Source: Burkholderia sp. D-99
GTDB lineage: Bacteria; Pseudomonadota; Gammaproteobacteria; Burkholderiales; Burkholderiaceae
DNA length: 64,000 nt
Direction of reading: 5' to 3'
Assembly (NCBI RefSeq): GCF_011605345.1
Contig: NZ_JAAOXM010000008.1
Location: 186,001 to 250,000 of the forward strand
The notes beneath the pieces were generated by a model. It was not told the origin of the DNA. It saw only the letters and a list, made by a program, of their open reading frames with translations, and ran no database searches. Made by a program: the position numbers and the translations under genes. Shown one piece after another: positions 1 to 64,000 of this stretch (its first letter is position 1; every line of letters starts with the position of its first letter).

Positions 1-2322
1 GGGCCCGAACGCGGTCGACAGGCTCGTGAAGAACGTATAGCTCTGCTTGAGCGCGCCGCCACCGATCTGCTGCCCGCTCGACCAGACGTTGCCGACTTCC
101 GCGCTGGCACCCACCGACAGCGCCTTGATCGGCGACGCGTTGAACGTCATCAACTGGTTCATATAGGTCACCTGCGCGTACGCGAGCTCGTTGCCGTTCA
201 ACTGGTCGGCCGCATACGCGGACAGGTGCTGGAAGCCGCCGAGCGTGAAGTTGAACGCGTTGATCAGGTTGGTGCCACCGATGCTCTTGCCGCCTTCGAT
301 CGTCGCGCTGATGCTGTGGCGGCCGAACTGCTGCGCCACCATCGCCTTGCCGTAGATCTCGGTGTAGGGCGCGTTGTTGATGCTGTCGTCGAATTGGTTC
401 GCCGAGCCCCCGTTGCGCGATACCAGCGAGCGCTCGACGCGCAACTCGGTGAAATAGCCCTTGCGCGGGAACAGCGGATCGTCGAGCTGGTCGATGACGA
501 GCCGCGCACGCGCGATCAGCGCCTGCGACGTGAAGCTCGACCACAGCAGCGTCTGGCCGCTGCCGTCGTCGAACGGCAGGTTGTAGGTCGGCGAGCCGTG
601 CCCGGTCACGTACCCGACGCCGATCCGGAAATCGCCGAGCCGCGCGATCGGCAGGCCGAGATCGAGCCCGGCGCGTGCGGTCTGCATCAGGTACTGCGTG
701 ATCTTCACGTCGCCGCTGTCGTCGTACAGGTTCGCGTAGCGGCGCTGGTATTCCGCGTAGGGCGACAGATAGACGCCGTAAGCCATCGACAGCGGCTGGC
801 GGAACTCGATGCGCGCCGATTGCAGGTCGCTGCCGATCGTCGTGTCCGCGCGGAATTCGAGCCCCGATTCGGTGAGCCACGGCCGCCGGTAGCCGACGTG
901 CAGGCGGAAGCCGCCCTCGTCGGTCGAACTGCTCGACATGCCGAGCCCGAACAGCAGGAAGTTCGGACCCCAGTATTTCTCGCGCGCGTCGATCTCGAGC
1001 ACGTTCTCGTCGCCGTGGCTCACGATCTGCTGCGTGACGCTCTCGAAGTTGCCGCCCGTCGTGAGGCCGAGCAGATCCTGGCTGACGGTATTCGGATCGT
1101 ACGTGTCGCCGGGCTTCACGTGCAGCGCGTTGCTGACGACCCGCTTCGGCACGCCGCCGGAGGTCTTGATGTCGATGCGCGTGATCCGGATCGGCGGCGG
1201 CAGCGGCTGTGCGTGCGCAGACCGGTAGGCCTCATATTGTTCCGGCGTGAGCGCGAAGCGCTGCAGTTTCGGCAGCGCCGCGGTCGCGGCGGCCGCGCCG
1301 GCGGCGATCGCCTTCTTCGCGTTCTGGAAATCGGTAAACGCGAGCGAGCCGAGATCCGGCGTGAGCAGCACGTCCTGCGCGTCGAGCTGCTTGCGCTGGG
1401 CGGTCACGTTCTGGCGGATCAGGATGCCGACCATCTGCTGCATCACGTCGGCGGGCGACGCGAGCGCGTCGAGCGGGCGCAGTTGCGAGCCGATGTCGAC
1501 CGCGATCACGACGTTCGCACCCATCTGCCGCGCGGTGTCGACGGGCAGGTTGCTGACGAGCCCGCCGTCCACCAGCGCGCGCCCGTTGATCTCGGCCGGC
1601 GCGAACAGGCCCGGCATCGCCATGCTCGCGCGGATCGCGAGCGGCAGCGAGCCGTGGTCGAGCACCACCATCTGGCCCGTCTGCAGGTCGGTCGCGACCG
1701 CGCGGTACGGGATCGGCAGGCGGTCGAACGGCTGGTTGGTCGGCACGGCGGCCGTCCAGTTCGCGAGCAGCGCCTGCAGCCGGTTGCCCTGCACGAGGCC
1801 GACCGGCGCCTTCACGCCTTTCTTGCCGAAGCCGAGCGTCAGCCCGTTGATGTACAGGCGTTCGTCCTCCCGGCTGGTTTGCGGCAGGTCCGCGCGGTCC
1901 GTCACGTCGAATGCGATGTCCGCGAGGTCGACCTCCGACAGCCGCTTCTGCATCTCGCCGGCGGCCATGCCGCTCGCATACAGGCCGCCGACCACGGCAC
2001 CCATGCTGGTGCCCGCAATGCAGTCGATCGGGATGCGGTTGTCCTCCAGCACCTTCAGGACCCCGAGGTGTGCGTAGCCGCGCGCGCCGCCGCCGGACAG
2101 CACGAGGCCGATCGACGGGCGGCCTGCCGGGCCGCCGTCGGCCTCGCAGGTGTGCCCGGAAGCGGCGGGCGTGGCCGCCGGCGCGCTGGCGGCGGGTGCC
2201 TGGGCGGTAGCGGATTCGGGGGCCGGCAGCGGTTGCGCGGCGACCGTGCAGCACCAGAAGGCGACGAGCGTCGTGCAAAGCGGGCGCACCCGCGCCCAGC
2301 GGAAGGAAACGGTCGCTGTCAT
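1..2322 (-). CDS. Patatin-like phospholipase with outer-membrane barrel (PlpD-like), partial
   Basis: Reads leftward and runs off the window with 774 codons visible, so the C-terminus is missing. An N-terminal export signal is followed by an Ala/Pro-rich linker (about 30-57) and a patatin domain. The patatin domain has the glycine-rich oxyanion motif GGGARG near residue 77, the nucleophile motif GTSMG (Ser106) and the DGG motif (Asp252), the Ser/Asp dyad of patatins. After about residue 350 come a POTRA-like segment and a surface-antigen/Omp85-type beta-barrel with alternating aromatic strands. This order is that of Pseudomonas PlpD, a type Vd self-secreted lipolytic enzyme whose barrel exports the patatin domain. 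The start is the ATG preceding MTATVSFRW. The barrel assignment is inferred from architecture. It is divergent from the MreB-like gene. Confidence 0.88.
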   Translation of the reverse strand, partial: MTATVSFRWARVRPLCTTLVAFWCCTVAAQPLPAPESATAQAPAASAPAATPAASGHTCEADGGPAGRPSIGLVLSGGGARGYAHLGVLKVLEDNRIPIDCIAGTSMGAVVGGLYASGMAAGEMQKRLSEVDLADIAFDVTDRADLPQTSREDERLYINGLTLGFGKKGVKAPVGLVQGNRLQALLANWTAAVPTNQPFDRLPIPYRAVATDLQTGQMVVLDHGSLPLAIRASMAMPGLFAPAEINGRALVDGGLVSNLPVDTARQMGANVVIAVDIGSQLRPLDALASPADVMQQMVGILIRQNVTAQRKQLDAQDVLLTPDLGSLAFTDFQNAKKAIAAGAAAATAALPKLQRFALTPEQYEAYRSAHAQPLPPPIRITRIDIKTSGGVPKRVVSNALHVKPGDTYDPNTVSQDLLGLTTGGNFESVTQQIVSHGDENVLEIDAREKYWGPNFLLFGLGMSSSSTDEGGFRLHVGYRRPWLTESGLEFRADTTIGSDLQSARIEFRQPLSMAYGVYLSPYAEYQRRYANLYDDSGDVKITQYLMQTARAGLDLGLPIARLGDFRIGVGYVTGHGSPTYNLPFDDGSGQTLLWSSFTSQALIARARLVIDQLDDPLFPRKGYFTELRVERSLVSRNGGSANQFDDSINNAPYTEIYGKAMVAQQFGRHSISATIEGGKSIGGTNLINAFNFTLGGFQHLSAYAADQLNGNELAYAQVTYMNQLMTFNASPIKALSVGASAEVGNVWSSGQQIGGGALKQSYTFFTSLSTAFGP

Positions 2323-2593
2323 GGTGGAAATACCTGGCGTGATCGGGCGTCTGAGGCCTGCCGGGAGCAGGCAAGACCGAGAGATTACCGTGTTTTACAG
2401 AGGCAATGCGAGAGGCTGTTGCGTAGCCGGATGTGTCCGGAACGGCACATTTGACAATTGCGTCGCGAAAAAATCATCGGAATTGCCTAAAGTATCGGAA
2501 CGATTTGCCGCTAAGTTTGTGATGGGGCGGCATGGACGCGCGGCGGAAATGCGGCGCGGCTGCCCCGCGCCCGTTCGATTACAAAGGTTTGAT

Positions 2594-3628
2594 ATGTCGA
2601 CACCGCTGTTCGGAAAGTTGTTTGCGCAACCCGTTGCGATCGACCCTGGAACGGCGAGTACGCGGATTTATACGCACGAACGCGGCGTGGTGCTGAACCA
2701 GCCGTCGGTCGTCTGCTTCCGCAAGGCCGGCGCGACCGACGCGCGGCCGACGCTCGAGGCCGTCGGCGAGCTCGCGAAGGCGCTGCTTGGCCGCGAACCG
2801 GGGCATCTCGAAGCCGTGCGGCCGATGCGGCACGGCGTGATCGCCGATGCGCACGCGGCCGAGCAGATGATCCGCAGCTTCATCGACATGTCGCGCACGC
2901 GTTCGCGTTTCGGCCGCCGCGTCGAGGTCACGCTGTGCGTGCCGTCCGATGCGACGGCCGTCGAGCGCCGCGCGCTGCGCGAGGCCGCGTTCGCGGCCGG
3001 TGTATCGGAGGTCGAACTGATCGAGGAATCGCTGGCGGCCGGGCTCGGCGCGGGGCTGCCGGTGACCGAGCCGGTCGGCTCGATGGTCGTCGATATCGGC
3101 GGCGGGACGACGGAAGTCGCGGTGATCGCGCTTGGCGGCATCGTCTATCGCGAGGCGATTCGCGTCGGCGGCAGCCAGTTCGACGCGGCGATCGTCAACC
3201 ATGTCCGCAACCTGTATGGCGTGCTGCTCGGCGAGCAGACGGCCGAACACGTGAAGCAGTCGATCGGCTCGGCCACCAGCGCGGTGCCGCGCCGGTCGAC
3301 GCGCGCGGTCGGGCGCAGTGTCGGCGACGGGCTGCCGCGCTCGATCGAGCTGTCCAACCACGATGTGGCGGACGCGCTGGCCGCGCCGCTCAAGCAGGTG
3401 ATCGGCGCGGTGAAGTCGGTACTGGAGAATGCGCCGGCCGAACTCGTAACCGACATCGCGAATCGCGGCGTGGTGCTGACGGGCGGCGGCGCGCTGCTCG
3501 CGGATCTCGAACGCCTGCTGTACGACGAGACGGGCCTCGTCGCCCGGATCGCCGACGAACCGGCCACCTGCGCGGTGCGCGGCGCCGGCGAGGCGATGGG
3601 GCGGCTCGCAATGTGCCCGGTCGACTGA
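2594..3628 (+). CDS. MreB-like actin homologue (paralogue-type rod-shape protein)
   Basis: Encodes 344 residues, close to the usual 347 of MreB. The actin-fold ATPase signatures are visible: phosphate-1 loop IDPGTASTRIY (canonical MreB has IDLGTANT), the EESLAAGLGAGLPV segment, the phosphate-2 loop VVDIGGGTTEVAVIALGG, and the adenosine motif VVLTGGGALL near the C-terminus. MreB filaments guide lateral cell-wall synthesis under the inner membrane. Housekeeping mreB normally sits with mreC, mreD and mrdA; none is here, and the N-terminal third is divergent, so this is probably an accessory second copy. The start follows an AAAGG ribosome-binding site 6-7 bases upstream. A longer in-frame extension to 2150 is rejected because it runs through the divergent promoter region. 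Confidence 0.9.
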   Translation: MSTPLFGKLFAQPVAIDPGTASTRIYTHERGVVLNQPSVVCFRKAGATDARPTLEAVGELAKALLGREPGHLEAVRPMRHGVIADAHAAEQMIRSFIDMSRTRSRFGRRVEVTLCVPSDATAVERRALREAAFAAGVSEVELIEESLAAGLGAGLPVTEPVGSMVVDIGGGTTEVAVIALGGIVYREAIRVGGSQFDAAIVNHVRNLYGVLLGEQTAEHVKQSIGSATSAVPRRSTRAVGRSVGDGLPRSIELSNHDVADALAAPLKQVIGAVKSVLENAPAELVTDIANRGVVLTGGGALLADLERLLYDETGLVARIADEPATCAVRGAGEAMGRLAMCPVD

Positions 3629-3887
3629 TTCGGGCCGTGCCGGGCCGTGCATCGCGGCGCGGCCATTCAGATTCTTTCGATCTCCGTAGATCTCTGTAGA
3701 CCTCCGCATTGCCTGCCCGCTTCGCCGGGCAAGCGTCTCCTGTCGACTTGCCGGACGGCCGGCTGCCGTTCGGCATGGGTTCGTCGCGTGGACACCCGAA
3801 CGCGCACCGTGCTAGCGTTACGCGCCCGTGCGGGGCCGGGCAAGCCGATATGCCCGGCGAGCTCGACGACCTGAGAGACCGAAAACC

Positions 3888-4547
3888 TTGAAAAACCACA
3901 CCAAACGGGGCTTCCTTGCCCGAACGGGCCGCCTGCTGGCCTTCGTTGCCTGCCTCTGGATCGTCGCAGCCGTTGCGCTCGTCGCGTACGGGATGCGGAT
4001 GCCGAGCGAGCCGGCTGATGTCGCCGTGATCTTCGGCAACGCGCTCGACGAGACAGGCGCGCCGAAGCCGGTGCTCGCCGCCAGGCTCGATGTCGGCGTG
4101 CGCTGCTACCGCACGGGGCAGTGCCCGGCGTTCCTGGTCAGCGGCGCGATCGACGGCCCCGGGCTGAACGAGGCGACCGCGATGCGCGACTATCTCGTGG
4201 CGCACGGCGTGCCGGCCGACCGGATCGCCGTCGACGACCAGGGCGACAACACGCTCGCGACTGCGCAGCACACGCTGGCTTACCTGCAGGCGCACGGCCT
4301 GTCGCGCGTGCTGATCGTCAGCCAGTACTACCACCTCGCGCGAGCGCGCCTCGCCTTCGAGCGCGTCGGCATCGCGCGGGCGAACATCTCCGCCGCGTAT
4401 CCGGGCCGTTTCCAGTTGCGCGACGTTTATTCGAGCTGGCGCGAAGTGCCGGCCTACGCGGTGTATGCGGTGCGGTTGTGGGTGAACCCCGATGCGCGGC
4501 CCGTCTCGTTCCGGCCGATGCTTTATCTGATGAGCCTGTTTTCGTAA
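3888..4547 (+). CDS. YdcF/SanA/ElyC-family (DUF218) membrane-anchored protein
   Basis: About 219 residues. An N-terminal hydrophobic segment (around residues 12-34) is followed by a DUF218 domain. It shows the family signature in order: AVIFGNAL, the FLVSGAIDG strand, an NEATAMRDYL helix, the NTLATAQHTL segment and the SQYYHLARARLAF motif. Members such as SanA and ElyC act at the cell envelope and affect peptidoglycan or envelope-carrier metabolism; the enzymatic role is not settled for most. I prefer the TTG at 3888, which has a GAGAG site about ten bases upstream and gives a normal signal anchor. A GTG at 3828 would add a 20-residue Arg-rich extension. No partner gene is close. Confidence 0.82.
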   Translation: MKNHTKRGFLARTGRLLAFVACLWIVAAVALVAYGMRMPSEPADVAVIFGNALDETGAPKPVLAARLDVGVRCYRTGQCPAFLVSGAIDGPGLNEATAMRDYLVAHGVPADRIAVDDQGDNTLATAQHTLAYLQAHGLSRVLIVSQYYHLARARLAFERVGIARANISAAYPGRFQLRDVYSSWREVPAYAVYAVRLWVNPDARPVSFRPMLYLMSLFS

Positions 4548-5170
4548 AACGGCCGTCGGTGCGGCGCACGCGATGGCGATCCGGATTGCGTGATTGGTGC
4601 AACGCGGAAGTTGACGCGATTGACGTAACGCCTGAAACCCCCGCTTTTATCGGTCGATTAACCGGGCACAGATTATCTGCGTCAGCGATTCGCAAGAAAA
4701 AATATAGTGCACATGGAATCCGTGTGGCGCCAATCGTGGCCGTGTATCGGTGTTTTCGCGGATGCGGTGATTCCGGTGTTTTTTGAGAAAAATCAAAAGA
4801 GCCGCGCGGGAAACATGCTGGATGCGGTCGGCGAGCATGCCTCGGCGGGTAAAAAATACACGATCCCGGGCCCCTGATCCGATGGGTAAACATCGACTGG
4901 AAAATGGCGTGAGTTTGATATAGCCTTGTCTGACAAAAAGCAGGGCAGTAATCAAACCAACCAGAAAGTCGCTGCAGAAAAACAAGGGGCTACCGTCATG
5001 TCATTCGACTAGTTTCGCGTTCGCAATCCAGGGCCGATTAAAAATTCATCCACGAATAAGCCGACGTCGCATTGCGACCGCCGGGGCGGATTATTTTGTC
5101 CGCGATTTTCTGCTGTTGGCCGCCCGGTGCGGCCGAGATACCAATACCAAAGCCAATAACGAGGGAAAGC
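4548..5170. other. Long intergenic region upstream of the autotransporter
   Basis: No convincing gene is seen in these 623 bases. The stretch from about 4600 to 5000 is clearly richer in A/T than the surrounding coding DNA and includes runs such as AAGAAAAAATATAG near 4693, so promoter elements of the autotransporter gene probably lie here. I could not place a -35/-10 pair with confidence. Confidence 0.5.
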
Positions 5171-8100
5171 ATGAATCTTGCGCGTTCGAAAAAAGCCGGC
5201 GAGCCGTTTCCGAGACTGCTGTTGCCCACGGGCGTTTTCCTGGCGCTGTCCGGCGCAGGCATTGTTCCCGCCTATGCGACCTGCAGCACGGCAGGCACGA
5301 CAGTGACCTGTTCCGGGATCGCGAACCCGCTGCAGCCGAGCTATTCGAACGCCGCCAACAACGTGCACGCGACGGTCAACCCCGGCGCGAGCGTCGGCGT
5401 ACTGCTCGGCGTCGGCGGCACCGCGATGTCGCTGACCGGCAACGGCGTCACGCTGACCAACAACGGCACGATCGACCCGTCCGCACTCGGCTCGGGCCTC
5501 GGCGTGCTGTCGAGCGGGGCCGTGGTCGGCAACGCGTCCGCGAGCGCGAACACCACCGTCGTCAACAACGGCACGATGAACGGCTCGACCGGCGTGGCGA
5601 TCAGCGGCGTGACGGGCATGGCGTTATCGGTCCAGAACGGTACCGGCGGCACGTCGAACATTACAAACACCGGCACGATCGGGTCCAACCCGCTGGTCGG
5701 CGCGACCCTCGTCGGCGCGGACGCCCCCGTGGTCACCGCATACGGCGGCGGCACGGTCAACATGAACAACAGCGGCACGATCAACGGCCGTGTATCGTTC
5801 GGCTCGAACGGCACGCCCGGGCAGGGCAATACGTTTACCAACTCGGGCACGATCAACGGCAGCGTGTCGTTGGGCGCGAACAGCAACAACACGTTCAATG
5901 CCATGACGGGCTCGTCGGTCAACTCGGCGGGCGGCACCGGCAGCGCGTTCAACATCACGGTCGGCCCGAACACGATGAACGTCGCGGCGACGGGCGTCGT
6001 CGACGGCGGCGCGGGCGGCAACAACACGCTCAACCTGCAGCAGCAGGGCGGCGGGCCGGCGACCGGCTCGATCAACAGCAGCAACTACATCAATTTCCAG
6101 CACCTGGACGTCGGCAGCGGTACGTGGACGCTGAGCGGTGCATCCACCGCGCAGGACGCGACGCTGAGCGGCGGCGTCGCGATCGTCGACAACAACGCGG
6201 GGCTAGGGACCGGCACGATCACGGGCAACGGCGGGGCGATCCAGAGCGCCAACTCGGCCGTCAACCTCAACAACAACGTGACGCTCGGCGCGGGCGGTCT
6301 CACGGTGCAGGGCGGCAACAATCTCGGGCTGTCCGGCTCGATCAACGGTAGCGGCAGCTTGACGCAGAACGGCACGGGGACGCTGACGCTCAGCGGCGCG
6401 AATACCTACTCGGGCGGCACCAACCTCAACAGCGGCGGCATCGTGCTCGGCAACGGCAGCGCGCTCGGCACGGGCACGCTGACCGTCGGCGGGTCAGGCA
6501 CGCTCGACACCAACACCGGCATGACGGTCGGCAACAACATCGCGATCAACACCGGTGCGACCCTCACGCTGGGCGGCAGCAACAACCTCGCGCTGTCGGG
6601 GCAGGTGTCCGGGGCCGGTGGCCTGACCAAGAACGGGGCCGCCACCACGACGCTGACGGGCGCGAACACGTATACGGGTGGCACGACGGTCAATGCGGGC
6701 ACGCTGGCGTTGGGCGCGGGCGGCTCGCTTGCGGCGACGGGCGCCGTGAACCTCGCCGGTGCGGGCGCCAGCTTCGATATCAGCGCGTCGGGGGCGAACC
6801 AGACGGTCGGCGCGCTGAGCGGCGTGGCCGGCACGACCGTCGCGCTCGGCGGCAACACGCTGACGATGGGCGATGCGACGAACCAGACGTTCGGCGGCAC
6901 GATCGGCGGCACGGGCGCGATCGTGAAGCAGGGCACCGGCACCGAAACGCTGACCGGTGCGAATACGTACACGGGCGGGACGACGATCGCGGGCGGTACG
7001 CTGGCGCTGGGCGCAGGCGGCAGTCTTGCGGCGGGCGGCGCCGTCAACCTGAGCGGCGCGGGCGCCAGCTTCGATATCAGCGCATCGGGTGCGAACCAGA
7101 CGGTCGGCGCGCTGAGCGGCGTGGCCGGCACGACCGTATCACTCGGCGGCAACGGATTGACGTTTGGCGACGGCACGAACCAGACGTTCGGCGGTTCGAT
7201 CACCGGTACGGCCGGCGTCACGAAGCAAGGTAGCGGCACCGAAACGCTGACCGGCGCGAACACGTACACCGGCGGTACGACGGTCAACGCGGGCACGCTG
7301 GCGATCGGCGCAGGCGGTTCGCTTGCGTCGACGGGCACGGTAAATCTGGCGAATGCGGGCACGACGCTCGACGTCAGCGCGTCGACCACGCCGCAGGCGA
7401 TCGGCGGTCTCGCGGGCGCGGCTGGCTCGACGGTCAATCTCGGCTCGAAAAACCTGACGCTGGGCGACGCCGGCAATCACACGTTCGGCGGCACGATCGG
7501 CGGCACGGGCGCGATCACGAAGTCAGGCACGGGCACGGAGACGCTGACGGGTACGAACACGTACACGGGCGGTACGACGATCGCGGGCGGCACGCTGGCG
7601 CTGGGCGCTGGCGGCAGCCTTGCGGCGGGTGGCGCGGTGAACCTGAGCGGCGCTGGCGCAACGTTCGACGTCAGCGGTTCAGGCGCGGCTCAGACGATCG
7701 GCGCACTGAGCGGCGTGGCCGGTTCGACGGTTGCGTTGGGCGGCAACGGATTGACGTTCGGCGACGGCACGAATCAGATGTTCGGCGGTGCGATCACGGG
7801 TACGGCCAGCGTTACAAAGCAAGGCAGCGGTACCGAAACGCTGACCGGCACGAACACGTACACGGGTGGCACGACGATCGCGAACGGCACGCTTGCGCTG
7901 GGCGCGGGCGGCTCGCTCGCGGCGGGCGGTGCCGTGAGCCTCACCGGTACGGGTGCCGGCTTCGACATCAGCGCATCGGGCGCGAACCAGACGGTCGGTG
8001 CACTGAGCGGCGTGACCGGTTCGAACATCGCACTCGGCGGCAACACGCTGACCTTCGGCACCGCGACGAACCAGACGTTCGGCGGTTCGATCGCCGGCAC

Positions 8101-11100
8101 GGGTGGGATCGTGAAGCAAGGCACCGGCACCGAAACGTTGACCGGCGCGAATACGTATACGGGTGGCACGACGGTCAACGCGGGCACGCTGGCGATCGGC
8201 GCGGGCGGTTCGCTTGCGGCGACGGGCACGGTAAATCTGGCGAATGCGGGTACGACGCTCGACGTCAGCGCGTCGACCACGCCGCAGGCGATCGGCGGAC
8301 TCTCGGGCGCGGCCGGCTCGGCGGTCAATCTGGGCTCGAAAAACCTGACGCTGGGCGACGCCGGCAATCACACGTTCGGCGGCACGATCGGTGGCACGGG
8401 CGCGATCACGAAGTCAGGCACGGGCACGGAGACGCTGACGGGTGCGAACACGTACACGGGCGGGACGACGATCGCGGGCGGCACGCTGGCGCTGGGTGCA
8501 GGCGGCTCGCTTGCGACGGGCGGCGCCGTGAGTCTCACCGGGGCGGGTGCCAGCTTCGACATCAGCGGCTCAGGCGCGGCTCAAACGATCGGCGCGCTGA
8601 GCGGCGTGGCTGGCGCGACGGTTGCGCTGGGCGGCAACGGATTGACCTTCGGTGACGGGACGAATCAGACGTTCGGCGGCGCGATCACGGGCACGGGCGG
8701 AATCACGAAGGCCGGCGCGGGCACGGAAACGCTGACGGGCACGAACACGTACACGGGCGGCACGACGGTCAATGCGGGCACGCTGGCGATCGGCGCGGGC
8801 GGGAGCCTGGCATCGACGGGTACGGTGAACCTCGCGAATACGGGCACGGCACTCGACATCAGCGCGGCGGGTGCGCCGCAGACGATCGGCACGCTGACCG
8901 GCGCGGCTGGCTCGACCGTGAACCTGGGCGGCAACACGCTGACGGCGGGCGGCAGCGCCAACGGCACGTTTGGCGGGGCGATTACGGGCACGGGCGGTTT
9001 CACGAAGGCCGGCACCGGGACCGAGACGCTGACGGGCGCCAATACGTATACGGGTGGCACGACGGTCAACGCGGGCACGCTGGCGATCGGCGCGGGCGGC
9101 AGCCTGGCATCGACGGGTACGGTTAACCTCGCGAACACGGGTACGACGCTTGACGTGAGTGGTGCGACCACGCCGCAGGCGATTGGCGCGCTTGCGGGCG
9201 CGGCTGGTGCGACAGTCAATCTTGGCGCAAACGGCCTGACGCTCGGTAACGGCGGCGGCAGCGCGACGTTCGGCGGCACGATCGCGGGTACGGGCGGGAT
9301 CACGAAGGCCGGCGCGGGCACGGAAACGCTGACGGGTGCGAACACGTACACGGGCGGCACGACGGTCGCGGGCGGCACGCTGGCGCTGGGCGCGGGCGGG
9401 AGCCTCGCGACGGGCGGCGCGGTGAGCCTGACGGGTACGGGGGCGACGCTCGATCTCAGCGCGGCGAGCACACCACAGACGTTCGGCGCGCTGAGCGGCG
9501 TGGGCGGGTCGACGATCGCGTTGGGCGGCAACGGCCTGACGTTCGGTGACGGGACGAATCAGACGTTCGGCGGCGCGATCACGGGCACGGGCGGAATCAC
9601 GAAGGCCGGCGCGGGTACGGAAACGCTGACGGGCACGAACACGTACACGGGCGGCACGACGGTCAACGCGGGCACGTTGGCGCTCGGCGCGAGCGGCAGC
9701 CTGGCGGCGACGGGCGCGGTGAACCTTGCGGGTACGGGCGCGACGCTGGACCTGAGCGCGCTGAACGGCGTCCAGATGATCGGCGCGCTGTCCGGCGTGG
9801 GCAACACGACGGTCACGCTCGGCGCGAGCGCGCTGATGCTCGGCAACGGCGGCGGCAGTGCCACCTTCGCCGGCGCGCTGACGGGCAGCGGCTCGCTGAC
9901 GAAAATCGGCAGCGGCACCGAGACGCTGACAGGCACGAACACCTACACCGGCGGCACCACGATCAATGCCGGCAAGCTGGTGATCGGCGCGGGCGGCAGC
10001 CTCGCGGCGACGGGCGCGGTCAACCTGACCACCTCGGGCGCGTCGCTCGACATCGGCGCGTCGGGTACGAACCAGACGATCGGTTCGCTGTCCGGTGTCG
10101 GCGGCACGAGCGTCACGCTCGGCGGCGGCACGCTCACGTTCGGCGATAGCTCGAACCAGACCTTCAGCGGCGCGCTCAGCGGCACGGGCGGGATCACGAA
10201 GGCGGGCAGCGGCACGGAAACGCTGACCGGCCAGAACACCTACAGCGGCGCGACGACGATCAACGCGGGCAATCTCGTGATCGGCGCGGGCGGCGGGCTG
10301 TCCGGCTCGACCACCGTCAATCTCGGCGCGTCGGGCACGGGCTTCACGCTGGGCGCGGGCGCGGGATCGCAGACGATCGGCGGGCTGGCCGGGGTCGCGG
10401 GCAGCACGGTGTCGCTGGGCACGAATCCGCTGACGCTGTCCGGCTCGGCGAACACGTCGTTTGCCGGCACGCTCGGCGGCGCAGGCGGGCTCGTGAAGAG
10501 CGGCACCGGCACGCAGACGCTGTCGGGCAACAACACCTACACGGGCGGTACGACGGTCACGGGCGGCGCGCTCGTGCTCGGCAGCAACGGCGCGCTCGGC
10601 ACCGGCGCGCTGACGGTCAGCGCACCGAGCACGATCGACACGACGACTGCGGTGAATCTCGCCAATTCCGTGACGGTGAACGCCAGCACGACGATCGGCG
10701 GCTCCGCGAATCTGACGCTGTCGGGCGTGGTGTCGGGCTCGGGCGGATTTGTCAAGAATGGCCAGAGCACGCTGACGCTGAACAACAGCAACACGTTCCA
10801 GGGCGGCACGGTGCTGAACAGCGGCTCGCTCGTGATCGGCAACAGCGGCGCACTCGGCACGGGCGGCCTGACGCTGAACGGCGGCAATGTCGCGCTCGGC
10901 GGCACCCAGCTGACGCTCGGCGGGCTCAGCGGCGCGAGCGGCGGCACGCTCGACACTGGCACCGGCGGTCTCACGGTCGAGGGCGGCGGTGCCTACGGCG
11001 GCACGCTGGCGGGTAACGGCTCGCTGACGAAGAGCGGCAGCAGCACGCTGATCCTGTCCGGCGCGAACAGCTACGCCGGCGGCACGACCATCAGCGCCGG

Positions 11101-12937
11101 CACGCTGCAGATCGGCAACGGCGGCACGTCGGGCAGCATCGCCGGCAACGTCGCCGATGCCGGCGCACTGGTCTTCAACCGCTCGGACAACCTGTCGTTC
11201 GGCGGCGCGATCTCCGGCGCGGGCTCGCTGACGCAGGCCGGCAGCGGTCAACTGACGCTGACGGGCACGAACACGCTGAGCGGCCCGACCACGGTCAGCG
11301 CGGGCACGCTCGCCGTCAACGGTTCGCTCGGCCAGTCGACGGTGACCGTGCAGAACGGTGCGACGGTCACGGGCACTGGCACGATCGGCGGCCTCGTGGT
11401 GCAGGGCGGCGCGACGGCGGCCGCGTCACAACCGGGCGCGGCGCTGAACGTGGGCGGCAACGTCACGTTCCAGCCGGGTTCGACGTTCCAGGTCGCGGCC
11501 ACGCCGCAGCAAAGCGGCAGCCTCGCGGCCAGCGGCACGGCGACGCTGAACGGCGGCACCGTGCAGGTGCTCGCGAACCAGAGCGGCTACCAGCCGAGCA
11601 CGACCTACACGATCGTGACCGCGGCGTCGGGCGTGCAGGGCGCGTTCAGCCAGGTGAATGCGAACTACGCGTTCCTGATGCCGACGCTCAGCTACGACCC
11701 GAATCACGTGTACCTGCGACTGGTCCAGAACGGCACGTCGCTGCCGGACGTCGCGACGACGCCCAACCAGCGTTCGGTCGCGACCGCGCTTGGCGGGCTC
11801 GGCGCCGGCAACCCGCTGTACGACGCGGTGCTGACGACCGACGCGCCCACCGCACGCCGCGCATACGGGTTGCTCGACGGCGAACTGCAGGCGAGCCTGA
11901 AGAGCATGCTGCTGCTCGACAGCCGCTATGTGCGCGACGCGGTGACCGATCGCGTCCGCCAGGGCCTCGCGCCCGGATCGGGCCCGCTTGCCGCGCTGTC
12001 GTCGGGCGGCGCCGCGCTGTGCGGCGACAACACGGCCGGCGCGGTCGACCCGACGCTGCCGCCGGAACGCCGGATCGGCTCGCGTGAAGGCTGCTACGGC
12101 GGCACGCCTTATCAACCGGTTGTCTGGGGGCAGGCGTTCGGCGGCCGCAGCCGACTCACCGGCGACGGCAACGCGTCGACGATCAACCGCAGCATGACGG
12201 GCTTCATCGCCGGTGCCGACATGGCGCTCAACGACAAGTGGCGTGCGGGTCTGGCCGCGGGTGTCACGCACAGCTCGCTCGACAACGACCAGAGTTCGTC
12301 GGCGTCGGTGAACAGCTACTACCTGTCGCTGTACGGCGGCGCGCAGTACGGTGCGCTCGGCGTGCGCGGCGGCGCGTCGTACACGTGGTACCGGATCAAC
12401 AGCGATCGCAATCCGGGCTTCGCGGGCTTCTCGGATCACGATTCGGCCGGCTACGACGCGAATTCGGCGCAGGTGTTCGGGGAAGTCGGCTACGCGCTGC
12501 CGGTTGGCCCCGTGGCGATCGAACCGTTCGCGGGCCTCGCGTATGTGAACCTGCATACCGACGGCTATACGGAAACAGGTGGCGCGGCCGCGCTGCGTGC
12601 CGGCGGCGAGACGACCCACGTCGGCTTCTCGACCCTCGGTTTGCGCGCGGCGTCGCAACTCGGCTCGATCGCGAGCGGCACGTTCACCGCGCGCGGGACG
12701 GTCGGCTGGCGGCATGCGTTCGGCAACGCGAGTCCGTCGTCGTCGTTCACGTTCGCGAACGGCGGCACGTCGTTCCAGGTGTCGGGCGTGCCGATTGCTC
12801 GCGACAGCGCCGTGCTCGAGGCCGGTATCGACGCGAACATCACGAAGCGCCTGACGCTCGGCCTCACGTACAGCGGCCAGTACGGCAGCCGCGTGCGTGA
12901 CAACGCGATCCTCGGCAACATCCTGTGGAAGTTCTGA
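5171..12937 (+). CDS. Giant type Va autotransporter with tandem 99-residue passenger repeats
   Basis: Encodes 2588 residues from an ATG preceded by GAGGGAAAG. A signal peptide ends near PAYA (about residue 36). The passenger is almost wholly Gly/Ala/Thr/Asn-rich beta-helix sequence. From about residue 495 to 1800 it holds around 13 tandem copies of a 99-residue unit, each with an ANTYTGGTT element typical of the autotransporter-associated beta-strand (PATR) repeat. Two unit types tend to alternate, one with [18 protein letters not shown] and one with [17 protein letters not shown]. From about residue 2310 an autotransporter beta-domain begins ([12 protein letters not shown]) and ends in the outer-membrane signature ILWKF with terminal Phe. 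Such proteins are secreted through their own barrel and usually act as adhesins or in aggregation. No catalytic motif is seen. Near-identical repeats make copy-number change likely. Confidence 0.95.
6660..10560 (+). repeat. About 13 tandem 297-bp repeats inside the autotransporter gene
   Basis: The motif coding for ANTYTGGTT recurs near 6662, 6961, 7258, 7555, 7852, 8149, 8446, 8743, 9040, 9340, 9637, 9937, 10234 and 10530, a period of about 297 bases (99 codons) with small variation. Copies between about 7000 and 9700 are near-identical over long stretches and keep the frame, so recombination or slippage would add or remove whole units. Flanking copies are more diverged. Confidence 0.93.
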
Positions 12938-13093
12938 CCGGCACTTGAGATGCCTGTGCGCGATGCCGGGCGGCGATGACAACGTCGCCTGGCGTCGCGT
13001 CTTTTTCGTCGCTGCGCACCTCCCCCGTTCTGTCCTATCCTGTGCGAACCACGCGGCGCGCGACGCGCGTTGCGCCTCGACACAGGAGCATCG

Positions 13094-15316
13094 ATGCCGA
13101 ATCACGCCGAAGCCACGACGACCCAGGCGCCGCAAGTCGCGCCTGCTGCCCCGACCCCAGCGTCGGGCCCCGCATTCATCGCACCCGAAGCCGATCCGCA
13201 GGCACTGGCGCGCAACAACCAGTACGTGCTGAAATCCGGCAACGCGTTCGTGGTCGGCGACGCGCTCGGCGACATCGGCGGTCATGACGACGGCCTGTTC
13301 GTCGACGACATGCGCGTGCTGTCGAAATGGCGCCTGACGTTCGGCGGCCGCGCGCCGTCGCTGCTGTCGGGCGCGACGAGCGCCGATAACGCGTCGTTCA
13401 CCGCCCACCTGACGAACCGCCCGCTGCCGCCGCTCGGCGGCCACGAGACGCCCGAGGGCGTGATCCACATCGAGCGGATGCGCGTGCTCGCGGGTGACGT
13501 GCTTTACGAAGCGCTGACGCTGACGAACTACGGCTCGAGCGAAGCCGAAGTGCCGCTGTCGGTGTCGTTCGCGGCCGATTTCAAGGACATGTTCGAGGTG
13601 CGCGGCACGCAGCGCCCGAAGCGCGGCACCGTGGCGGCGCCGCGCGTCGACGCGGGCGCGGTGCGGCTGCGCTATGACGGCCTCGACAGCGTCGAGCGCA
13701 ACGTGACCGTGTATTTCTCGCCGGCGCCCGATGCGCTGTCGGTCGATCGTGCCGATTACACGCTGACGATCGCCGCACAGGCATGCGTGTCGATCTACCT
13801 GACCGTCGATGCGACGCTCGGCCCGGTGCGTGAAGAGGAGCCGGGATGCGGCCGCGTCGCGCTGCGCACCGCGCTCGTCGGCGTGCACCGCGAAATGCGC
13901 GCGCGGCGTGAATCGATGGCGCGCGTGAACACCGGCAATCCGCTGTTCGACGCGTGGCTCGACCGCTCGCTCGCGGATCTCGGGCTGCTCACGACACAGC
14001 TCGACACGGGGCCGTACCCGTATGCGGGCATTCCGTGGTTCTCGACGCCGTTCGGCCGCGACGCGGTCATCACGTCGTTGCAGATGCTCTGGCTGCAGCC
14101 GGCGCTCGCGCGTGGTGTGCTGCGGTTCCTGGCCGAGCACCAGGCGCGCGAGACCTCCGCGTTCCGCGATGCGGAGCCCGGCAAGATCATGCACGAGTTC
14201 CGCCGCAGCGAGATGGCCGCGACGGGCGAGGTGCCGTTCGCGCTGTACTACGGCGGTGTCGATACGACGCCGCTGTTCATCGTGCTCGCGGGCGCGTATG
14301 TCGAACGCACCGGCGACGATGCGCTGATCGACGAACTGTGGCCCGCGCTCGAGCGCGCCGCGCAATGGGTGATCGACAAGTGCGACCGCAATCCTTACGG
14401 ACTGCTCGATTACCAGCGCACGTCGGAGCGTGGTCTGGCGAACCAGGGCTGGAAGGACAGCCACGATTCGGTGTTCCATGCGGACGGCCGCTTTCCGGAC
14501 GGGCCGATCGCGCTCGTCGAAGTGCAGGCGTATGCGTGCGCGGCGCTCGATGCGATGTCGACGTGCTCGCACCGGCGCGGCCACGCGGCCGACGCCACGC
14601 GCTACGCGTTGCGCGCGAAGACGCTGCGCGAGCAGGTCGACGCGCTGTTCTGGATGCCGGAAGGCGATTTCTACGGCATCGCGCTCGACGGTCATGGCGA
14701 CCTGTGCCGCGTGTTCGCGTCGAACGCGGGCCACCTGCTCGCGTTCGGGCTGCCCGACGCCGAGCGCGGCGCGGCGGTCGCCGGCGTGCTCGGCTCGGCG
14801 CTGTTCCAGACGGGCTGGGGCATCCGCACGCTCGCGGCCGGCCAGCCGCGCTTCAACCCGATGGCGTATCACAACGGCTCGGTATGGCCGCACGACAATG
14901 CGCTGATTGCACGCGGCCTCGCGCGCTACGGCGACAAGACGGCCGCGGTGAACCTGCTGCGCGCGCTGTTCGAGGCGGCGGTGAGTTTCGAGATGCGCTT
15001 GCCCGAGCTGTTCTGCGGGTTCCCGCGCCGGCGCGGCGAGCCGCCGACCGCGTATCCGGTCGCCTGCCTGCCGCAAGCGTGGGCTGCCGGCGCGCCGTTC
15101 ATGATGCTGCAGGCCTGCCTCGGCGTGAGCATCGATGCGTCGCGCCACGAGGTGCGCGTCGAGCGCCCGACGCTGCCGGAAGGTGTCGACTGGCTGCGGA
15201 TCGACGCGTTGCACGTCGGTGACGAAACCGTGTCGCTCACCTTCCGCCGCGTCGACGGCCAGGTCGTCGCGTCGGCGGAGCAGCCGGGCCGCGTGAAGGT
15301 GGTCGCGGTGCTGTAG
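13094..15316 (+). CDS. Amylo-alpha-1,6-glucosidase / glycogen debranching-type protein
   Basis: Encodes 740 residues. The start at 13094 has a clear AGGAG six bases upstream; a TTG at 13070 would add eight residues. The N-terminal part (about 40-260) matches the bacterial debranching-enzyme N-terminal domain: it starts GNAFVVGDALGD and includes DDGLFVDDMRVL. The C-terminal part is an (alpha/alpha)6-barrel glycosidase of the MGH/GDE type, with WFSTPFGRDAVITSLQM, a Trp-Lys-Asp-Ser segment (NQGWKDSHDS) and PQAWAAGAPFMMLQ. Family members hydrolyse alpha-1,6 branches or related oligosaccharides in the cytosol; the substrate here is inferred. It appears monocistronic, 156 bases after the autotransporter. 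Confidence 0.88.
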   Translation: MPNHAEATTTQAPQVAPAAPTPASGPAFIAPEADPQALARNNQYVLKSGNAFVVGDALGDIGGHDDGLFVDDMRVLSKWRLTFGGRAPSLLSGATSADNASFTAHLTNRPLPPLGGHETPEGVIHIERMRVLAGDVLYEALTLTNYGSSEAEVPLSVSFAADFKDMFEVRGTQRPKRGTVAAPRVDAGAVRLRYDGLDSVERNVTVYFSPAPDALSVDRADYTLTIAAQACVSIYLTVDATLGPVREEEPGCGRVALRTALVGVHREMRARRESMARVNTGNPLFDAWLDRSLADLGLLTTQLDTGPYPYAGIPWFSTPFGRDAVITSLQMLWLQPALARGVLRFLAEHQARETSAFRDAEPGKIMHEFRRSEMAATGEVPFALYYGGVDTTPLFIVLAGAYVERTGDDALIDELWPALERAAQWVIDKCDRNPYGLLDYQRTSERGLANQGWKDSHDSVFHADGRFPDGPIALVEVQAYACAALDAMSTCSHRRGHAADATRYALRAKTLREQVDALFWMPEGDFYGIALDGHGDLCRVFASNAGHLLAFGLPDAERGAAVAGVLGSALFQTGWGIRTLAAGQPRFNPMAYHNGSVWPHDNALIARGLARYGDKTAAVNLLRALFEAAVSFEMRLPELFCGFPRRRGEPPTAYPVACLPQAWAAGAPFMMLQACLGVSIDASRHEVRVERPTLPEGVDWLRIDALHVGDETVSLTFRRVDGQVVASAEQPGRVKVVAVL

Positions 15317-15412
15317 TGCGGCGCCGCACGAACGTTGCGCGATGTCGCGCCACGTTCGCGCGACGCGGCATAGAATCGTGACATGACCCTTGAACGATGG
15401 CGGAGGTAGACG

Positions 15413-15664
15413 ATGACGACCGACAACCGGCCCGACGACGGCGAGCACAAGCTCGAGAACCTGGAAGCGGCGGTCGACCACCTGCACAAGTCGATCGAAT
15501 CGCAGAGCATCGCGGTCGGCGCGGCGAAGGGCATCCTGTTCAGCCTGATCGAAACGCTCGGCGCGCTGATCGGCGATCCCGACCTGCCCGAGCACGCGCG
15601 CTCGGGTTACGAGGCGCTGCGCGACAAGGCGAGCGAGCTGCGCGGCGGGCTTGACCGGCATTGA
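15413..15664 (+). CDS. Small acidic/helical protein of unknown function
   Basis: Encodes 83 residues with a strong GGAGG-type site five to eight bases before the ATG. It is mostly helical and polar (KLENLEAAVDHLHKSIE and SELRGGLDRH at the ends), with a short apolar stretch around residues 35-52 (AAKGILFSLIETLGALIG) too weak to call a membrane helix. No family is recognised. It follows the debranching gene after 96 bases on the same strand and precedes the first group of 65-bp repeats. Confidence 0.7.
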   Translation: MTTDNRPDDGEHKLENLEAAVDHLHKSIESQSIAVGAAKGILFSLIETLGALIGDPDLPEHARSGYEALRDKASELRGGLDRH

Positions 15665-15744
15665 TGCGCGGATGGCGCCGGCGCTGGCCTTACGGGCTGC
15701 ACCGGCGCTGCCCGATTCCGCAGACGAAGCACAAAACCCCGTGC

Positions 15745-15809
15745 GCTCAACGAGTTAGGTGTCCGATGCGCAGGATATCCACAAGCTTGCCAACACAATC
15801 TGTGGAGAA
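15745..15809 (+). repeat. 65-bp DnaA-box-like element, copy 1
   Basis: First of nine copies in the window, all 65 bp long and in the same orientation. General layout: a GATCAA start (here GCTCAA), a variable arm with a TTAG or TTG core, then CAGGATATCCACA, a nearly constant AGCTTGCCAACA, and a final TGTGGA box. The two ends of the right half form an inverted repeat (TATCCACA and TGTGGA) whose arms match DnaA boxes: ATATCCACA at 15775 and, reading the other strand, TTCTCCACA at 15801-15809. The 498-base convergent gap from 15665 to 16162 holds copies 1-3 and no gene. ORFs crossing copies give peptides such as LPTQSV or YPHACQHNLW and are not genes. Confidence 0.92.
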
Positions 15810-15909
15810 CCGGCCGGCCCCGGGCCGGGTGTGCGGCGCGTGCCGTGCGAAAGCGCGTGCGCTGCCACGCGGTTGACCGCGCAAGGTCCGCGTAATGAAT
15901 CCCCTTTTG

Positions 15910-15974
15910 GATCAGCGTGTTACGCGTCGCATTGGAGGGATATCCACAGGCTTGCCAACATATTCTGTGGATAA
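15910..15974 (+). repeat. 65-bp element, copy 2 (perfect DnaA box)
   Basis: Begins GATCAG. The right box reads TGTGGATAA at 15966-15974, which is a perfect TTATCCACA DnaA box on the minus strand. The left box is ATATCCACA. The left arm differs most from the consensus. Confidence 0.9.
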
Positions 15975-16086
15975 CTTGCAATCGATTGCGTCGCGACAGT
16001 TGAGGATCGGGCCGCCGGGGGACCGGCTCGCGAAGCCCGTGCACACGGGCTGCCCGATGTCTGCGTCGGCGCGCTAATTCGTGCGC

Positions 16087-16151
16087 GATCAAGGGCTTAG
16101 GCCCCGGGTACCCAGGATATCCACATCCTTGCCAACATTTTCTGTGGACAA
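16087..16151 (+). repeat. 65-bp element, copy 3
   Basis: Begins GATCAAGGGCTTAGG. The right box is TGTGGACAA (TTGTCCACA on the other strand). The spacer carries TCCTTGCC in place of AGCTTGCC. It ends 12 bases before the stop codon end of the LysR gene. Confidence 0.9.
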
Positions 16152-16162
16152 GCAGGGCCGTG

Positions 16163-17053
16163 TCATTCGGCCTGCGCCGTGGCGGCCGCTTCGGCCACGA
16201 TCCAGTCGCGAAAGAGCGTCATTGCCGGCGTGAGCGGCTTCGACTTCAGCGAGGTGAGCCAGTAGCCGCCGGCGCGCACGTCGATGTCGAGCGGCCGTGC
16301 GAGCAGCCCGAGCTGCAGTTCGCGCGCGAACATGCACGCCGGCGCGAGTGCGACGCCCGCGCCCTGCATCGCGGCCTCGACCATCAGCCGCGACGAATCG
16401 AACACGGGCCCGTTGACCGCCCACGGTGCGAGCTGCGCGGCATCGAACCAGCCGAGCCATTCGTCGGTGCGGTACGAGCGCAGCAGCGTTTCGTTCGCGA
16501 GATCGGCCGGTTGCGCGAGGCGCCGTGCGATGTCCGGCGCGCACAGCGCGGTGAGCGGTGCGTCGAGCAGGCGCTCGTTGCGCGTCGCCGGCCAGCTGCC
16601 TTCCCCGAAGCGGATCGCGAAGTCGAGGCCCTCGGCGGCGAGATCGACGACGTTGTTGTTGGTCCGCAGCCGCAGTTCGACGAACGGGTGCGTATCGCCG
16701 AACTGCTTCAATCGCGGCATTAGCCAGCCTAGGGCAAAGGTGCCGACGACGCCGAGCGTCAGCACCTCGCGGAAGCGCCCGCCGTCGAACTGCTTGAGCA
16801 CCGTCTCGATGCGGCTGAACGCGTCGCTCAGTACGGGTAGCAGCGCGCGCCCCTCGTCGGTGAGCCCGAGCCCGCGCGGCAGTCGTGTGAACAGCGTGCA
16901 GCCGAGCCGCTCCTCGAGCGAGCGCACCTGCTGGCTGACCGCGGCCTGGGTCACGCTCAGCTCAAGGCCGGCGCGCGTGAAGTTCAGGTGGCGCGCCGAC
17001 GATTCGAACGCGCGCAGGGCATTGAGCGGAAGATGAGGGCGGAGCTTGGTCAT
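16163..17053 (-). CDS. penR: LysR-family regulator of the adjacent beta-lactamase (PenR/AmpR type)
   Basis: Encodes 296 residues. The N-terminal winged helix-turn-helix (about 8-67) contains LNALRAFESSARHLNFTRAG and the recognition part TQAAVSQQVRSLEERLG. The rest is the two-lobed LysR effector domain, starting near EVLTLGVVGTFALGWLMP, a segment typical of AmpR and GcvA-like regulators. AmpR-type proteins sense muropeptides and switch between repressor and activator of a divergent beta-lactamase. Divergent arrangement with a 128-base gap to the pen gene is the classical ampR-ampC/penR-pen layout and supports the name. The start is the ATG at 17053. Confidence 0.9.
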   Translation of the reverse strand: MTKLRPHLPLNALRAFESSARHLNFTRAGLELSVTQAAVSQQVRSLEERLGCTLFTRLPRGLGLTDEGRALLPVLSDAFSRIETVLKQFDGGRFREVLTLGVVGTFALGWLMPRLKQFGDTHPFVELRLRTNNNVVDLAAEGLDFAIRFGEGSWPATRNERLLDAPLTALCAPDIARRLAQPADLANETLLRSYRTDEWLGWFDAAQLAPWAVNGPVFDSSRLMVEAAMQGAGVALAPACMFARELQLGLLARPLDIDVRAGGYWLTSLKSKPLTPAMTLFRDWIVAEAAATAQAE

Positions 17054-17084
17054 AAGAATTTCTTTTGTCAGCGCTCAATTATCG

Positions 17085-17099
17085 TTGCTTGTCAGGCAA
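17085..17099. promoter_or_regulatory. Candidate PenR (LysR-type) binding site
   Basis: The sequence TTGC-N7-GCAA forms a dyad containing the T-N11-A pattern of LysR-type sites. It lies 32 bases upstream of the penR start and 83 bases upstream of the beta-lactamase start, in the only shared regulatory gap. Assignment is by position and pattern only. Confidence 0.5.
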
Positions 17100-17181
17100 C
17101 CGTAAAGTCACGATAGTGCTGTCTCGGCGGCCGGCCGTTTTCAACATCGATTCGCCTCCATTCCATCACGAGACAACCGAC

Positions 17182-18120
17182 ATGACCTACTCATCGAAAC
17201 GTCGAACCCTGTTGCTGGCCGTCGCGACGGCGCCGCTGGTTCTCACCGTCACCGCGTGCGCGTCGCGGCAGGCCGCCGCGCCGGACGAGGCAACCGCCGC
17301 GGCCGCGGCTGCGGCGGCGGCCGTGGCGCCCGCTGCCGCCGGGCAAATGCTGGCCGAGCTCGAAAGCAGCGTGGGCGGCCGCCTCGGCGTGTGCGCGATC
17401 GACATCGCGAGCGGCCGGGTCGTCGAGCATCGCGCGGACGAACGCTTCCCGTTCTGCAGCACGTTCAAGGCGATGCTGAGTGCGGCGGTGCTCGCGCAGA
17501 GCGTCGAGCGCCCGGCGTTGCTGCAACAGCGCGTGACATATACCAGGGCCGACCTCGTCAACTATTCGCCGGTGTCGGAGAAGCATGTCGACGAAGGCAT
17601 GACGGTCGCCGCGCTGTGCGAGGCCGCGATCCAGTACAGCGACAACTCGGCCGCGAACCTGCTGATGAAGCTGCTCGGCGGCCCGTCGGCGGTGACGGCC
17701 TACGCGCGCTCGATCGGCGACGACACGTTCAGGCTCGATCGATGGGAGACCGAACTGAATACCGCACTGCCGGGCGATCTGCGCGACACGACGACACCGG
17801 CCGCGATGGCCGCGAGCGTGCGCGTGCTGATGCTCGGCGATGCGCTGCCGGCCGCGCAGCGTGCGCAGCTCGTGACGTGGATGCGGGGCAACAAGGTTGG
17901 CGACAAGCGGCTCCGTGCGGGCGTGCCGGCCGGGTGGACGGTCGGCGACAAGACGGGCACCGGCGACTACGGGACGACCAACGACGCGGGTGTCGTGTGG
18001 TCGCCGTCGCGTGCGCCGATCGCAGTGGCCGTGTACTACACGCAGGCGCGTGCCGATGCGCGCGCGAAGGACGACGTGATCGCATCGGTCGCGCGCATCG
18101 TGGTCCAGGCACTCGGTTGA
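17182..18120 (+). CDS. penB: Class A beta-lactamase, Burkholderia Pen type
   Basis: Encodes 312 residues. All class A motifs are present: STFK with Ser93/Lys96 (Ambler 70/73), SDN at 152-154, the omega-loop ETELN with Glu188 (Ambler 166), and KTG at 256-258. It opens the beta-lactam ring in the periplasm. The leader has twin Arg (7-8) and a lipobox VTAC, so Cys26 is likely lipidated; B. pseudomallei PenA is known to be a membrane-bound lipoprotein. A run of nine Ala follows. Cys precedes the active Ser, but the KTGTGDYG segment has no cysteine to pair with it, so the KPC-type disulfide is absent. The symbol rests on family and penR linkage; penA is used in some species. The ATG at 17182 is chosen because it begins the signal peptide. 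Confidence 0.93.
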   Translation: MTYSSKRRTLLLAVATAPLVLTVTACASRQAAAPDEATAAAAAAAAAVAPAAAGQMLAELESSVGGRLGVCAIDIASGRVVEHRADERFPFCSTFKAMLSAAVLAQSVERPALLQQRVTYTRADLVNYSPVSEKHVDEGMTVAALCEAAIQYSDNSAANLLMKLLGGPSAVTAYARSIGDDTFRLDRWETELNTALPGDLRDTTTPAAMAASVRVLMLGDALPAAQRAQLVTWMRGNKVGDKRLRAGVPAGWTVGDKTGTGDYGTTNDAGVVWSPSRAPIAVAVYYTQARADARAKDDVIASVARIVVQALG

Positions 18121-18123
18121 GAC

Positions 18124-18171
18124 GTGCGGTGCGGCGTGCGTGACGCGATGCGCATGCACGCCGTGCCGCAC
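18124..18171 (+). terminator. Long hairpin just after the beta-lactamase gene
   Basis: Bases 18124-18139 pair with 18156-18171 over 16 positions, with two G-U wobbles and a 16-base loop containing ATGCGCAT. It begins three bases after the pen stop codon. No T-run follows, so it may be a mRNA-stabilising hairpin or a factor-assisted terminator rather than a simple intrinsic one. Confidence 0.45.
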
Positions 18172-18199
18172 TCGTGACCCGCGCGATCAAACGTTGTGC

Positions 18200-18264
18200 G
18201 ATCAACGACTTAGGTCACGCATGCTCAGGATATCCACATGCTTGCCAACAAAAATTGTGGACAA
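18200..18264 (+). repeat. 65-bp element, copy 4
   Basis: Begins GATCAACGACTTAGG. Left box ATATCCACA, right box TGTGGACAA, with AAAAATTG replacing the usual CAATCTG before it. A second GATCAA lies just upstream at 18184. The convergent gap 18121-18599 holds copies 4-6 and no gene. Confidence 0.9.
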
Positions 18265-18338
18265 GCCCGTGCGCGGCCGCGCACGGCGTGGCGCGGGCCA
18301 CCGTGCCGCATTTGAAGCGGGGCGGACAAAGTCTTTCG

Positions 18339-18403
18339 GATCAAGCGCTTGCCCGTGGTATGCGCAGGCTATCCACACGCTTGCCAACACAATCTGTGGA
18401 CAA
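18339..18403 (+). repeat. 65-bp element, copy 5 (extended form)
   Basis: Begins GATCAAGCGCTTG. Left box CTATCCACA, right box TGTGGACAA. Similarity to copy 6 continues upstream through GACAAAGTCTTTCG to a GTGCCGCATTTGA start at 18302, so copies 5 and 6 form a 102-bp direct repeat (18302-18403 and 18474-18575). Confidence 0.92.
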
Positions 18404-18510
18404 ACCGCCTTGCCCGCGCGGAAGGCGGCCCGTCATGTGGCGAGACGGCGTGCGGGCGGCACTTTGCGGGCCGCGTGCCGCATTTGAGGCAGCGCGGACA
18501 AAGTCTTTCG

Positions 18511-18575
18511 GATCAAGCGCTTGGTCGCGGTATGCGCAGGCTATCCACATGCTTGCCAACACAATCTGTGGACAA
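18511..18575 (+). repeat. 65-bp element, copy 6 (extended form)
   Basis: Near-identical to copy 5, which lies 172 bases upstream: only a few bases differ in the left arm and one in the spacer (CATG versus CACG). It ends 24 bases before the stop-codon end of the small membrane-protein gene on the other strand. Confidence 0.92.
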
Positions 18576-18599
18576 GCCTGGCGGCCGCGATGGCGATGG

Positions 18600-18800
18600 T
18601 CAGGGCTGCCGATCGTCGACCGTGGGCCAGCGCACGAACGCGAACACCCACAACATGACGAAGTTCAGGACCGGGACGAACATCGTCAGGATCCACCAGC
18701 CCGAATGCCCGGTGCGCCGGACGATGCGGACGTACGGATAAATGACGACGGCGACGAGCACGAGTGAGACGACCAACTGCCACGCGGTGAAGTGTTCCAT
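18600..18800 (-). CDS. Small two-helix membrane protein
   Basis: Encodes 66 residues; the ATG at 18800 has GAGGAAGG six bases upstream. Two hydrophobic helices (about 7-24 and 35-56) are separated by a short basic loop YVRIVRRTGHSGWW, so this is an inner-membrane protein with a positively charged connecting loop. The HSGWW motif recalls DUF805-type small membrane proteins, but the match is too short to be sure. It lies alone between repeat copies 6 and 7, opposite to the beta-lactamase gene. Confidence 0.72.
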   Translation of the reverse strand: MEHFTAWQLVVSLVLVAVVIYPYVRIVRRTGHSGWWILTMFVPVLNFVMLWVFAFVRWPTVDDRQP

Positions 18801-19022
18801 GACCTTCCTCGGAGTGAAGTGTCGGGCGGAGCGGCCGGCCCGTTGAGCCGTCGCGCGGAGCCGGCGATGCGCGGCCGCGTGCGGCTCGCGTGATCTTGAC
18901 GCGTGGCTGGCGCGAGCGTCAAGGCGAGGGCGGTGCGCGTCTGTCGCACGGGAGCGTCCGCATGCACGCCTGTCCGGGCTGCACGTTGCCGCAACCGTGA
19001 CGCGGCGCATGAACCGCAGGCC

Positions 19023-19087
19023 GATCAACGAGTTAGCGCAGCCTTGCGCAGGATATCCACAAGCTTGCCAACAAAATCTGTGGGTAA
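19023..19087 (+). repeat. 65-bp element, copy 7
   Basis: Begins GATCAACGAGTTAG. Left box ATATCCACA, right box TGTGGGTAA (TTACCCACA), the only copy with G in place of A at that position. The 560-base gap 18801-19360 holds copies 7 and 8 plus the promoter of the small membrane protein; no other gene is seen. Confidence 0.9.
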
Positions 19088-19227
19088 GTGGCGCAGCGCA
19101 TGGCTGGCGCGTGTGCGCAGGCTGCGACGTGCGTCGTCGTGGCGTCGTGATGCGAAGTGCGGCGCAGCGGTGTGTACGGCGGCCGTCACCGGGGCCTCGT
19201 CTGCATCACGCGTGCCAAAGTCCATCG

Positions 19228-19292
19228 GATCAAGGGTTTAGCGTTGCGGTGCGCAGGATATCCACAAGCTTGCCAACATTTTCTGTGGAGAA
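19228..19292 (+). repeat. 65-bp element, copy 8
   Basis: Begins GATCAAGGGTTTAG, preceded by a degenerate form of the extended arm (CAAAGTCCATCG). Right box TGTGGAGAA, as in copy 1; the ATTTTCTG before it is as in copy 3. Confidence 0.9.
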
Positions 19293-19360
19293 GTCGGGGT
19301 GCGCCCGCGACGCACGGGACACCCGCGAATGCCACGTGTTGCCGCGATTCGGGCGTGCAC

Positions 19361-19729
19361 TCACGCAGTGCAGATACCGGCCACGCCGACTTTCTGGAAC
19401 AGGTGCGGGCTCGCGACGGCGGACGACGGATAGGCCGACAGCTTGGCGACGAACTCGGGATGCGTGAAGGCCGCGCGAAACGCTTCGGTCGATTCCCAGA
19501 TCGCGTAGTTCAGGTAAGTCGGGCTGTCGCCGAGCGCCCGATGAAGCTGGGTCGAGATGAATCCCGGCTGCTGCTTCATGAATTCGGCATCGTCCTTCCA
19601 CACGGCGAGAAAGTCCGCTTCGTCGTCGGGAGCCAAAGTGAACACGTTGACGAGGACGACCGGCTCCGCGTCGATGCCGATCTGTTGCTGGATCGGAAAG
19701 GCCGGATCCATCGGCTTGAAATGAGGCAT
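19361..19729 (-). CDS. Antibiotic biosynthesis monooxygenase (ABM) domain protein
   Basis: Encodes 122 residues; the ATG at 19729 follows AAGGAGTTCCC. The single domain is a dimeric alpha/beta-barrel of the ABM type, recognisable by VVLVNVFTLAPDDEADFLAVWKD split over the first strand and helix, the PGFISTQLHR strand and YAIWESTEAF. ABM proteins are small cofactor-free or haem-binding oxygenases or stress proteins; the substrate cannot be told. It lies 40 bases downstream of the MarR gene on the same strand and is probably its operon partner and target. Confidence 0.85.
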   Translation of the reverse strand: MPHFKPMDPAFPIQQQIGIDAEPVVLVNVFTLAPDDEADFLAVWKDDAEFMKQQPGFISTQLHRALGDSPTYLNYAIWESTEAFRAAFTHPEFVAKLSAYPSSAVASPHLFQKVGVAGICTA

Positions 19730-19769
19730 GGGAACTCCTTCGGGTAGGGGTGAGGGGGTGATTGAGCGC

Positions 19770-20216
19770 TCACGTCGGTGCATCGGCGCCATGCGCGCTG
19801 GACATCGCTGACAGAACGCGGATCGCCGCGTCCAGGTCAGCCGAACTGAAGTCGCCGGCGATGTCGCGGACATGCCGTTGCCATTGCTCGACCACGGCCT
19901 GATACGCCGCATCGCCGCGAGGCGTCAGCGCGTACAAGGGGGAGCGCTTGTGTGCCGGATTGGGTAGCGACTCGACCAGCCCTTCGTCGGTCAGCACGTT
20001 GATCTGCTTCAGCACGGCCTGCCGCGTGATGCCCATTGCGTCGGCGATCTGCGGGATGTTCGGGGCAACGGGTGCCATCGCGATCGCGCCCAGTACCTGC
20101 CAGCGCGCGCTGGTCAGGCCGTGCGGGCCGGAAAAGGTGTTGCCCCATTCGATCAGCAGGCCGTTCAACCGGAATACGGACAGCGCGACGGCGGTCAACT
20201 TCGCGGATTTCGTCAT
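19770..20216 (-). CDS. MarR-family transcriptional regulator
   Basis: Encodes 148 residues from the ATG at 20216. The winged helix core reads SARWQVLGAIA, then IPQIADAMGITRQAVLKQIN as helix-turn-helix, the wing KRSPLYALTPRG and a long C-terminal helix for dimerisation. An in-frame TTG at 20273 would start inside the palindrome described next and upstream of the likely transcript start, so it is rejected, although the chosen ATG lacks a clear ribosome-binding site. MarR proteins usually repress their own operon until a phenolic or oxidising ligand binds; the linked ABM gene fits. Confidence 0.85.
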   Translation of the reverse strand: MTKSAKLTAVALSVFRLNGLLIEWGNTFSGPHGLTSARWQVLGAIAMAPVAPNIPQIADAMGITRQAVLKQINVLTDEGLVESLPNPAHKRSPLYALTPRGDAAYQAVVEQWQRHVRDIAGDFSSADLDAAIRVLSAMSSAHGADAPT

Positions 20217-20235
20217 GTTCGATACGCGTGATGAA

Positions 20236-20273
20236 TTGACAACTACTTTACGTATTAGACAACTAGTTGTCAA
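20236..20273 (-). promoter_or_regulatory. Promoter and operator of the marR-ABM operon
   Basis: On the minus strand TTGACA (20273-20268) and TAAAGT (20250-20245) are 17 bases apart, a plausible -35/-10 pair. A perfect 14-base palindrome GACAACTAGTTGTC (20258-20271) covers the -35 end and spacer. A second half-site TTGACAACTA lies at 20236-20245 across the -10 and start region. This is the expected layout for autorepression by MarR. Confidence 0.7.
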
Positions 20274-20392
20274 TTAGACGAATGCACGTCACTGAACGGG
20301 GCCGGGTAGGTAAACTGGCGACGCGATCCGGCACCGGTAACATTTGCCGCGCCGGATTGCAGGCCAACAATAAGGAACCTGGAGAGAAATCA

Positions 20393-20899
20393 GTGAGAAT
20401 GATCTGGAAAACGATCGCCGTGCCGTTGATCGCGGCGGTATGCGGCACGAGTGCATATGCCTGTCAGCCAGCCTACCGTCACACCGAGTATTTCGGCGAG
20501 AGCGCCTACCTGAGTGACGAACTTCGCGACAAGGTGATCGACGACATCCGTGCCAATCACTACACGATCATCGAATCGCAAATCGGCTTGCTGTTCTTCC
20601 CGATCGTCAGGAAGGGCGACGTGATCTACCTCGGCAACGAGCCGATCGCAACGGGAAAGGACTCGTTCTGGTACCTCGGGCAGGGCTATTACCAGTTGAA
20701 CGGTCAGCTCTATTACATGGGCGAACGTGTCGGTGCTTTCCCGAGCGGCGGGACTGTCGTCATTCATGTCGAGGATCGCACGCGTCCGCAGCCGGATGAC
20801 TATCCGAAAGGGCGTATGTATTGCCGCGCGAAGCATCACGCCAGCATTCTCGAAACCTCGACCGGCCTGCGGGTCGAGCAGATCGTTGACGACAATTGA
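20393..20899 (+). CDS. Exported protein of unknown function
   Basis: Encodes 168 residues from a GTG with GGAGAG six bases upstream; the ATG at 20399 is two codons inside. A signal peptide ends near AYA (MIWKTIAVPLIAAVCGTSAYA), leaving a Cys directly after it. The mature part has repeated Gly/Tyr-rich strands such as FWYLGQGYYQLNGQLYYMG, and a second Cys near the C-terminus (MYCRAKHH). No family is recognised. The Tyr-rich repeats faintly recall DKNYY-type repeats, but this is not enough to assign them. Likely periplasmic. Confidence 0.75.
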   Translation: MRMIWKTIAVPLIAAVCGTSAYACQPAYRHTEYFGESAYLSDELRDKVIDDIRANHYTIIESQIGLLFFPIVRKGDVIYLGNEPIATGKDSFWYLGQGYYQLNGQLYYMGERVGAFPSGGTVVIHVEDRTRPQPDDYPKGRMYCRAKHHASILETSTGLRVEQIVDDN

Positions 20900-20995
20900 G
20901 CGGGGTGGGTTGCGTGGCCGACCGGGCGCGGTGCATCACGCATCGGTTTGCAGCCGCATGGCGCATTTGCCGCGCAGCCCTGACAAACCCTTTCC

Positions 20996-21060
20996 GATCA
21001 ATGGCTTGGTGCCGTTAATGGAACGTTGTCCACAAGCTTGCCAACACAATCTGTGGAAAA
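20996..21060 (+). repeat. 65-bp element, copy 9
   Basis: Begins GATCAATGGCTTGG, preceded by GACAAACCCTTTCC, a diverged extended arm. The left box is TTGTCCACA rather than ATATCCACA, and the right box is TGTGGAAAA. It sits between the exported-protein gene and the convergent sensor-kinase gene. Confidence 0.88.
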
Positions 21061-21091
21061 GCCGCGCGTCGTGAGTCGTGAGTCGCGCGGC
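21061..21091 (-). terminator. Hairpin at the end of the sensor-kinase gene
   Basis: GCCGCGCG (21061-21068) pairs with CGCGCGGC (21084-21091) around a 15-base loop made of a GTCGTGA direct repeat. It lies immediately 3' of the kinase stop codon. No T-run follows, so its role as a terminator is uncertain. Confidence 0.35.
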
Positions 21092-21092
21092 G

Positions 21093-22469
21093 TCAGGCCG
21101 GCAGCGGAAAACGCACCGTGACGGTCAGCCCGCGCCCGCCGCGCGTCGTGCCGAGCGCGACCGTCGCGCGATGCTGTTCGGCGATCCGCTTGACGATCGA
21201 CAGCCCCAGCCCGCTGCCCGACGACGTGACGGCCTGCGCGCCCTCGCCGCGGTAGAAGCGCTCCCACACGTCGGTGCGTTCGCCTTCCGGGATCCCGGGG
21301 CCGTCGTCGGCGACTTCGAGCACGGGCGTCGTGCCGTCGATCCGCGCGGACACGTCGACACGCGCGCCGTCGCCCGCATAGCGGATCGCGTTGTCGACGA
21401 GGTTGTTCAGCAGCACGCGCAGCGTGTCGGCATTGCCCGAAGTCATCACGGGCGTCGACACGATCGCGCCGAGATCGATCCGGTGCGCGTCGGCGACGCG
21501 CGTCCGATCCGATACCACCGACCGGCACAGCGCGGCGAGATCGACGGGCGCCGACGCGGAGGCGGCCGCCTGCGCATCGGGTTCGAGGCGCGCGAGCGTC
21601 AGCAACTGCTCGGCGAGGTGGCCGAGGCGCGTCGTGCCGGCATGGATCTGCGCGAGGATGTGCTCGCGTTCCTCGGCGGTCGACGCGCGCCGCAGCAACT
21701 GCGACTGGATCGACAAGCCCATGATCGGCGTGCGCAATTCGTGCGCGGCATCGGCGATGAAGTGCCGCTGCAGCGTGAACGAGCGGTCGAGGCGCGCGAG
21801 CAGGTCGTTGATCGCTTCGGCGAGCGGACGGACTTCGTTCGGCATCGAGCCGACGTCGACCGGCTCGAGATTGTTCGCATTCCTGCGTTTGAGGCCGGAT
21901 GCAATCGTGCGCAGCGGCCGCAACCCCGCGCCGATGCCGAACCACAGGCCGATCGCGAGCAGCGGCAGCATCGAGAACACGGGCCACAGCAGGTGCACGG
22001 CGATGCCCGCGATCGCTTCCCATCGCGCATGGCGCGCCTGCGCGAGCCGGATCGTCGTGCCGCCGCGTTCGGTCACATAGGTGCGCCAGGGCTGGCCGCC
22101 GACGTCGACGCTCGCGATGCCTTTCTGCGCGGGCGGCGGCAGGTTCGAATCGCGGTCGGTCGAATACACGAGCGTGCCGTTGCGCCAGACCTGCAGCAGC
22201 ACTGCGTCGGGGTCGCTCGCCTCGAAACCGTGCTTGCCGTTGGCGTGGTTGCTGAACGACAGCTCGCCGTTCGGGCCGACGACGATCTGCCTCGACATGC
22301 TGCGCATCTGGTCGTCGAGCAGGTCGTCGAGCTCGCGCAACGCGCCCCAGTAGGTGCCGGCACTCGCGACGAGGCCGATCACGCACGCGGCCGGGAGCAG
22401 CCACATCAGCAGGCGCCGCCGCAGCGACGCGTTGCGCCAGCGCGCGACGGCTTGTTGCACACGCGTCAT
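21093..22469 (-). CDS. Two-component sensor histidine kinase (QseC/PmrB-like)
   Basis: Encodes 458 residues. Two membrane helices (about 18-42 and 157-179) flank a periplasmic sensor domain of roughly 115 residues; a HAMP-type linker follows, then the phosphoacceptor motif HFIADAAHELRTP with His243. The ATPase domain has an N box NNLVDNAIRYA, G1 DDGPGIPEG and G2 GSGLGLSI. It would autophosphorylate and pass phosphate to the upstream-encoded regulator. Its ATG overlaps the regulator's stop codon by four bases (ATGA), a mark of translational coupling. The QseC-like call rests on domain layout and the nearby YgiW-family gene; the signal is unknown. Confidence 0.9.
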   Translation of the reverse strand: MTRVQQAVARWRNASLRRRLLMWLLPAACVIGLVASAGTYWGALRELDDLLDDQMRSMSRQIVVGPNGELSFSNHANGKHGFEASDPDAVLLQVWRNGTLVYSTDRDSNLPPPAQKGIASVDVGGQPWRTYVTERGGTTIRLAQARHARWEAIAGIAVHLLWPVFSMLPLLAIGLWFGIGAGLRPLRTIASGLKRRNANNLEPVDVGSMPNEVRPLAEAINDLLARLDRSFTLQRHFIADAAHELRTPIMGLSIQSQLLRRASTAEEREHILAQIHAGTTRLGHLAEQLLTLARLEPDAQAAASASAPVDLAALCRSVVSDRTRVADAHRIDLGAIVSTPVMTSGNADTLRVLLNNLVDNAIRYAGDGARVDVSARIDGTTPVLEVADDGPGIPEGERTDVWERFYRGEGAQAVTSSGSGLGLSIVKRIAEQHRATVALGTTRGGRGLTVTVRFPLPA

Positions 22470-23128
22470 GCGCCGTCACCGATCCGGTAGCCGACGCCGC
22501 GCACCGTGCGGATCATGTCGTGGCCGAGTTTCTTGCGCAGGTTGTGGATGTGCACCTGCACGGCGTTGCTTTCGATTTCCTCGCCCCAGCTGTACAGCCG
22601 CTCCTCGAACTGTTCGCGCGAAATCACCGCGCCGGGGTCGCGCATCAGCTCGTGTAGCAGCACGAACTCCTTCGGCGACAGCGTGACTTCGTCGTCGCCG
22701 AGCCAGACAAGGTGCTTGACGGGGTCGAGCCGCAGCGGGCCGATCGCGAGCGTCGTCTGCGCGCGGCCCGCGTGGCGGCGGTTGACCGCGCGGATGCGGG
22801 CGAGCAGCTCGTCGAGCTCGAACGGTTTGACGAGATAGTCGTCCGCGCCGCTGTCGAGGCCCGCGATGCGGTCGGGCACGCCGTCGCGCGCGGTGATGAT
22901 GATCGCGGGCAGGTTTTCGTCGCGGCGGCGCAGCGCGGCGAGCACCGACAGGCCGTCGCGGTTCGGCAGCCCGAGATCGAGCAGCAGCAGGCCGTAGCCG
23001 GTCGCGCGCAACGCGAGCGACGCGGCGTCGCCGTCCTTCACCCAGTCGACCGCGAAGCCTTCCTGTTTGAGGCCCTGTTCGAGCCCGCTGCCGATCAGCG
23101 GATCGTCCTCGACGAGCAGTACGCGCAT
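22466..23128 (-). CDS. OmpR/PhoB-family response regulator (QseB/PmrA-like)
   Basis: Encodes 220 residues. The receiver domain has the acidic pocket EDD (7-9), the phosphoacceptor Asp51 in LLLLDLGLPNRDG, the Thr switch in IIITARD and Lys in YLVKPFE. The C-terminal winged helix (about 125-218) reads LSPKEFVLLHELMRDPG to the wing RTVRGVGYRIG. Start chosen as the ATG giving MRVLLVEDD; a TTG at 23146 would add six residues. First gene of the operon with the kinase. The divergent gap to the YgiW-family gene contains CTTAAT/CTTACG-like repeats at 23281 that might be its box. Confidence 0.92.
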   Translation of the reverse strand: MRVLLVEDDPLIGSGLEQGLKQEGFAVDWVKDGDAASLALRATGYGLLLLDLGLPNRDGLSVLAALRRRDENLPAIIITARDGVPDRIAGLDSGADDYLVKPFELDELLARIRAVNRRHAGRAQTTLAIGPLRLDPVKHLVWLGDDEVTLSPKEFVLLHELMRDPGAVISREQFEERLYSWGEEIESNAVQVHIHNLRKKLGHDMIRTVRGVGYRIGDGA

Positions 23129-23360
23129 GGATTCGTGTCTCTTCAACGGGGCGCTACGGCGCCCGGGGTTCCCATGATAAGCGCGCGTGCCTTAGCGGGA
23201 GCTTAAACACGGGCGCCTCGATGCGTTGGCGCACCGGATCGATGCGACCACGCGCCGCTTCGGGTCGATCTTCAGGTTTGCTTAATCTTACGCTCCGTAA
23301 TCTCGGGCCGTCGCGTTCAAACGGAGCGCGGCACACGACCAAAATCGGAGGAACAAGACC

Positions 23361-23714
23361 ATGAAACACCTGACGAGAATCCTGGCGGTTGCACTCGCCG
23401 TGCTGCCTGCCGCCGTTTACGCGGAATACACCGGCCCGTCCACGCTGACCACGACGACCGTGAAGGACCTGCTCGCGAACGGCAAGGACGACCAGCACGT
23501 GCAGTTGCAGGGGCGCATCGTCAAGCATGTCGGCGGCGAGGATTACGAATTCGCCGATGCGACGGGCACGATCCGCGTCGAGATCGACCACAAGCTGTGG
23601 GCGGCCGGCCAGCCCGTCAACGACAAGAACGACGTGAAGGTGACCGGCGAATTCGAGCGCAAGTGGTCGGGCAGCGTGAAGGTCGACGCCGATCACGTCG
23701 AAGTGCTGCGCTGA
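23361..23714 (+). CDS. YgiW/YdeI-family periplasmic OB-fold protein
   Basis: Encodes 117 residues with GGAGGAACAAGACC before the ATG. A signal peptide is cleaved near VYA (about residue 21). The mature 95 residues form a BOF (bacterial OB-fold) domain: TVKDLLANGKDDQHVQLQG, then GRIVKHVGGEDYEFAD, and the last strand VKVDADHVEVLR. E. coli ygiW lies next to qseBC and is linked to stress and antimicrobial resistance. Here the gene is divergent from the two-component operon by 232 bases, so it is a probable target of the regulator. Confidence 0.88.
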   Translation: MKHLTRILAVALAVLPAAVYAEYTGPSTLTTTTVKDLLANGKDDQHVQLQGRIVKHVGGEDYEFADATGTIRVEIDHKLWAAGQPVNDKNDVKVTGEFERKWSGSVKVDADHVEVLR

Positions 23715-23769
23715 CCGGTGCGCGCGGGGCCGGTGATACCATGGACGACCGGTTCCCGTTCCCACCAAG

Positions 23770-24630
23770 ATGGCCGCCAATTTCGACGAACTCGCGTCCC
23801 GGATCCGGGCGCAATTTTCCGAGCTGAGCCCGCAATTCCAGGCGGGCGCTGCCTTCCTGCTCGATCATCCCGACGAAGTCGCCACCTCGTCGATGCGCAA
23901 GGTCGCACAGCGCGCGCAGGTGCAGCCCGCGTCGCTCGTGCGGCTCGCGCAGCAATTCGGCTTCCCCGGCTGGAACGAGCTGCGCGACCTGTGCGTCGCG
24001 CGTGTGCGCACGCGCCCCGAGCCGCTCACGCAGCGGGCACGCTCGCTCGTGCGGCCCGACGCCAAGGCGTCGCTCGCGCACGACCTGCTCGCCGCGCAAC
24101 AGCACAACCTGCAGGCCACCGCCGCGCAGAACGAGCACGCGCTCGCCGATGCCGCGAAACTGATCCGTAAGGCGTCGCATGTGCACGTCGCGGGGTTTCG
24201 TTCGTGCTACCCGGTCGCGTTCGGCTTCGTGTACGGCTACCGGCTGTTCCGCCCGACCGTGTCGCTGCTCAACGGCGTTGCCGGCTCGCTCGAAATGGAG
24301 CTGCGGACGATCGCGAAGCAGAGCGTGACCGTCGTCGTCAGCTTCGCCCCGTATTCGGCGGAAGCGACGCGCGTTGCGCAGGCTGCGAAGGCGCAGGGCA
24401 GCCGGATCGTCGCGATCACCGACAGCGCGGTGTCGCCGATCGCGCTGCACGCGGATGCGCAACTGATCTTCACGCACGACAGCCCGTCGTTCTTCCCGTC
24501 GCTGGTGGCCGCGCACGCGATGGCCGAAGCGCTGGTCGCGCAATTGCTGGCGCTTGAAGGCAGCGATGCGATCGCCGCGCTCGAGCGCACGGAAGCGGAA
24601 CTGCACGCGAAGGGCGCTTACGTCGTCTGA
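23770..24630 (+). CDS. MurR/RpiR-family transcriptional regulator
   Basis: Encodes 286 residues. The N-terminal helix-turn-helix of RpiR type (about 1-77) includes ATSSMRKVAQRAQVQPASLVR. The SIS sugar-isomerase-like domain (about 125-255) begins ASHVHVAGFRSCYPVAF and contains VVVSFAPYSAEATRVAQ and RIVAITDSAVSPIA. Such regulators bind sugar phosphates or related ligands. No sugar gene adjoins; the closest downstream gene is a GNAT acetyltransferase, so the target is unknown. Confidence 0.9.
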   Translation: MAANFDELASRIRAQFSELSPQFQAGAAFLLDHPDEVATSSMRKVAQRAQVQPASLVRLAQQFGFPGWNELRDLCVARVRTRPEPLTQRARSLVRPDAKASLAHDLLAAQQHNLQATAAQNEHALADAAKLIRKASHVHVAGFRSCYPVAFGFVYGYRLFRPTVSLLNGVAGSLEMELRTIAKQSVTVVVSFAPYSAEATRVAQAAKAQGSRIVAITDSAVSPIALHADAQLIFTHDSPSFFPSLVAAHAMAEALVAQLLALEGSDAIAALERTEAELHAKGAYVV

Positions 24631-24685
24631 CGCGGGACGTGCGGCTTCAACCGTTCCTCATTCACGATTCAACCGGACTCGACCG

Positions 24686-25111
24686 ATGACGTTCACATAC
24701 GAGGTGACCGACGCGGGCGACGCGAACGTTCGCAAGCAGATCGTCGCGCCGCTCATCCGATTCAACGAAAGCCAGGCGGGCCCGAACGACTTCCGTTCGC
24801 TGGCCGTGGTCGTGACCGATGGTGAAGGTGCGGTGGTCGGTGGCCTGTGGGGCAGCACCGCGTACGGCTGGCTGCATGTCGACCTGCTCGTGGTGCCGGA
24901 GGCCGCGCGCGGCCAGGGCGCGGGCACGCGCATCATGGATCTGGCCGAGGCGGAAGCCGTCGCGCGCGGATGCCACGGCGCGTGGCTCGACACGTTCGAC
25001 TTCCAGGCGCGGCCGTTCTACGAGAAACGCGGCTATGTCCGCTTCGGCGAGCTGCCGGACTATCCGGTCGGGCACACGCGCATTTTCCTGACGAAGCGGC
25101 TCGCGGGCTGA
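24686..25111 (+). CDS. GNAT-family N-acetyltransferase
   Basis: Encodes 141 residues. The acetyl-CoA loop is VPEAARGQGAGTRIM (R/Q-x-x-G-x-G/A pattern) after the beta-4 strand LHVDLLVV; the family's beta-5 and C-terminal part follow with LDTFDFQARPFYEKRGYVRFGE. It moves an acetyl group to an unknown amine, cytosolic. It lies 55 bases after the RpiR gene on the same strand and may be co-transcribed. Confidence 0.88.
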   Translation: MTFTYEVTDAGDANVRKQIVAPLIRFNESQAGPNDFRSLAVVVTDGEGAVVGGLWGSTAYGWLHVDLLVVPEAARGQGAGTRIMDLAEAEAVARGCHGAWLDTFDFQARPFYEKRGYVRFGELPDYPVGHTRIFLTKRLAG

Positions 25112-25300
25112 GCACCGCCGCATGGAACGGCACGGTTGACGAGGTCGCCGGCCGTCGCCTAGGATACCGGTCAGCGATGCAGGTCGCTTCCGGGTCCGCG
25201 GAAAGGGTTGAACCCACCTGTCGCAGCAAATCGAGTCTTCCTCCTGTCCTTTGTGCTGGCGGTATTGCGGACCTTCGGCCATAACTGCACGAGGATTCGC

Positions 25301-26968
25301 ATGAAAAAGCTGCCTCCCAAGGCCAATTCCGATCATCTGAAAAAGCAGGCCAAGGCATTGTTGCGCCTGTACCGGCAGGGTGACGCCGATGCCGTCGCGC
25401 GCTTTGTCCGGTTTCTCCCCGCCGCCGCGAACCGCACACACGACGAAGCGCTCGCGCTCGGGCTCCGGTTGCACGACGCGCAGTCCTGCATTGCGCGCGA
25501 GTACGGTTTCGCATCCTGGGCCGATCTCGGCGCATTCGTCGAAACGCATGCGCTTGCGGGGCAACAGCGGTCGCAGTTGATCCGGCGCTGGCTCGACCTC
25601 GCGTACGGCGGCGACGTGACCGGCGGTTTCGACGCGGCCCGGCCGCGCGTCGCCGCGCAACTGCTGCTCGACCGGCCCGATCTCATTACAGGCGATCCGA
25701 CCGTCGCATGCGCGGCCGGCGACCTCGACGCCGTGAAGGCGGCGCTGGCCGCCGATCCCGGATGGATCGCGCGTGCCGGCGGCGTGCTGAAGCTGCCGCC
25801 GCTGGTCGCCGTCACGCATTCGCGGCTCGGGCAGATTCCCGAGTTTGCCGCCAGGCTGCGCGCCTGCGCGCGTCATCTGCTCGATGCCGGCGCCGATCCG
25901 AACCAGCGGATCGGCAACCGGTTTCCGCCGGCCTCGCTCGCCGCGCCCGACGAAGCGGGGCCGCTGTCGGCGCTGTACGGCGCCGCGGGCGTCAATCGCG
26001 ATCCGGCTCTCACCGCGATGCTGCTGGAAGCCGGCGCCGACCCGAACGACGGCGAATCGCTGTATCACTCGTTGGAAAATCCGGCCTGTACGCGCCTGTT
26101 GCTCGAACACGGCGCGCGGGTGGGCGGGACGAATGCGTTGCGGCGCGCATTCGACATGCGCGACGCGGACGCGCTCGAACTGCTGCTCGCGCATGGCGGC
26201 GACCCGAACGAGCCGCCCGGCGCGGGGCTCGCGCAGACCTGGGGCGCGCCGTTGTTGCGGGCGATCGGCGTGCGCTGCTCGGCGCGTCACGTCGCCGCGC
26301 TGCTGGCGGCCGGCGCCGATCCCGGCGCGCGGACCCCGGCTGGTGTCAGTGCGTACCGGCTGGCGATGCAGACCGGGCTGCCCGATGTCGCGGCGTTGTT
26401 GCGTGGGGCGGGCGCGGATGAGACGCTCGACGCGGAGGACGCGTTCGTGGCGGCCTGCGCGCGCGCCGATGCCGACGATGCACGGCGCATCCAGGCGCGG
26501 CATCCCGAACTGCCCCGCGCGCTGCCCGGCGAGCGGCTGCGGCTGCTGCCGGATGCCGCCGCATGGGGTTCGGGCGACGCGGTGAAGGTCATGGTCGAAC
26601 TGGGCTGGCCGATCGCGGCGCGGGGCGGCGACTGGGACGCGAGCGCGCTGAATCACGCGGTGTTTCGCGGCGATGCGGGCTTGCTGGCGTTCCTGCTCGC
26701 GCACGGCGCGAGCTGGCGCGACATGCACGGGTTCGGGAGCGACGCGCTCGGCACCTTGTCCTGGGCATCCGTCAACGAACCGGAGCATGTCGGTGCTGCC
26801 GACTGGGAGGCTTGCGCGCGGGTGCTGCTCGCGCACGGCGTGCCGCAAGCCGCGCGGGATCCGTCGAATCCAGACGGCGTGCTGATCGACGGTCGTGCGA
26901 TGCGTTTCTCCGAAGCCGTCACCGACGTGCTGCTCGGCATCGACGGCGGGCCACCCGCAGCACCGTGA
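25301..26968 (+). CDS. Ankyrin-repeat protein
   Basis: Encodes 555 residues. The ATG at 25301 has GAGG seven bases upstream; an earlier start at 25208 has none. The first 90 residues are a helical domain (KKQAKALLRLYRQGDADAV) common to a group of bacterial ankyrin proteins. Ankyrin units follow, the clearest with the AGADPN signature: DAGADPNQR, EAGADPNDG, AHGGDPNEP and AAGADPGAR between about residues 195 and 350, then degenerate ones. No signal peptide or catalytic motif. Ankyrin proteins bind partners; none can be named here. Confidence 0.85.
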   Translation: MKKLPPKANSDHLKKQAKALLRLYRQGDADAVARFVRFLPAAANRTHDEALALGLRLHDAQSCIAREYGFASWADLGAFVETHALAGQQRSQLIRRWLDLAYGGDVTGGFDAARPRVAAQLLLDRPDLITGDPTVACAAGDLDAVKAALAADPGWIARAGGVLKLPPLVAVTHSRLGQIPEFAARLRACARHLLDAGADPNQRIGNRFPPASLAAPDEAGPLSALYGAAGVNRDPALTAMLLEAGADPNDGESLYHSLENPACTRLLLEHGARVGGTNALRRAFDMRDADALELLLAHGGDPNEPPGAGLAQTWGAPLLRAIGVRCSARHVAALLAAGADPGARTPAGVSAYRLAMQTGLPDVAALLRGAGADETLDAEDAFVAACARADADDARRIQARHPELPRALPGERLRLLPDAAAWGSGDAVKVMVELGWPIAARGGDWDASALNHAVFRGDAGLLAFLLAHGASWRDMHGFGSDALGTLSWASVNEPEHVGAADWEACARVLLAHGVPQAARDPSNPDGVLIDGRAMRFSEAVTDVLLGIDGGPPAAP

Positions 26969-27139
26969 CCGCGGGCCGGCAACGGACGGGCGGCGGCGCC
27001 GGCCCGCTCGTTGCCGGCTGCCGGTGCGGAATCGGCGCACCGGGTTTTTCCTGTCGCGCGGCGACATTTTGGTGAACGCTGAAACGTCGTGTGCACGACC
27101 GGCGTAAGCTCAGCCGTCAACTTCCTCCTGGAGCCCGCG

Positions 27140-28000
27140 ATGACCCGTTCCGATCTTCAAGCCCGCCAAGCCGAAGCCTTCCGCGCACTGCACGCACGAG
27201 CCGGCGCCTTCATCATCCCGAACCCGTGGGACGCCGGCACCGCGCGCCTGCTCGCGATGGCCGGCTTCGAGGCGCTCGCGACCACGAGCGCCGGCTACGC
27301 GTTTTCGAAAGGCCGGCCCGACTATGCGATCGACCGCGACGAGATGCTCGATCACATCGCCGAGATCGCCGCCGCGGGCGGCCTGCCCGTGAGCGCCGAT
27401 CTCGAGAACGGCTTCGGCGATTCGCCCGACACGGTGGCCGAGACGATCCGGCTCGCGGCCGAGGCCGGCGCGGTCGGCGGCTCGATCGAGGATGCGACGG
27501 GCCGCGCCGACGCGCCGATCTACGCGCGCGAAGCGGCGATCGAGCGCATCGCGGCGGCCGTCGACGCGGCGCGCGCACTGCCGTTTCCGTTCACGCTGAC
27601 CGCACGCTGCGAAAACTACCTGCACGGCCGCCACGACCTCGCCGACACGATCGCGCGGCTCGTCGCCTATCGCGACGCGGGCGCCGACGTGCTGTATGCG
27701 CCGGGCATCACCGATGCGGACGAAATCGCGGCGGTGACGCGGGCGGTCGGCGCTCCGGTGAACGTCGTGATGGGGCTGCAGGGCGGGTTACTGAGCCTCG
27801 ATGCGCTGGCGGCGCTCGGCGTGAAGCGCGTGAGTGTCGGCGGCGCACTGGCGCGGGCCGCGCTCGGCGCGTTCCTGCGCGCCGCGCAGGAGATGGCGCA
27901 GGACGGCACGTTTACGTTTACGCAAGCTGCCGTGCCCGGGCGCGATATCAACCGCTGGTTTGCGTCGCCGGATAATTCACCGGTTTTATTCGAGGAATGA
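27140..28000 (+). CDS. Isocitrate lyase/PEP mutase superfamily protein
   Basis: Encodes 286 residues. A TIM-barrel with the metal-binding segments of this superfamily: IPNPWDAGTARLLAMAGF at the start, SADLENGFGD for the Mg-binding acid pair, GGSIEDATG, and TARCENYLHGR. It resembles oxaloacetate decarboxylase or carboxyvinyl-carboxyphosphonate-mutase-like proteins that split or rearrange C-C or C-P bonds in 2-oxoacids. The substrate cannot be fixed. Start at the ATG with GGAG eight bases upstream; an upstream extension (27089) is unlikely. Confidence 0.85.
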   Translation: MTRSDLQARQAEAFRALHARAGAFIIPNPWDAGTARLLAMAGFEALATTSAGYAFSKGRPDYAIDRDEMLDHIAEIAAAGGLPVSADLENGFGDSPDTVAETIRLAAEAGAVGGSIEDATGRADAPIYAREAAIERIAAAVDAARALPFPFTLTARCENYLHGRHDLADTIARLVAYRDAGADVLYAPGITDADEIAAVTRAVGAPVNVVMGLQGGLLSLDALAALGVKRVSVGGALARAALGAFLRAAQEMAQDGTFTFTQAAVPGRDINRWFASPDNSPVLFEE

Positions 28001-28335
28001 GCGTAATTAAATCGTGGGATCGTTCCCAGTTGAAATTTTAATTGACAATAATCAACCGATTCCGCGTCAGAATTAAACGTCGGTGACGACGCAAAATACA
28101 TCGTCTATTCTCCGCATTCCGCCCGATCGCCCGGGTCCGGCGCGCAAGCTGCGCCGGTTCGGGTGACCGGTGCCCGCCACGCGCGTCGATGCCGCGCATT
28201 GTTGCATTTTCCCGGTCAGTACATTTTTAAAAAGGGGAGTTGCCGGCCGGATTTTTGATTGATAATCTGCGGCACGTTCGAATGAACGGTTGGTGGGCCG
28301 CCGGGAATATCGATATATAAAATGCTGAGAGAGCG
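28001..28335. other. A/T-rich intergenic region before the DUF2158 gene
   Basis: No gene is seen. Two A/T-rich blocks (28010-28110 and 28220-28325) flank a GC-rich centre. TATATAAAAT at 28314-28323, close to the next start codon, and the palindrome TTTTTAAAAA near 28224 are the only notable motifs; neither gives a firm promoter. Confidence 0.45.
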
Positions 28336-28602
28336 ATGACGAACCGAGAAAATCAACGCGTCAGGTTTCGAGTCGGCGATGTCGTGACGCTGAAGACGGG
28401 CGGGCCGCGCATGACCGTGACCTATGCCGGGCCGGTCGTATTCGACGACGGCGACTGGCTGATCTGCCAGTGGTTCGACGAAAACGGCGAATTCCGGCAG
28501 GAAATGTTCCCTCACGACACGGTGGTGCCCGAGCCGCGCGCGATTTCGGCCGGGCGCGTACGCATGCGCATGCAGTCGCATCGCTACCGGTCGGCCGCCT
28601 GA
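28336..28602 (+). CDS. DUF2158 (YodC-like) small protein
   Basis: Encodes 88 residues with GAGAGAG just before the ATG. The compact beta-domain is that of DUF2158: FRVGDVVTLKTGGPRMTV, then DGDWLICQWFDENGEFRQEMF. Family proteins are small and cytosolic, with no established biochemical role. A basic tail (RVRMRMQSHRYR) follows the domain. Confidence 0.85.
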   Translation: MTNRENQRVRFRVGDVVTLKTGGPRMTVTYAGPVVFDDGDWLICQWFDENGEFRQEMFPHDTVVPEPRAISAGRVRMRMQSHRYRSAA

Positions 28603-28703
28603 CATTCACCTGACGTCGCGATGCGGCTGCACGCGGCGCCCGTTCCGCGACATTTCACACCAGCCCGAAACATGCGGAGGCATGCGGCGCCGATACTGTC
28701 CGC

Positions 28704-29885
28704 ATGAACCCGACCGATCCCATCGCAGCGGTCACGCACCGCGATCCCTATCCCTACTATGCGACGCTCGTCGACGGGCCGCCGCTCGCGTTCGACGCCA
28801 CGCTCGGCCTGTGGGTCGCGAGCCGTGCGGCCGCCGTGACGGCCGTGCTCGGCCATCCGGCCTGCCGCGTGCGCCCGCTGGACGCACCCGTGCCACCCGC
28901 ATTGCGCGGCACGACGGCCGGCGCGCTGTTCGGCGAGCTGGTGCGCATGAACGACGGCGCGTTGCGGCACGACGTGCCGAAGCAGGCGCTGCGCACGGCG
29001 TTCGCGCCGATCGACACGGCTGCACTGCATGAGCGTGCCACGCAGCTTGCCGAGCGGCGCTTGCCGGCGCCGGGCGATGCCGGCGCGCTGAACACGTGGT
29101 GCATGACGGTGCCCGTCTGCGCGGTAGCCGATCTGCTCGGCTTCGACGAGACGCAGCTCGACGCGATTGCGGCGCAGGTCGTCGACTTTGTCGCGGCGCT
29201 GTCGCCGCTGTCCGATGCCGCGGCACTGGCCCGCGCGAGCGACGCCGCGCGGCAGTTGCTCGACCGGATGACGGAGCGCGTCGCGCAGACGCATGCGCAC
29301 GACGGCACGCTCGTCGCCGCGGTGCAGCAGGCGGCCCGTGCGTCGGGCTGGCAGGCGGGCGGCGCGCTGGTCGCGAATCTCGTCGGGCTGCTGTCGCAGA
29401 CCTGCGAGGCAACCGCCGCGTGGCTCGGCAATGCGCTGGTGGCGTGGAACGGGGAAACGGGCCCGGAAGCGGGCGCCGCGCGCGTCGTGCCGGACGATGC
29501 CGCGCTCGACGCGTTCGTTGCCGAAGTCGGTCGCTTCGATTCGCCGGTGCAGAACACGCGCCGCTTCGTCGCATCGCGCACGACGATCGAAGGCGTGACC
29601 GTCGAAGCCGGCGACGCGATCCTCGTCGTGCTCGCCGCGGCGAATCGCGACCCGGCCGTGCATCAGGATCCGCACCGGCTGATGCCCGGCCGCGTAGCCG
29701 GGCCGAATTTCGGTTTCGGCACGGGGCCGCATGGCTGCCCGGGCGAGCGGATCGCGCGGGCAGTGACAACGGGGGCGTTCGGCGCGTGGCTGCATGCGGG
29801 CGGCGGGCCGCGGCACGACGGGCTCGCGTGGCATTACCGCGCGTCGACCAACGTCAGGATGCCGAAGTTCGACGCAGCGGCGTGA
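28704..29885 (+). CDS. Cytochrome P450 with atypical I-helix
   Basis: Encodes 393 residues, typical for a soluble bacterial P450. The haem-thiolate loop FGFGTGPHGCPGERIAR holds the Cys ligand. The K-helix E-x-x-R is EVGR followed by FDSPVQNTRR. The I-helix, normally A-G-x-D/E-T-T, reads LLSQTCEATAAW, so the acid is kept but the catalytic Thr position appears to be Ala and the AG pair is QT. This suggests unusual oxygen activation or use of peroxide. No ferredoxin or reductase lies nearby, so redox partners must come from elsewhere. Substrate unknown. Confidence 0.88.
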   Translation: MNPTDPIAAVTHRDPYPYYATLVDGPPLAFDATLGLWVASRAAAVTAVLGHPACRVRPLDAPVPPALRGTTAGALFGELVRMNDGALRHDVPKQALRTAFAPIDTAALHERATQLAERRLPAPGDAGALNTWCMTVPVCAVADLLGFDETQLDAIAAQVVDFVAALSPLSDAAALARASDAARQLLDRMTERVAQTHAHDGTLVAAVQQAARASGWQAGGALVANLVGLLSQTCEATAAWLGNALVAWNGETGPEAGAARVVPDDAALDAFVAEVGRFDSPVQNTRRFVASRTTIEGVTVEAGDAILVVLAAANRDPAVHQDPHRLMPGRVAGPNFGFGTGPHGCPGERIARAVTTGAFGAWLHAGGGPRHDGLAWHYRASTNVRMPKFDAAA

Positions 29886-29900
29886 GCGGGAAAGAGGGAC

Positions 29901-30227
29901 TTAACGGCAGCCTTGCTTTTCCGCCCATTGCTCCTGGGCGGCAACGCGGCGCTGCACGCGTTCGACGAGACCGGTCGAAAAGGTCCGCATGCTGACGCCG
30001 CGGCGCTTGGCGAGGATCGTCTGCGCGACATCGGCGCGCGGGTTCGGCTGGCAAGCCCAGTACAGCGTCATCAGCCAGCCGATGCCGGTCCACCCGAACA
30101 GCGCGTTGAACATCGCGACCGTCAGCTTGTCGTGCCGGCCACGCCGGTCGGCAATGACCGCCGGCAGAAAATAGATCGCGATCGCGGCCACGGAACCGGC
30201 CACTTGAATCAGGACTGCGTTCTGCAT
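29901..30227 (-). CDS. Superinfection-immunity-family membrane protein
   Basis: Encodes 108 residues; the ATG at 30227 has GGAG nearby. Two membrane helices (about 5-27 and 38-60) with the family signature FNALFGWTGIGWLMTLYWAC, as in the Imm-superinfection group named after a phage protein that blocks further DNA entry. Many chromosomal members exist with no proved phage role. The C-terminal 45 residues are polar and basic. Transcribed toward the P450 gene. Confidence 0.78.
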   Translation of the reverse strand: MQNAVLIQVAGSVAAIAIYFLPAVIADRRGRHDKLTVAMFNALFGWTGIGWLMTLYWACQPNPRADVAQTILAKRRGVSMRTFSTGLVERVQRRVAAQEQWAEKQGCR

Positions 30228-30328
30228 GTTGCTGCTCCATCCGAACTGCAATGGAGCCGATTGTCGCGCTTTTTCCGTTCGCGTGCAGGCCGTGCTCAGG
30301 CAATTGATTGTTGCGATTTTAATGACGA

Positions 30329-30748
30329 TCAACTGGCCTCGGCGTTCGCCGGCTGCACTTCGTTGCTCAGCGCGAAACCTTCGTCGAGCCAGCCCGTCAC
30401 GCCGCCGATCATCAGCTTGACCGGCCGGCCGAGGCGCGCGAGCTGGATCGCTGCGCGCGCGGCGCCGTTGCAGTGCGGGCCCGCGCAGTAGACGACGAAC
30501 AGCGTGCCGGCCGGATAGCCGGCGAGCTTGCTCTCGATGATCTTGCGGCGCGGCAGGTTGCGCGCGCCGGGTACGTGGCCGGCGGCGAATTGGTCGGGGC
30601 CGCGCACGTCGAGCAGCACGAAATCGGGCGCACCCGACGCGAGCGCGTGGTGCACGTCCCAGCAATCGGTCTCGAATCGCAGCGACGCCTCGAAATGCGC
30701 GAGGGCGGCGGGGCTGTCGGCGGCGGGCACGTCGGTGACGTAGGACAT
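30329..30748 (-). CDS. Rhodanese-like domain protein
   Basis: Encodes 139 residues; AGGAGAACCTGCTC precedes the ATG. A single rhodanese domain with VLLDVRGPDQFAAGHVPGA, then the active loop VVYCAGPHCNGA, where the first Cys is the sulfur carrier, and the last strand LMIGGVTGWLDEGF. Rhodaneses transfer sulfane sulfur from a persulfide. The gene is divergent from the FtrA-like regulator by 111 bases, a pairing seen in other proteobacteria, so it is a likely target. Confidence 0.9.
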   Translation of the reverse strand: MSYVTDVPAADSPAALAHFEASLRFETDCWDVHHALASGAPDFVLLDVRGPDQFAAGHVPGARNLPRRKIIESKLAGYPAGTLFVVYCAGPHCNGAARAAIQLARLGRPVKLMIGGVTGWLDEGFALSNEVQPANAEAS

Positions 30749-30859
30749 GAGCAGGTTCTCCTGAAGGTTGCGCAGAACACGATGGAATGAAGGGCAGTAT
30801 CGCGGTTTGGCGGCCGTCGCGGCAGTGGCGCGATCGACAAGTTCCGGTAACATCGCGCC

Positions 30860-31834
30860 ATGCACAATCATCTCGTCGTCGCGCTCGCCTACGATCGCCT
30901 CTGCACCTTCGAGTTCGGCTGCGTGGTCGAACTGTTCGCGCTCGAACGCCCCGAACTCGGAGTCGACTGGTATCGCTTCGCGGTCTGCGCGAGCGAGCCG
31001 GGGCCCGTGCGCGCGGCGGGCGGCATCACGGTCGCCGCGCCTTATCGGCTCGCGACGCTCGATCGCGCCGATACCATCGTGATTCCCGGCTGGCGCGATC
31101 CGGACGAACCGCCGCCGGAGCCGTTGCTGAAGAAACTGCGGGCCGCGCATCGCCGCGGCGCACGGCTCTGCTCGATCTGCTCGGGCGTGTTCGTGCTGGC
31201 CGCGGCCGGCGTGCTCGACGGCCTCACGGTGACGACCCACTGGCGCTATGCGGAGAAACTGCAGGCGCGTTATCCCGCGCTGCGCGTGAATCCCGATGCG
31301 CTTTACGTCGACGAAGGGCAGGTGATCACCTCGGCGGGATCGGCGGCGGGTCTCGACATGCTGCTGCATCTCGTGCGCCGCGATCACGGCGGTGCGATCG
31401 CGAACCGGGTCGCGCAGCGTCTCGTGCTGCCGCCGCATCGCGACGGCGGGCAGGCGCAGTTCGTGCCGCGCCCGGTCGCGCCGGGCGGCACCGACCGGCT
31501 CGCGAAGCTGATCGACTGGATGCGTGCGCACGCGGCCGAGCCGCACACGCTTGCGTCGCTCGCCGCGCAGGCCGCGATGAGCACGCGCACGCTGCAGCGT
31601 CAGTTCGCGGACGCGACGGGAATGTCGCCGCTCGCGTGGCTGATCCGCGAACGCGTGAACGTCGCGAAGGACATGCTCGAAGCGCATCCCGCGCTGTCGC
31701 TCGCGCAGGTCGCGGCGCGCGCCGGGTTCGGTTCGGAGGAGTCGCTGCGCCGGCATTTCCGGCGCGTCGCGGCGACGAGCCCGGCCGCGTATCGGCGCGG
31801 GATGGATCGTGGCGTAAGATCGCAGGACGCTTGA
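30860..31834 (+). CDS. ftrA: GlxA/FtrA-type AraC-family regulator
   Basis: Encodes 324 residues. An N-terminal DJ-1/PfpI-like domain (about 1-185) keeps the nucleophile-elbow Cys in CSICSGVFVLAAAG. A C-terminal AraC domain (about 220-315) has two helix-turn-helix motifs, one with LASLAAQAAMSTRTLQRQFA and one with LAQVAARAGFGSEESLRRHF. This arrangement and divergence from a rhodanese gene match the FtrA group; the inducer is unknown. The symbol rests on that resemblance. Confidence 0.85.
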   Translation: MHNHLVVALAYDRLCTFEFGCVVELFALERPELGVDWYRFAVCASEPGPVRAAGGITVAAPYRLATLDRADTIVIPGWRDPDEPPPEPLLKKLRAAHRRGARLCSICSGVFVLAAAGVLDGLTVTTHWRYAEKLQARYPALRVNPDALYVDEGQVITSAGSAAGLDMLLHLVRRDHGGAIANRVAQRLVLPPHRDGGQAQFVPRPVAPGGTDRLAKLIDWMRAHAAEPHTLASLAAQAAMSTRTLQRQFADATGMSPLAWLIRERVNVAKDMLEAHPALSLAQVAARAGFGSEESLRRHFRRVAATSPAAYRRGMDRGVRSQDA

Positions 31835-31925
31835 GCGCCGCGCATCCGCACGGTGGCGGCTTTCGTACCCGGCGGCGTATCGCCTGGCCGGGGCATTCCG
31901 GACGAAAGCGGAATAAACCAACAAC

Positions 31926-34352
31926 ATGACACTCAGAGAGAACCTCGGATTCGGCTTCATGCGCGATGACGCGCACGTGTATTGCCATGACGGCCCGTTG
32001 CGGGACCGCGCCGGCAACCTCATCGAAGGCATCGTGATCGACGGCTTCCGACCGTTGTCCCAGTATCTGGCGACGGACGGCGTGCGTGCCTATGCGTGCA
32101 CGTTCACGTGGTTGCGCTTCACCGTGCTCGACGTCGACGCCGCGACGTTTCGACGGCTGGACGAATCGCATGCCGTCGACGCGAACCATGTCTACTTCCA
32201 GAATCGCAAGCTCGCCGGCGCGTCGCCCGCGCGCTTCCGGTTGCTGAACGATGCATGGGGGCACGACGACCGCTACCTGTATCACTACGGCAAGCGCATG
32301 CGCGGTGCGGATCCCGCGACGCTGCGTTGGGTCGGCGCGTATCTGGTCGATGCGCAGCGGGTCTGGTATGGCGGACGGGAGCTCGAAGGCGCCGATGCGG
32401 CGAGCTTCGTCAGCGCGGATGAAGTGGCACAGGATCTCGCGACCGACCGGGCGCGGCCGTACCGTTACGGGCACGCGGCCGATCCCGGCTCGCGCGAGAA
32501 GTGGGAGCGCGACTGGTCACCGTTTTTTGCCGCGCATCCCGAACTGCAAGGCTACTGGTGGCACACGCTGGCTGGACAGGCTGCCGCAGACACGCCGGCG
32601 AAAGAACTTGGCGGCGGGTACCGGGTAGTCGGCAACAAGGTGTACCTGCACGACTTGCCGCTGCTCGAACCGGATGCGGCGACGGTCCGGTGGCTCGGCG
32701 ACTCGTTCATCGCCGATCGGTCGCGACTCTACTCATACGCGACGTACCACAAGGGCTTTCTCGACGGCGGCCCGCTTCCGGGCGACCCTGCCCGGTGGCG
32801 ACATCTGGCCGGGCCGTGGTATCAGGCCGGCGACCATTGCTATCGGAAGCAGTGGCGCGGTCATTCGGAAGCCGCGAAGGTCGACGGTGAGACATTCGAA
32901 GTCCTGAACGATACCTACGCGAAGGATCGCAATGGCGTGCTGTGCATGCTGGTCCGCAAGCGCGGTATCGACCCCGCCCGGATCGAAGTCGTCGGCGACT
33001 ACTATCTGCGCGATGGCGCGCGGTTGTTCTATTTCGGCAAGGAAGTGAAGGCCCGGTTCGATGGCGCGACCGCGGAATTCATCGGGCCCGGCTTCCTGCG
33101 TGACGGTGAGGGGCGGTTGCTGCACGACAACCAGCCGTATCGGCGCGGTGTCGATGGGGCGACGCTCGCGTTCCTGTCCGAGTATTTCGCACGGGATCGT
33201 GCGCGGGTCTACGTCTATTGCAACGGCGCCGAACTCGTGCCGCTGCCGGGCGTCGAGCCGGCCGGCTTTCGCCTCGAACAGCCCGATCTCGGCACGGACG
33301 GCCGCCGTCGATATGCCTATCAGGCGTGGCTGGCTGCGTGGCGCGCCCGGAATCGAACGCCGATGCCCGACTACGTGCCGCCGGATTACGTGGCGCCGGA
33401 AGCGGGCGCGCAGGCCGAAGCCGCCCCGGTGCATGAATCGGTATCGGCGCATGACGCGTCGCGGTCGCCGCTTGCCGGGGCGGTTGCGGCCCGGCGTGCG
33501 TGCGTGCTCGAATGGACGCGCGACGAGACAGGTGACGTGCGCCTGGTCGTGGCCGGAGAAGGATTCTGCGACATCTGGGATCTTGCGCAACGGCGGGTGG
33601 TCGCGTCGTTCGAACTGCCGCGTCCGTTCGTGCCGGACGAAGCGGACGCGAGTGCCACGGACAGACTGCGCAACGTGCCGGTGAGCGCATCGGCCGATGC
33701 GGCGCTGTCGACGCTGATCGTCGCGTACTGGGACAACACGGCGCTCTACCGGGTCGACGCCGCGAGCGGTACGGCTAACGTGTGCTGGCGCGCCGAAGGC
33801 CCGTACGACGATCTGGAACGGGTCCATCTGTCTCCCGACGCGCGCGAAGCGTGGGTGCGCATCCGCAACCGGCTCTATCGCGTGCCGCTCGCCGACGGCG
33901 GCACGCTCGACGTGCTCGATTACGACATGGCCGACCTGCGTTTCCAGGATGCGCCGTTCGCGGTGAGCGCGGGCCGGCATCGCCGCGCATTCGCCCGCGA
34001 TGCGGCGCTGACGGTGCGCACGGATGGCGAAGCCGATTGCGAATTGCCGGGGGCGGACAATGGCTTCCCTTGCGCGTTTTCCGACGACGGTGCTCGCGTG
34101 CTGGCGCGCGACGCGAAATTCGTGTTGCGTGAGTTCGATGTCGGCAGCGGCAGGCGGCTCGCGTTGCATCGTGGCGGCTGGTGCGAGCGCAAGTGGTTCA
34201 AGAGCCAGGCCGGCTGGATCGGCGGGCGCCCCGTGTTTGTCGGCCTGCCGATGGGCGGGCGGGGCGAGGTCGACATCTGGGATGTGCTCGACAACCGGCT
34301 GCTGTTTCGCATCGAGGCCGCCGCACGCGTGCCCGAGCCGGACGCGGGCTGA
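31926..34352 (+). CDS. DKNYY-repeat protein with C-terminal propeller-like half
   Basis: Encodes 808 residues. The first 500 consist of repeats of about 40 residues in the DKNYY style: a TFRRLDESHAVDANHVYF-type unit with D-x-x-x-V/L-Y-Y and G-x-x-L-x-G-A-D-P, recurring with RYLYHYGKRMRGADPATL, RVWYGGRELEGADAASF and RLFYFGKEVKARFD. After a linker (about 490-505) the C-terminal half has WD40-like strands such as LVVAGEGFCDIWDLAQRRVV and EVDIWDVLDNRLLF. No signal peptide or enzyme motif is visible. DKNYY proteins are poorly known. Start is weakly supported (GGAATAA only). Confidence 0.8.
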   Translation: MTLRENLGFGFMRDDAHVYCHDGPLRDRAGNLIEGIVIDGFRPLSQYLATDGVRAYACTFTWLRFTVLDVDAATFRRLDESHAVDANHVYFQNRKLAGASPARFRLLNDAWGHDDRYLYHYGKRMRGADPATLRWVGAYLVDAQRVWYGGRELEGADAASFVSADEVAQDLATDRARPYRYGHAADPGSREKWERDWSPFFAAHPELQGYWWHTLAGQAAADTPAKELGGGYRVVGNKVYLHDLPLLEPDAATVRWLGDSFIADRSRLYSYATYHKGFLDGGPLPGDPARWRHLAGPWYQAGDHCYRKQWRGHSEAAKVDGETFEVLNDTYAKDRNGVLCMLVRKRGIDPARIEVVGDYYLRDGARLFYFGKEVKARFDGATAEFIGPGFLRDGEGRLLHDNQPYRRGVDGATLAFLSEYFARDRARVYVYCNGAELVPLPGVEPAGFRLEQPDLGTDGRRRYAYQAWLAAWRARNRTPMPDYVPPDYVAPEAGAQAEAAPVHESVSAHDASRSPLAGAVAARRACVLEWTRDETGDVRLVVAGEGFCDIWDLAQRRVVASFELPRPFVPDEADASATDRLRNVPVSASADAALSTLIVAYWDNTALYRVDAASGTANVCWRAEGPYDDLERVHLSPDAREAWVRIRNRLYRVPLADGGTLDVLDYDMADLRFQDAPFAVSAGRHRRAFARDAALTVRTDGEADCELPGADNGFPCAFSDDGARVLARDAKFVLREFDVGSGRRLALHRGGWCERKWFKSQAGWIGGRPVFVGLPMGGRGEVDIWDVLDNRLLFRIEAAARVPEPDAG

Positions 34353-34484
34353 CACGGTCGCAACGCTGCGGTCGGTCGTTCGCGGGAAGAACGCCGGGAG
34401 ATTCCGCAACCGATGCGCGCAGCCGACGCGATCGCGCCGCGGTACGGCGAATGCATCGGCCCACCCGACGACGCCGGTGCAGCG

Positions 34485-34516
34485 CAGGCGGCCGGTTACC
34501 GGAAACCGGCCGCCTG
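34485..34516. terminator. Perfect 13-bp inverted repeat in a convergent gap
   Basis: CAGGCGGCCGGTT (34485-34497) and AACCGGCCGCCTG (34504-34516) form a perfect GC-rich stem with a six-base loop. A second short stem follows (34525-34531 with 34538-34544). It lies between the converging DKNYY and arginine decarboxylase genes, so a two-way terminator is likely, although no T-run is present. Confidence 0.55.
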
Positions 34517-34553
34517 AACTGAACGGCCGCGTGCCACCGCGGCCGGTGCAGGC

Positions 34554-36893
34554 TCACCGCGTGTTGGTATCGCGCGTCTTCTGCTTGATGCACGCGATCC
34601 GGTACACGCCATCCTCGACCTCGACGCCGTGCGTGTCGTGCGTGAAGCCGGGGAAGCGCAGGTCGTACTGCTCGAGCGCCTTCAGGTAGCCGAGCAGCGG
34701 GCCGTCAGCGGGCCCCGCGTTCTCGCCGGGCATCAGCAGCGGAATGCCGGGCGGGTAGGGCACGACGCCGGTCGCGACGGTGCGGCCTTCCATTTCCGAC
34801 AGCTCCAGCATCTCGATGTCGTTGTGCACGAGATGCTCGAAGGCCTCGGCCGGGCTGTAGTCGGGCTTCGGCAGCGTCGAGAAGCCGCGCGACATCATCT
34901 CGGTCGTCTTCAGGTCGCTCATCGCGCTGAACATCAGGTCGCACAGGTCGCGCAGGCCGAGTTTGCCGTAGCGTTCCGGATAGCGCGCGACGAGTTCGGG
35001 CAGCGCCTGTTCGAGCGGCGCGTTCGCATCGTAGTCGCGCTTGAAGTCGAGCAGCGTGTTGACGAGCGTGCCCCACTTGCCCTTCGTCACGCCGAGCGAG
35101 AACAGGAACAGGATCGTGAAGTCGGTCGTCTTCTCGACGACAATCCCGTGCCGGTCGAGATACGCGGTGACGACCGTTGCCGGAACGCCGACCGGCATCA
35201 GCCCGCCGTGCGATGCGACGCCCGGCGTGACGATCGACACCTTGATCGGGTCGAGCATGCAGTAGTCGTCCTCGATATCGCCGAAGCCGTGCCACGTGTC
35301 GCCCGGATGCAGTACCCAGCACGACGGGTCGGTGGCGAGCAGCGTCTCGTCCGCTTCGTGGAAGCGCACGCGGCGACCCGTCTTGCGATCGACGACGCTG
35401 TCGGGCTGCCAGCCATTGAAGAACCAGTCGTTGTTCTCCGCGCATTCCGTATGCAGGCGCGCCAGCATCTGGCGGAACGCGACGGCCTCGCGGATCGCGT
35501 CGGTCGTCAGCGCCTCGCCGCCGGGGCCGTCCATCATCGCGGCGCTCACGTCGTTCGACGCGATGATCGCGTAGTTCGGCGACGTCGACGCATGCATCAT
35601 GTACGCCTCGTTGAAGCGCGCGTGCTCGATCGGGTTGCGGCCGTCGCGGACGTGGATGAACGACGCCTGCGACAGCGCGGCGAGCAGCTTGTGCGTCGAT
35701 TGCGTCGCGAACACGGTCGGCTTGCTCGCGTCGTGTTGCGACGGATCGCCGTGCATCGCGTGACGGTCGCGGTAGATCGGGTTGAAGCGCGCATAGCCGT
35801 ACCACGCCTCGTCGAAATGCAATCGATCGACGCTCTGGCCGAGCAGTTCCTCGACGCGCGCGACGTTGTAGCAGAGGCCGTCGTACGTCGAGTTCGTGAT
35901 CAGCGCGTGCACGGGCGTCGGGTCGATGCCGTCGCGGCCGCGCACGAGCGGGTTCGCGTCGATCGCAAGCCGCACGGCGGCGGCCGTCAGCCGCTCGGGC
36001 ATGATCGGCCCGATGATCCCGTAGTGGTTGCGCGACGGCACCAGGTAGGTCGGAATCGCGCCGGACATCGTCATCGCGTGCTCGGCCGACTTGTGGCAAT
36101 TGCGATCGCACAGCGCGACCTGGTTGCGCGTGACGCTGGCCATCAGGATCACGCGGTTCGACATCGACGAGCCGTTCGTCACGTGATACGTGCGATGCGC
36201 GCCGAACACGCGCGCCGCGTAGCGTTCGCTTTCGCCGATCGGGCCCGAGTGGTCGAGCAGCGAGCCGAGTTCGCCGACCGAGATCGACAGGTCCGAGCGG
36301 AACAGCGCTTCGCCGAAGAATTCGAAGTACGCGCGGCCGACCGGCGATTTCAGGAACGCGGTGCCACCCGTGTGGCCGGGCGTATGCCACGAATACTCGT
36401 ACACGCGCGAGAACTTCGCGAGCGCGCGGAACATCGGCGGCAGCACGGTTTCGCGGTAGCGTTCGATCGCGGCGACGATCCGGCCGCCGATGAACGCGGT
36501 GGTGTCCTCCAGCATCCAGATGAAGTCGTCGGCCTTTCGCATCGCGTCGACGGGAATCGCGGACGCGCTCGCGCGGCTCGCGAGCAGGAACACCGGCACG
36601 GTCGCGTTGCGCGCGCGCATCGCGTCGAGCACGGCCTGCGCGGGCGCGTGGCCGGCATCGTTGCCGAGTTCCCAGTTGAGCAGCAGGCACTGGATCGCCG
36701 GATCGGCGGCGACGACCGCGCAGGCATCGTCGGCGGACGTCGCGATCACGACGTCGACGAGCCGGGTGCGCAGCTCCTCGGCAAGCGCCGTCGCGGCACG
36801 CCCGGTGGCCGTGCGTTCATCGATGTCGTGCTGCACGAGCAGCGCCTTCATGCCGAGGCGGCGGAAGGCCGGTTGGGTCAAGGAAGCGGTCAT
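34554..36893 (-). CDS. adiA: Arginine decarboxylase, acid-inducible AdiA type
   Basis: Encodes 779 residues, the size of bacterial Orn/Lys/Arg decarboxylases. The N-terminal wing (about 14-140) is response-regulator-like, the PLP fold type I core follows, with Lys402 in QSTHKLLAALSQASFIHVRD as Schiff-base residue, then the C-terminal domain. The sequence around NEAYMMHASTSPNYAIIASNDV is closer to AdiA than to CadA or SpeC. It turns arginine to agmatine and CO2 while using up a proton. It is four bases downstream of the antiporter gene, forming a two-gene operon. Substrate choice among basic amino acids is inferred from similarity and the antiporter. Confidence 0.88.
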   Translation of the reverse strand: MTASLTQPAFRRLGMKALLVQHDIDERTATGRAATALAEELRTRLVDVVIATSADDACAVVAADPAIQCLLLNWELGNDAGHAPAQAVLDAMRARNATVPVFLLASRASASAIPVDAMRKADDFIWMLEDTTAFIGGRIVAAIERYRETVLPPMFRALAKFSRVYEYSWHTPGHTGGTAFLKSPVGRAYFEFFGEALFRSDLSISVGELGSLLDHSGPIGESERYAARVFGAHRTYHVTNGSSMSNRVILMASVTRNQVALCDRNCHKSAEHAMTMSGAIPTYLVPSRNHYGIIGPIMPERLTAAAVRLAIDANPLVRGRDGIDPTPVHALITNSTYDGLCYNVARVEELLGQSVDRLHFDEAWYGYARFNPIYRDRHAMHGDPSQHDASKPTVFATQSTHKLLAALSQASFIHVRDGRNPIEHARFNEAYMMHASTSPNYAIIASNDVSAAMMDGPGGEALTTDAIREAVAFRQMLARLHTECAENNDWFFNGWQPDSVVDRKTGRRVRFHEADETLLATDPSCWVLHPGDTWHGFGDIEDDYCMLDPIKVSIVTPGVASHGGLMPVGVPATVVTAYLDRHGIVVEKTTDFTILFLFSLGVTKGKWGTLVNTLLDFKRDYDANAPLEQALPELVARYPERYGKLGLRDLCDLMFSAMSDLKTTEMMSRGFSTLPKPDYSPAEAFEHLVHNDIEMLELSEMEGRTVATGVVPYPPGIPLLMPGENAGPADGPLLGYLKALEQYDLRFPGFTHDTHGVEVEDGVYRIACIKQKTRDTNTR

Positions 36894-36896
36894 GTG

Positions 36897-38429
36897 TCAT
36901 TCCCCCGTTTGTTGGGTTGCCTGGACGCTCGCGGCTACGGCCGGCGAGCGCGCGTGAAGGGTGTCGGCCTGGTGACGGCCCACGGAAATCCAGAAGGTCG
37001 CGACGAGCGCGGCGATGGTCACGGCGAGCGCGAGATAGCGCACCCAGCGCGGCGAGCGGCCGCCCGGGTGGATGTGGGTTTCCTCGATCTCGCGCTGGCG
37101 GTTGATCGACAGCTCGTAGAAGACGATCGTTGCGACGACGAAGATCAGCGACCAGCGCGTCTGCTGGCCGTCGGAGCCGACCATCGCCCACAGCGCGTAG
37201 ACGGCGCCGATCAGGCCGACGATCGTGTAGAACGTGAACTGGTGCGACGGCATCTTGCCGTAGCCGAGCACCTTGATGGCGATGCACGAGTAGATGTACG
37301 GCAGGAGCGTCATGATCACGGCGATCGACGCGATCTTGCCGAACTGCTCGCTGGCGCTCGGCGACATCGTCGCGAGCACCTGCACCGACATGATCAGCGC
37401 GACGATCGCGAGGCCCGCCGACGGCACGTTCTTCGAGTTGACGCGCGCGAACACGCCGGCGAACAGGCCGTCGTCGGCCGCGGCCTTCGCGGTCTGGCCG
37501 ACCAGCAGCGTCCAGCCCGCGAGCGAGCCGAGGCAGCCGAGCGCCGCGCACAGCGCGACCGCGTTCGCGGCCGTATTGCCGAGCGCGAGGCGCGCGGCAT
37601 CCGCGAACGGTGCGCTCGACGCGAGCAGCGCCTTGTTCGGGATCATCCCCATGATCACGGTCGAGCTGAGCACGTAGCAGACTGCGGCGAGCACCACGCC
37701 GCCGACGGTCGCGATCGGCACGTTGCGCGACGGGTTCTCGACGACGCCGGCCGATACCGACGCACTCTCGACACCGATGAACGCCCACAACGTGAAGTTC
37801 AGCGTCGCGCCGATCGCGCTGAAGCTGTTGGTGCCCGACACGTTCCAGCCGGCGAAATACACATCCTTGCTGAACCAGAACCAGCCAAACACGGCCATGC
37901 CGAGGATCGGCACCAGCGCGAAGATCGTCGTGACCGACTGCACGCGGCCGACGACGTTCGGCCCGAGGATGTTCGCGTACGTGAACAGCCAGATCACGAA
38001 GATCTGCGCGAGCGCGAACACGAGCGGGTCCTTCAGTACCGGGAAGAAATGCGTGAGATAGCCGAGGCCGGCGACCGCGAGGCCGACGTTGCCGAGCACG
38101 TTCGCGAGCCAGTAGATCAGGTTGGTCTGGTAGCCCATGTACGGGCCGAACGACTTGCGCGCATACGCGTACGGGCCGCCGGCGGCCGGGTCGATCGCGG
38201 CGAGCTTCGCGAACACGAGCGCGAGCGACACGGCGCCGACGACGGTGATCAGCCAGCCGAAGATCGCGATGCCGCCGGTGGCGGCGAGGTTCGCGGGCAG
38301 CATGAAGACGCCGGAGCCCATCATGTTGCCCGCGACCATCAGCGTGGCGGGAATGACGCCGATTTTCGGCGCGGAAACCGCGGCCGGTGTGGCGGCGGAG
38401 CGGGAGGAGGACGAGCTGGCATCGGACAT
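36897..38429 (-). CDS. adiC: Arginine/agmatine antiporter, AdiC type
   Basis: Encodes 510 residues with 12 predicted membrane helices of the APC fold. It follows E. coli AdiC closely: IGVIPATLMVAGNMMGSGVF (TM1 with Asn and Ser substrate contacts), TLNFTLWAFIGVESASV (the TM6 Trp202 equivalent), GCLGSLAGWTLLVGQTAKA (the Trp293 equivalent). It exchanges external arginine for internal agmatine in the inner membrane, removing the decarboxylation product. An N-terminal Ser/Ala extension of about 20 residues and a 30-residue C-terminal extension are extra. GGAG lies before the ATG. No adiY-like regulator is next to it. Confidence 0.9.
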   Translation of the reverse strand: MSDASSSSSRSAATPAAVSAPKIGVIPATLMVAGNMMGSGVFMLPANLAATGGIAIFGWLITVVGAVSLALVFAKLAAIDPAAGGPYAYARKSFGPYMGYQTNLIYWLANVLGNVGLAVAGLGYLTHFFPVLKDPLVFALAQIFVIWLFTYANILGPNVVGRVQSVTTIFALVPILGMAVFGWFWFSKDVYFAGWNVSGTNSFSAIGATLNFTLWAFIGVESASVSAGVVENPSRNVPIATVGGVVLAAVCYVLSSTVIMGMIPNKALLASSAPFADAARLALGNTAANAVALCAALGCLGSLAGWTLLVGQTAKAAADDGLFAGVFARVNSKNVPSAGLAIVALIMSVQVLATMSPSASEQFGKIASIAVIMTLLPYIYSCIAIKVLGYGKMPSHQFTFYTIVGLIGAVYALWAMVGSDGQQTRWSLIFVVATIVFYELSINRQREIEETHIHPGGRSPRWVRYLALAVTIAALVATFWISVGRHQADTLHARSPAVAASVQATQQTGE

Positions 38430-38864
38430 GCGACGCTCCTTGAGAAAACGTGTTGCGGTTGAGGTGGCGCGGTGTGGCGCCGGTCGACGATTCCGGTGCG
38501 GCTCGTCGTTTTAATTGACGTGGTCATGTTATCGCTTGGGTGATTTTTAATACGGGTAAACGCTGGTATTTAATAACTTGAATATTGATGAATGTCATTG
38601 AACCCGGTGAATCGGCGTTTGAACCCTGGTTCGGGTGGCACGTGCGGCAAGGCTGGGGCGCGTTTTTGCCGGTCTCGATCCTGGCAGGTGAGAACACGCC
38701 GCCGAAGCGCCGATGGATAATCGTTTTTCCGAAACGGTTAAATCGGGTTGTGATGTAAATGGCGTCGCAATCGGAGTTTGGATTTGTCGGTTATTATCGA
38801 GCGCATTATTAAATGCGCGCCGCCGGCGCGCGTGACCACCGCTTCTTCTCCCAGGACGATTCCG
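38430..38864. other. Divergent regulatory gap between adiC and nitronate monooxygenase
   Basis: Contains no gene. An A/T-rich block (38500-38600) probably holds the adiC promoter on the minus strand. On the plus-strand side two overlapping stems are drawn in the leader of the next gene: GCGCATT/AATGCGC (38801-38818, loop ATTA) and GCGCGCC/GGCGCGC (38815-38831). They share four bases and are therefore mutually exclusive. Confidence 0.5.
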
Positions 38865-39935
38865 ATGACGACGCTGCCTTCCCGTTTGCCGCTGATCCAG
38901 GCCCCGATGGTCGGTTCGCTGAGCCCGCTCGCGATCGCCGTGTGCGAAGCCGGCGGTCTCGGCTCGCTCGCCTGCGCGGCACTTGGCCCGCAGCAACTGC
39001 GCGACGAGATCGCGGCGATCCGGGTGCGCACGCCCGCAGCGTTCAACGTGAACTTCTTCTGCCATACGCCGCCGGCGCCCGATGCCGCGGTCGACGCGCG
39101 CTGGCGCGCGGCGCTCGCCGGCTACTACGCGCAAGCCGGGCTCGATCCGGCCGGCGTGAAGGGCGGCCCCGGCCGCGCGCCGTTCGACGATGCGATGTGC
39201 GCGGTCGTCGAGGAGTTGCGGCCGGCCGTCGTGAGCTTTCACTTCGGGCTCCCGGACGACACGCTGCTCGACCGCGTGCGGCGCACGGGTGCGCAGGTCG
39301 TGTCGTCCGCGACGACCGTCGAGGAAGCGCGCTGGCTGGATGCGCGCGGCGTCGACGCGATCGTTGCGCAGGGCGCGGAGGCCGGCGGCCATCGCGGGAT
39401 GTTCCTGACCGACGACATCCATGCGCAACCGGGCCTGTTCGCGTTGCTGCCGCAGATCGTCGACGCGGTGCGCGCGCCGGTGATCGCGGCCGGCGCGATC
39501 GCCGACGGGCGCGGCATCGCGGCCGCGTTCGCGCTGGGCGCGCGCGCGGTGCAGATCGGCACGGGTTACCTGCTGACGCCGCAGGCCGGCCGCTCGGCGC
39601 AGCATCGCGCGGCGGTGCGTGCCGCGCGCGACGACGGCACGCGCATGACCAACCTGTACACGGGCCGCCCCGCGCGCGGGCTGCTGACGCGCTTCATGCG
39701 CGAACAGGGGCCGATGAGCGCGCTCGCACCGGCGTTTCCGCTCGCGACGGCCGCGGTCGATCCGCTGCGCGGCGCGTTCGAGCGGCAGGGCCGCGACGAC
39801 TTCTCGCTGCTGTGGTCGGGCGAGGCCGCGGCGCTCGCGCGTGAAGAGGATGCGGGCGAGCTGACGCAACGCCTGTGGCGCGACGCGCTGGCGTGCGCGG
39901 CGGGGCTGCGCGACGCGTTTCCGCAGGCGGTCTGA
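38865..39935 (+). CDS. Nitronate monooxygenase (2-nitropropane dioxygenase family)
   Basis: Encodes 356 residues. An FMN-binding TIM-barrel with LPLIQAPMVGSLSPLAIA at the start, VVSFHFGLP with the His of the active region, AQGAEAGGHRG as the phosphate-binding loop, and RAVQIGTGYLLTP for FMN. It oxidises alkyl nitronates (such as propionate-3-nitronate) with oxygen in the cytosol; many annotated members have other roles. The start at 38865 has AGGA upstream and gives the usual N-terminus. Confidence 0.88.
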   Translation: MTTLPSRLPLIQAPMVGSLSPLAIAVCEAGGLGSLACAALGPQQLRDEIAAIRVRTPAAFNVNFFCHTPPAPDAAVDARWRAALAGYYAQAGLDPAGVKGGPGRAPFDDAMCAVVEELRPAVVSFHFGLPDDTLLDRVRRTGAQVVSSATTVEEARWLDARGVDAIVAQGAEAGGHRGMFLTDDIHAQPGLFALLPQIVDAVRAPVIAAGAIADGRGIAAAFALGARAVQIGTGYLLTPQAGRSAQHRAAVRAARDDGTRMTNLYTGRPARGLLTRFMREQGPMSALAPAFPLATAAVDPLRGAFERQGRDDFSLLWSGEAAALAREEDAGELTQRLWRDALACAAGLRDAFPQAV

Positions 39936-40015
39936 TCGACCGGGAAGGGGGCGCCGGCGCGGGATCATCGGCGTATCATCTGGGTTTTCGTCAGCCCGAT
40001 CCAGGCACCCCCACC

Positions 40016-41470
40016 ATGACTTCCGTCGACACTACCCCCGTCCTCGACCATGACAAGCTCGTTACCTTCATCGAGCGCAAGTGGAACGATGAAATCCTCC
40101 ACGCACTGACCGACTACATCGCGATCCCCGCGAAGAGCCCCGCATTCGACCCCGACTGGGCGAAGCGCGGCTATCTCGAGCGCGTTGTCACCGATGCCGC
40201 GCAGTGGGCCGAGCGGCAGCCTGTGAAGGGCCTGAAGCTCGAGATCGTGCGCCTGCCGGGCCGCACGCCGGTGATCTTCTTCGAATCGCCCGCCACACGT
40301 TCGGGCAGCACCGACACGATCCTGCTGTACGGCCACCTCGACAAGCAGCCCGAATTCGACGGCTGGCGCGCGGATCTCGGCCCGTGGACGCCGAAGTACG
40401 AGAACGGCAAGCTGTACGGCCGCGGCGGCGCCGACGACGGTTATGCGATCTACGCGAGCCTCGCCGCGCTCGGTGCGCTCGACGAACAGGGCATCGAGCG
40501 GCCGCGTTGCGTCGGCCTGATCGAGACCTGCGAGGAATCGGGCAGCTACGACCTGCTGCCGTACGTCGACGCGCTGCGCGACCGGCTCGGCCAGGTGTCG
40601 CTCGTCGTGTGCCTCGATTCGGGCGCCGGCAACTACGACCAGATGTGGCTCACCACGTCGCTGCGCGGGCTGGTGTCCGGCGACCTGCAGGTCGAGGTGC
40701 TCGAGGAAGGCGTGCACTCGGGCGTGTTCGGCGGCATCGCGCCGTCGAGCTTCCGCGTGATGCGCCAGCTGTTCGAGCGCCTCGAAGATGCGAAGAACGG
40801 CAATCTGCTGCCGGGCGTGTTCCACTGCGAGATTCCCGACAGCCGCGTGCGCGAAGCGGCCGCGGCCGCCTCGATTCTCGGCGACGCCGTGTGGAAGGGG
40901 CTGCCGTGGGCCTGCGGCGCGGACGGCAAGCCGGTGCTGCCGACCACGACCGATCCGCGCGAGGCGCTGCTGAATTCGACGTGGCGGCCGTCGCTGTCGG
41001 TCACCGGCGCGGCCGGTATGCCGGCGCTTGCCGATGCGGGCAACGTGCTGCGTCCGCGCACCGCGTTCAAGCTGTCGCTGCGCCTGCCGCCGCTCGTCGA
41101 TGCCGCGCAGGCCGTGCAGCAGCTGAAGGAATTGCTCGAACTCGATCCGCCGTACAACGCGAAGGTCACGTTCAAGCCGGACGCGGGCGCCGCGACCGGC
41201 TGGGCGGCGCCCGATCTCGCGCCGTGGCTCGCATCGTCGCTCGACGCCGCGTCGCGCCGCCACTTCGGCGCGGACTGCGCATACATGGGCCTCGGCGGCA
41301 CGATCCCGCTGATGAACGTGCTGCAGGAAGGTTTCCCGTCCGCCCAGTTCATGGTGTGCGGTGTGCTCGGGCCGAAGTCGAACGCGCACGGCCCGAACGA
41401 GTTCCTGCACGTGCCGTATGCGAAGAAGCTGACGGCGGCGGTCGCGGACGTGATCGCGACCGCGCGTTGA
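40016..41470 (+). CDS. M20-family metallopeptidase (dipeptidase-like)
   Basis: Encodes 484 residues. The metal ligands of the M20 family are visible in order: His in LLYGHLDKQPE, Asp in GRGGADDGYA, the Glu pair in ETCEESGS, Asp in VCLDSGAGN and His in SNAHGPNEFLHVP. An inserted dimerisation (lid) domain lies between about residues 210 and 390. Members hydrolyse dipeptides or acylated amino acids in the cytosol; the length and the EESGS motif point to the CNDP-like group. It lies 80 bases after the nitronate monooxygenase gene. Confidence 0.9.
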   Translation: MTSVDTTPVLDHDKLVTFIERKWNDEILHALTDYIAIPAKSPAFDPDWAKRGYLERVVTDAAQWAERQPVKGLKLEIVRLPGRTPVIFFESPATRSGSTDTILLYGHLDKQPEFDGWRADLGPWTPKYENGKLYGRGGADDGYAIYASLAALGALDEQGIERPRCVGLIETCEESGSYDLLPYVDALRDRLGQVSLVVCLDSGAGNYDQMWLTTSLRGLVSGDLQVEVLEEGVHSGVFGGIAPSSFRVMRQLFERLEDAKNGNLLPGVFHCEIPDSRVREAAAAASILGDAVWKGLPWACGADGKPVLPTTTDPREALLNSTWRPSLSVTGAAGMPALADAGNVLRPRTAFKLSLRLPPLVDAAQAVQQLKELLELDPPYNAKVTFKPDAGAATGWAAPDLAPWLASSLDAASRRHFGADCAYMGLGGTIPLMNVLQEGFPSAQFMVCGVLGPKSNAHGPNEFLHVPYAKKLTAAVADVIATAR

Positions 41471-41510
41471 GTGTCACGACTGCCCGACCCGACCTGACGG
41501 AACCTCGCCG

Positions 41511-42620
41511 ATGACCGCACTGCCGACGCCCGATACCGAACCGCTGCGCATGCGCGCCGAACCGCTGCATGCATTCGTCGCGGCGCTCTGGGAACGGGCC
41601 GGCAGCAGCGAGCGGGAGGCAAGGCTCGTTGCCGATCACCTGGTCGGCGCGAATCTCGCGGGCCACGATTCGCACGGGATCGGGATGATCCCGAACTACG
41701 TCGCGTCGTGGCGGGAAGGGCAGTTGCAACTGAACGGGCACGCGTCGATCGTCCGCGACGGCGGTGCGGTGCTGACGATCGACGGCGGGCGCGGCTTCGG
41801 CCAGGTGATCGCGTTCGAGGCGATGGTCGAAGGGATCGAGCGTGCGCGGCGCATGGGCATCTGCGCGATCGGGCTGCGCGACGTGCATCATCTCGGCCGC
41901 ATCGGGCACTGGGCCGAGCAGTGCGCGCGCGCGGGGCTCGTGTCGTTCCATTTCGTCAACGTGCCGGGCGACCTGCTGGTCGCGCCGCTGCACGGCGCCG
42001 ATCCGCGTTTCGGCACGAATCCGTTCTGCGCCGCGTATCCGCGTGCGGGCAGGCCGCTGCTGCTGCTCGATTTCGCGACGAGCGCGATCGCGTACGGCAA
42101 GACGCGCGTCGCGTACAACCAGGGCAAGCGCGTGCCGGCCGGGTCGCTGATCGACCATCGCGGCCAGCCGACCGACGATCCGGCCGTGATGCACGAGCAG
42201 CCGTTCGGTGCGCTGCTGCCGTTCGGGCTGCACAAGGGGTACGCGCTGGCAGCGATGTGCGAGATTTTCGGTGGTGCGCTCGTCGGCGGGCATACGACTT
42301 ATGGCGACACGCTGCAGAAGACGAGCGCGATCGTCAACGGGATGCTGTCGGTGCTGATCGATCCGAAAGCGTTCGATGCGGCCGATGCAGAGCGTGAAGC
42401 CGATGCGTTCGTCGCATGGGCCAAGGCGTCGCCGCAGGCCGGCGATGCGCCGGTGCAGGTGCCTGGCGAGCCGGAAGAGGCGAGCCGCGCGGCGCGCGGT
42501 GCCGGCGGTATTCCGGTCGACCGGGCGACGTGGCGGCAGATTCGCGAGAGCGCGGCGGCGGTCGGCTTCGACGACGCGGCGCTCGACGCGTGGACGCAGC
42601 GCTGCACGGAGCGCGCATGA
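41511..42620 (+). CDS. Malate/L-lactate dehydrogenase-family oxidoreductase
   Basis: Encodes 369 residues of the Ldh_2 type (malate, L-sulfolactate, ureidoglycolate and hydroxycarboxylate dehydrogenases). The signature GHDSHGIGMIPNYV and the HHLGRIGHWAEQCA motif with catalytic His are present, followed by the NAD-binding segments FGTNPFCAAYPR and ATSAIAYGK. It reduces or oxidises a 2-oxo/2-hydroxyacid with NAD(P). The substrate is not determinable. Its stop overlaps the next ATG by four bases, implying coupled translation with the TfoX-like gene. Confidence 0.88.
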   Translation: MTALPTPDTEPLRMRAEPLHAFVAALWERAGSSEREARLVADHLVGANLAGHDSHGIGMIPNYVASWREGQLQLNGHASIVRDGGAVLTIDGGRGFGQVIAFEAMVEGIERARRMGICAIGLRDVHHLGRIGHWAEQCARAGLVSFHFVNVPGDLLVAPLHGADPRFGTNPFCAAYPRAGRPLLLLDFATSAIAYGKTRVAYNQGKRVPAGSLIDHRGQPTDDPAVMHEQPFGALLPFGLHKGYALAAMCEIFGGALVGGHTTYGDTLQKTSAIVNGMLSVLIDPKAFDAADAEREADAFVAWAKASPQAGDAPVQVPGEPEEASRAARGAGGIPVDRATWRQIRESAAAVGFDDAALDAWTQRCTERA

Positions 42621-43288
42621 GCTGGCAGTCGGAGAAGGCGCACGGCGAGGAGATCGCGTATCAGCTCGCGCCGCTCGGCAAGGTCGAGGTCACGCGGTTC
42701 TTCAGCGGGGCGGCGATGCGGCTCGATGGCGTGATGTTCGGCTTCATGTCGCGCGGGTCGCTGTTCCTGCGAGTCGACGACGTGAACCGTTCGGCGTTCG
42801 TCGCGGCGGGGATGGGGGGGTTCTCGTATGTGAGGCCCACGCGTACCGTCACGCTCGAGGGCTACTACGAAACACCGGCCGACGTGCTCGAGGATGCGGG
42901 CGCGCTGTTCGACTGGTGCCGCAGCGCGTATCGCGCGGCGTTGCTGGCGGGGCCGCCGAAGCGCAAGGCGCGGGCGGCGGCGAAACCGGTGGCGGAAGTG
43001 AAACCGGCGGCGGAAGTGAAACCGGCGGCGAAATCGGCGGCGAAGCGAGCGGCGAAACGGGCGGCGAAGCCTGCGGCGAAACCGGCAGCGAAACTGGCGG
43101 CGAAACCGGCAACGAAACCGGCAACGAAACCGGCAACGAAACCGGTGGCGAAACCGGTGGCGAAATCGGTAGCGAAGCGAGCAGCGAAACCGGCAGCGAA
43201 GCCTGCGGCGAAACCGGTAGCGAAGCGAGCAGCGAAACCGGCAGCGAAACCAGCAGCAAAACCACCGGCGAAGCGCAAGCAAGCTTGA
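42617..43288 (+). CDS. TfoX N-terminal domain fused to a Lys/Ala/Pro histone-H1-like tail
   Basis: Encodes 223 residues. Residues 1-110 are a TfoX-N domain (LGKVEVTRFFSGAAMRLDGV then GFMSRGSLFLRVDDVNR). From about residue 113 the chain is low-complexity repeats of K-P-A-A, K-P-A-T, K-P-V-A and K-R-A-A units, about 25 of them, closely like eukaryotic H1 or bacterial HctB/AlgP tails. TfoX-N alone is a regulatory domain of competence proteins; the tail should bind DNA or RNA by charge. The DNA repeats have a 12-base period, so tail length may vary between strains. The ATG overlaps the previous stop (ATGA). Confidence 0.85.
   Translation: MSWQSEKAHGEEIAYQLAPLGKVEVTRFFSGAAMRLDGVMFGFMSRGSLFLRVDDVNRSAFVAAGMGGFSYVRPTRTVTLEGYYETPADVLEDAGALFDWCRSAYRAALLAGPPKRKARAAAKPVAEVKPAAEVKPAAKSAAKRAAKRAAKPAAKPAAKLAAKPATKPATKPATKPVAKPVAKSVAKRAAKPAAKPAAKPVAKRAAKPAAKPAAKPPAKRKQA
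42985..43275 (+). repeat. 12-bp tandem repeat array coding the Lys/Ala/Pro tail
   Basis: Imperfect copies of a GCGAAACCGGCG-like unit run through the 3' half of the TfoX-like gene, keeping a 12-base period and the reading frame. Strand-slippage would change the tail by four-residue steps. Confidence 0.85.
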
Positions 43289-43298
43289 TACCGATCGA

Positions 43299-43339
43299 GC
43301 GAAGCGACAGCTTCGCGAATTTCGCTTTCCTTTCTTTCG
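43299..43339 (+). terminator. Intrinsic terminator after the TfoX-like gene
   Basis: GCGAAGC (43299-43305), loop GACA and GCTTCGC (43310-43316) form a 7-bp stem, followed by a pyrimidine stretch rich in T (43321-43339). It starts 11 bases after the stop codon. The rest of the gap to 43597 shows no gene, only the leader of nnrU with its GGAG site. Confidence 0.72.
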
Positions 43340-43597
43340 ATCTCGAATGTGTCGGGGCGATTCGCGCGGCGCGTGGTTGGTGCCCGGCGGCGCATCGGCA
43401 CAGGTGCGCAAAAACATCCGGCTTGCCGCACCGCACATCCCCCGTGCTTCACAACGGCGGCCCCGGCGTTTATGATCGGCGCGGGTTGCACCCGTGTCTG
43501 GCGTGACCCGCACCGGCCTCGCCGCCGGCCCCGCGAACGGCGCATCGTACGCCGCGCGGGACGCTTCCCCACCCATCATTCCAGACGGAGACAACCG

Positions 43598-44176
43598 ATG
43601 CTCGTCCTGATTCTCGGTTTAGCGATCTTCCTCGGTGTGCACTCGATCCGGATCGTCGCGGACGGCTGGCGGTCGGCGACGATCGAGCGAATCGGCGAGA
43701 AAGGCTGGAAGGCCCCCTATTCGATCGCATCGATCATCGGCTTCGTGTTGATCATCTGGGGTTACGGCATGGCGCGCCAGGGCGCGACGCTGCTGTGGGT
43801 GTCGCCCGTCGGTGTGCGCCACCTCACCGGCATGCTGACCGCGATCGCGTTCGTGCTGATCGCCGCCTCCTACGTGCCCGGCAACCGCATCAAGACGCTC
43901 GTCGGCCATCCGATGGTGGCCGGCGTGGCGGTATGGGCAATCGCGCACCTGCTCGCGAACGGCACGCTGCATGCCGTCGTGCTGTTCGGGGCCTTCTTCG
44001 TCTGGTCGCTCGTCGATTTCGTCGTGTGGCGCGCGCGTGACCGTCGCGAAGGCGTTCGCTATCCGGCGGGCAGGCTGTCGGGTGACGTCGTGGCGATCGT
44101 GGCCGGGCTCGTCGTGTGGGCCGTCTTCGCACTGTTCCTGCACGGCTGGCTGATCGGCGTGCGGCCGTTCGGCTGA
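43598..44176 (+). CDS. NnrU-family membrane protein
   Basis: Encodes 192 residues with five to six membrane helices; the ATG at 43598 has GGAG nine bases upstream. The family motifs are LGVHSIRIVADGWR near the N-terminus, HPMVAGVAVWAIAHLLANG with the conserved His and Asn, and the SLVDFVVWRARDRR helix. NnrU was first described in denitrifiers next to nitric-oxide reductase and related to the haem-protein fold of NnrS; its exact role is uncertain. No denitrification gene is near here. Confidence 0.88.
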   Translation: MLVLILGLAIFLGVHSIRIVADGWRSATIERIGEKGWKAPYSIASIIGFVLIIWGYGMARQGATLLWVSPVGVRHLTGMLTAIAFVLIAASYVPGNRIKTLVGHPMVAGVAVWAIAHLLANGTLHAVVLFGAFFVWSLVDFVVWRARDRREGVRYPAGRLSGDVVAIVAGLVVWAVFALFLHGWLIGVRPFG

Positions 44177-44263
44177 GCAGTCAAGCCGCTGAGCGGCCAA
44201 GCAGCCAGCGGCCAAGCAGCCAGCAGCCAGCAGCCAGCGGCCAGCGGCCAGCGGCCAGCAGCC

Positions 44264-44383
44264 AAGCAGCCAAGCAGCCAAGCAGCCAAGCAGCCAAGCA
44301 GCCAAGCAGCCAAGCAGCCAAGCAGCCAAGCAGCCAAGCAGCCAAGCAGCCAAGCAGCCAAGCAGCCAAGCAGCCAAGCAGCC
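44264..44383 (+). repeat. Octanucleotide tandem repeat, 15 perfect AAGCAGCC units
   Basis: Fifteen perfect head-to-tail copies of AAGCAGCC, followed by degenerate units (AAGCAACC, then AAGCGACC forms up to about 44415) and preceded by GCCAGCGG/GCCAGCAG-type degenerate repeats from about 44195. It fills the convergent gap between nnrU and the permease gene; nothing else is seen there. An open frame crosses it in both directions, but the low-complexity product (SSQAAKQP) is not a gene. Confidence 0.95.
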
Positions 44384-44460
44384 AAGCAACCAAGCGACCA
44401 AGCGACCAAGCGACTAAGCGGCGGCAGGCCCGTCAGCCGCCCGCCCTTCGAAGGCAACGG

Positions 44461-45840
44461 TCAGCGCAGCTTCGCGCCTGCCGTGTCGCCGAGTTGCGCC
44501 GGTTTGCGGCGCAGGAAATACGCCGCGACGATCGCGAGCGCCGTCGATACCGTGAACCAGAACTGGAAGCGCGAATCCGGGTTGAACGCCTGCGACCCGA
44601 GCACCGCGACGAGCGCCAGCAGCGCGACCCAGTTCGACACCGGATAGAACCACGCGCGGAACGCCGCCGGGTCGCGTTGCTCGTGCTTCGTCTGCCGGCG
44701 CATCGCGAAGTGCGCGACGATGATGAAGATCCACACGATCATCACGAACGCGCCGCTGCTCTTCGCGAGCATCAGGAACAGGTCGCCGCCGCTCACGAAG
44801 TGAATGCCGAGGATCGACACGCAGATCGCGAGGCACAGCACGAGCGCGTTCATCGGCACGCCTTTCGCGTTCGTGCGGCCGAACATCGCGGGCGCGTGAC
44901 CGCGCTGGCTGAGCGAGAACAGCATGCGCGAGTTCGAGAACAGGAACGAGTTCATCACCGACATGAACGACACGAACAGCACGATCTTCATCGCGACGGC
45001 CGCGCCCGTGAAGCCCGCCATGCCGAACAGCGACACGTACGGCGATTTCAGGTTGGCCTTGTCCGTCCATGGCATGCACAGGATCAGGATCGACACCGAG
45101 CCGACGTAGAACACCATCACGCGCACGATCACGCTCTTGATCGCGCGGATCACGTTCTTGCTCGGGTTTTCGGATTCCCCTGCCGCCACAGCGGCGATTT
45201 CGCTGCCGCCGAGCGAGAAGATCACGACCATCACGCCGGCGAGCACCGGCGAAATGCCGTTCGGCATGAAGCCGCCGTGATCCGTGAGGTTCACGAGTCC
45301 GGGCGCCGGAATGCGCGGCTGGAAGCCGAGCAGGATCGATGCGCCGAGCGCCATGAACACGATGATTGTCGCGACCTTCGCGAACGACAGCCAGTATTCG
45401 GCTTCGCCGAACGAGCGCACCGAATACGCGTTGCTCGCGATCAGCGTGACGAGCATGAACAGTGCACCGCCCCAGATCGGCAGCCACGGCAGGAAATCGT
45501 TGAGGATCGCGCCGAGCAGGATCGCCTCGACGGTGATCGTCATCATCGACTTGAACCAGTACAGCCAGCCGACCGCGAAGCCGGCCCATTCGCCGAGATA
45601 GCTGCTCGCGTAGGTGGAGAACGAGCCGCTGTCGGGATTGCGGGATGCCATTTCGCCGAGCATGAACATGACCAGCGTGACGATCACGCCACCGATCAGG
45701 TACGACAGGATCGCCGCCGGGCCGGCGGTCGAGATGATGGCGCCGGAGCCGACGAACAGGCCCGCGCCGATCACGCCGCCAAGCGCGATCATCGTGATGT
45801 GCCGTTGCTTGAGGCTTTGCCTCAACGAGTTGTCCTGCAT
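44461..45840 (-). CDS. Amino-acid permease of the APC superfamily
   Basis: Encodes 459 residues with 12 membrane helices. The TM1 signature GGVIGAGLFVGSGAII and the TM6 region FSLGGSEIAAVAAGESENP are those of the amino-acid transporter (AAT) family that includes GabP, AnsP, CycA and ProY. TAGGAG precedes the ATG. It imports an amino acid with a proton; GabP-like uptake of GABA is possible but not decided. No adjacent metabolic gene gives a clue. Confidence 0.88.
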   Translation of the reverse strand: MQDNSLRQSLKQRHITMIALGGVIGAGLFVGSGAIISTAGPAAILSYLIGGVIVTLVMFMLGEMASRNPDSGSFSTYASSYLGEWAGFAVGWLYWFKSMMTITVEAILLGAILNDFLPWLPIWGGALFMLVTLIASNAYSVRSFGEAEYWLSFAKVATIIVFMALGASILLGFQPRIPAPGLVNLTDHGGFMPNGISPVLAGVMVVIFSLGGSEIAAVAAGESENPSKNVIRAIKSVIVRVMVFYVGSVSILILCMPWTDKANLKSPYVSLFGMAGFTGAAVAMKIVLFVSFMSVMNSFLFSNSRMLFSLSQRGHAPAMFGRTNAKGVPMNALVLCLAICVSILGIHFVSGGDLFLMLAKSSGAFVMIVWIFIIVAHFAMRRQTKHEQRDPAAFRAWFYPVSNWVALLALVAVLGSQAFNPDSRFQFWFTVSTALAIVAAYFLRRKPAQLGDTAGAKLR

Positions 45841-46131
45841 CTCCTACCTCTAGTTATTGTTGGCCGGGAACGCATCGGGCGGCGCGGCGGCAACGTTCTG
45901 CCGCCGCATGGGGCGCCGATGTCGAGGGAGCGTGTGTGACGCGATGTGCCGGGCCGCCGGCGGTGAGTCGGAATGGCGGCCGCGAAGTGCCGGTCGGTGC
46001 CCGCGAGAGGGCGATGACGACGGCAACCCCGGATTGTGGGCGGACACCGCCGTCACGGCAAACGAGATATGCGAAAGACGTCTTGCGGTTTGCTCATCAA
46101 TTGCCGCCGCGAAAGCGGCGGCGAGCGTGGG

Positions 46132-46869
46132 TCAGATCGGTTTGACGAACAACCCGACGGTCAGCACCGCGCCGATGCAGACGATCCCGATGCGCAGCAC
46201 GCGTTCGTTCACGCGATGCAGCGCCCACGTGCCGACAAGCCCGCCGACGATCGCGCCGCCGCCGAGCGCGAGCGCCTTGCCCCAGTGCAGGTGCGGCGAC
46301 GTCAGGAACAGCACGACGGCCGATGCGTTCATCACGCCCGCGAGCGCGTTCTTCGTCGACATCGCGTGACGCGGCGACAGGCCCGCCATCGTCAGCACGG
46401 CCATCATCAGGAAGCCGAGCCCGCCGCCGAAGTAGCCGCCGTAGATCGCGATCATGAATTGCGAGAACGCGGCGGGGACAGTGCCGAGGTGGGCCGTGCC
46501 TTCGCTCGGCTTGCGGAAGAAGCTGCCCCACGCGAACACGACCGTCGCGAACAGCACGAGCCACGGCACGAGGCGCGAGAAGATCGATGAAGGGGTTTTC
46601 AGCAACAGCAGCCCGCCGAGCGCGCCGCCGACGACGCTGATCACGAACATCGCGCGAAACGACAGCTTGCCGACGCCGCGCACCATGTTGCGGCTCGCCC
46701 AGCCGGTCGTGACCTGCGCGGGAAACAGCGCGACCGTCGACGTGATGTTCGCCGCGAGCGGCGACATGCCCGACACGATCAGCGCGGGCAGCGTGACGAA
46801 CGAGCCGCCGCCGGCGAGGGTGTTCTGCAGTCCGGCCCACAGGCCGGCGAGGATGACGAGAGCGAGCAT
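46132..46869 (-). CDS. TauE/SafE-family anion exporter
   Basis: Encodes 245 residues with about eight membrane helices. The two halves of the family show the internal repeat: AGLQNTLAGGGSFVTLPAL, then GGYFGGGLGFLMMAVL, each with N-x-x-x-G-G-G-type or GGGxG turn motifs. Family proteins move sulfite, sulfonates or organosulfur anions across the inner membrane. There is no sulfur gene beside it, so the substrate is open. It is transcribed toward the amino-acid permease from a 291-base gap where I see no gene. Confidence 0.86.
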   Translation of the reverse strand: MLALVILAGLWAGLQNTLAGGGSFVTLPALIVSGMSPLAANITSTVALFPAQVTTGWASRNMVRGVGKLSFRAMFVISVVGGALGGLLLLKTPSSIFSRLVPWLVLFATVVFAWGSFFRKPSEGTAHLGTVPAAFSQFMIAIYGGYFGGGLGFLMMAVLTMAGLSPRHAMSTKNALAGVMNASAVVLFLTSPHLHWGKALALGGGAIVGGLVGTWALHRVNERVLRIGIVCIGAVLTVGLFVKPI

Positions 46870-47193
46870 GGGTGCGGGAACGGGGAGGTGGCTGGAGGCT
46901 CGCTTGCCGGAAGCGGGCAGGCGCGGCGGACGCTCGATGGTAATGCAGGATCGCGGAATGCAGGGAGTTCAGCGCGATGCGGTGTATGTCGCGTTGTGTC
47001 GATGCGATCTTGCGCGGCCCGTCGATGGCTGCCGCGCTGATTGCAATCCTGGCGGCGAGCCCCGAACGACGCATGTCCGGTCACGTGGGAGATAGGTATG
47101 GAAAGGCCGGATTTAACGCTTCATTACGATAGGCTTTCCTGAAAGGTGCTAAATTCGCCCATCGATATCTCGAAATGCAGTGAGGACAGACAG
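46870..47193. other. Divergent promoter region (exporter / glycine-zipper gene)
   Basis: No gene is visible. The plus-strand side carries an A/T-richer block (about 47110-47180) with TGCTAAATT at 47147, an extended -10-like motif, but no matching -35. Confidence 0.4.
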
Positions 47194-47631
47194 ATGCTGA
47201 AGAAATTCGCCGGAATGGCAGTGATGGTCGGCGCAATGGTGGCGGTCTCGGCGCCTGCCGTTGCAGGTGACACGAACAACGCACTGGGCGGCGCGCTCGG
47301 CGGTGTCGCGGGCGCGGCGGTGGGTCACGCTGTCGGCGGGAGCACGGGCGCCGTTATCGGCGGGGCGGTGGGCGGCGGCGCAGGCGGCGCGGTAACGTCG
47401 AACAAGCGCGAACGCACGGGCGCCATCGTCGGCGGCGCACTGGGCGGCGGCGCAGGCACCGCGGCGGGCAACGCGATGGGCGGTACGGCGGGCGGCCTCG
47501 TCGGCGCAGCCGTGGGCGGCGGCGCGGGTGCGGCGCTGGGCGGCCACGTGTCGCGCAACAACTCGCGCTCCGACGATCATTACCACGGCAACAAGCACAA
47601 GAAAAAGAAGCGCTACAAGCACAACGACTGA
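47194..47631 (+). CDS. Exported glycine-zipper protein with His/Lys-rich tail
   Basis: Encodes 145 residues; GAGGA lies eight bases before the ATG. A signal peptide ends near AVA (about residue 24). The mature chain is made of glycine-zipper repeats (ALGGALGGVAGAAVGHAVGG, AIVGGALGGGAGTAAG and others) that can form tightly packed transmembrane or oligomeric helices. The last 20 residues are polar and basic (SDDHYHGNKHKKKKRYKH) and could bind metal or anions. Related proteins are called YMGG-like or glycine-zipper 2TM proteins. Function unknown; envelope location likely. Confidence 0.83.
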   Translation: MLKKFAGMAVMVGAMVAVSAPAVAGDTNNALGGALGGVAGAAVGHAVGGSTGAVIGGAVGGGAGGAVTSNKRERTGAIVGGALGGGAGTAAGNAMGGTAGGLVGAAVGGGAGAALGGHVSRNNSRSDDHYHGNKHKKKKRYKHND

Positions 47632-47781
47632 CCGGCGGTTCCCGGGCGTACTGGCGTGAAGCGAGCGGCGAGTCCAATGGCAACGAAGCGTGCATCGTTG
47701 CGACTTCATCCCGCATTGCCCCGGCTTCCGCTGATGGCGCCCGGTTGCGCTGCATGAGCGGCAACCGAGGCGGTTGATCGG

Positions 47782-48456
47782 TCAAGCCGCCGTTCCGTTT
47801 TCGGTGATCAGCGCCCTGAGCACCAGATCCGAGATCGTGCGATAGGCCGCATCGAAATCGTCGTTCCCCAGCGCGCGCTTGCCGAGCACCAGCAGCATCT
47901 GCGACGCGAAATCCGCATACGACTGCGTCGCTGCCCAGATCAGGAAGAACAGGTGCTCGGCATCGACCTGCCTGACCTTGCCTTCGTCGATCCAGCGTTC
48001 GAGCACCCGGATGTCGTCGCGCAGCACCGGGATCAGTTGCTTGCGGATCTCCTTTCCGTAAGTCTTCGCGCCGCCGATGATCTCCAGCGCGAACACCCGC
48101 GATCCGTGCGGGCGGTTTCTGGAGAATTCGAGTTTGGCGCGGATATAGGCCGACATCGCTTCCGCCGGCTCGCGGTCGGGCGCCGCAAACTCCCGCATCC
48201 TGCCTAGCCAGTCCCGCAAGACGTCGTCCAGCACGCGTTGGTAGAGCGCCAGCTTCGTCGGGAAGTAGTACATCAGGTTCTGCTTCGACAAGCCGGCGGC
48301 CGCCGCGATCGCCGCAACGGAGCTCCCCTCGAATCCATACGTGGAAAACGCTTCCTCGGCGGCGGCGAGAATGGCCGCCTCGAGGGTGTCGCGCAGCGCT
48401 TCCCGGCGGCCGGGAGGCCGGGCGGGCGGTTCTGCAGTCGGCCCGGACGGGTTCAT
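47782..48456 (-). CDS. TetR-family regulator (RutR-like)
   Basis: Encodes 224 residues from an ATG preceded by GGAGGATCGAGCG. The N-terminal helix-turn-helix is FEGSSVAAIAAAAGLSKQNL followed by MYYFPTKLALYQRVLDDVL. The C-terminal part (AEAMSAYIRAKLEFSRNRP, HLFFLIWAATQSYADFA) matches the RutR/YcdC C-terminal domain, whose members sense pyrimidines. It is the last gene of the codB-codA-tetR operon, 44 bases after codA, so it probably regulates cytosine use. Confidence 0.88.
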   Translation of the reverse strand: MNPSGPTAEPPARPPGRREALRDTLEAAILAAAEEAFSTYGFEGSSVAAIAAAAGLSKQNLMYYFPTKLALYQRVLDDVLRDWLGRMREFAAPDREPAEAMSAYIRAKLEFSRNRPHGSRVFALEIIGGAKTYGKEIRKQLIPVLRDDIRVLERWIDEGKVRQVDAEHLFFLIWAATQSYADFASQMLLVLGKRALGNDDFDAAYRTISDLVLRALITENGTAA

Positions 48457-48500
48457 CGCTCGATCCTCCACCGGCACGTCGGGCCGGAGCCGCCGCCCGC

Positions 48501-49754
48501 TCAACGCGCGGTCGCTGCGGGGTAGGTGATGTGTTCCGGCGCGCGTTGCATGATGACCTTCCCGCCGCGCAGCGACGTACGTACCCTGGCCTGCTTGCGA
48601 ATCACTTCATAGTCGCAATCGGCGTCGAGGATCAGCAGATTGGCCGGCCGCCCGACGGCGATGCCGTACCGGTCGCCGAGGGACATCGCATTCGCGCTGT
48701 GCTCGGTGACGAAATCGAGGCAGCGCTGCAGGTCTTCGTAACCGAGCATGTGGCACACGTGCAGGCCGACGTCGAGAATGCGCAGGATGTTGCCGTTGCC
48801 GACCGGATACCACGGGTCCTTGATCGAGTCCTGTCCGAAGCACACGTTGATGCCGGCACGGTCGAGCTCCGCCACACGCGTGATGCCGCGCCGTTTCGGA
48901 TAGGTGTCGAAACGCCCCTGCAGGTGGATGCTTTCGGTCGGACACGAAATGAAATGAATCTCCGAGCGCTTCAGCAGCCGGAACAGCTTCGAGCAATAGG
49001 CGTTGTCGTACGAGCCCATCGCCGTCGTGTGGCTCGCGGTGACGCGCTTGCCCATCCCGCGTACCCGCGCTTCCTCGGCGAGCACTTCCAGGAAGCGCGA
49101 TTGCGGATCGTCGGTTTCGTCGCAATGGACATCGACGAGGCAGCCCGTGCGCTCCGCGAGATCCATCAGGAACTTGATGGAGCTCACGCCCTGGTCGCGC
49201 GTGTTCTCGAAATGCGGGATGCCGCCGACGACGTCGGCGCCCATGTCGATCGCGCGTTCCATCAACGCGCGGCCGTTGTCGAACGATTCGATGCCTTCCT
49301 GCGGAAACGCGACGATCTGCAGGTCGATGAGATCGCGCGCCTCTTCCCTGACTTCGAGCATCGCCTTCAACGCGGCGAGCGTGGGATCGGTGACGTCCAC
49401 GTGCGTGCGCACGTGCTGGATGCCGTTGTCGCGCAGCATCCCGATCGTCGTGTGTGCGCGGGCTTTCGTATCGTCGTGCGTGATCGTGGCCTTGCGCTGG
49501 CCCCATCGCTCGATGCCTTCGAACAGCGTGCCGCTCATGTTCCATTCGGGGTCGCCGGCGGTCAGCGTGGCGTCGAGATGGATATGCGGCTCGACCAGCG
49601 GCGGGATGACGAGGTTGCTGCCGGCATCGATGACGTCGTTCCCTTGCGGCGTCAGCGGCGACGGCTGGAGGTCGATCGCGCGGATCGTGTCCGCATCGAG
49701 GTCGATCGTGAAGAGGCCGCTACGGCCGCGCAAGCTGGCGTTGATGATTTTCAT
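48501..49754 (-). CDS. codA: Cytosine deaminase
   Basis: Encodes 417 residues (E. coli CodA has 427). The amidohydrolase metal sites are complete: His57 and His59 in EPHIHLDAT, His210 and Glu213 in DVHCDETDDPQSRF, His242 in SHTTAMGSYDNAYC, Asp309 in CFGQDSIKDPWYP. These match E. coli His61/63, His214, Glu217, His246 and Asp313. It converts cytosine to uracil and ammonia in the cytosol. AGGAA precedes the ATG; codB ends 46 bases upstream. Creatinine- or isoguanine-deaminase side activity is possible. Confidence 0.92.
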   Translation of the reverse strand: MKIINASLRGRSGLFTIDLDADTIRAIDLQPSPLTPQGNDVIDAGSNLVIPPLVEPHIHLDATLTAGDPEWNMSGTLFEGIERWGQRKATITHDDTKARAHTTIGMLRDNGIQHVRTHVDVTDPTLAALKAMLEVREEARDLIDLQIVAFPQEGIESFDNGRALMERAIDMGADVVGGIPHFENTRDQGVSSIKFLMDLAERTGCLVDVHCDETDDPQSRFLEVLAEEARVRGMGKRVTASHTTAMGSYDNAYCSKLFRLLKRSEIHFISCPTESIHLQGRFDTYPKRRGITRVAELDRAGINVCFGQDSIKDPWYPVGNGNILRILDVGLHVCHMLGYEDLQRCLDFVTEHSANAMSLGDRYGIAVGRPANLLILDADCDYEVIRKQARVRTSLRGGKVIMQRAPEHITYPAATAR

Positions 49755-49800
49755 GTGGGTTCCTGTCGTTCGAGTGGGGCCGGGAGGGCGCGCAGCGGAA

Positions 49801-51096
49801 TCATTCGCCCTGGACGGACGGTTCGCGCGAGAACGCGCGGGCAACCTGCAGCAGCACGATGTAGGCGGCGGCGGACGCCGCGATGCCGACGATCGGCGCG
49901 ATCCACGGTGACGTGTAGGCGAGTATCGCACCGATCGCATAGGCGGCCAGGCCGACCAGGTTGAAGCGCGGCAGGCGGGCGGTGGCGAGCGACGGGTAGG
50001 CGCCGCGATGGCGGTACCAGTAGTCCGCCATGATCACGCCGCCGACGGGCGGAATGATCGAGCCGAGCAGCACGAGGAACGGAATCAGCAGTTCGTACAT
50101 CCCGCCGACCGCGAGCACGATGCCGATCGCCGCGCCCACGAGGACGAGCGTGCGGCGCCGTTCGGTGCGCAGCAGGTGGCAGCCGGCGGCCGCCACGTTG
50201 TACATCGTCGGCCCCTGGATGGTCCAGAGATTCAGGCACAGCATCACGACCGCCGCGATCGACAGGCCCTGCAGCATCATCACCTCGACGATGTCGGCCT
50301 GCTGATAGACGATCGCGCAGTACGCGCCCGCGATGATCATCAGGCCGTTGCCGAAGAAGAACCCGATCATGCTGGCCGACACGGCGCTGCGTGCGCTGCG
50401 GGCGAGGCGCGTCCAGTTGGTCGCCTGCGTGGCGCCGCTCGCGAAGGTGCCGATGACCATCGTCACCGCGGCCGAGAACGGCATCGGATGAGACGGCACG
50501 ACGTGCCTGAGACCGGCCCACCCGCCGATATCGCGGGTGGCGATCCACATCGACGTCATCAGCAGTACGAACATCAACGGCACGGAGACGCGCGACAGCA
50601 CGTCCATGCCGCGATAGCCGATGATGGCCGTGATCGAGAATCCGAAGCCGAACAGGATCATCAACGGCGTGGTCACCGACGCGGGCCAGCCCAGCAGCTT
50701 GACCAGCACGATGGCGACCGTCGCGGTGCCCCACGCGTACCAGCCGAGCTCCGCGAAGCCGAGCAGGAAATCGGACAGCTTGCTGCCGACTTCGCCGAAG
50801 CAGAAGCGCCCCATCAGCACCGCATTCAGGCCGCTGCGCGCGGCGATCAGCGCGAGCGATGCCGCGTAGGCGGCGAGCAGCAGGTTACCGATCACGGCGA
50901 TCCGGATCATGCTGACGACGTCGAAGGCGACGCCGATCTTGCCGCCGGCGAACATCGTCCCGGTGAAGAACGTGAAGCTCAGCAACACCATCGTGATGGA
51001 CAGAAAGCCGGTGCGTTTCTCGAGCGGGACTTCGCTCAGCGCGAATTCACCGTGGTTCGACTCGGCTGTCGGGCGTGCATCCTGGTTCGTGGACAT
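49801..51096 (-). CDS. codB: Cytosine permease
   Basis: Encodes 431 residues with 12 membrane helices of the NCS1 (purine/cytosine permease) family. The N-terminal motif FALSEVPLEKRTGFLSITMV and the TM3 region GSKLSDFLLGFAELGWYAWG are typical of CodB. It imports cytosine by cation symport in the inner membrane. GGGAGA lies before the ATG at 51096. It is the first gene of the operon with codA and the TetR gene. Confidence 0.92.
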   Translation of the reverse strand: MSTNQDARPTAESNHGEFALSEVPLEKRTGFLSITMVLLSFTFFTGTMFAGGKIGVAFDVVSMIRIAVIGNLLLAAYAASLALIAARSGLNAVLMGRFCFGEVGSKLSDFLLGFAELGWYAWGTATVAIVLVKLLGWPASVTTPLMILFGFGFSITAIIGYRGMDVLSRVSVPLMFVLLMTSMWIATRDIGGWAGLRHVVPSHPMPFSAAVTMVIGTFASGATQATNWTRLARSARSAVSASMIGFFFGNGLMIIAGAYCAIVYQQADIVEVMMLQGLSIAAVVMLCLNLWTIQGPTMYNVAAAGCHLLRTERRRTLVLVGAAIGIVLAVGGMYELLIPFLVLLGSIIPPVGGVIMADYWYRHRGAYPSLATARLPRFNLVGLAAYAIGAILAYTSPWIAPIVGIAASAAAYIVLLQVARAFSREPSVQGE

Positions 51097-51201
51097 CTTG
51101 TCTCCCGTGAGCGATCGGGTTGGGTCTGAAAGGGTTGGCGGGGCCGTGCATGGGCAGAGAACGTGCTGTTTCTCTTTCTGTTTCAGCGCGTCATTCTCTC
51201 T

Positions 51202-51235
51202 GGCCAAAATTTTTACAAGCGTAAAAATTCAGGCC
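51202..51235. promoter_or_regulatory. Large inverted repeat upstream of codB (candidate operator)
   Basis: AATTTTTAC (51208-51216), a four-base AAGC centre and GTAAAAATT (51221-51229) form a perfect 9-bp dyad; outer GGCC tetramers (51202 and 51232) extend it. It sits 106 bases upstream of codB in the gap shared with the acyl-CoA ligase gene. It does not resemble the E. coli RutR site TTGACCA-N2-TGGTCAA, so the binding protein is open. The rest of the gap (51236-51651) shows no gene. Confidence 0.65.
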
Positions 51236-51651
51236 GGGTGGCACGCAGGAAAAATGACCGACCGGTGCAGGCCGCCCGTGACGCGTCATAGGCGGGCCGA
51301 TCGGTCGGCAGATTCGCGATGTTTCATCGGCGTAACACTTCTTGCGGTTTCGCCACGCGCGCCGCGGCAAGGCATTTGTCCGGGCCGTTGCCGGACGGCC
51401 GTTCGACGGCATTGGTACGCGATTTGCGTTCGATACTGACGCCGCGCGCCGCGTCGGATGCTCCGTGCCGTTTCCATCCTGATTGCGCCCGCATTCTCGG
51501 CCGGGGCCCCGCTCGATCGCGGCATGCCATCCCGACCGGCCGGCCGGGACGATATGGGCCGCGCGCGAATGGCGACCTGTCGTGCGCAGGCCGCTGTTCG
51601 GTCGATCCAGACGATCGGCGCGAATCATGAAGCCCGTGAGCGAGGTCTTCG

Positions 51652-53343
51652 ATGATCATTCCGGACAATGCGACCCTGCTGGACCGCTTCGCCAAATGGG
51701 AAGCCGAGCGGCGCGACGACGTGTATCTCACCCAGCCCTATCCGGACGGCACCGTCGTCGACTACACGTGGGGAACGGTCGGCGATCAGGCGCGACGCGG
51801 GGCCGCTTACCTCGTGTCGCTCGGTCTTCCCGCAGGCAGCCGCATCGCGCTGCTCGGCAAGAACAGCGCGCACTGGATCATGGCCGATCTCGCGATCATG
51901 CTCGCCGGCATGGTCAGCGTGCCGTTGTATCCGACCTTCAGTGCGGAATCCGTGCGGTACGTGCTGGATCACAGCGACGCGAAACTGCTGATTCTCGGCA
52001 AGCTCGACGGTGTCAGCGACAACTGGCCGAACATCCGCGCGCAACTCCCGCTCGACCTGCCGATGCTCGGCTTGCCGCTTGCGCCGCACGACGCGTTTCC
52101 GCAATGGGAAGAGGTTGCGGCGCAGCATGCGCCGCTCGTCGCCGTGCGACGGCCGCCAGGCGACGAACTGTGCACGATCATCTATACGTCGGGCTCGACC
52201 GGCGAGCCGAAAGGCGTGATGCACTCGCACGCCAGCATGGCCATGCTGTTCCTGACGATCCAGCATATCGAGGCGTTCAACCTCACGTCGGACGAGCGCG
52301 GATTTTCCTACCTGCCGCTGGCGCACCTGGCCGAGCGTGCCGTCGTCGAAGCTGCGTCGCTCGCGTTCGGGTATCGGGTGTTCTTTGCGAATTCGCTGGC
52401 GACGTTCACCGACGACGTGAAGCGCGCAAGGCCGACGATCTTCCTGTCGGTGCCGCGGCTGTGGAACAAGTTCCACCAGCGCATCGGCGAAAAGATCCCC
52501 GGCCCGATGCAGGCGAGCCTGTTTGCGCTGCCATGGGTCGGCGCGCGGATCAAGGGCAGGATTCTGCGCGAGCTCGGGCTCGATCGGGCGCGCATCGTGG
52601 TGACCGGAACGGCGCCGATGCCCGGGCATCTGATGCGCTGGTATCGCGGTCTCGGACTGGAACTGCTCGACGGCTACGGGATGAGCGAATGCGGACTGCT
52701 CCACTTGAACCGTCCGGGGCATGTGCGTGCCGGTACGGTCGGTCAACCGTACGCCGGCGTCGAGGCGCGCATTGCCGGGAATGGCGAGATTGAAATCAGG
52801 AGCGCCGGGCAGATGCTCGGCTACTACCGGCAGCCCGAGCTGACCGCAGCGCTGACCACGCCGGACGGATTCTTTCGCACGGGCGACGTCGGCAGGATCG
52901 ATGCCGACGGCTTCCTCACGATCACCGGGCGGGTCAAGGACATCTTCAAGACTGCCAAAGGAAAGTACGTCGCCCCCCAGCCGATCGAGCAGAAACTGCT
53001 CGGCCTGCGAGGCGTCGACGCCGCTTGCGTGGCGGGCGCGGGTTGCGCGATGCCTTTCGCGCTGCTGCAGCTTTCCCCCGAGACGTGCGCGTCGATCGCG
53101 GCAGGTACGTTCGATCGAACGGTGCTGACCGGCGAGATTGCTGCGCTGCGCGAACGCATCAACGACGTCGTCGAACACCATGAACGGCTCCAGTATGTCG
53201 TCGTGGTCAAGGAAGCATGGACCGTCGAGAACGCGATGCTGACGCCGACACTGAAGATCCGGCGAAGCGCAATCGAGGCGCACTACATGCCGCACGCCGG
53301 GCAGTGGGAAACGCTGGGGCAGGCGGTGGTCTGGGAGAACTGA
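51652..53343 (+). CDS. AMP-forming acyl-CoA synthetase (long-chain type)
   Basis: Encodes 563 residues. ANL-superfamily motifs: the P-loop YTSGSTGEPKGVMHSH (starting at about residue 178), the adenine-binding DGYGMSECG (about 341), TGDVGRIDADGFLTITGR, and the late Lys region PTLKIRRSAI. It would activate a carboxylic acid to an acyl-adenylate, then CoA ester. The SVPRLWNKFHQRI segment and a large C-terminal domain resemble bacterial FadD15-like long-chain ligases. It is divergent from the cytosine operon with a 555-base gap; no fatty-acid gene is near. Confidence 0.88.
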   Translation: MIIPDNATLLDRFAKWEAERRDDVYLTQPYPDGTVVDYTWGTVGDQARRGAAYLVSLGLPAGSRIALLGKNSAHWIMADLAIMLAGMVSVPLYPTFSAESVRYVLDHSDAKLLILGKLDGVSDNWPNIRAQLPLDLPMLGLPLAPHDAFPQWEEVAAQHAPLVAVRRPPGDELCTIIYTSGSTGEPKGVMHSHASMAMLFLTIQHIEAFNLTSDERGFSYLPLAHLAERAVVEAASLAFGYRVFFANSLATFTDDVKRARPTIFLSVPRLWNKFHQRIGEKIPGPMQASLFALPWVGARIKGRILRELGLDRARIVVTGTAPMPGHLMRWYRGLGLELLDGYGMSECGLLHLNRPGHVRAGTVGQPYAGVEARIAGNGEIEIRSAGQMLGYYRQPELTAALTTPDGFFRTGDVGRIDADGFLTITGRVKDIFKTAKGKYVAPQPIEQKLLGLRGVDAACVAGAGCAMPFALLQLSPETCASIAAGTFDRTVLTGEIAALRERINDVVEHHERLQYVVVVKEAWTVENAMLTPTLKIRRSAIEAHYMPHAGQWETLGQAVVWEN

Positions 53344-53827
53344 CACGGTTCGGCTTCGTCCCTGGCTGCGACCGGGAGATCGGGCGCGACGATGCGGTGG
53401 CGCGGACAGGCGCGGCCGTCGGCGGCAAGGTGCTCGTCGGCGGGGCGGACATGCTGTGTGCCTCCGGCAAGCCTGACGCCGCGGGCGAGGGCGCTTTTCG
53501 AGCCGATGTTTCCGGCTTCCGCACCATCGGCAAGGCCGGTGCGTGCGGCCGGTGACTGGCCGGCCGGGCTTTCCGTCAACGGCGATCGAGGATGGAAGCC
53601 CGAACCCACCCGACCTGGAGCGCCATCGATCTTGACGGCCTTCACGAAAATCCATTTCCGCGATGGCTGAGTCTGCCCGGGCCGCGAATCCTCAGCTAAC
53701 TCGACTGACCAACGGCACAGCTTCGATTCATCAGATCAATACGTCGCTTTTCCGTCCGCTTGCCCTCGTGAAATTGGCATGCTAGTTTTTCATGAAATTC
53801 ATTGGCGTAAATTTCACGGGAGTCCGC
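53344..53827. other. Intergenic region before the putrescine-type cluster
   Basis: No convincing gene; small frames in both directions lack ribosome-binding sites and family motifs. The right end holds the repeat TGAAATT motifs listed separately. Confidence 0.5.
53769..53816. promoter_or_regulatory. Candidate operator: repeated TGAAATT half-sites
   Basis: TGAAATT occurs at 53769-53775 and 53793-53799, and its inverse AATTTCA at 53810-53816; the last two face each other across ten bases. All lie within 60 bases of the oxidase start codon, suggesting control by the linked XRE-cupin regulator. Confidence 0.5.
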
Positions 53828-55117
53828 ATGTTCGTGCAGTCCGACCGTCACGTCGCAAGCTACTACGCCGGCACCTACCCGGCGCCGATCCCGCATCGTC
53901 CGGAGCTGGACGAGCGCATCGACGCCGATGTGCTGGTTGTCGGCGCGGGTTTCAGCGGACTGCACACGGCGTTGCGTCTCGCGCTCGCCGGCAAGCGCGT
54001 CGTCATGCTGGAGGCGAGCCGCGTCGCGTGGGCCGCATCGGGCCGCAACGGCGGGCAGGCGCTGCTCGGCTGGTCGTGCGACATGCAGCCGCTCGAGGAT
54101 TCGCTCGGCCGTGACGGCGCGCGCCTGCTGTGGGACAGCATGCGCTGGGCCGCGGCCGAGGTGCGCGAATTGCCCGCGCGGCACGGTTTCGATATCGACT
54201 ACCGGCCCGGCAGCCTGTGGGCGGCGGTGCGGCCGCGGCGCGTCGCGATGCTCGCGCAGGCGCGCGACGAAGCGGCCGAGCGCTGGGGCTACGACCGGCT
54301 GCGCGTGATCGAGCGGGCCGACATGCCGGAATGGATCGGTGGCTCGCGCTATCTCGCGGCGCTTCACGACCCCGAGGCCGGCCACCTGAACCCGTTGAAG
54401 CTCGCGCTCGGCCTCGCGCAGACGATCGAACGCACGGGCGGCCGCATCTTCGAGCAGAGCCGCGTGCTCGACTGCCGCGAAACGGCGGGCGGCCACATTG
54501 CCCGCACGGCGCGCGGCGAAGTGCGCGCCGATGTGCTCGTGCTGGCCTGCAACGCGTATGTCGACCGGCTCGATCGCGACCTCGCGCGCCGGCTGCTGCC
54601 GGTCGGCACGTACCAGGTCGCGACCGCGCCGCTTGCGCCCGACGTCGCGCGTTCGCTGCTGCCGCAGAACAGTTGCGTGATCGACAACCAGTTCGTGCCC
54701 GACTATTTCCGCCTGAGCCCCGACAACCGGCTGTTGTTCGGCGGCGGCTGCACGTATCTCGGCGGCATTCCGGCCGATATCGCGGCGGCCACGCGCCCGC
54801 ACCTCGAACGCGTGTTTCCGCAACTGGCCGGCGTGCCGCTCGATTACGCGTGGGGCGGCCATATCGACATCAGCATGCGTCGCACGCCGGACATCGGCCG
54901 CCACGGGCAGCGTTTCTGGCTGCAGGGCTTCTCGGGGCACGGCGTGCTGCCGACGCTCGCGGGCGCGCGTGCGGTGGCCGACGCGGTGCTCGGCGACGAA
55001 CGCCTGCTCGCGCAGTACCAGCGCATCCGCAATCCGCGCTTCCCCGGCGGCGACCGGCTCGCCGCGCCGCTGGAAGCGATCGGCAAGGCCTGGTACCGTT
55101 TGCGCGATACCGTCTGA
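53828..55117 (+). CDS. puuB: FAD-dependent oxidase (gamma-glutamylputrescine oxidase, PuuB-like)
   Basis: Encodes 429 residues; GGGAG lies before the ATG at 53828, while an ATG at 53792 would put its start among the operator-like repeats. The dinucleotide-binding motif is VLVVGAGFSGLHTALRLA and the DAO-type C-terminal motif is WLQGFSGHGVLPT. PuuB oxidises gamma-glutamylputrescine to its aldehyde with release of ammonia. The call is supported by the XRE-cupin regulator and PuuA-like ligase that follow; other DAO-family amine oxidases look alike. Confidence 0.85.
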   Translation: MFVQSDRHVASYYAGTYPAPIPHRPELDERIDADVLVVGAGFSGLHTALRLALAGKRVVMLEASRVAWAASGRNGGQALLGWSCDMQPLEDSLGRDGARLLWDSMRWAAAEVRELPARHGFDIDYRPGSLWAAVRPRRVAMLAQARDEAAERWGYDRLRVIERADMPEWIGGSRYLAALHDPEAGHLNPLKLALGLAQTIERTGGRIFEQSRVLDCRETAGGHIARTARGEVRADVLVLACNAYVDRLDRDLARRLLPVGTYQVATAPLAPDVARSLLPQNSCVIDNQFVPDYFRLSPDNRLLFGGGCTYLGGIPADIAAATRPHLERVFPQLAGVPLDYAWGGHIDISMRRTPDIGRHGQRFWLQGFSGHGVLPTLAGARAVADAVLGDERLLAQYQRIRNPRFPGGDRLAAPLEAIGKAWYRLRDTV

Positions 55118-55134
55118 CTGCACCGGAACCCACC

Positions 55135-55692
55135 ATGAATGAACAGGAAGAGATAGAAAGCCTGGCGATCCTGATCCGCGACCTGCGCAAGCATCGCAAG
55201 GTCACGCTCAACGATCTCGCGGAACGGATCGGCCGCTCGGTCGGTTTTCTGTCGCAGGTCGAGCGCGGGCTGTCGCGCCCGACGGTGGCGGATCTCACCG
55301 CGATCGGCGAGGCGCTCGGCGTGCCGACCACCTATTTCTACAGCCTGAGCAAGCCGCGCAGCGTGCCGTGGGTCACGCGGCCCGACGAGCGGCGCACCGT
55401 GTACTACGCGGCCGGCATTACCGACATCCTCGTGTCGCCGAACATGCGCTCGCGCTTCTCGATCCTCGAGAGCCATCTGGCGCCGGGCGCGAGCAGCGGC
55501 GAGCGGCCCGTCGACGACAGCGACGAGCAGGGCGGTTTCGTGCTCGAAGGAGAACTGACGATATGGGTCGACGGCGACGACACACCCGTCACGCTCGGCC
55601 CGAACGACGCATTCCAGCTTCCCGCGCACAAGCGGTTCCGTTACGCCAACCTGACCGACGCGCCGACGCGCGTGATCTGGGTTTTCACCTGA
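55135..55692 (+). CDS. puuR: XRE-cupin transcriptional regulator (PuuR-like)
   Basis: Encodes 185 residues. An N-terminal XRE helix-turn-helix (about 10-65, VTLNDLAERIGRSVGFLSQV then ERGLSRPTVADL) is followed by a cupin domain (about 110-183, FVLEGELTIWVDGDDTPVTL). PuuR of E. coli has this form, binds putrescine and represses the puu genes. It lies 17 bases after the oxidase gene, so it is likely co-transcribed with and controls it. The start ATG at 55135 is the natural N-terminus; a long in-frame reading from upstream is not the gene. Confidence 0.85.
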   Translation: MNEQEEIESLAILIRDLRKHRKVTLNDLAERIGRSVGFLSQVERGLSRPTVADLTAIGEALGVPTTYFYSLSKPRSVPWVTRPDERRTVYYAAGITDILVSPNMRSRFSILESHLAPGASSGERPVDDSDEQGGFVLEGELTIWVDGDDTPVTLGPNDAFQLPAHKRFRYANLTDAPTRVIWVFT

Positions 55693-55844
55693 GTTGTCGG
55701 CGGGGCGGGCGGTCGGGGGAGAAGCCGCGCCGGGGTTGTTGTTTGCAGTCCTGATCTGTAAGCGGCATGCGATGTCGTGCGTGCCGCATGAGTCCGGTTC
55801 GCCGCGCTGCGGCACCTTCATACAAGACATGGAAAGGATGAGAC

Positions 55845-57191
55845 ATGGCTGACGTCGTTCCCGCGCTGGTCGATGAAGTCCGCGCATTCCGGCAGGCGCA
55901 CCCCGAGATCCGTTATGTCGACCTGATCTGCCTCGACCTGCCCGGGCATTTCTACGGCAAGCGCTACCCGATCGACGCGCTCGAAAAGGTGGCGGCTGGT
56001 TCGCTGCTGAAGCTGCCGCAAAACTGCATCCTGCTCGGCACCCAGGGCGGCCTCTACAAGATCGGCGACTACTGCTTCAACGACGGCGACCCGGACGCGC
56101 CGCGCCGGCTGATTCCCGGCACGCTGAAGCCCGTGCGCTGGGAGCGGCAGCCGCTCGCGCAGATGTTGATCAGCTCCGACGGTACCGACGCACCGATCGA
56201 GTTCGAGCCGCGCGAGGTGCTCGCGCGCGTGCTGCGGCGTTTCGCGGCGCGGGGCATCCGGCCCGTCGTCGCATTCGAGCTCGAGTTCTACCTGTTCGCC
56301 GCGCAGCTCGCGGAAGGGATGCCGCAGTATCCGCGCGACCGCCTGAGCGACGACCGCGACGATCAGCCGAACATGCATATCGAACGCCTGTCGCGCTTCT
56401 CCGACGTGCTGCACGAGATGGTCGAGGCCGCGTGCGAGCAGGGCGTCGATGCGACGGTGATCACGGCCGAGCTCGGTCCCGGCCAGTTCGAGATCAATTT
56501 CGGTCACACCGACGATGCGTTGCGCGCGGCCGACTGGTCGGCGCTGTTCTGCCGCAGCACGCGCGGTGTCGCGTTGCAGCACGGCTATCGCGCGAGCTTC
56601 ATGGGCAAGCCGTACCTGCATGCGCCGGGCAGCGGGATGCACGTGCACGTGAGCCTGTACGACGATGCAGGGCGCAACCTGCTCGCGGCGGACGGGCAGC
56701 GGCCGCTGCGGCACGCGGTGGCCGGATGCCTCGCGGTGCTGCCGCACTGCATGCCCGTGTTCGCGCCGAATCACAACGCGTTCCGGCGTTACGGATCGAT
56801 GGTGAACGCGGCGAGCCGCGCGAGCTGGGGCTTCGAGGATCGCGATGCGTGCATCCGGATTCCCGAGTCGGATGCGCGCAACCTGCGGATCGAGCACCGG
56901 CTCGCGAGTGCGGACGCGAACCCGTATCTGGTACTCGCGGCGATTCTCACCGGGATGGAGCACGGGCTCGACGCGAAGCTCGAGCCGATCGCGCCGCTCA
57001 ACGAGGATCGTGGCAGCGGGATCGATTTCCCGAAGGAGATGCTGTCGGCCGTCGCGGCAATGCAGGATCATCCAGCCGTGCGCGAAGGGCTCGGCAGCGA
57101 GTTCGTGATGGTGTATTGCGAGAACAAGCGGCAGGAAGAGCTGGATTTTCGCAATGAAATCGGCGCGCGGGAGTATCGGTGGTTTTTGTAA
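55845..57191 (+). CDS. puuA: Gamma-glutamylputrescine synthetase-like (glutamine synthetase family)
   Basis: Encodes 448 residues; AAGGATGAGAC precedes the ATG. The glutamine-synthetase fold is shown by AFELEFYLFA (metal Glu), ITAELGPGQFEINF, GSGMHVHVS and the SRASWGFEDRDACIRIP region. PuuA-type enzymes ligate glutamate to putrescine using ATP. It is 152 bases after the regulator. Nearest relatives may act on other polyamines or amines; the link with PuuB- and PuuR-like genes favours the polyamine role. Confidence 0.85.
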   Translation: MADVVPALVDEVRAFRQAHPEIRYVDLICLDLPGHFYGKRYPIDALEKVAAGSLLKLPQNCILLGTQGGLYKIGDYCFNDGDPDAPRRLIPGTLKPVRWERQPLAQMLISSDGTDAPIEFEPREVLARVLRRFAARGIRPVVAFELEFYLFAAQLAEGMPQYPRDRLSDDRDDQPNMHIERLSRFSDVLHEMVEAACEQGVDATVITAELGPGQFEINFGHTDDALRAADWSALFCRSTRGVALQHGYRASFMGKPYLHAPGSGMHVHVSLYDDAGRNLLAADGQRPLRHAVAGCLAVLPHCMPVFAPNHNAFRRYGSMVNAASRASWGFEDRDACIRIPESDARNLRIEHRLASADANPYLVLAAILTGMEHGLDAKLEPIAPLNEDRGSGIDFPKEMLSAVAAMQDHPAVREGLGSEFVMVYCENKRQEELDFRNEIGAREYRWFL

Positions 57192-57214
57192 GCGGATGCC
57201 GCCGCTCGCGCGTC

Positions 57215-58393
57215 TTATCGTCCGCGCACCTGCGCCATCGGCAGGTGCGCGCCCCACGCGTTCGTCAGGGCCTCGATTTCCGCTAACGGATCGATCTGTT
57301 GTCGAGCGCTTTCGTTCACGCCGTCGCCGAATAGCAGGTGCGCGAAATCGCGCGCACGCTCGGTGATGGCCGCGGTTTTCGGGCGGCGCAGCATCGTGAA
57401 GGACGCAAGCGCTGCATCGAGGTCGCTGTCGTTGCCTGCTCCGTGCTCGTCGAGACAACGGGCAAGATGCCAAGCATCCTCGAGCGCCTGGCAAGCGCCT
57501 TGTCCGGAGGTCGGTAGCGGTGCGTGCGCAGCGTCGCCGATCATCAGCACGTTGCCGCGGTGCCACACGTCGACCGGATCGAGATCGTGCACGCGGATCT
57601 TCGCGATCGTGTCCGACGGTGTCGCACGTATCACGTTCACGACGGGTGCCGGCCACGTAGCGAAGCGCTGTTCCAGCATCGCTGCCGGATCGCTTTCCGT
57701 CTCCTCGCCCGGATCGGTTTCGGGCCATGCCGCCGCCCAGTACATCCGATGCCGGTCCAGCGCGACGATGCCGAAACGCTCGCGCACGCCCCAGTAGTCG
57801 AATATCGACGCCTCGTCGACCAGCGGCGCATCGCTCTGCGCGATACCGATCCAGTTGACGAATCCCTGGTAGACGGGTGTGTTGTGGCCGACCACGTAGC
57901 GTCGCGCAACGGAGTTCATGCGGCCGTCAGCGCCGATCACGAGATCGGGCGCGATCTCCGTGCCGTTGTCGAAGCGAACGACGGCGCGGCCGTCCGTTCC
58001 GGTTTCGATGGCCGTCGCACCGTGGCCGAAGCGGACGTCGATACCGCGCGCGGCGAGGTGCCGTGCCAGCACGGCCTGCAGGTCGCGCCGCAGGATCGAA
58101 TACGTCGGGAAACCCATGCGGCGGTCGAGTTCGCGGATATCTGTGACCTTCAGCGGGGTGCCGTGCCGGTCGATGCGCCGCATCGCATGCAGGTGGCCGC
58201 CAGCCTCGACGATGTCCGGCAGCAGGCCGAGTTGTGCGAGCACGAAGCCGGCATTCGGCCACAGCACGACGCCTGCGCCCATCGTTGATTCCGACGGCCG
58301 GCGTTCGTACAACCGGATCCGGTGGCCGCGCCCGGCGAGTGCGAGTGCGGTGCTCATGCCGGCAACACCGGCGCCCAGAATGGCGATTTCCAT
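57215..58393 (-). CDS. FAD-dependent aromatic hydroxylase/monooxygenase
   Basis: Encodes 392 residues. The Rossmann motif is AILGAGVAGMSTALALAG, the second FAD motif VLMIGDAAHAPLPTSGQGA (GD plus proline-glycine region) and a DG-type motif LVIGADGRMNSVARRYV, as in the PHBH/salicylate-hydroxylase class. It uses NAD(P)H and oxygen to hydroxylate an aromatic or heterocyclic acid. Two ATGs lie in tandem (58396 and 58393); the second is better spaced from the AAGGAG site. It is divergent from the LysR gene, which is likely its regulator. Confidence 0.87.
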   Translation of the reverse strand: MEIAILGAGVAGMSTALALAGRGHRIRLYERRPSESTMGAGVVLWPNAGFVLAQLGLLPDIVEAGGHLHAMRRIDRHGTPLKVTDIRELDRRMGFPTYSILRRDLQAVLARHLAARGIDVRFGHGATAIETGTDGRAVVRFDNGTEIAPDLVIGADGRMNSVARRYVVGHNTPVYQGFVNWIGIAQSDAPLVDEASIFDYWGVRERFGIVALDRHRMYWAAAWPETDPGEETESDPAAMLEQRFATWPAPVVNVIRATPSDTIAKIRVHDLDPVDVWHRGNVLMIGDAAHAPLPTSGQGACQALEDAWHLARCLDEHGAGNDSDLDAALASFTMLRRPKTAAITERARDFAHLLFGDGVNESARQQIDPLAEIEALTNAWGAHLPMAQVRGR

Positions 58394-58539
58394 CATGCTC
58401 CTTCCATGTGTCGTGCGTGCGCTCGCCGGGTCGCGGGTTCGCGCATCGGCGTCGCATTGACGGGATGAGCATCGTAAATTATGGTCTCTGGCGGGATAAG
58501 CCGTGAAAATCGGCACGCTTTGATACCTCAAATGGGCTA

Positions 58540-59463
58540 ATGATGCGGAGCAAGCTGGATCTGAACGCGGTGCGTGTGTTCGTGTCGGTCGTCGACGAAG
58601 GCAGCTTTGCCGGCGCCGCGCGCGTGCTCGCGATGCCGGGTTCCAACGTGAGTCGTCATGTGGCGCAACTGGAGTCGAGGCTCGGCGTGCGCCTGCTCGA
58701 GCGCAGCACGCGACACCTGCGCATGACCGAGGCCGGGCGTTTGCTGCACGAGCGCGCGCGACCGATGCTCGATGCGCTGACGCAGGCCGAGTTCGAACTG
58801 ACCTCGCAGCAGACGGAACTGCGCGGTGTGCTGAAGCTCTGCGTGCCCGGCGAAATCGGGCCGCGCATGCTCGGGCCGATCGTCGCGGAATTCGCGAGCC
58901 GCCATCCGCGTGTCGAAATCGATTGCGATACGAGCCTCGCAGGCGTCTCGACGTTGCGCGACGATATCGACCTGTCGATCATCGTCAATCGCGGCAAGCT
59001 GGATGACAGTGCATTCGTCGTCAGGCCGCTCGTGAGCTTGCCGAGCGTTGTCGTGGCCGCGCCGTCGCTGATCGAACGCACGGGCATGCCGACTCGGACG
59101 GAGCAGCTCAGGCAATTGCCGTGCATCACGACCTTGAGCACGCTGAAGGGGCAGCCGTGGCAGTTTGCCGACGGCGACGGGCGGATTCACAGGATTCCGG
59201 TCGCGAGCCGGTATCGCGTCAACAGCGGCGAGATGGCGGGGCTGGCGGCCGTGAACGGGATCGGCTTCGCGATTCTCGTCGAACGCGGGTGCGCGGCCGA
59301 GCTGGCCGCCGGGCGGCTCGTGCGCGTGCCGCTGGAGATGACGCCTGCGCCGCTGGAACTGCATGCCGCTTATGCGAGCCGGAATTCGGTCAATGCGAAG
59401 ATCCGCGAGTTGTTGCAGATGATGCAGGCGCGGCTGGCGGATTGGGGGACGAGCCTTTCGTGA
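58540..59463 (+). CDS. LysR-family transcriptional regulator
   Basis: Encodes 307 residues. The helix-turn-helix domain (about 6-64) reads LNAVRVFVSVVDEGSFAGAA then PGSNVSRHVAQLESRLG; the effector domain begins near VLKLCVPGEIGPRMLGPIV. It belongs to the subgroup of LysR proteins with a short linker often controlling an oxidoreductase. It is separated by 146 bases from the divergent FAD monooxygenase gene, its probable target. Tandem ATGs (58540, 58543) make the start uncertain by one residue. Confidence 0.9.
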   Translation: MMRSKLDLNAVRVFVSVVDEGSFAGAARVLAMPGSNVSRHVAQLESRLGVRLLERSTRHLRMTEAGRLLHERARPMLDALTQAEFELTSQQTELRGVLKLCVPGEIGPRMLGPIVAEFASRHPRVEIDCDTSLAGVSTLRDDIDLSIIVNRGKLDDSAFVVRPLVSLPSVVVAAPSLIERTGMPTRTEQLRQLPCITTLSTLKGQPWQFADGDGRIHRIPVASRYRVNSGEMAGLAAVNGIGFAILVERGCAAELAAGRLVRVPLEMTPAPLELHAAYASRNSVNAKIRELLQMMQARLADWGTSLS

Positions 59464-59539
59464 CGATGGTGACGCCGTCTTGGCGCGCGATGCGCAATGG
59501 AGCGACAGATGCCGGTTCGTTCGCTCGCCCGGTGTTTCG

Positions 59540-60505
59540 TTATCCAGACCGGTTGCTCGCGCCGAAGAGGGAATAGAACCGGTACGGCAGATCGCCCAGT
59601 TCGCTTTCGACGTGATCGTGCCGGCCAAGCGACTGAATCCAATCGAGGAACGTGGCTTCGGTCATCAACGATCGCAACGTGTCGACGGCTGCGTCGCGAT
59701 TCGCGAGAGGGATGAAATCACGGGGCGTGGCGCCGCGGTCGGTGGCGCCGGTCAAGTAGCGCGATCCCTGCCAGTCGATGCGCGGATAGTCGCTGCGGCT
59801 GAATTCGGACGGCTGCCGGACACGGCCGCAGAGCATCTCGTTCGCCCCGACGAACCAGATCATCAGCTGCGCGCGCCAGAGCGGATCGTCGATGGCGAGG
59901 ACCGATATGAGCCAGGGGCGAATCTCGGGCGTTTCCAGGTATTTGACGCAAAGGAACATCGATGACGAGAATTTTCCGCTCGCATTGAACCAGCCTCCGG
60001 TGCCGGATTGCCGGTCGTGATGCCGGTTGAAGCACGCTGCCGTATCGAGTGCGCCCGATGGCCAGCATTCGGGTTCCATCAGGCTTTGTCCGAGCGTGTC
60101 GAGCACATCGCGGCGATACCCGTGATAGGGTTCAGGCGAGACGCGATCGGGATGCTGCGAAACGAACGCGGTGATCAGCCATTCCAGCAGTGCAGGGTGT
60201 TGCCCTTCGTGGCAGCGTGGCGTCAGTTGCGCCAGCAGGTAGTGATACCACTGCCACCACTCGTCGCGGGGGCCGAACGAGGTCGTGCCGATGACGATTT
60301 CTTCGAGCGGTGTGTCCAGTTGCGCGATGTCGATCGACTGGAGGTCGTCCTGCAACTCAGCGAATAGCCGTCGCGAATCGCCCATGAACCACGCCTCGCC
60401 CATCGGCGTTTTCGGGCGCGGAAACGCCGCGAGCAGTCTCGCCGATGCCGAAGCGGATCGCCCGGCTCCGGGAATCCAGCGAAACGGGGTGGGCCGGGTC
60501 GGCAT
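59540..60505 (-). CDS. Unknown protein, last gene of a three-gene operon
   Basis: Encodes 321 residues. The start ATG overlaps the stop of the GNAT gene (TGATG), so translation is coupled. Rich in aromatic residues, with DEWWQWYHYLLAQLTPRCHE, SGKFSSSMFLCVKYLETPEI, RAQLMIWFVGANEMLCG and YRFYSLFGASNRSG. It has no signal peptide or membrane helix, and no family is recognised. Helical repeats are likely in the middle. Confidence 0.75.
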   Translation of the reverse strand: MPTRPTPFRWIPGAGRSASASARLLAAFPRPKTPMGEAWFMGDSRRLFAELQDDLQSIDIAQLDTPLEEIVIGTTSFGPRDEWWQWYHYLLAQLTPRCHEGQHPALLEWLITAFVSQHPDRVSPEPYHGYRRDVLDTLGQSLMEPECWPSGALDTAACFNRHHDRQSGTGGWFNASGKFSSSMFLCVKYLETPEIRPWLISVLAIDDPLWRAQLMIWFVGANEMLCGRVRQPSEFSRSDYPRIDWQGSRYLTGATDRGATPRDFIPLANRDAAVDTLRSLMTEATFLDWIQSLGRHDHVESELGDLPYRFYSLFGASNRSG

Positions 60506-61068
60506 CACGATGCTGCCGGCTTGCCGTGCGTCGCGCCCGGTAGCGCACGCCAATAACGCACCTCTTCGATCGGTGTCCCGTCGATCTCGAACGTCTTGAT
60601 GTCCTCTTCGGCGACGAAGCCTTCGCGTTCGTAGAACGCCCTGGCCCGACGGTTCTTGATCAATACCCAAAGCGACACCCACGTATGGCCCAGGTCGTGC
60701 AACGACCGGCATGCATGGTCGACCAGCGCTGCGCCGATCCCCTGGCCGCAATGCGACGGGTGCAGATAGATCGCTTCGATTTCTCCCCACGTACGATCCT
60801 TGTCGGTGTCGCGTGTCGGGCCATAAGCGATCCAGCCTGCCGGTGCGTTGTCAGCGACCGTGACCGCAAGTGCGACGCGCGGCCGTCCGGCGTCGAGCGC
60901 ATAGCGCCACGCGGCCGTGCGCTTGTCGACCGACAGGCCGGCGAGGAATGCCGCCGGCATGATGTCCGTGTAGGTCGCCTGCCACGATGCAACGTGGATG
61001 TCGGCGATGACTGGCGCATCGGCAGATGTGGCGGCGCGGATGTCGATCGTCGTTGTGTTCGGTGTCAT
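60505..61068 (-). CDS. GNAT-family N-acetyltransferase
   Basis: Encodes 187 residues from the ATG at 61068, which has GAGG six bases upstream. A start at 61122 would overlap the upstream stop as ATGA and add 18 residues; either is possible. The acetyl-CoA loop is HPSHCGQGIGAALVDHA after the strand EIEAIYL; the C-terminal part has NRRARAFYEREGFVAEE. Near IADIHVASWQATYTDIMP it resembles the RimI/ribosomal-type GNATs. The target is unknown. Middle gene of the operon. Confidence 0.86.
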   Translation of the reverse strand: MTPNTTTIDIRAATSADAPVIADIHVASWQATYTDIMPAAFLAGLSVDKRTAAWRYALDAGRPRVALAVTVADNAPAGWIAYGPTRDTDKDRTWGEIEAIYLHPSHCGQGIGAALVDHACRSLHDLGHTWVSLWVLIKNRRARAFYEREGFVAEEDIKTFEIDGTPIEEVRYWRALPGATHGKPAAS

Positions 61069-61118
61069 GCGTGCCTCGCCAGATCGTGTGCCGCTTGCCG
61101 CGTTGCTACCCGCGGGAT

Positions 61119-61697
61119 TCATTGTGCCGGATCCAGACTGCCGTCGACGGCGAAACGGTAGCCAAGATCCACTTGCGACGCGTCGCCCGGCGCGTGGGTG
61201 CTCTTCAGCACGAACTCGAACGCGGGCTCGAACCAGCCGTTGCGCGGCACTTCGCCACCGAGGATTTCGACGTCGTACCAGCCGTTATCGATTTCAATCA
61301 TGGGCCTGCCCGGTTCGCGATAGCGTGCAAGCAGCGCGTTCACCGTTTCGTCGTTGAAGCGTTCGAGAATGCGCCACGTGTAAAGCATCACCGAACGGTG
61401 TTCGACGCGCAGCACGTACCCGCCGCGCCGATGCTGCAGGCGGCTGCCGGCCTTCAGCAGTTCGGGTGTGCCGTCGTCCAGCGTGAAGATGACCGTATAC
61501 GGATGGTTTTCGATACCGGCCAGCGGAATGACGACGCCTTCGAGCACGGCGTTGTCGCCGCTGTCGCCGGTCGTGAACTCGGCCGCGACGTTGTCCGACA
61601 GCCTATGGGTTTCCTTGTAGCGCTTCAGCAGCAGAAGATCGCCGACGAGGAAATAGTCGATCAGGTCGTTGAGGACTTCGGAGAATTCATGCCGCAT
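61119..61697 (-). CDS. Unknown cytosolic protein, first gene of a three-gene operon
   Basis: Encodes 192 residues; the ATG at 61697 follows AAAGGAGCGGCG. An N-terminal helical part (FSEVLNDLIDYFLVGDLLLL) is followed by beta-rich sequence (YTVIFTLDDGTPELLKAG, YVLRVEHRSVMLYTWRILE, WYDVEILGG). No signal peptide, no known domain. It could belong to the large set of uncharacterised immunity-like or partner-binding proteins, but nothing proves it. Confidence 0.75.
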   Translation of the reverse strand: MRHEFSEVLNDLIDYFLVGDLLLLKRYKETHRLSDNVAAEFTTGDSGDNAVLEGVVIPLAGIENHPYTVIFTLDDGTPELLKAGSRLQHRRGGYVLRVEHRSVMLYTWRILERFNDETVNALLARYREPGRPMIEIDNGWYDVEILGGEVPRNGWFEPAFEFVLKSTHAPGDASQVDLGYRFAVDGSLDPAQ

Positions 61698-61790
61698 CGC
61701 CGCTCCTTTCGCGGTGCCGAGGCGCAGGGATTGCAAGCGCATGAAGCGCCGCGTCGCGAAACGCTCCGCGGCGCGGCGCGCGTGAAGCCC

Positions 61791-62180
61791 TTAGTCGCCG
61801 AGCTTCGACGCCACGCAACCGGTGCTCGTGCACTCGCGTTCACGCTCGCGCAGGAACGACAGGCGCGACTGCGTCATGTCGGTCGCGCACTGGAGATCCA
61901 CAAGGTAGCCGTTGTTGCGCGTCTCGCTGCACTGGGCATCGCGTTGCTTCAACCACGCGAGCTGGCCGGCCTTCAGCGTCGCCTGCTGATCGCTGCTCAG
62001 TTGCTTGCGCAGGCGGCCGTACTCGTCGTTGAGGTCACGGTCGGTTTGAGAGAACTGCGTGCTGCTGCAGTACACCTGGTCGAATGCGCTGTGCGGCTTC
62101 GCACAGCCGGCCGCGTGTGCGGCGAACGGAACGGCAAGCGCGAGCAGCGCGCAGGATGCGAGCAGATTCTTTGTTTTCAT
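61791..62180 (-). CDS. Lysozyme-inhibitor LprI-like (DUF1311) exported protein
   Basis: Encodes 129 residues; CAGGAGCATCACC precedes the ATG. A signal peptide ends near AHA (about residue 23). The mature protein carries the LprI family pattern: Cys-rich start CAKPHSAFDQVYC, then DRDLNDEYGRLRKQLS and WLKQRDAQC with paired Cys. Such small periplasmic proteins inhibit or bind lysozyme in mycobacteria, while most are unstudied. It lies 54 bases after the amidase gene on the same strand. Confidence 0.86.
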   Translation of the reverse strand: MKTKNLLASCALLALAVPFAAHAAGCAKPHSAFDQVYCSSTQFSQTDRDLNDEYGRLRKQLSSDQQATLKAGQLAWLKQRDAQCSETRNNGYLVDLQCATDMTQSRLSFLRERERECTSTGCVASKLGD

Positions 62181-62234
62181 GGTGATGCTCCTGACTGGGT
62201 GAAAACCGTTGGGCCCTGTGGGCCTTTGCATCGA

Positions 62235-62999
62235 CTATTGCGGCACCGTGCACGCGTCGATCCCGCCCGCGATCGCAGTGGACAGTTTCTGGATCGTCTC
62301 GCGACGCGCCAGCCGTGCTTCCTCGTCCGGGTTGACGATCACGCCGGCCTCGACGAGCACGGCCGGAATCGGCGCGGTGCGCAGCACGACGAGATCGTCG
62401 AAGCGGTGGATGCCGAGTTGCGGGTCGATCAGCGGGCGGTTCTCGCCACGGATCGGCTGCGCGTGATACAGCGACGGCCGCTCGCCGGCCGCGACCAGCC
62501 GCTCGGCGATCGCCTTCGCGCAACGCAGGCTTTCCGCATAGTGCGGATTGCGTTCCGACACGAACACCGAGAAGCCGCGGAATTCGCGCTGGCGGCCCGC
62601 GTCGATGAACTGCTGCTGCATCGAGTCGTGATGGATCGACACGAACAGGTTCGCGTCGGGCGCTTGCGTCGAACGCTGGTCGAGCGCGATCTCGCGGCCG
62701 TCGGCCGACGTGCGCAGCACGCGGTCGCCATGCGCGACGAGCTTTTCGGCGACCGCCGCGGACAGATCGAGGTTGTACAGGTATTCGACGCGGCCGCTCG
62801 CGCCGGTGGAGCCCGGGTGAGCCGGCGTATGGCCGGTGTCGACGACGACGTAGCGCCCGGAGGCGGGCGTGGTGCCGGGGGTGGCCGCGGTGTCGGCCGC
62901 ATGCAGCGCCAGCGGCGCGCCGATCAGCGGGGCGCAGGCAAGCACGCGCGCGGCGGCGCGCACGAGCGGGCGAAGGCGTCGGAGGGTTCGGTTCGTCAT
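62235..62999 (-). CDS. N-acetylmuramoyl-L-alanine amidase (AmiC-type, Amidase_3)
   Basis: Encodes 254 residues from the ATG at 62999; another ATG at 63020 adds seven residues and neither has a clear ribosome site. A signal peptide of about 34 residues is followed by the Amidase_3 catalytic domain: zinc ligands His57 (VVVDTGH), Glu72 (SGRVEY) and His123 (FVSIHHDS), and catalytic Glu in AVLVEAGVIVNP. It cuts the bond between muramic acid and stem peptide in the periplasm. Compared with AmiC it lacks the N-terminal AMIN domain. Confidence 0.88.
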   Translation of the reverse strand: MTNRTLRRLRPLVRAAARVLACAPLIGAPLALHAADTAATPGTTPASGRYVVVDTGHTPAHPGSTGASGRVEYLYNLDLSAAVAEKLVAHGDRVLRTSADGREIALDQRSTQAPDANLFVSIHHDSMQQQFIDAGRQREFRGFSVFVSERNPHYAESLRCAKAIAERLVAAGERPSLYHAQPIRGENRPLIDPQLGIHRFDDLVVLRTAPIPAVLVEAGVIVNPDEEARLARRETIQKLSTAIAGGIDACTVPQ

Positions 63000-63123
63000 T
63001 GTTGTTGTCGAGGAGGGCATACGGCGCGTCGGACCGCGCGGCACCGTCGGCCTGCTCAATGCAGTCGGAATGTCGCGCGATTATAGCGGGTGGCGGCGGC
63101 GCCGCAATGACGGATGACGGCCG

Positions 63124-64000
63124 TCAGGCCAGCACGCGCCGGGCCGCGAGCATGCCCCAGTACGACGCTTCCTCGAACAGCGACAGCCCGGACAGGTCCG
63201 CATGCGCGAACACGACGGGGCCGTCGGCATCGCGCAGCGCGAGCAGCCCCGGCCGGCTCAGGAAGCCGACGTCGGGCGTCGCCATCGCGTGACCGCGCAC
63301 GGTGATCTCGAGCGCGGTCGCGTGTTTCCACAGGCCGCGTCCGTAGACGGCCTGCAGGTCGATCGCCGCCTGTTCGCGCAACGCTTCGGGGCTGGCCTGC
63401 GCAAGCCAGCGGCGCGTGTCGTCCGGTGCTTGCGTGCTCAACGCCTGGTACGCGGAAAACACCGAGCGCGTCGGCGGCGACATCCGGATCAGCTGGTGCG
63501 TCGACACGACGTAGCCGAGCCCCGTGCCATCGTAGACGACGTTGTCCCACGCAAGCGGCACGCCCGCTTCCTCGGCCGGCATGCCGTCGAGCAGGAAGTT
63601 GGACACGAGCCACGGCGCGCGCGGCGGCAGGTCGCGCGCGGGGTCGAAGCCGAACGCGGAAAGCTGCGGAAACACGTGCGCCGCGACGAACAGCGGCATG
63701 GCACAAACAGCGCGCCGCGCCTTCAGCGTGAACGTCGACAGCGTGCCGTCGTCGCCGATGCGCGCGCACAGCACGTCGACGCCGCCCGCGCGTTCGGTTG
63801 CGCGCACCGCGAAACCGTCGCGCGACCACGCGTTCGAGCCGGTGCGCGCGGTGATCGACGCACTCAGCTTCGTCACCATCGTGTGCAGCCCGTCGGGCCA
63901 GGTCAGCACCGCGCCGTCGCTCGCATCGCCTGCGTGGCCGCCGCGCGACGAGAAATAGTGCAGGCCGGCCCACGCGGACACGTGCTCGTACCCGGCGCCA
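63124..64000 (-). CDS. FAD-dependent amine oxidase-like protein, partial (N-terminus outside)
   Basis: The reading frame enters from the right edge (GAGYEHVSAWAGLHYF) with 291 residues visible, so the N-terminal FAD-binding motif is missing. The visible part has GLHTMVTKLSASI and DVLCARIGDDGTLSTF, as in the substrate-binding half of flavin amine oxidases/protoporphyrinogen-oxidase-like proteins, then PVVFAHADLSGLSLFEEASYWG near the end, as in the last FAD contact. It is 125 bases downstream-facing from the amidase gene, same strand. Substrate unknown. Confidence 0.75.
   Translation of the reverse strand, partial: GAGYEHVSAWAGLHYFSSRGGHAGDASDGAVLTWPDGLHTMVTKLSASITARTGSNAWSRDGFAVRATERAGGVDVLCARIGDDGTLSTFTLKARRAVCAMPLFVAAHVFPQLSAFGFDPARDLPPRAPWLVSNFLLDGMPAEEAGVPLAWDNVVYDGTGLGYVVSTHQLIRMSPPTRSVFSAYQALSTQAPDDTRRWLAQASPEALREQAAIDLQAVYGRGLWKHATALEITVRGHAMATPDVGFLSRPGLLALRDADGPVVFAHADLSGLSLFEEASYWGMLAARRVLA

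Follow-up and report, generated by a model that had tools for sequence, protein, structure and literature searches.

Among bacteria with more than one chromosome, detailed knowledge of replication timing comes mainly from Vibrio, with its crtS site. The crtS of Vibrio cholerae is located on chromosome 1 and is bound by RctB, according to the excerpts available, and a mechanism analogous to crtS was called worth exploring in Burkholderia in 2016 (excerpt of PMC4948915). In Escherichia coli, the sites DARS1 and DARS2 are described as having equal spacing, with box I opposed to boxes II and III, and the DnaA residues L290 and D269 as required at DARS2 and DARS1, respectively (PMC5742627, a review, in its accessible sections). 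In the part of PMC11317965 available, E. coli DnaA is reported to prefer in vivo tandem boxes separated by 2-3 bp, with the pairs of DARS1 and DARS2 among those listed; the natural partner box of such a pair can be imperfect, and mutation of either box in an E. coli pair reduced binding.

According to one text (PMC5742627), the layout of DARS2 is kept in close relatives of E. coli among the beta- or gamma-proteobacteria, whereas another (PMC4245941) restricts it to gamma-proteobacteria, both in partial form; the literature may therefore already contain mention of a DARS in beta-proteobacteria. No DARS of Burkholderia was found in the literature searched, and two texts naming both DARS2 and Burkholderia show no such link in the portions available.

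A composite site of three DnaA boxes and an IHF consensus

A repeat search of the window, i.e. the whole stretch of 64,000 nucleotides of Burkholderia sp. D-99 that was analysed, recovered nine copies of an element as a single family (Table 1). The initial annotation had described nine copies of constant length in one orientation, and this was borne out, as all of them lie on the + strand and measure 65 bp when counted from the start of an IHF 13-mer to the end of the third box (9/9), in the order IHF consensus, 17 bp and three 9-mers with fixed gaps. Its description of a constant right half held for CTTGCCAACA but not for AGCTTGCCAACA; copy 9 has TGTCCACA, and copy 7 has TGTGGG. The left arm, taken then as freely variable, was found to contain a near-perfect IHF consensus (7-8 of the 9 informative bases in 9/9 copies), always outside the box group and on the side of box III. 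Likewise, the DnaA-box reading stood, whereas the number of boxes did not, with three boxes plus an IHF site being present instead of two inverted boxes.

Table 1. Positions of the nine copies in the window; IHF scores are out of 9 informative bases and box scores out of 8
Copy	Span	Strand	IHF 13-mer	Box III	Box II	Box I	IHF score	Scores of boxes III, II, I
1	15745..15809	+	15745-15757	15775-15783 (+)	15787-15795 (+)	15801-15809 (-)	7/9	7/8, 5/8, 7/8
2	15910..15974	+	15910-15922	15940-15948	15952-15960	15966-15974 (-)	7/9	7/8, 5/8, 8/8
3	16087..16151	+	16087-16099	16117-16125	16129-16137	16143-16151 (-)	8/9	7/8, 5/8, 7/8
4	18200..18264	+	18200-18212	18230-18238	18242-18250	18256-18264 (-)	8/9	7/8, 5/8, 7/8
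5	18339..18403	+	18339-18351	18369-18377	18381-18389	18395-18403 (-)	8/9	7/8, 5/8, 7/8
6	18511..18575	+	18511-18523	18541-18549	18553-18561	18567-18575 (-)	8/9	7/8, 5/8, 7/8
7	19023..19087	+	19023-19035	19053-19061	19065-19073	19079-19087 (-)	8/9	7/8, 5/8, 7/8
8	19228..19292	+	19228-19240	19258-19266	19270-19278	19284-19292 (-)	8/9	7/8, 5/8, 7/8
9	20996..21060	+	20996-21008	21026-21034	21038-21046	21052-21060 (-)	8/9	7/8, 5/8, 8/8

Read on the minus strand, every copy has the arrangement I> 5 nt II< 3 nt III<. Boxes I and III match TTWTNCACA at 7-8 of 8 informative bases in all nine copies, with a perfect TTATCCACA as box I of copy 2 and TTGTCCACA as box III of copy 9, whereas box II is TTGCCAACA in 9/9 copies and matches only at five. 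When 61 diverged copies were scanned blind to position with the E. coli box consensus, exactly the three box windows ranked first (means of 7.31, 7.07 and, for box II, 5.37 of 8, compared to 4.81 for the fourth window and 2.25 for all windows), a conservation partly due to selection because the model that found these copies had been trained on box-selected ones. For the IHF site, a bias of this kind was avoided by choosing copies by their box part alone, and at least 7/9 bases were detected at the fixed place in 270/270 box-selected copies from Burkholderia records and in 20/27 of the other set, compared to 0.33% at random places. In copies from many genomes, conservation reaches around 11 bp further left, up to an A-tract, and has sharp boundaries; the compact module measures about 76 bp overall.

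In the DnaA protein, residues R399, R407, Q408, H434, T435, L290 and D269 are identical to those of E. coli DnaA, the first five being DNA-contacting residues. The box scan and these conserved residues support the link to replication control put forward in the initial annotation. Judged from sequence, DnaA and IHF very likely bind the element, although another protein could read the degenerate box II. Nucleoid binding, also suggested earlier, could at most arise as a side effect of IHF.

Occurrence and place on the two chromosomes

The motif was counted genome-wide and across Burkholderia, as proposed in the initial annotation. Eight exact matches to the pattern TATCCACANNCTTGCCAACA were present in the 8.70-Mb genome, all on one strand and in the array, compared to none for the reversed control; allowing up to three mismatches added copy 9 and one stray match, with two matches for the control. 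The element model, with 150 of 1533 candidates scored, detected only the array and one diverged copy in this genome. Sharing of the element with oriC1 was rejected, as the model found no element in that region of the same genome, although a DnaA box was seen by eye between dnaA and rpmH. Within the genus, matches were obtained in 36/36 genomes in one scan and in 61/61 in another, 54 of the latter having seven or more, with the proviso that stricter filters were applied whenever more than 40 genomes were scanned, at the cost of weak matches. Copies were present in 10 of the 24 other genera of the family sampled. A scan of 300 genomes belonging to the order, made in one orientation with the first box fixed to TTAT and both gaps allowed to vary between 0 and 20, gave 21 exact three-box matches, of which 18 had gaps (5,3); this exact pattern had no match in the genome of the window, all of whose cores carry mismatches.

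The main array is located on chromosome 2, and a smaller separate site with one or three copies on chromosome 1, both positions being kept among the genomes checked. With parB as a stand-in for the origin and genomes chosen for their long contigs, the array lies at 0.23-0.32 of the replicon from parB2 in 11/11 long replicons, and the second site at 0.38-0.45 on the largest replicon in 8/8 genomes. The terms "complete" and "chromosome 2" follow from contig size and parB, except for one record named chromosome 2 (L065). In the replicon of one genome (G025), two parB-type matches had the same E-value, and that beside an ori2-type core was used (0.24), the other giving 0.45. The orientation followed the fork in 19/19 Burkholderia places, with one copy entered per place and leaving out 11 partial matches and three of G155, a genome whose parB was not searched; 12 of 49 elements in other genera opposed the fork, and a fork-directed orientation was discarded as a rule.

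The nine copies all lie between likely genes, beside those for LysR, beta-lactamase and MarR proteins. The locus of the array extends from a debranching enzyme to a histidine kinase and the other is a PALP/DUF3574/penicillin-binding-protein locus, neither of them being that of uvrB or mutH, where DARS are located in E. coli and its relatives.

Comparison with DARS1, DARS2 and datA

When the E. coli DARS1 and DARS2 cores were read from genomes, both showed box I facing the opposite way from the other two boxes, and gaps of 5 and 3. Like the element, DARS2 has the complete arrangement I> 5 II< 3 III<, is non-coding and carries an IHF match on the side of box III; it lies at 0.21 of the chromosome from oriC. 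DARS1 shares the core geometry and lies at 0.33, but it is present in a single copy and, with up to one mismatch allowed, has no IHF match close to the core. In contrast to the nine copies of a module of about 76 bp on a secondary chromosome, DARS2 occurs at one locus, covers 455 bp including Fis sites and additional boxes, has different flanking genes, and its nearest IHF match lies 58 bp away instead of 17 bp from box III. Box II also differs, being the best or equal best in the E. coli DARS and the degenerate one here.

The activity of DARS2 needs Fis. No conserved Fis consensus was found near the nine copies, with full-consensus matches near three of them, roughly the background rate, and two of these copies sharing one site; weak or other Fis sites may be present.

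On balance, we lean towards the nine elements being DARS-type sites at which DnaA assembles in conjunction with IHF, ahead of titration sites. The likeness of the cores suggests, by analogy, reactivation of DnaA rather than its inactivation or titration, and the elements may also set timing. DnaA would occupy the tandem boxes II and III, which are separated by 3 bp, together with box I, which faces box II head-to-head at a distance of 5 bp, and IHF would bend the DNA 17 bp beyond box III. ADP-DnaA held in this way would release ADP as in E. coli, and the freed DnaA would reload ATP and become competent for initiation. With the nine copies at the midpoint of a chromosome 2 arm and a site of one or three copies on chromosome 1, the recharging of DnaA could be tied to how far the copying of both has advanced. 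By its layout, the array points to a possible, hitherto undescribed step at which the onset of chromosome replication is controlled.

The alternative of a datA-like array, in which 27 boxes plus IHF would titrate DnaA or promote its ATP hydrolysis after fork passage, delaying re-initiation, appears rather unlikely. It agrees with the accumulation of many DnaA boxes and IHF sites in one place far from the origin, features also combined in the E. coli datA, which is likewise away from oriC (at 0.10, by a position entered by hand). However, in datA the IHF site has to lie at a fixed spacing between DnaA boxes 2 and 3 (PMC4585315, in the part available), whereas the IHF site of the element lies outside the compact 5/3 group in 9/9 copies. 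In addition, the best 5/3 core in a 6-kb datA stretch scored 18/24, below those of DARS2 (21) and DARS1 (22). The layout is that of a DARS core and not that of datA, which was one of the options offered in the initial annotation.

A near-consensus core of the same 5/3 geometry was detected 3.4-4.8 kb from parB2 in the 6/6 Burkholderia genomes checked and near a Rep_3-type gene in the genome of the window. The three-box core thus recurs near the chromosome-2 origin, and it is also found before parE, so that its 5/3 arrangement may denote DnaA trimer sites in general and not reactivation.

If the DARS-type reading is true, DnaA reactivation would be extended to the Burkholderiales as a multi-copy, portable module. 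The conserved, putative DARS-type array on the second chromosome and its partner on the first define specific stretches of DNA that could be deleted or relocated. A more speculative extension, to which we assign a low probability, is a DnaA clock of two chromosomes, in which IHF-gated modules, typically eight to ten at mid-arm on chromosome 2 and one or three at late arm on chromosome 1, would make re-initiation, at chromosome 1 as well as at the DnaA-box module near ori2, depend on how far both replicons have advanced. These DnaA-reactivating modules would be doubled as each fork passes, and therefore ATP-DnaA would rise only after both chromosomes had progressed.

Other readings of the array

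The core near parB2 could also point to coordination between chromosomes or to an ori2 decoy, similar to crtS in its role, where the array would feed the DnaA-box module near ori2 or a Rep initiator and couple the timing of chromosome 2 to the fork. Like the element, crtS is a short non-coding site linked to replication timing in a two-chromosome genome, the likeness being one of role, and ori2 of B. cepacia is reported to contact a large part of chromosome 1 (excerpt of PMC13342612). Nevertheless, we regard this as improbable, as crtS lies on chromosome 1 and is bound by the chromosome-2 initiator, whereas chromosome 2 carries the main array, with only the smaller site on chromosome 1, and the recognisable boxes are those of DnaA.

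The intergenic location of all nine copies would fit operators or architectural sites of a local regulator of the neighbouring genes, e.g. the LysR/beta-lactamase pair. This is very unlikely and the LysR/beta-lactamase version was rejected, as two loci (L081 and L098, each spanning the locus) keep elements between the same outer genes without any LysR or beta-lactamase match, and none of the 25 single-copy loci (24 from other genera and one labelled Burkholderia) has a gene family in common with a 20-kb stretch of the window.

Finally, a small RNA/hairpin family or a decayed transposed element, as fixed-length repeats with inverted arms might indicate, can hardly account for the data: pairing between the arms reaches 83.9% of cells in register versus 28.6-53.0% when slid, as expected of any inverted pair of like boxes, but the arms do not covary (score of 0.060 compared to a shuffled mean of 0.071), with two of the nine outer-box stem pairs broken in 25/60 and 26/59 sequences without compensatory changes and no Rfam family reaching its gathering score, whereas decay of a mobile element is disfavoured by the genus-wide conservation and the sharp boundaries. 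Within the array itself, 105 bp around copy 5 are 92% identical to copy 6 (repeat family D2), and therefore both copies are probably the product of a recent tandem duplication.

Layout of the 65-bp element and its likeness to DARS

A repeat search of the window recovered the nine copies on one strand (+) at the positions reported in the initial annotation, and the constant 65-bp length described there was borne out, an IHF-type 13-mer opening the span exactly and the last of three 9-mers closing it. The inverted DnaA-box-like 9-mers proposed in the same annotation are present, but the element is made of three such boxes plus the IHF-type site, not of two boxes. On the + strand each copy reads box III (+), 3 bp, box II (+), 5 bp and box I (-), the reverse complement being box I>, 5 bp, box II<, 3 bp, box III<. 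The IHF-type 13-mer of the nine copies is WATCAANNNNTTR, with 7-8 of 9 informative bases matched. Across 297 distinct copies from 83 public-genome stretches, chosen by the box part alone, the conserved stretch reaches left to an A-tract ~11 bp before the 13-mer and ends right after box I.

The identity of the boxes was analysed with 61 diverged copies, in which the three expected windows ranked first in a position-blind scan with the E. coli box consensus. Since box III itself alternates between TTATCCACA and TTATCAACA, and the consensus of box II is ~YTGYNAACA, box II seems to be a site of this kind too.

The arrangement was compared with the DnaA-reactivating sequences (DARS) taken from E. 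coli genomes, DARS1 (TTATCCACT-ATTCC-TGTGGATAA-CCA-TGTGTATTA) and DARS2 (TTATTCACC-TTTTC-TGTGGATAG-AGT-TGTGAAGAA), whose gaps and box orientations are identical to those of the element's reverse complement. As described in part of a review, both DARS share one spacing, with box I opposed to II and III (PMC5742627), and in the relevant portion of a further paper E. coli DnaA in vivo is found mainly on tandem boxes 2-3 bp apart, with the DARS1 and DARS2 pairs listed there (PMC11317965). In 300 genomes of the order, a scan for three boxes oriented in this way, both gaps being free (0-20), gave 21 hits in 19 genomes, with gaps of (5,3) in 18, (11,2) in two and (5,15) in one; the D-99 genome gave no hit, and the control gave 0 among the matches listed.

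In 237/297 copies the strict IHF motif stood at one fixed distance; it was shifted by one base in 6 and not matched in 54. At least 7 of 9 IHF bases stood at the fixed place in all 270 copies from Burkholderia records and in 20/27 from a second record set that includes one record labelled Burkholderia (L067), both box-selected, compared with 0.33% of random places in the same loci. The site flanks box III at a distance of 17 bp; in DARS2, IHF matches with one mismatch are also on the box-III side, but 58 and 74 bp away.

Occurrence of elements and three-box cores

The genome-wide count of the motif suggested in the initial annotation was run with a 20-mer pattern on the 8.70-Mb D-99 genome, giving 8 exact matches, all inside the window cluster and on one strand (control, 0). 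A sequence-only model built on 39 varied copies recovered the nine copies at E < 5e-16 and a tenth, diverged copy elsewhere (E = 2.6e-8), with nothing further better than 0.019 among the 150 of 1533 candidates scored.

The count across Burkholderia, also suggested there, was positive with at most two mismatches in 61/61 same-genus genomes (D-99 included), 54 of them with seven or more matches and the others with 1, 2, 2, 5, 5, 6 and 6; genome G392 had a single match, with two mismatches. With at most one mismatch, 36/36 same-genus relatives and 0/24 genomes from other families of the order were positive. A family scan with the model (E <= 1e-4) detected 1 to 10 copies each in 63/120 genomes (11/11 of the genus, 52/109 others, 10/24 other genera), and named records carrying copies include Paraburkholderia, Caballeronia, Trinickia and Pararobbsia. 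In the subset of genomes listed in detail, copies outside the genus were dispersed, paired or in triplets.

The canonical core, with at most three mismatches, was present in 21/22 genomes (control, 0 matches in 22), part of these hits being the IHF elements themselves. A core lies 3.4-4.8 kb from parB2, the stand-in for the chromosome-2 origin, in 6/6 other same-genus genomes. Near-identical cores to that of L291, whose neighbour is of the Mg-chelatase/YifB type, occur in several other genera, in L295 between priA and hemE, and cores similar to that of L294 occur in six other same-genus genomes. The core of L152 may belong to a third replicon, because the same sequence sits on one in genome G016.

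Location of elements and three-box cores (L, locus stretch examined; C, contig of the D-99 genome)
Feature	Location	Context
Nine 65-bp elements	window 15745..21060 (+)	
Near-consensus core, 23 of 24	L292 (D-99 C12, ~1045758)	near chromosome-2 origin, by Rep_3-type initiator gene
Near-consensus cores, DARS geometry	L251, L252, L255, L256	near chromosome-2 origin
Core CTATCCACANNNNNTGTGGATAACTTTGTTGAAAA	L291 ~4995 (D-99 C8:100494)	beside Mg-chelatase/YifB-type gene
DARS-geometry core	L294 ~5048 (D-99 C29:174047)	~30 bp upstream of likely parE start
Bare three-box cores without IHF part	L151, L152 (D-99)	

Proposed working and alternative readings

Over 337 residues, the D-99 DnaA shares 61% identity with its E. 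coli counterpart, and it retains the DNA-contact residues as well as L290 and D269. According to part of a review, L290 matters for DARS2 and D269 for DARS1 (PMC5742627). By analogy, we infer that DnaA would assemble on the three boxes, with nearby IHF bending the DNA, and that ADP-DnaA on the element would be recharged, as at DARS2.

Titration of DnaA, or other DnaA roles instead of reactivation, are possible, because box II is degenerate, a Fis consensus search found no conserved Fis site near the nine copies, and the same core is also found near ori2 and parE. E. coli datA is a less likely counterpart, as IHF must lie between its boxes (PMC4585315) and the 6-kb datA stretch scanned has no 5/3 core comparable to that of the element. 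Vibrio cholerae crtS also fits less well, being described as bound by a different initiator and located on chromosome 1. The RNA hairpin offered in the initial annotation was discarded, as pairing of the outer boxes is not backed by covariation.

No DARS in Burkholderia was found in the portions of the literature searched. Compared with the DARS kind already known, we regard as new a core of DARS type joined to an IHF site at short distance, in multiple copies and on a secondary chromosome.

Chromosomal position and neighbouring genes

Measured from parB2, the cluster is 0.70-0.91 Mb away, or 0.23-0.32 of the replicon, in 11/11 same-genus replicons with parB located, one of which required a choice between two parB matches. 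A second site, on the largest replicon, was found at 0.38-0.45 from parB1, the chromosome-1 stand-in, in 8/8 genomes searched with the model, as one copy in five genomes and three tandem copies in three. For comparison, the distances of DARS1 and DARS2 from oriC in E. coli are 0.33 and 0.21 of the chromosome, by coordinates from PMC11317965. The diverged D-99 copy is flanked by genes for a PALP enzyme and a DUF3574 protein, with a gene for a penicillin-binding protein alongside. In L230 (genome G139 contig 4, 589 kb), an element pair was seen ~5 kb from parB of a further replicon.

When 23 loci were compared with ten window genes, detecting elements by a fixed pattern, elements were found in 22, the exception being L047. 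Four loci (L081, L098, L116 and L134) span from a debranching enzyme to a histidine kinase, and 4/4 keep both genes on opposite sides of the elements. No match to the LysR and beta-lactamase genes was found between the outer genes in L081 and L098, though the elements stay; therefore, the elements are not dependent on the intervening genes.

In the window, a LysR-type regulator gene is divergent from a beta-lactamase-family gene (16163-18120), and three elements flank the pair on either side. A 2621-residue open frame at 5072-12937 (+) shows, by eye, repeated glycine-rich units and an autotransporter-like barrel at its end.
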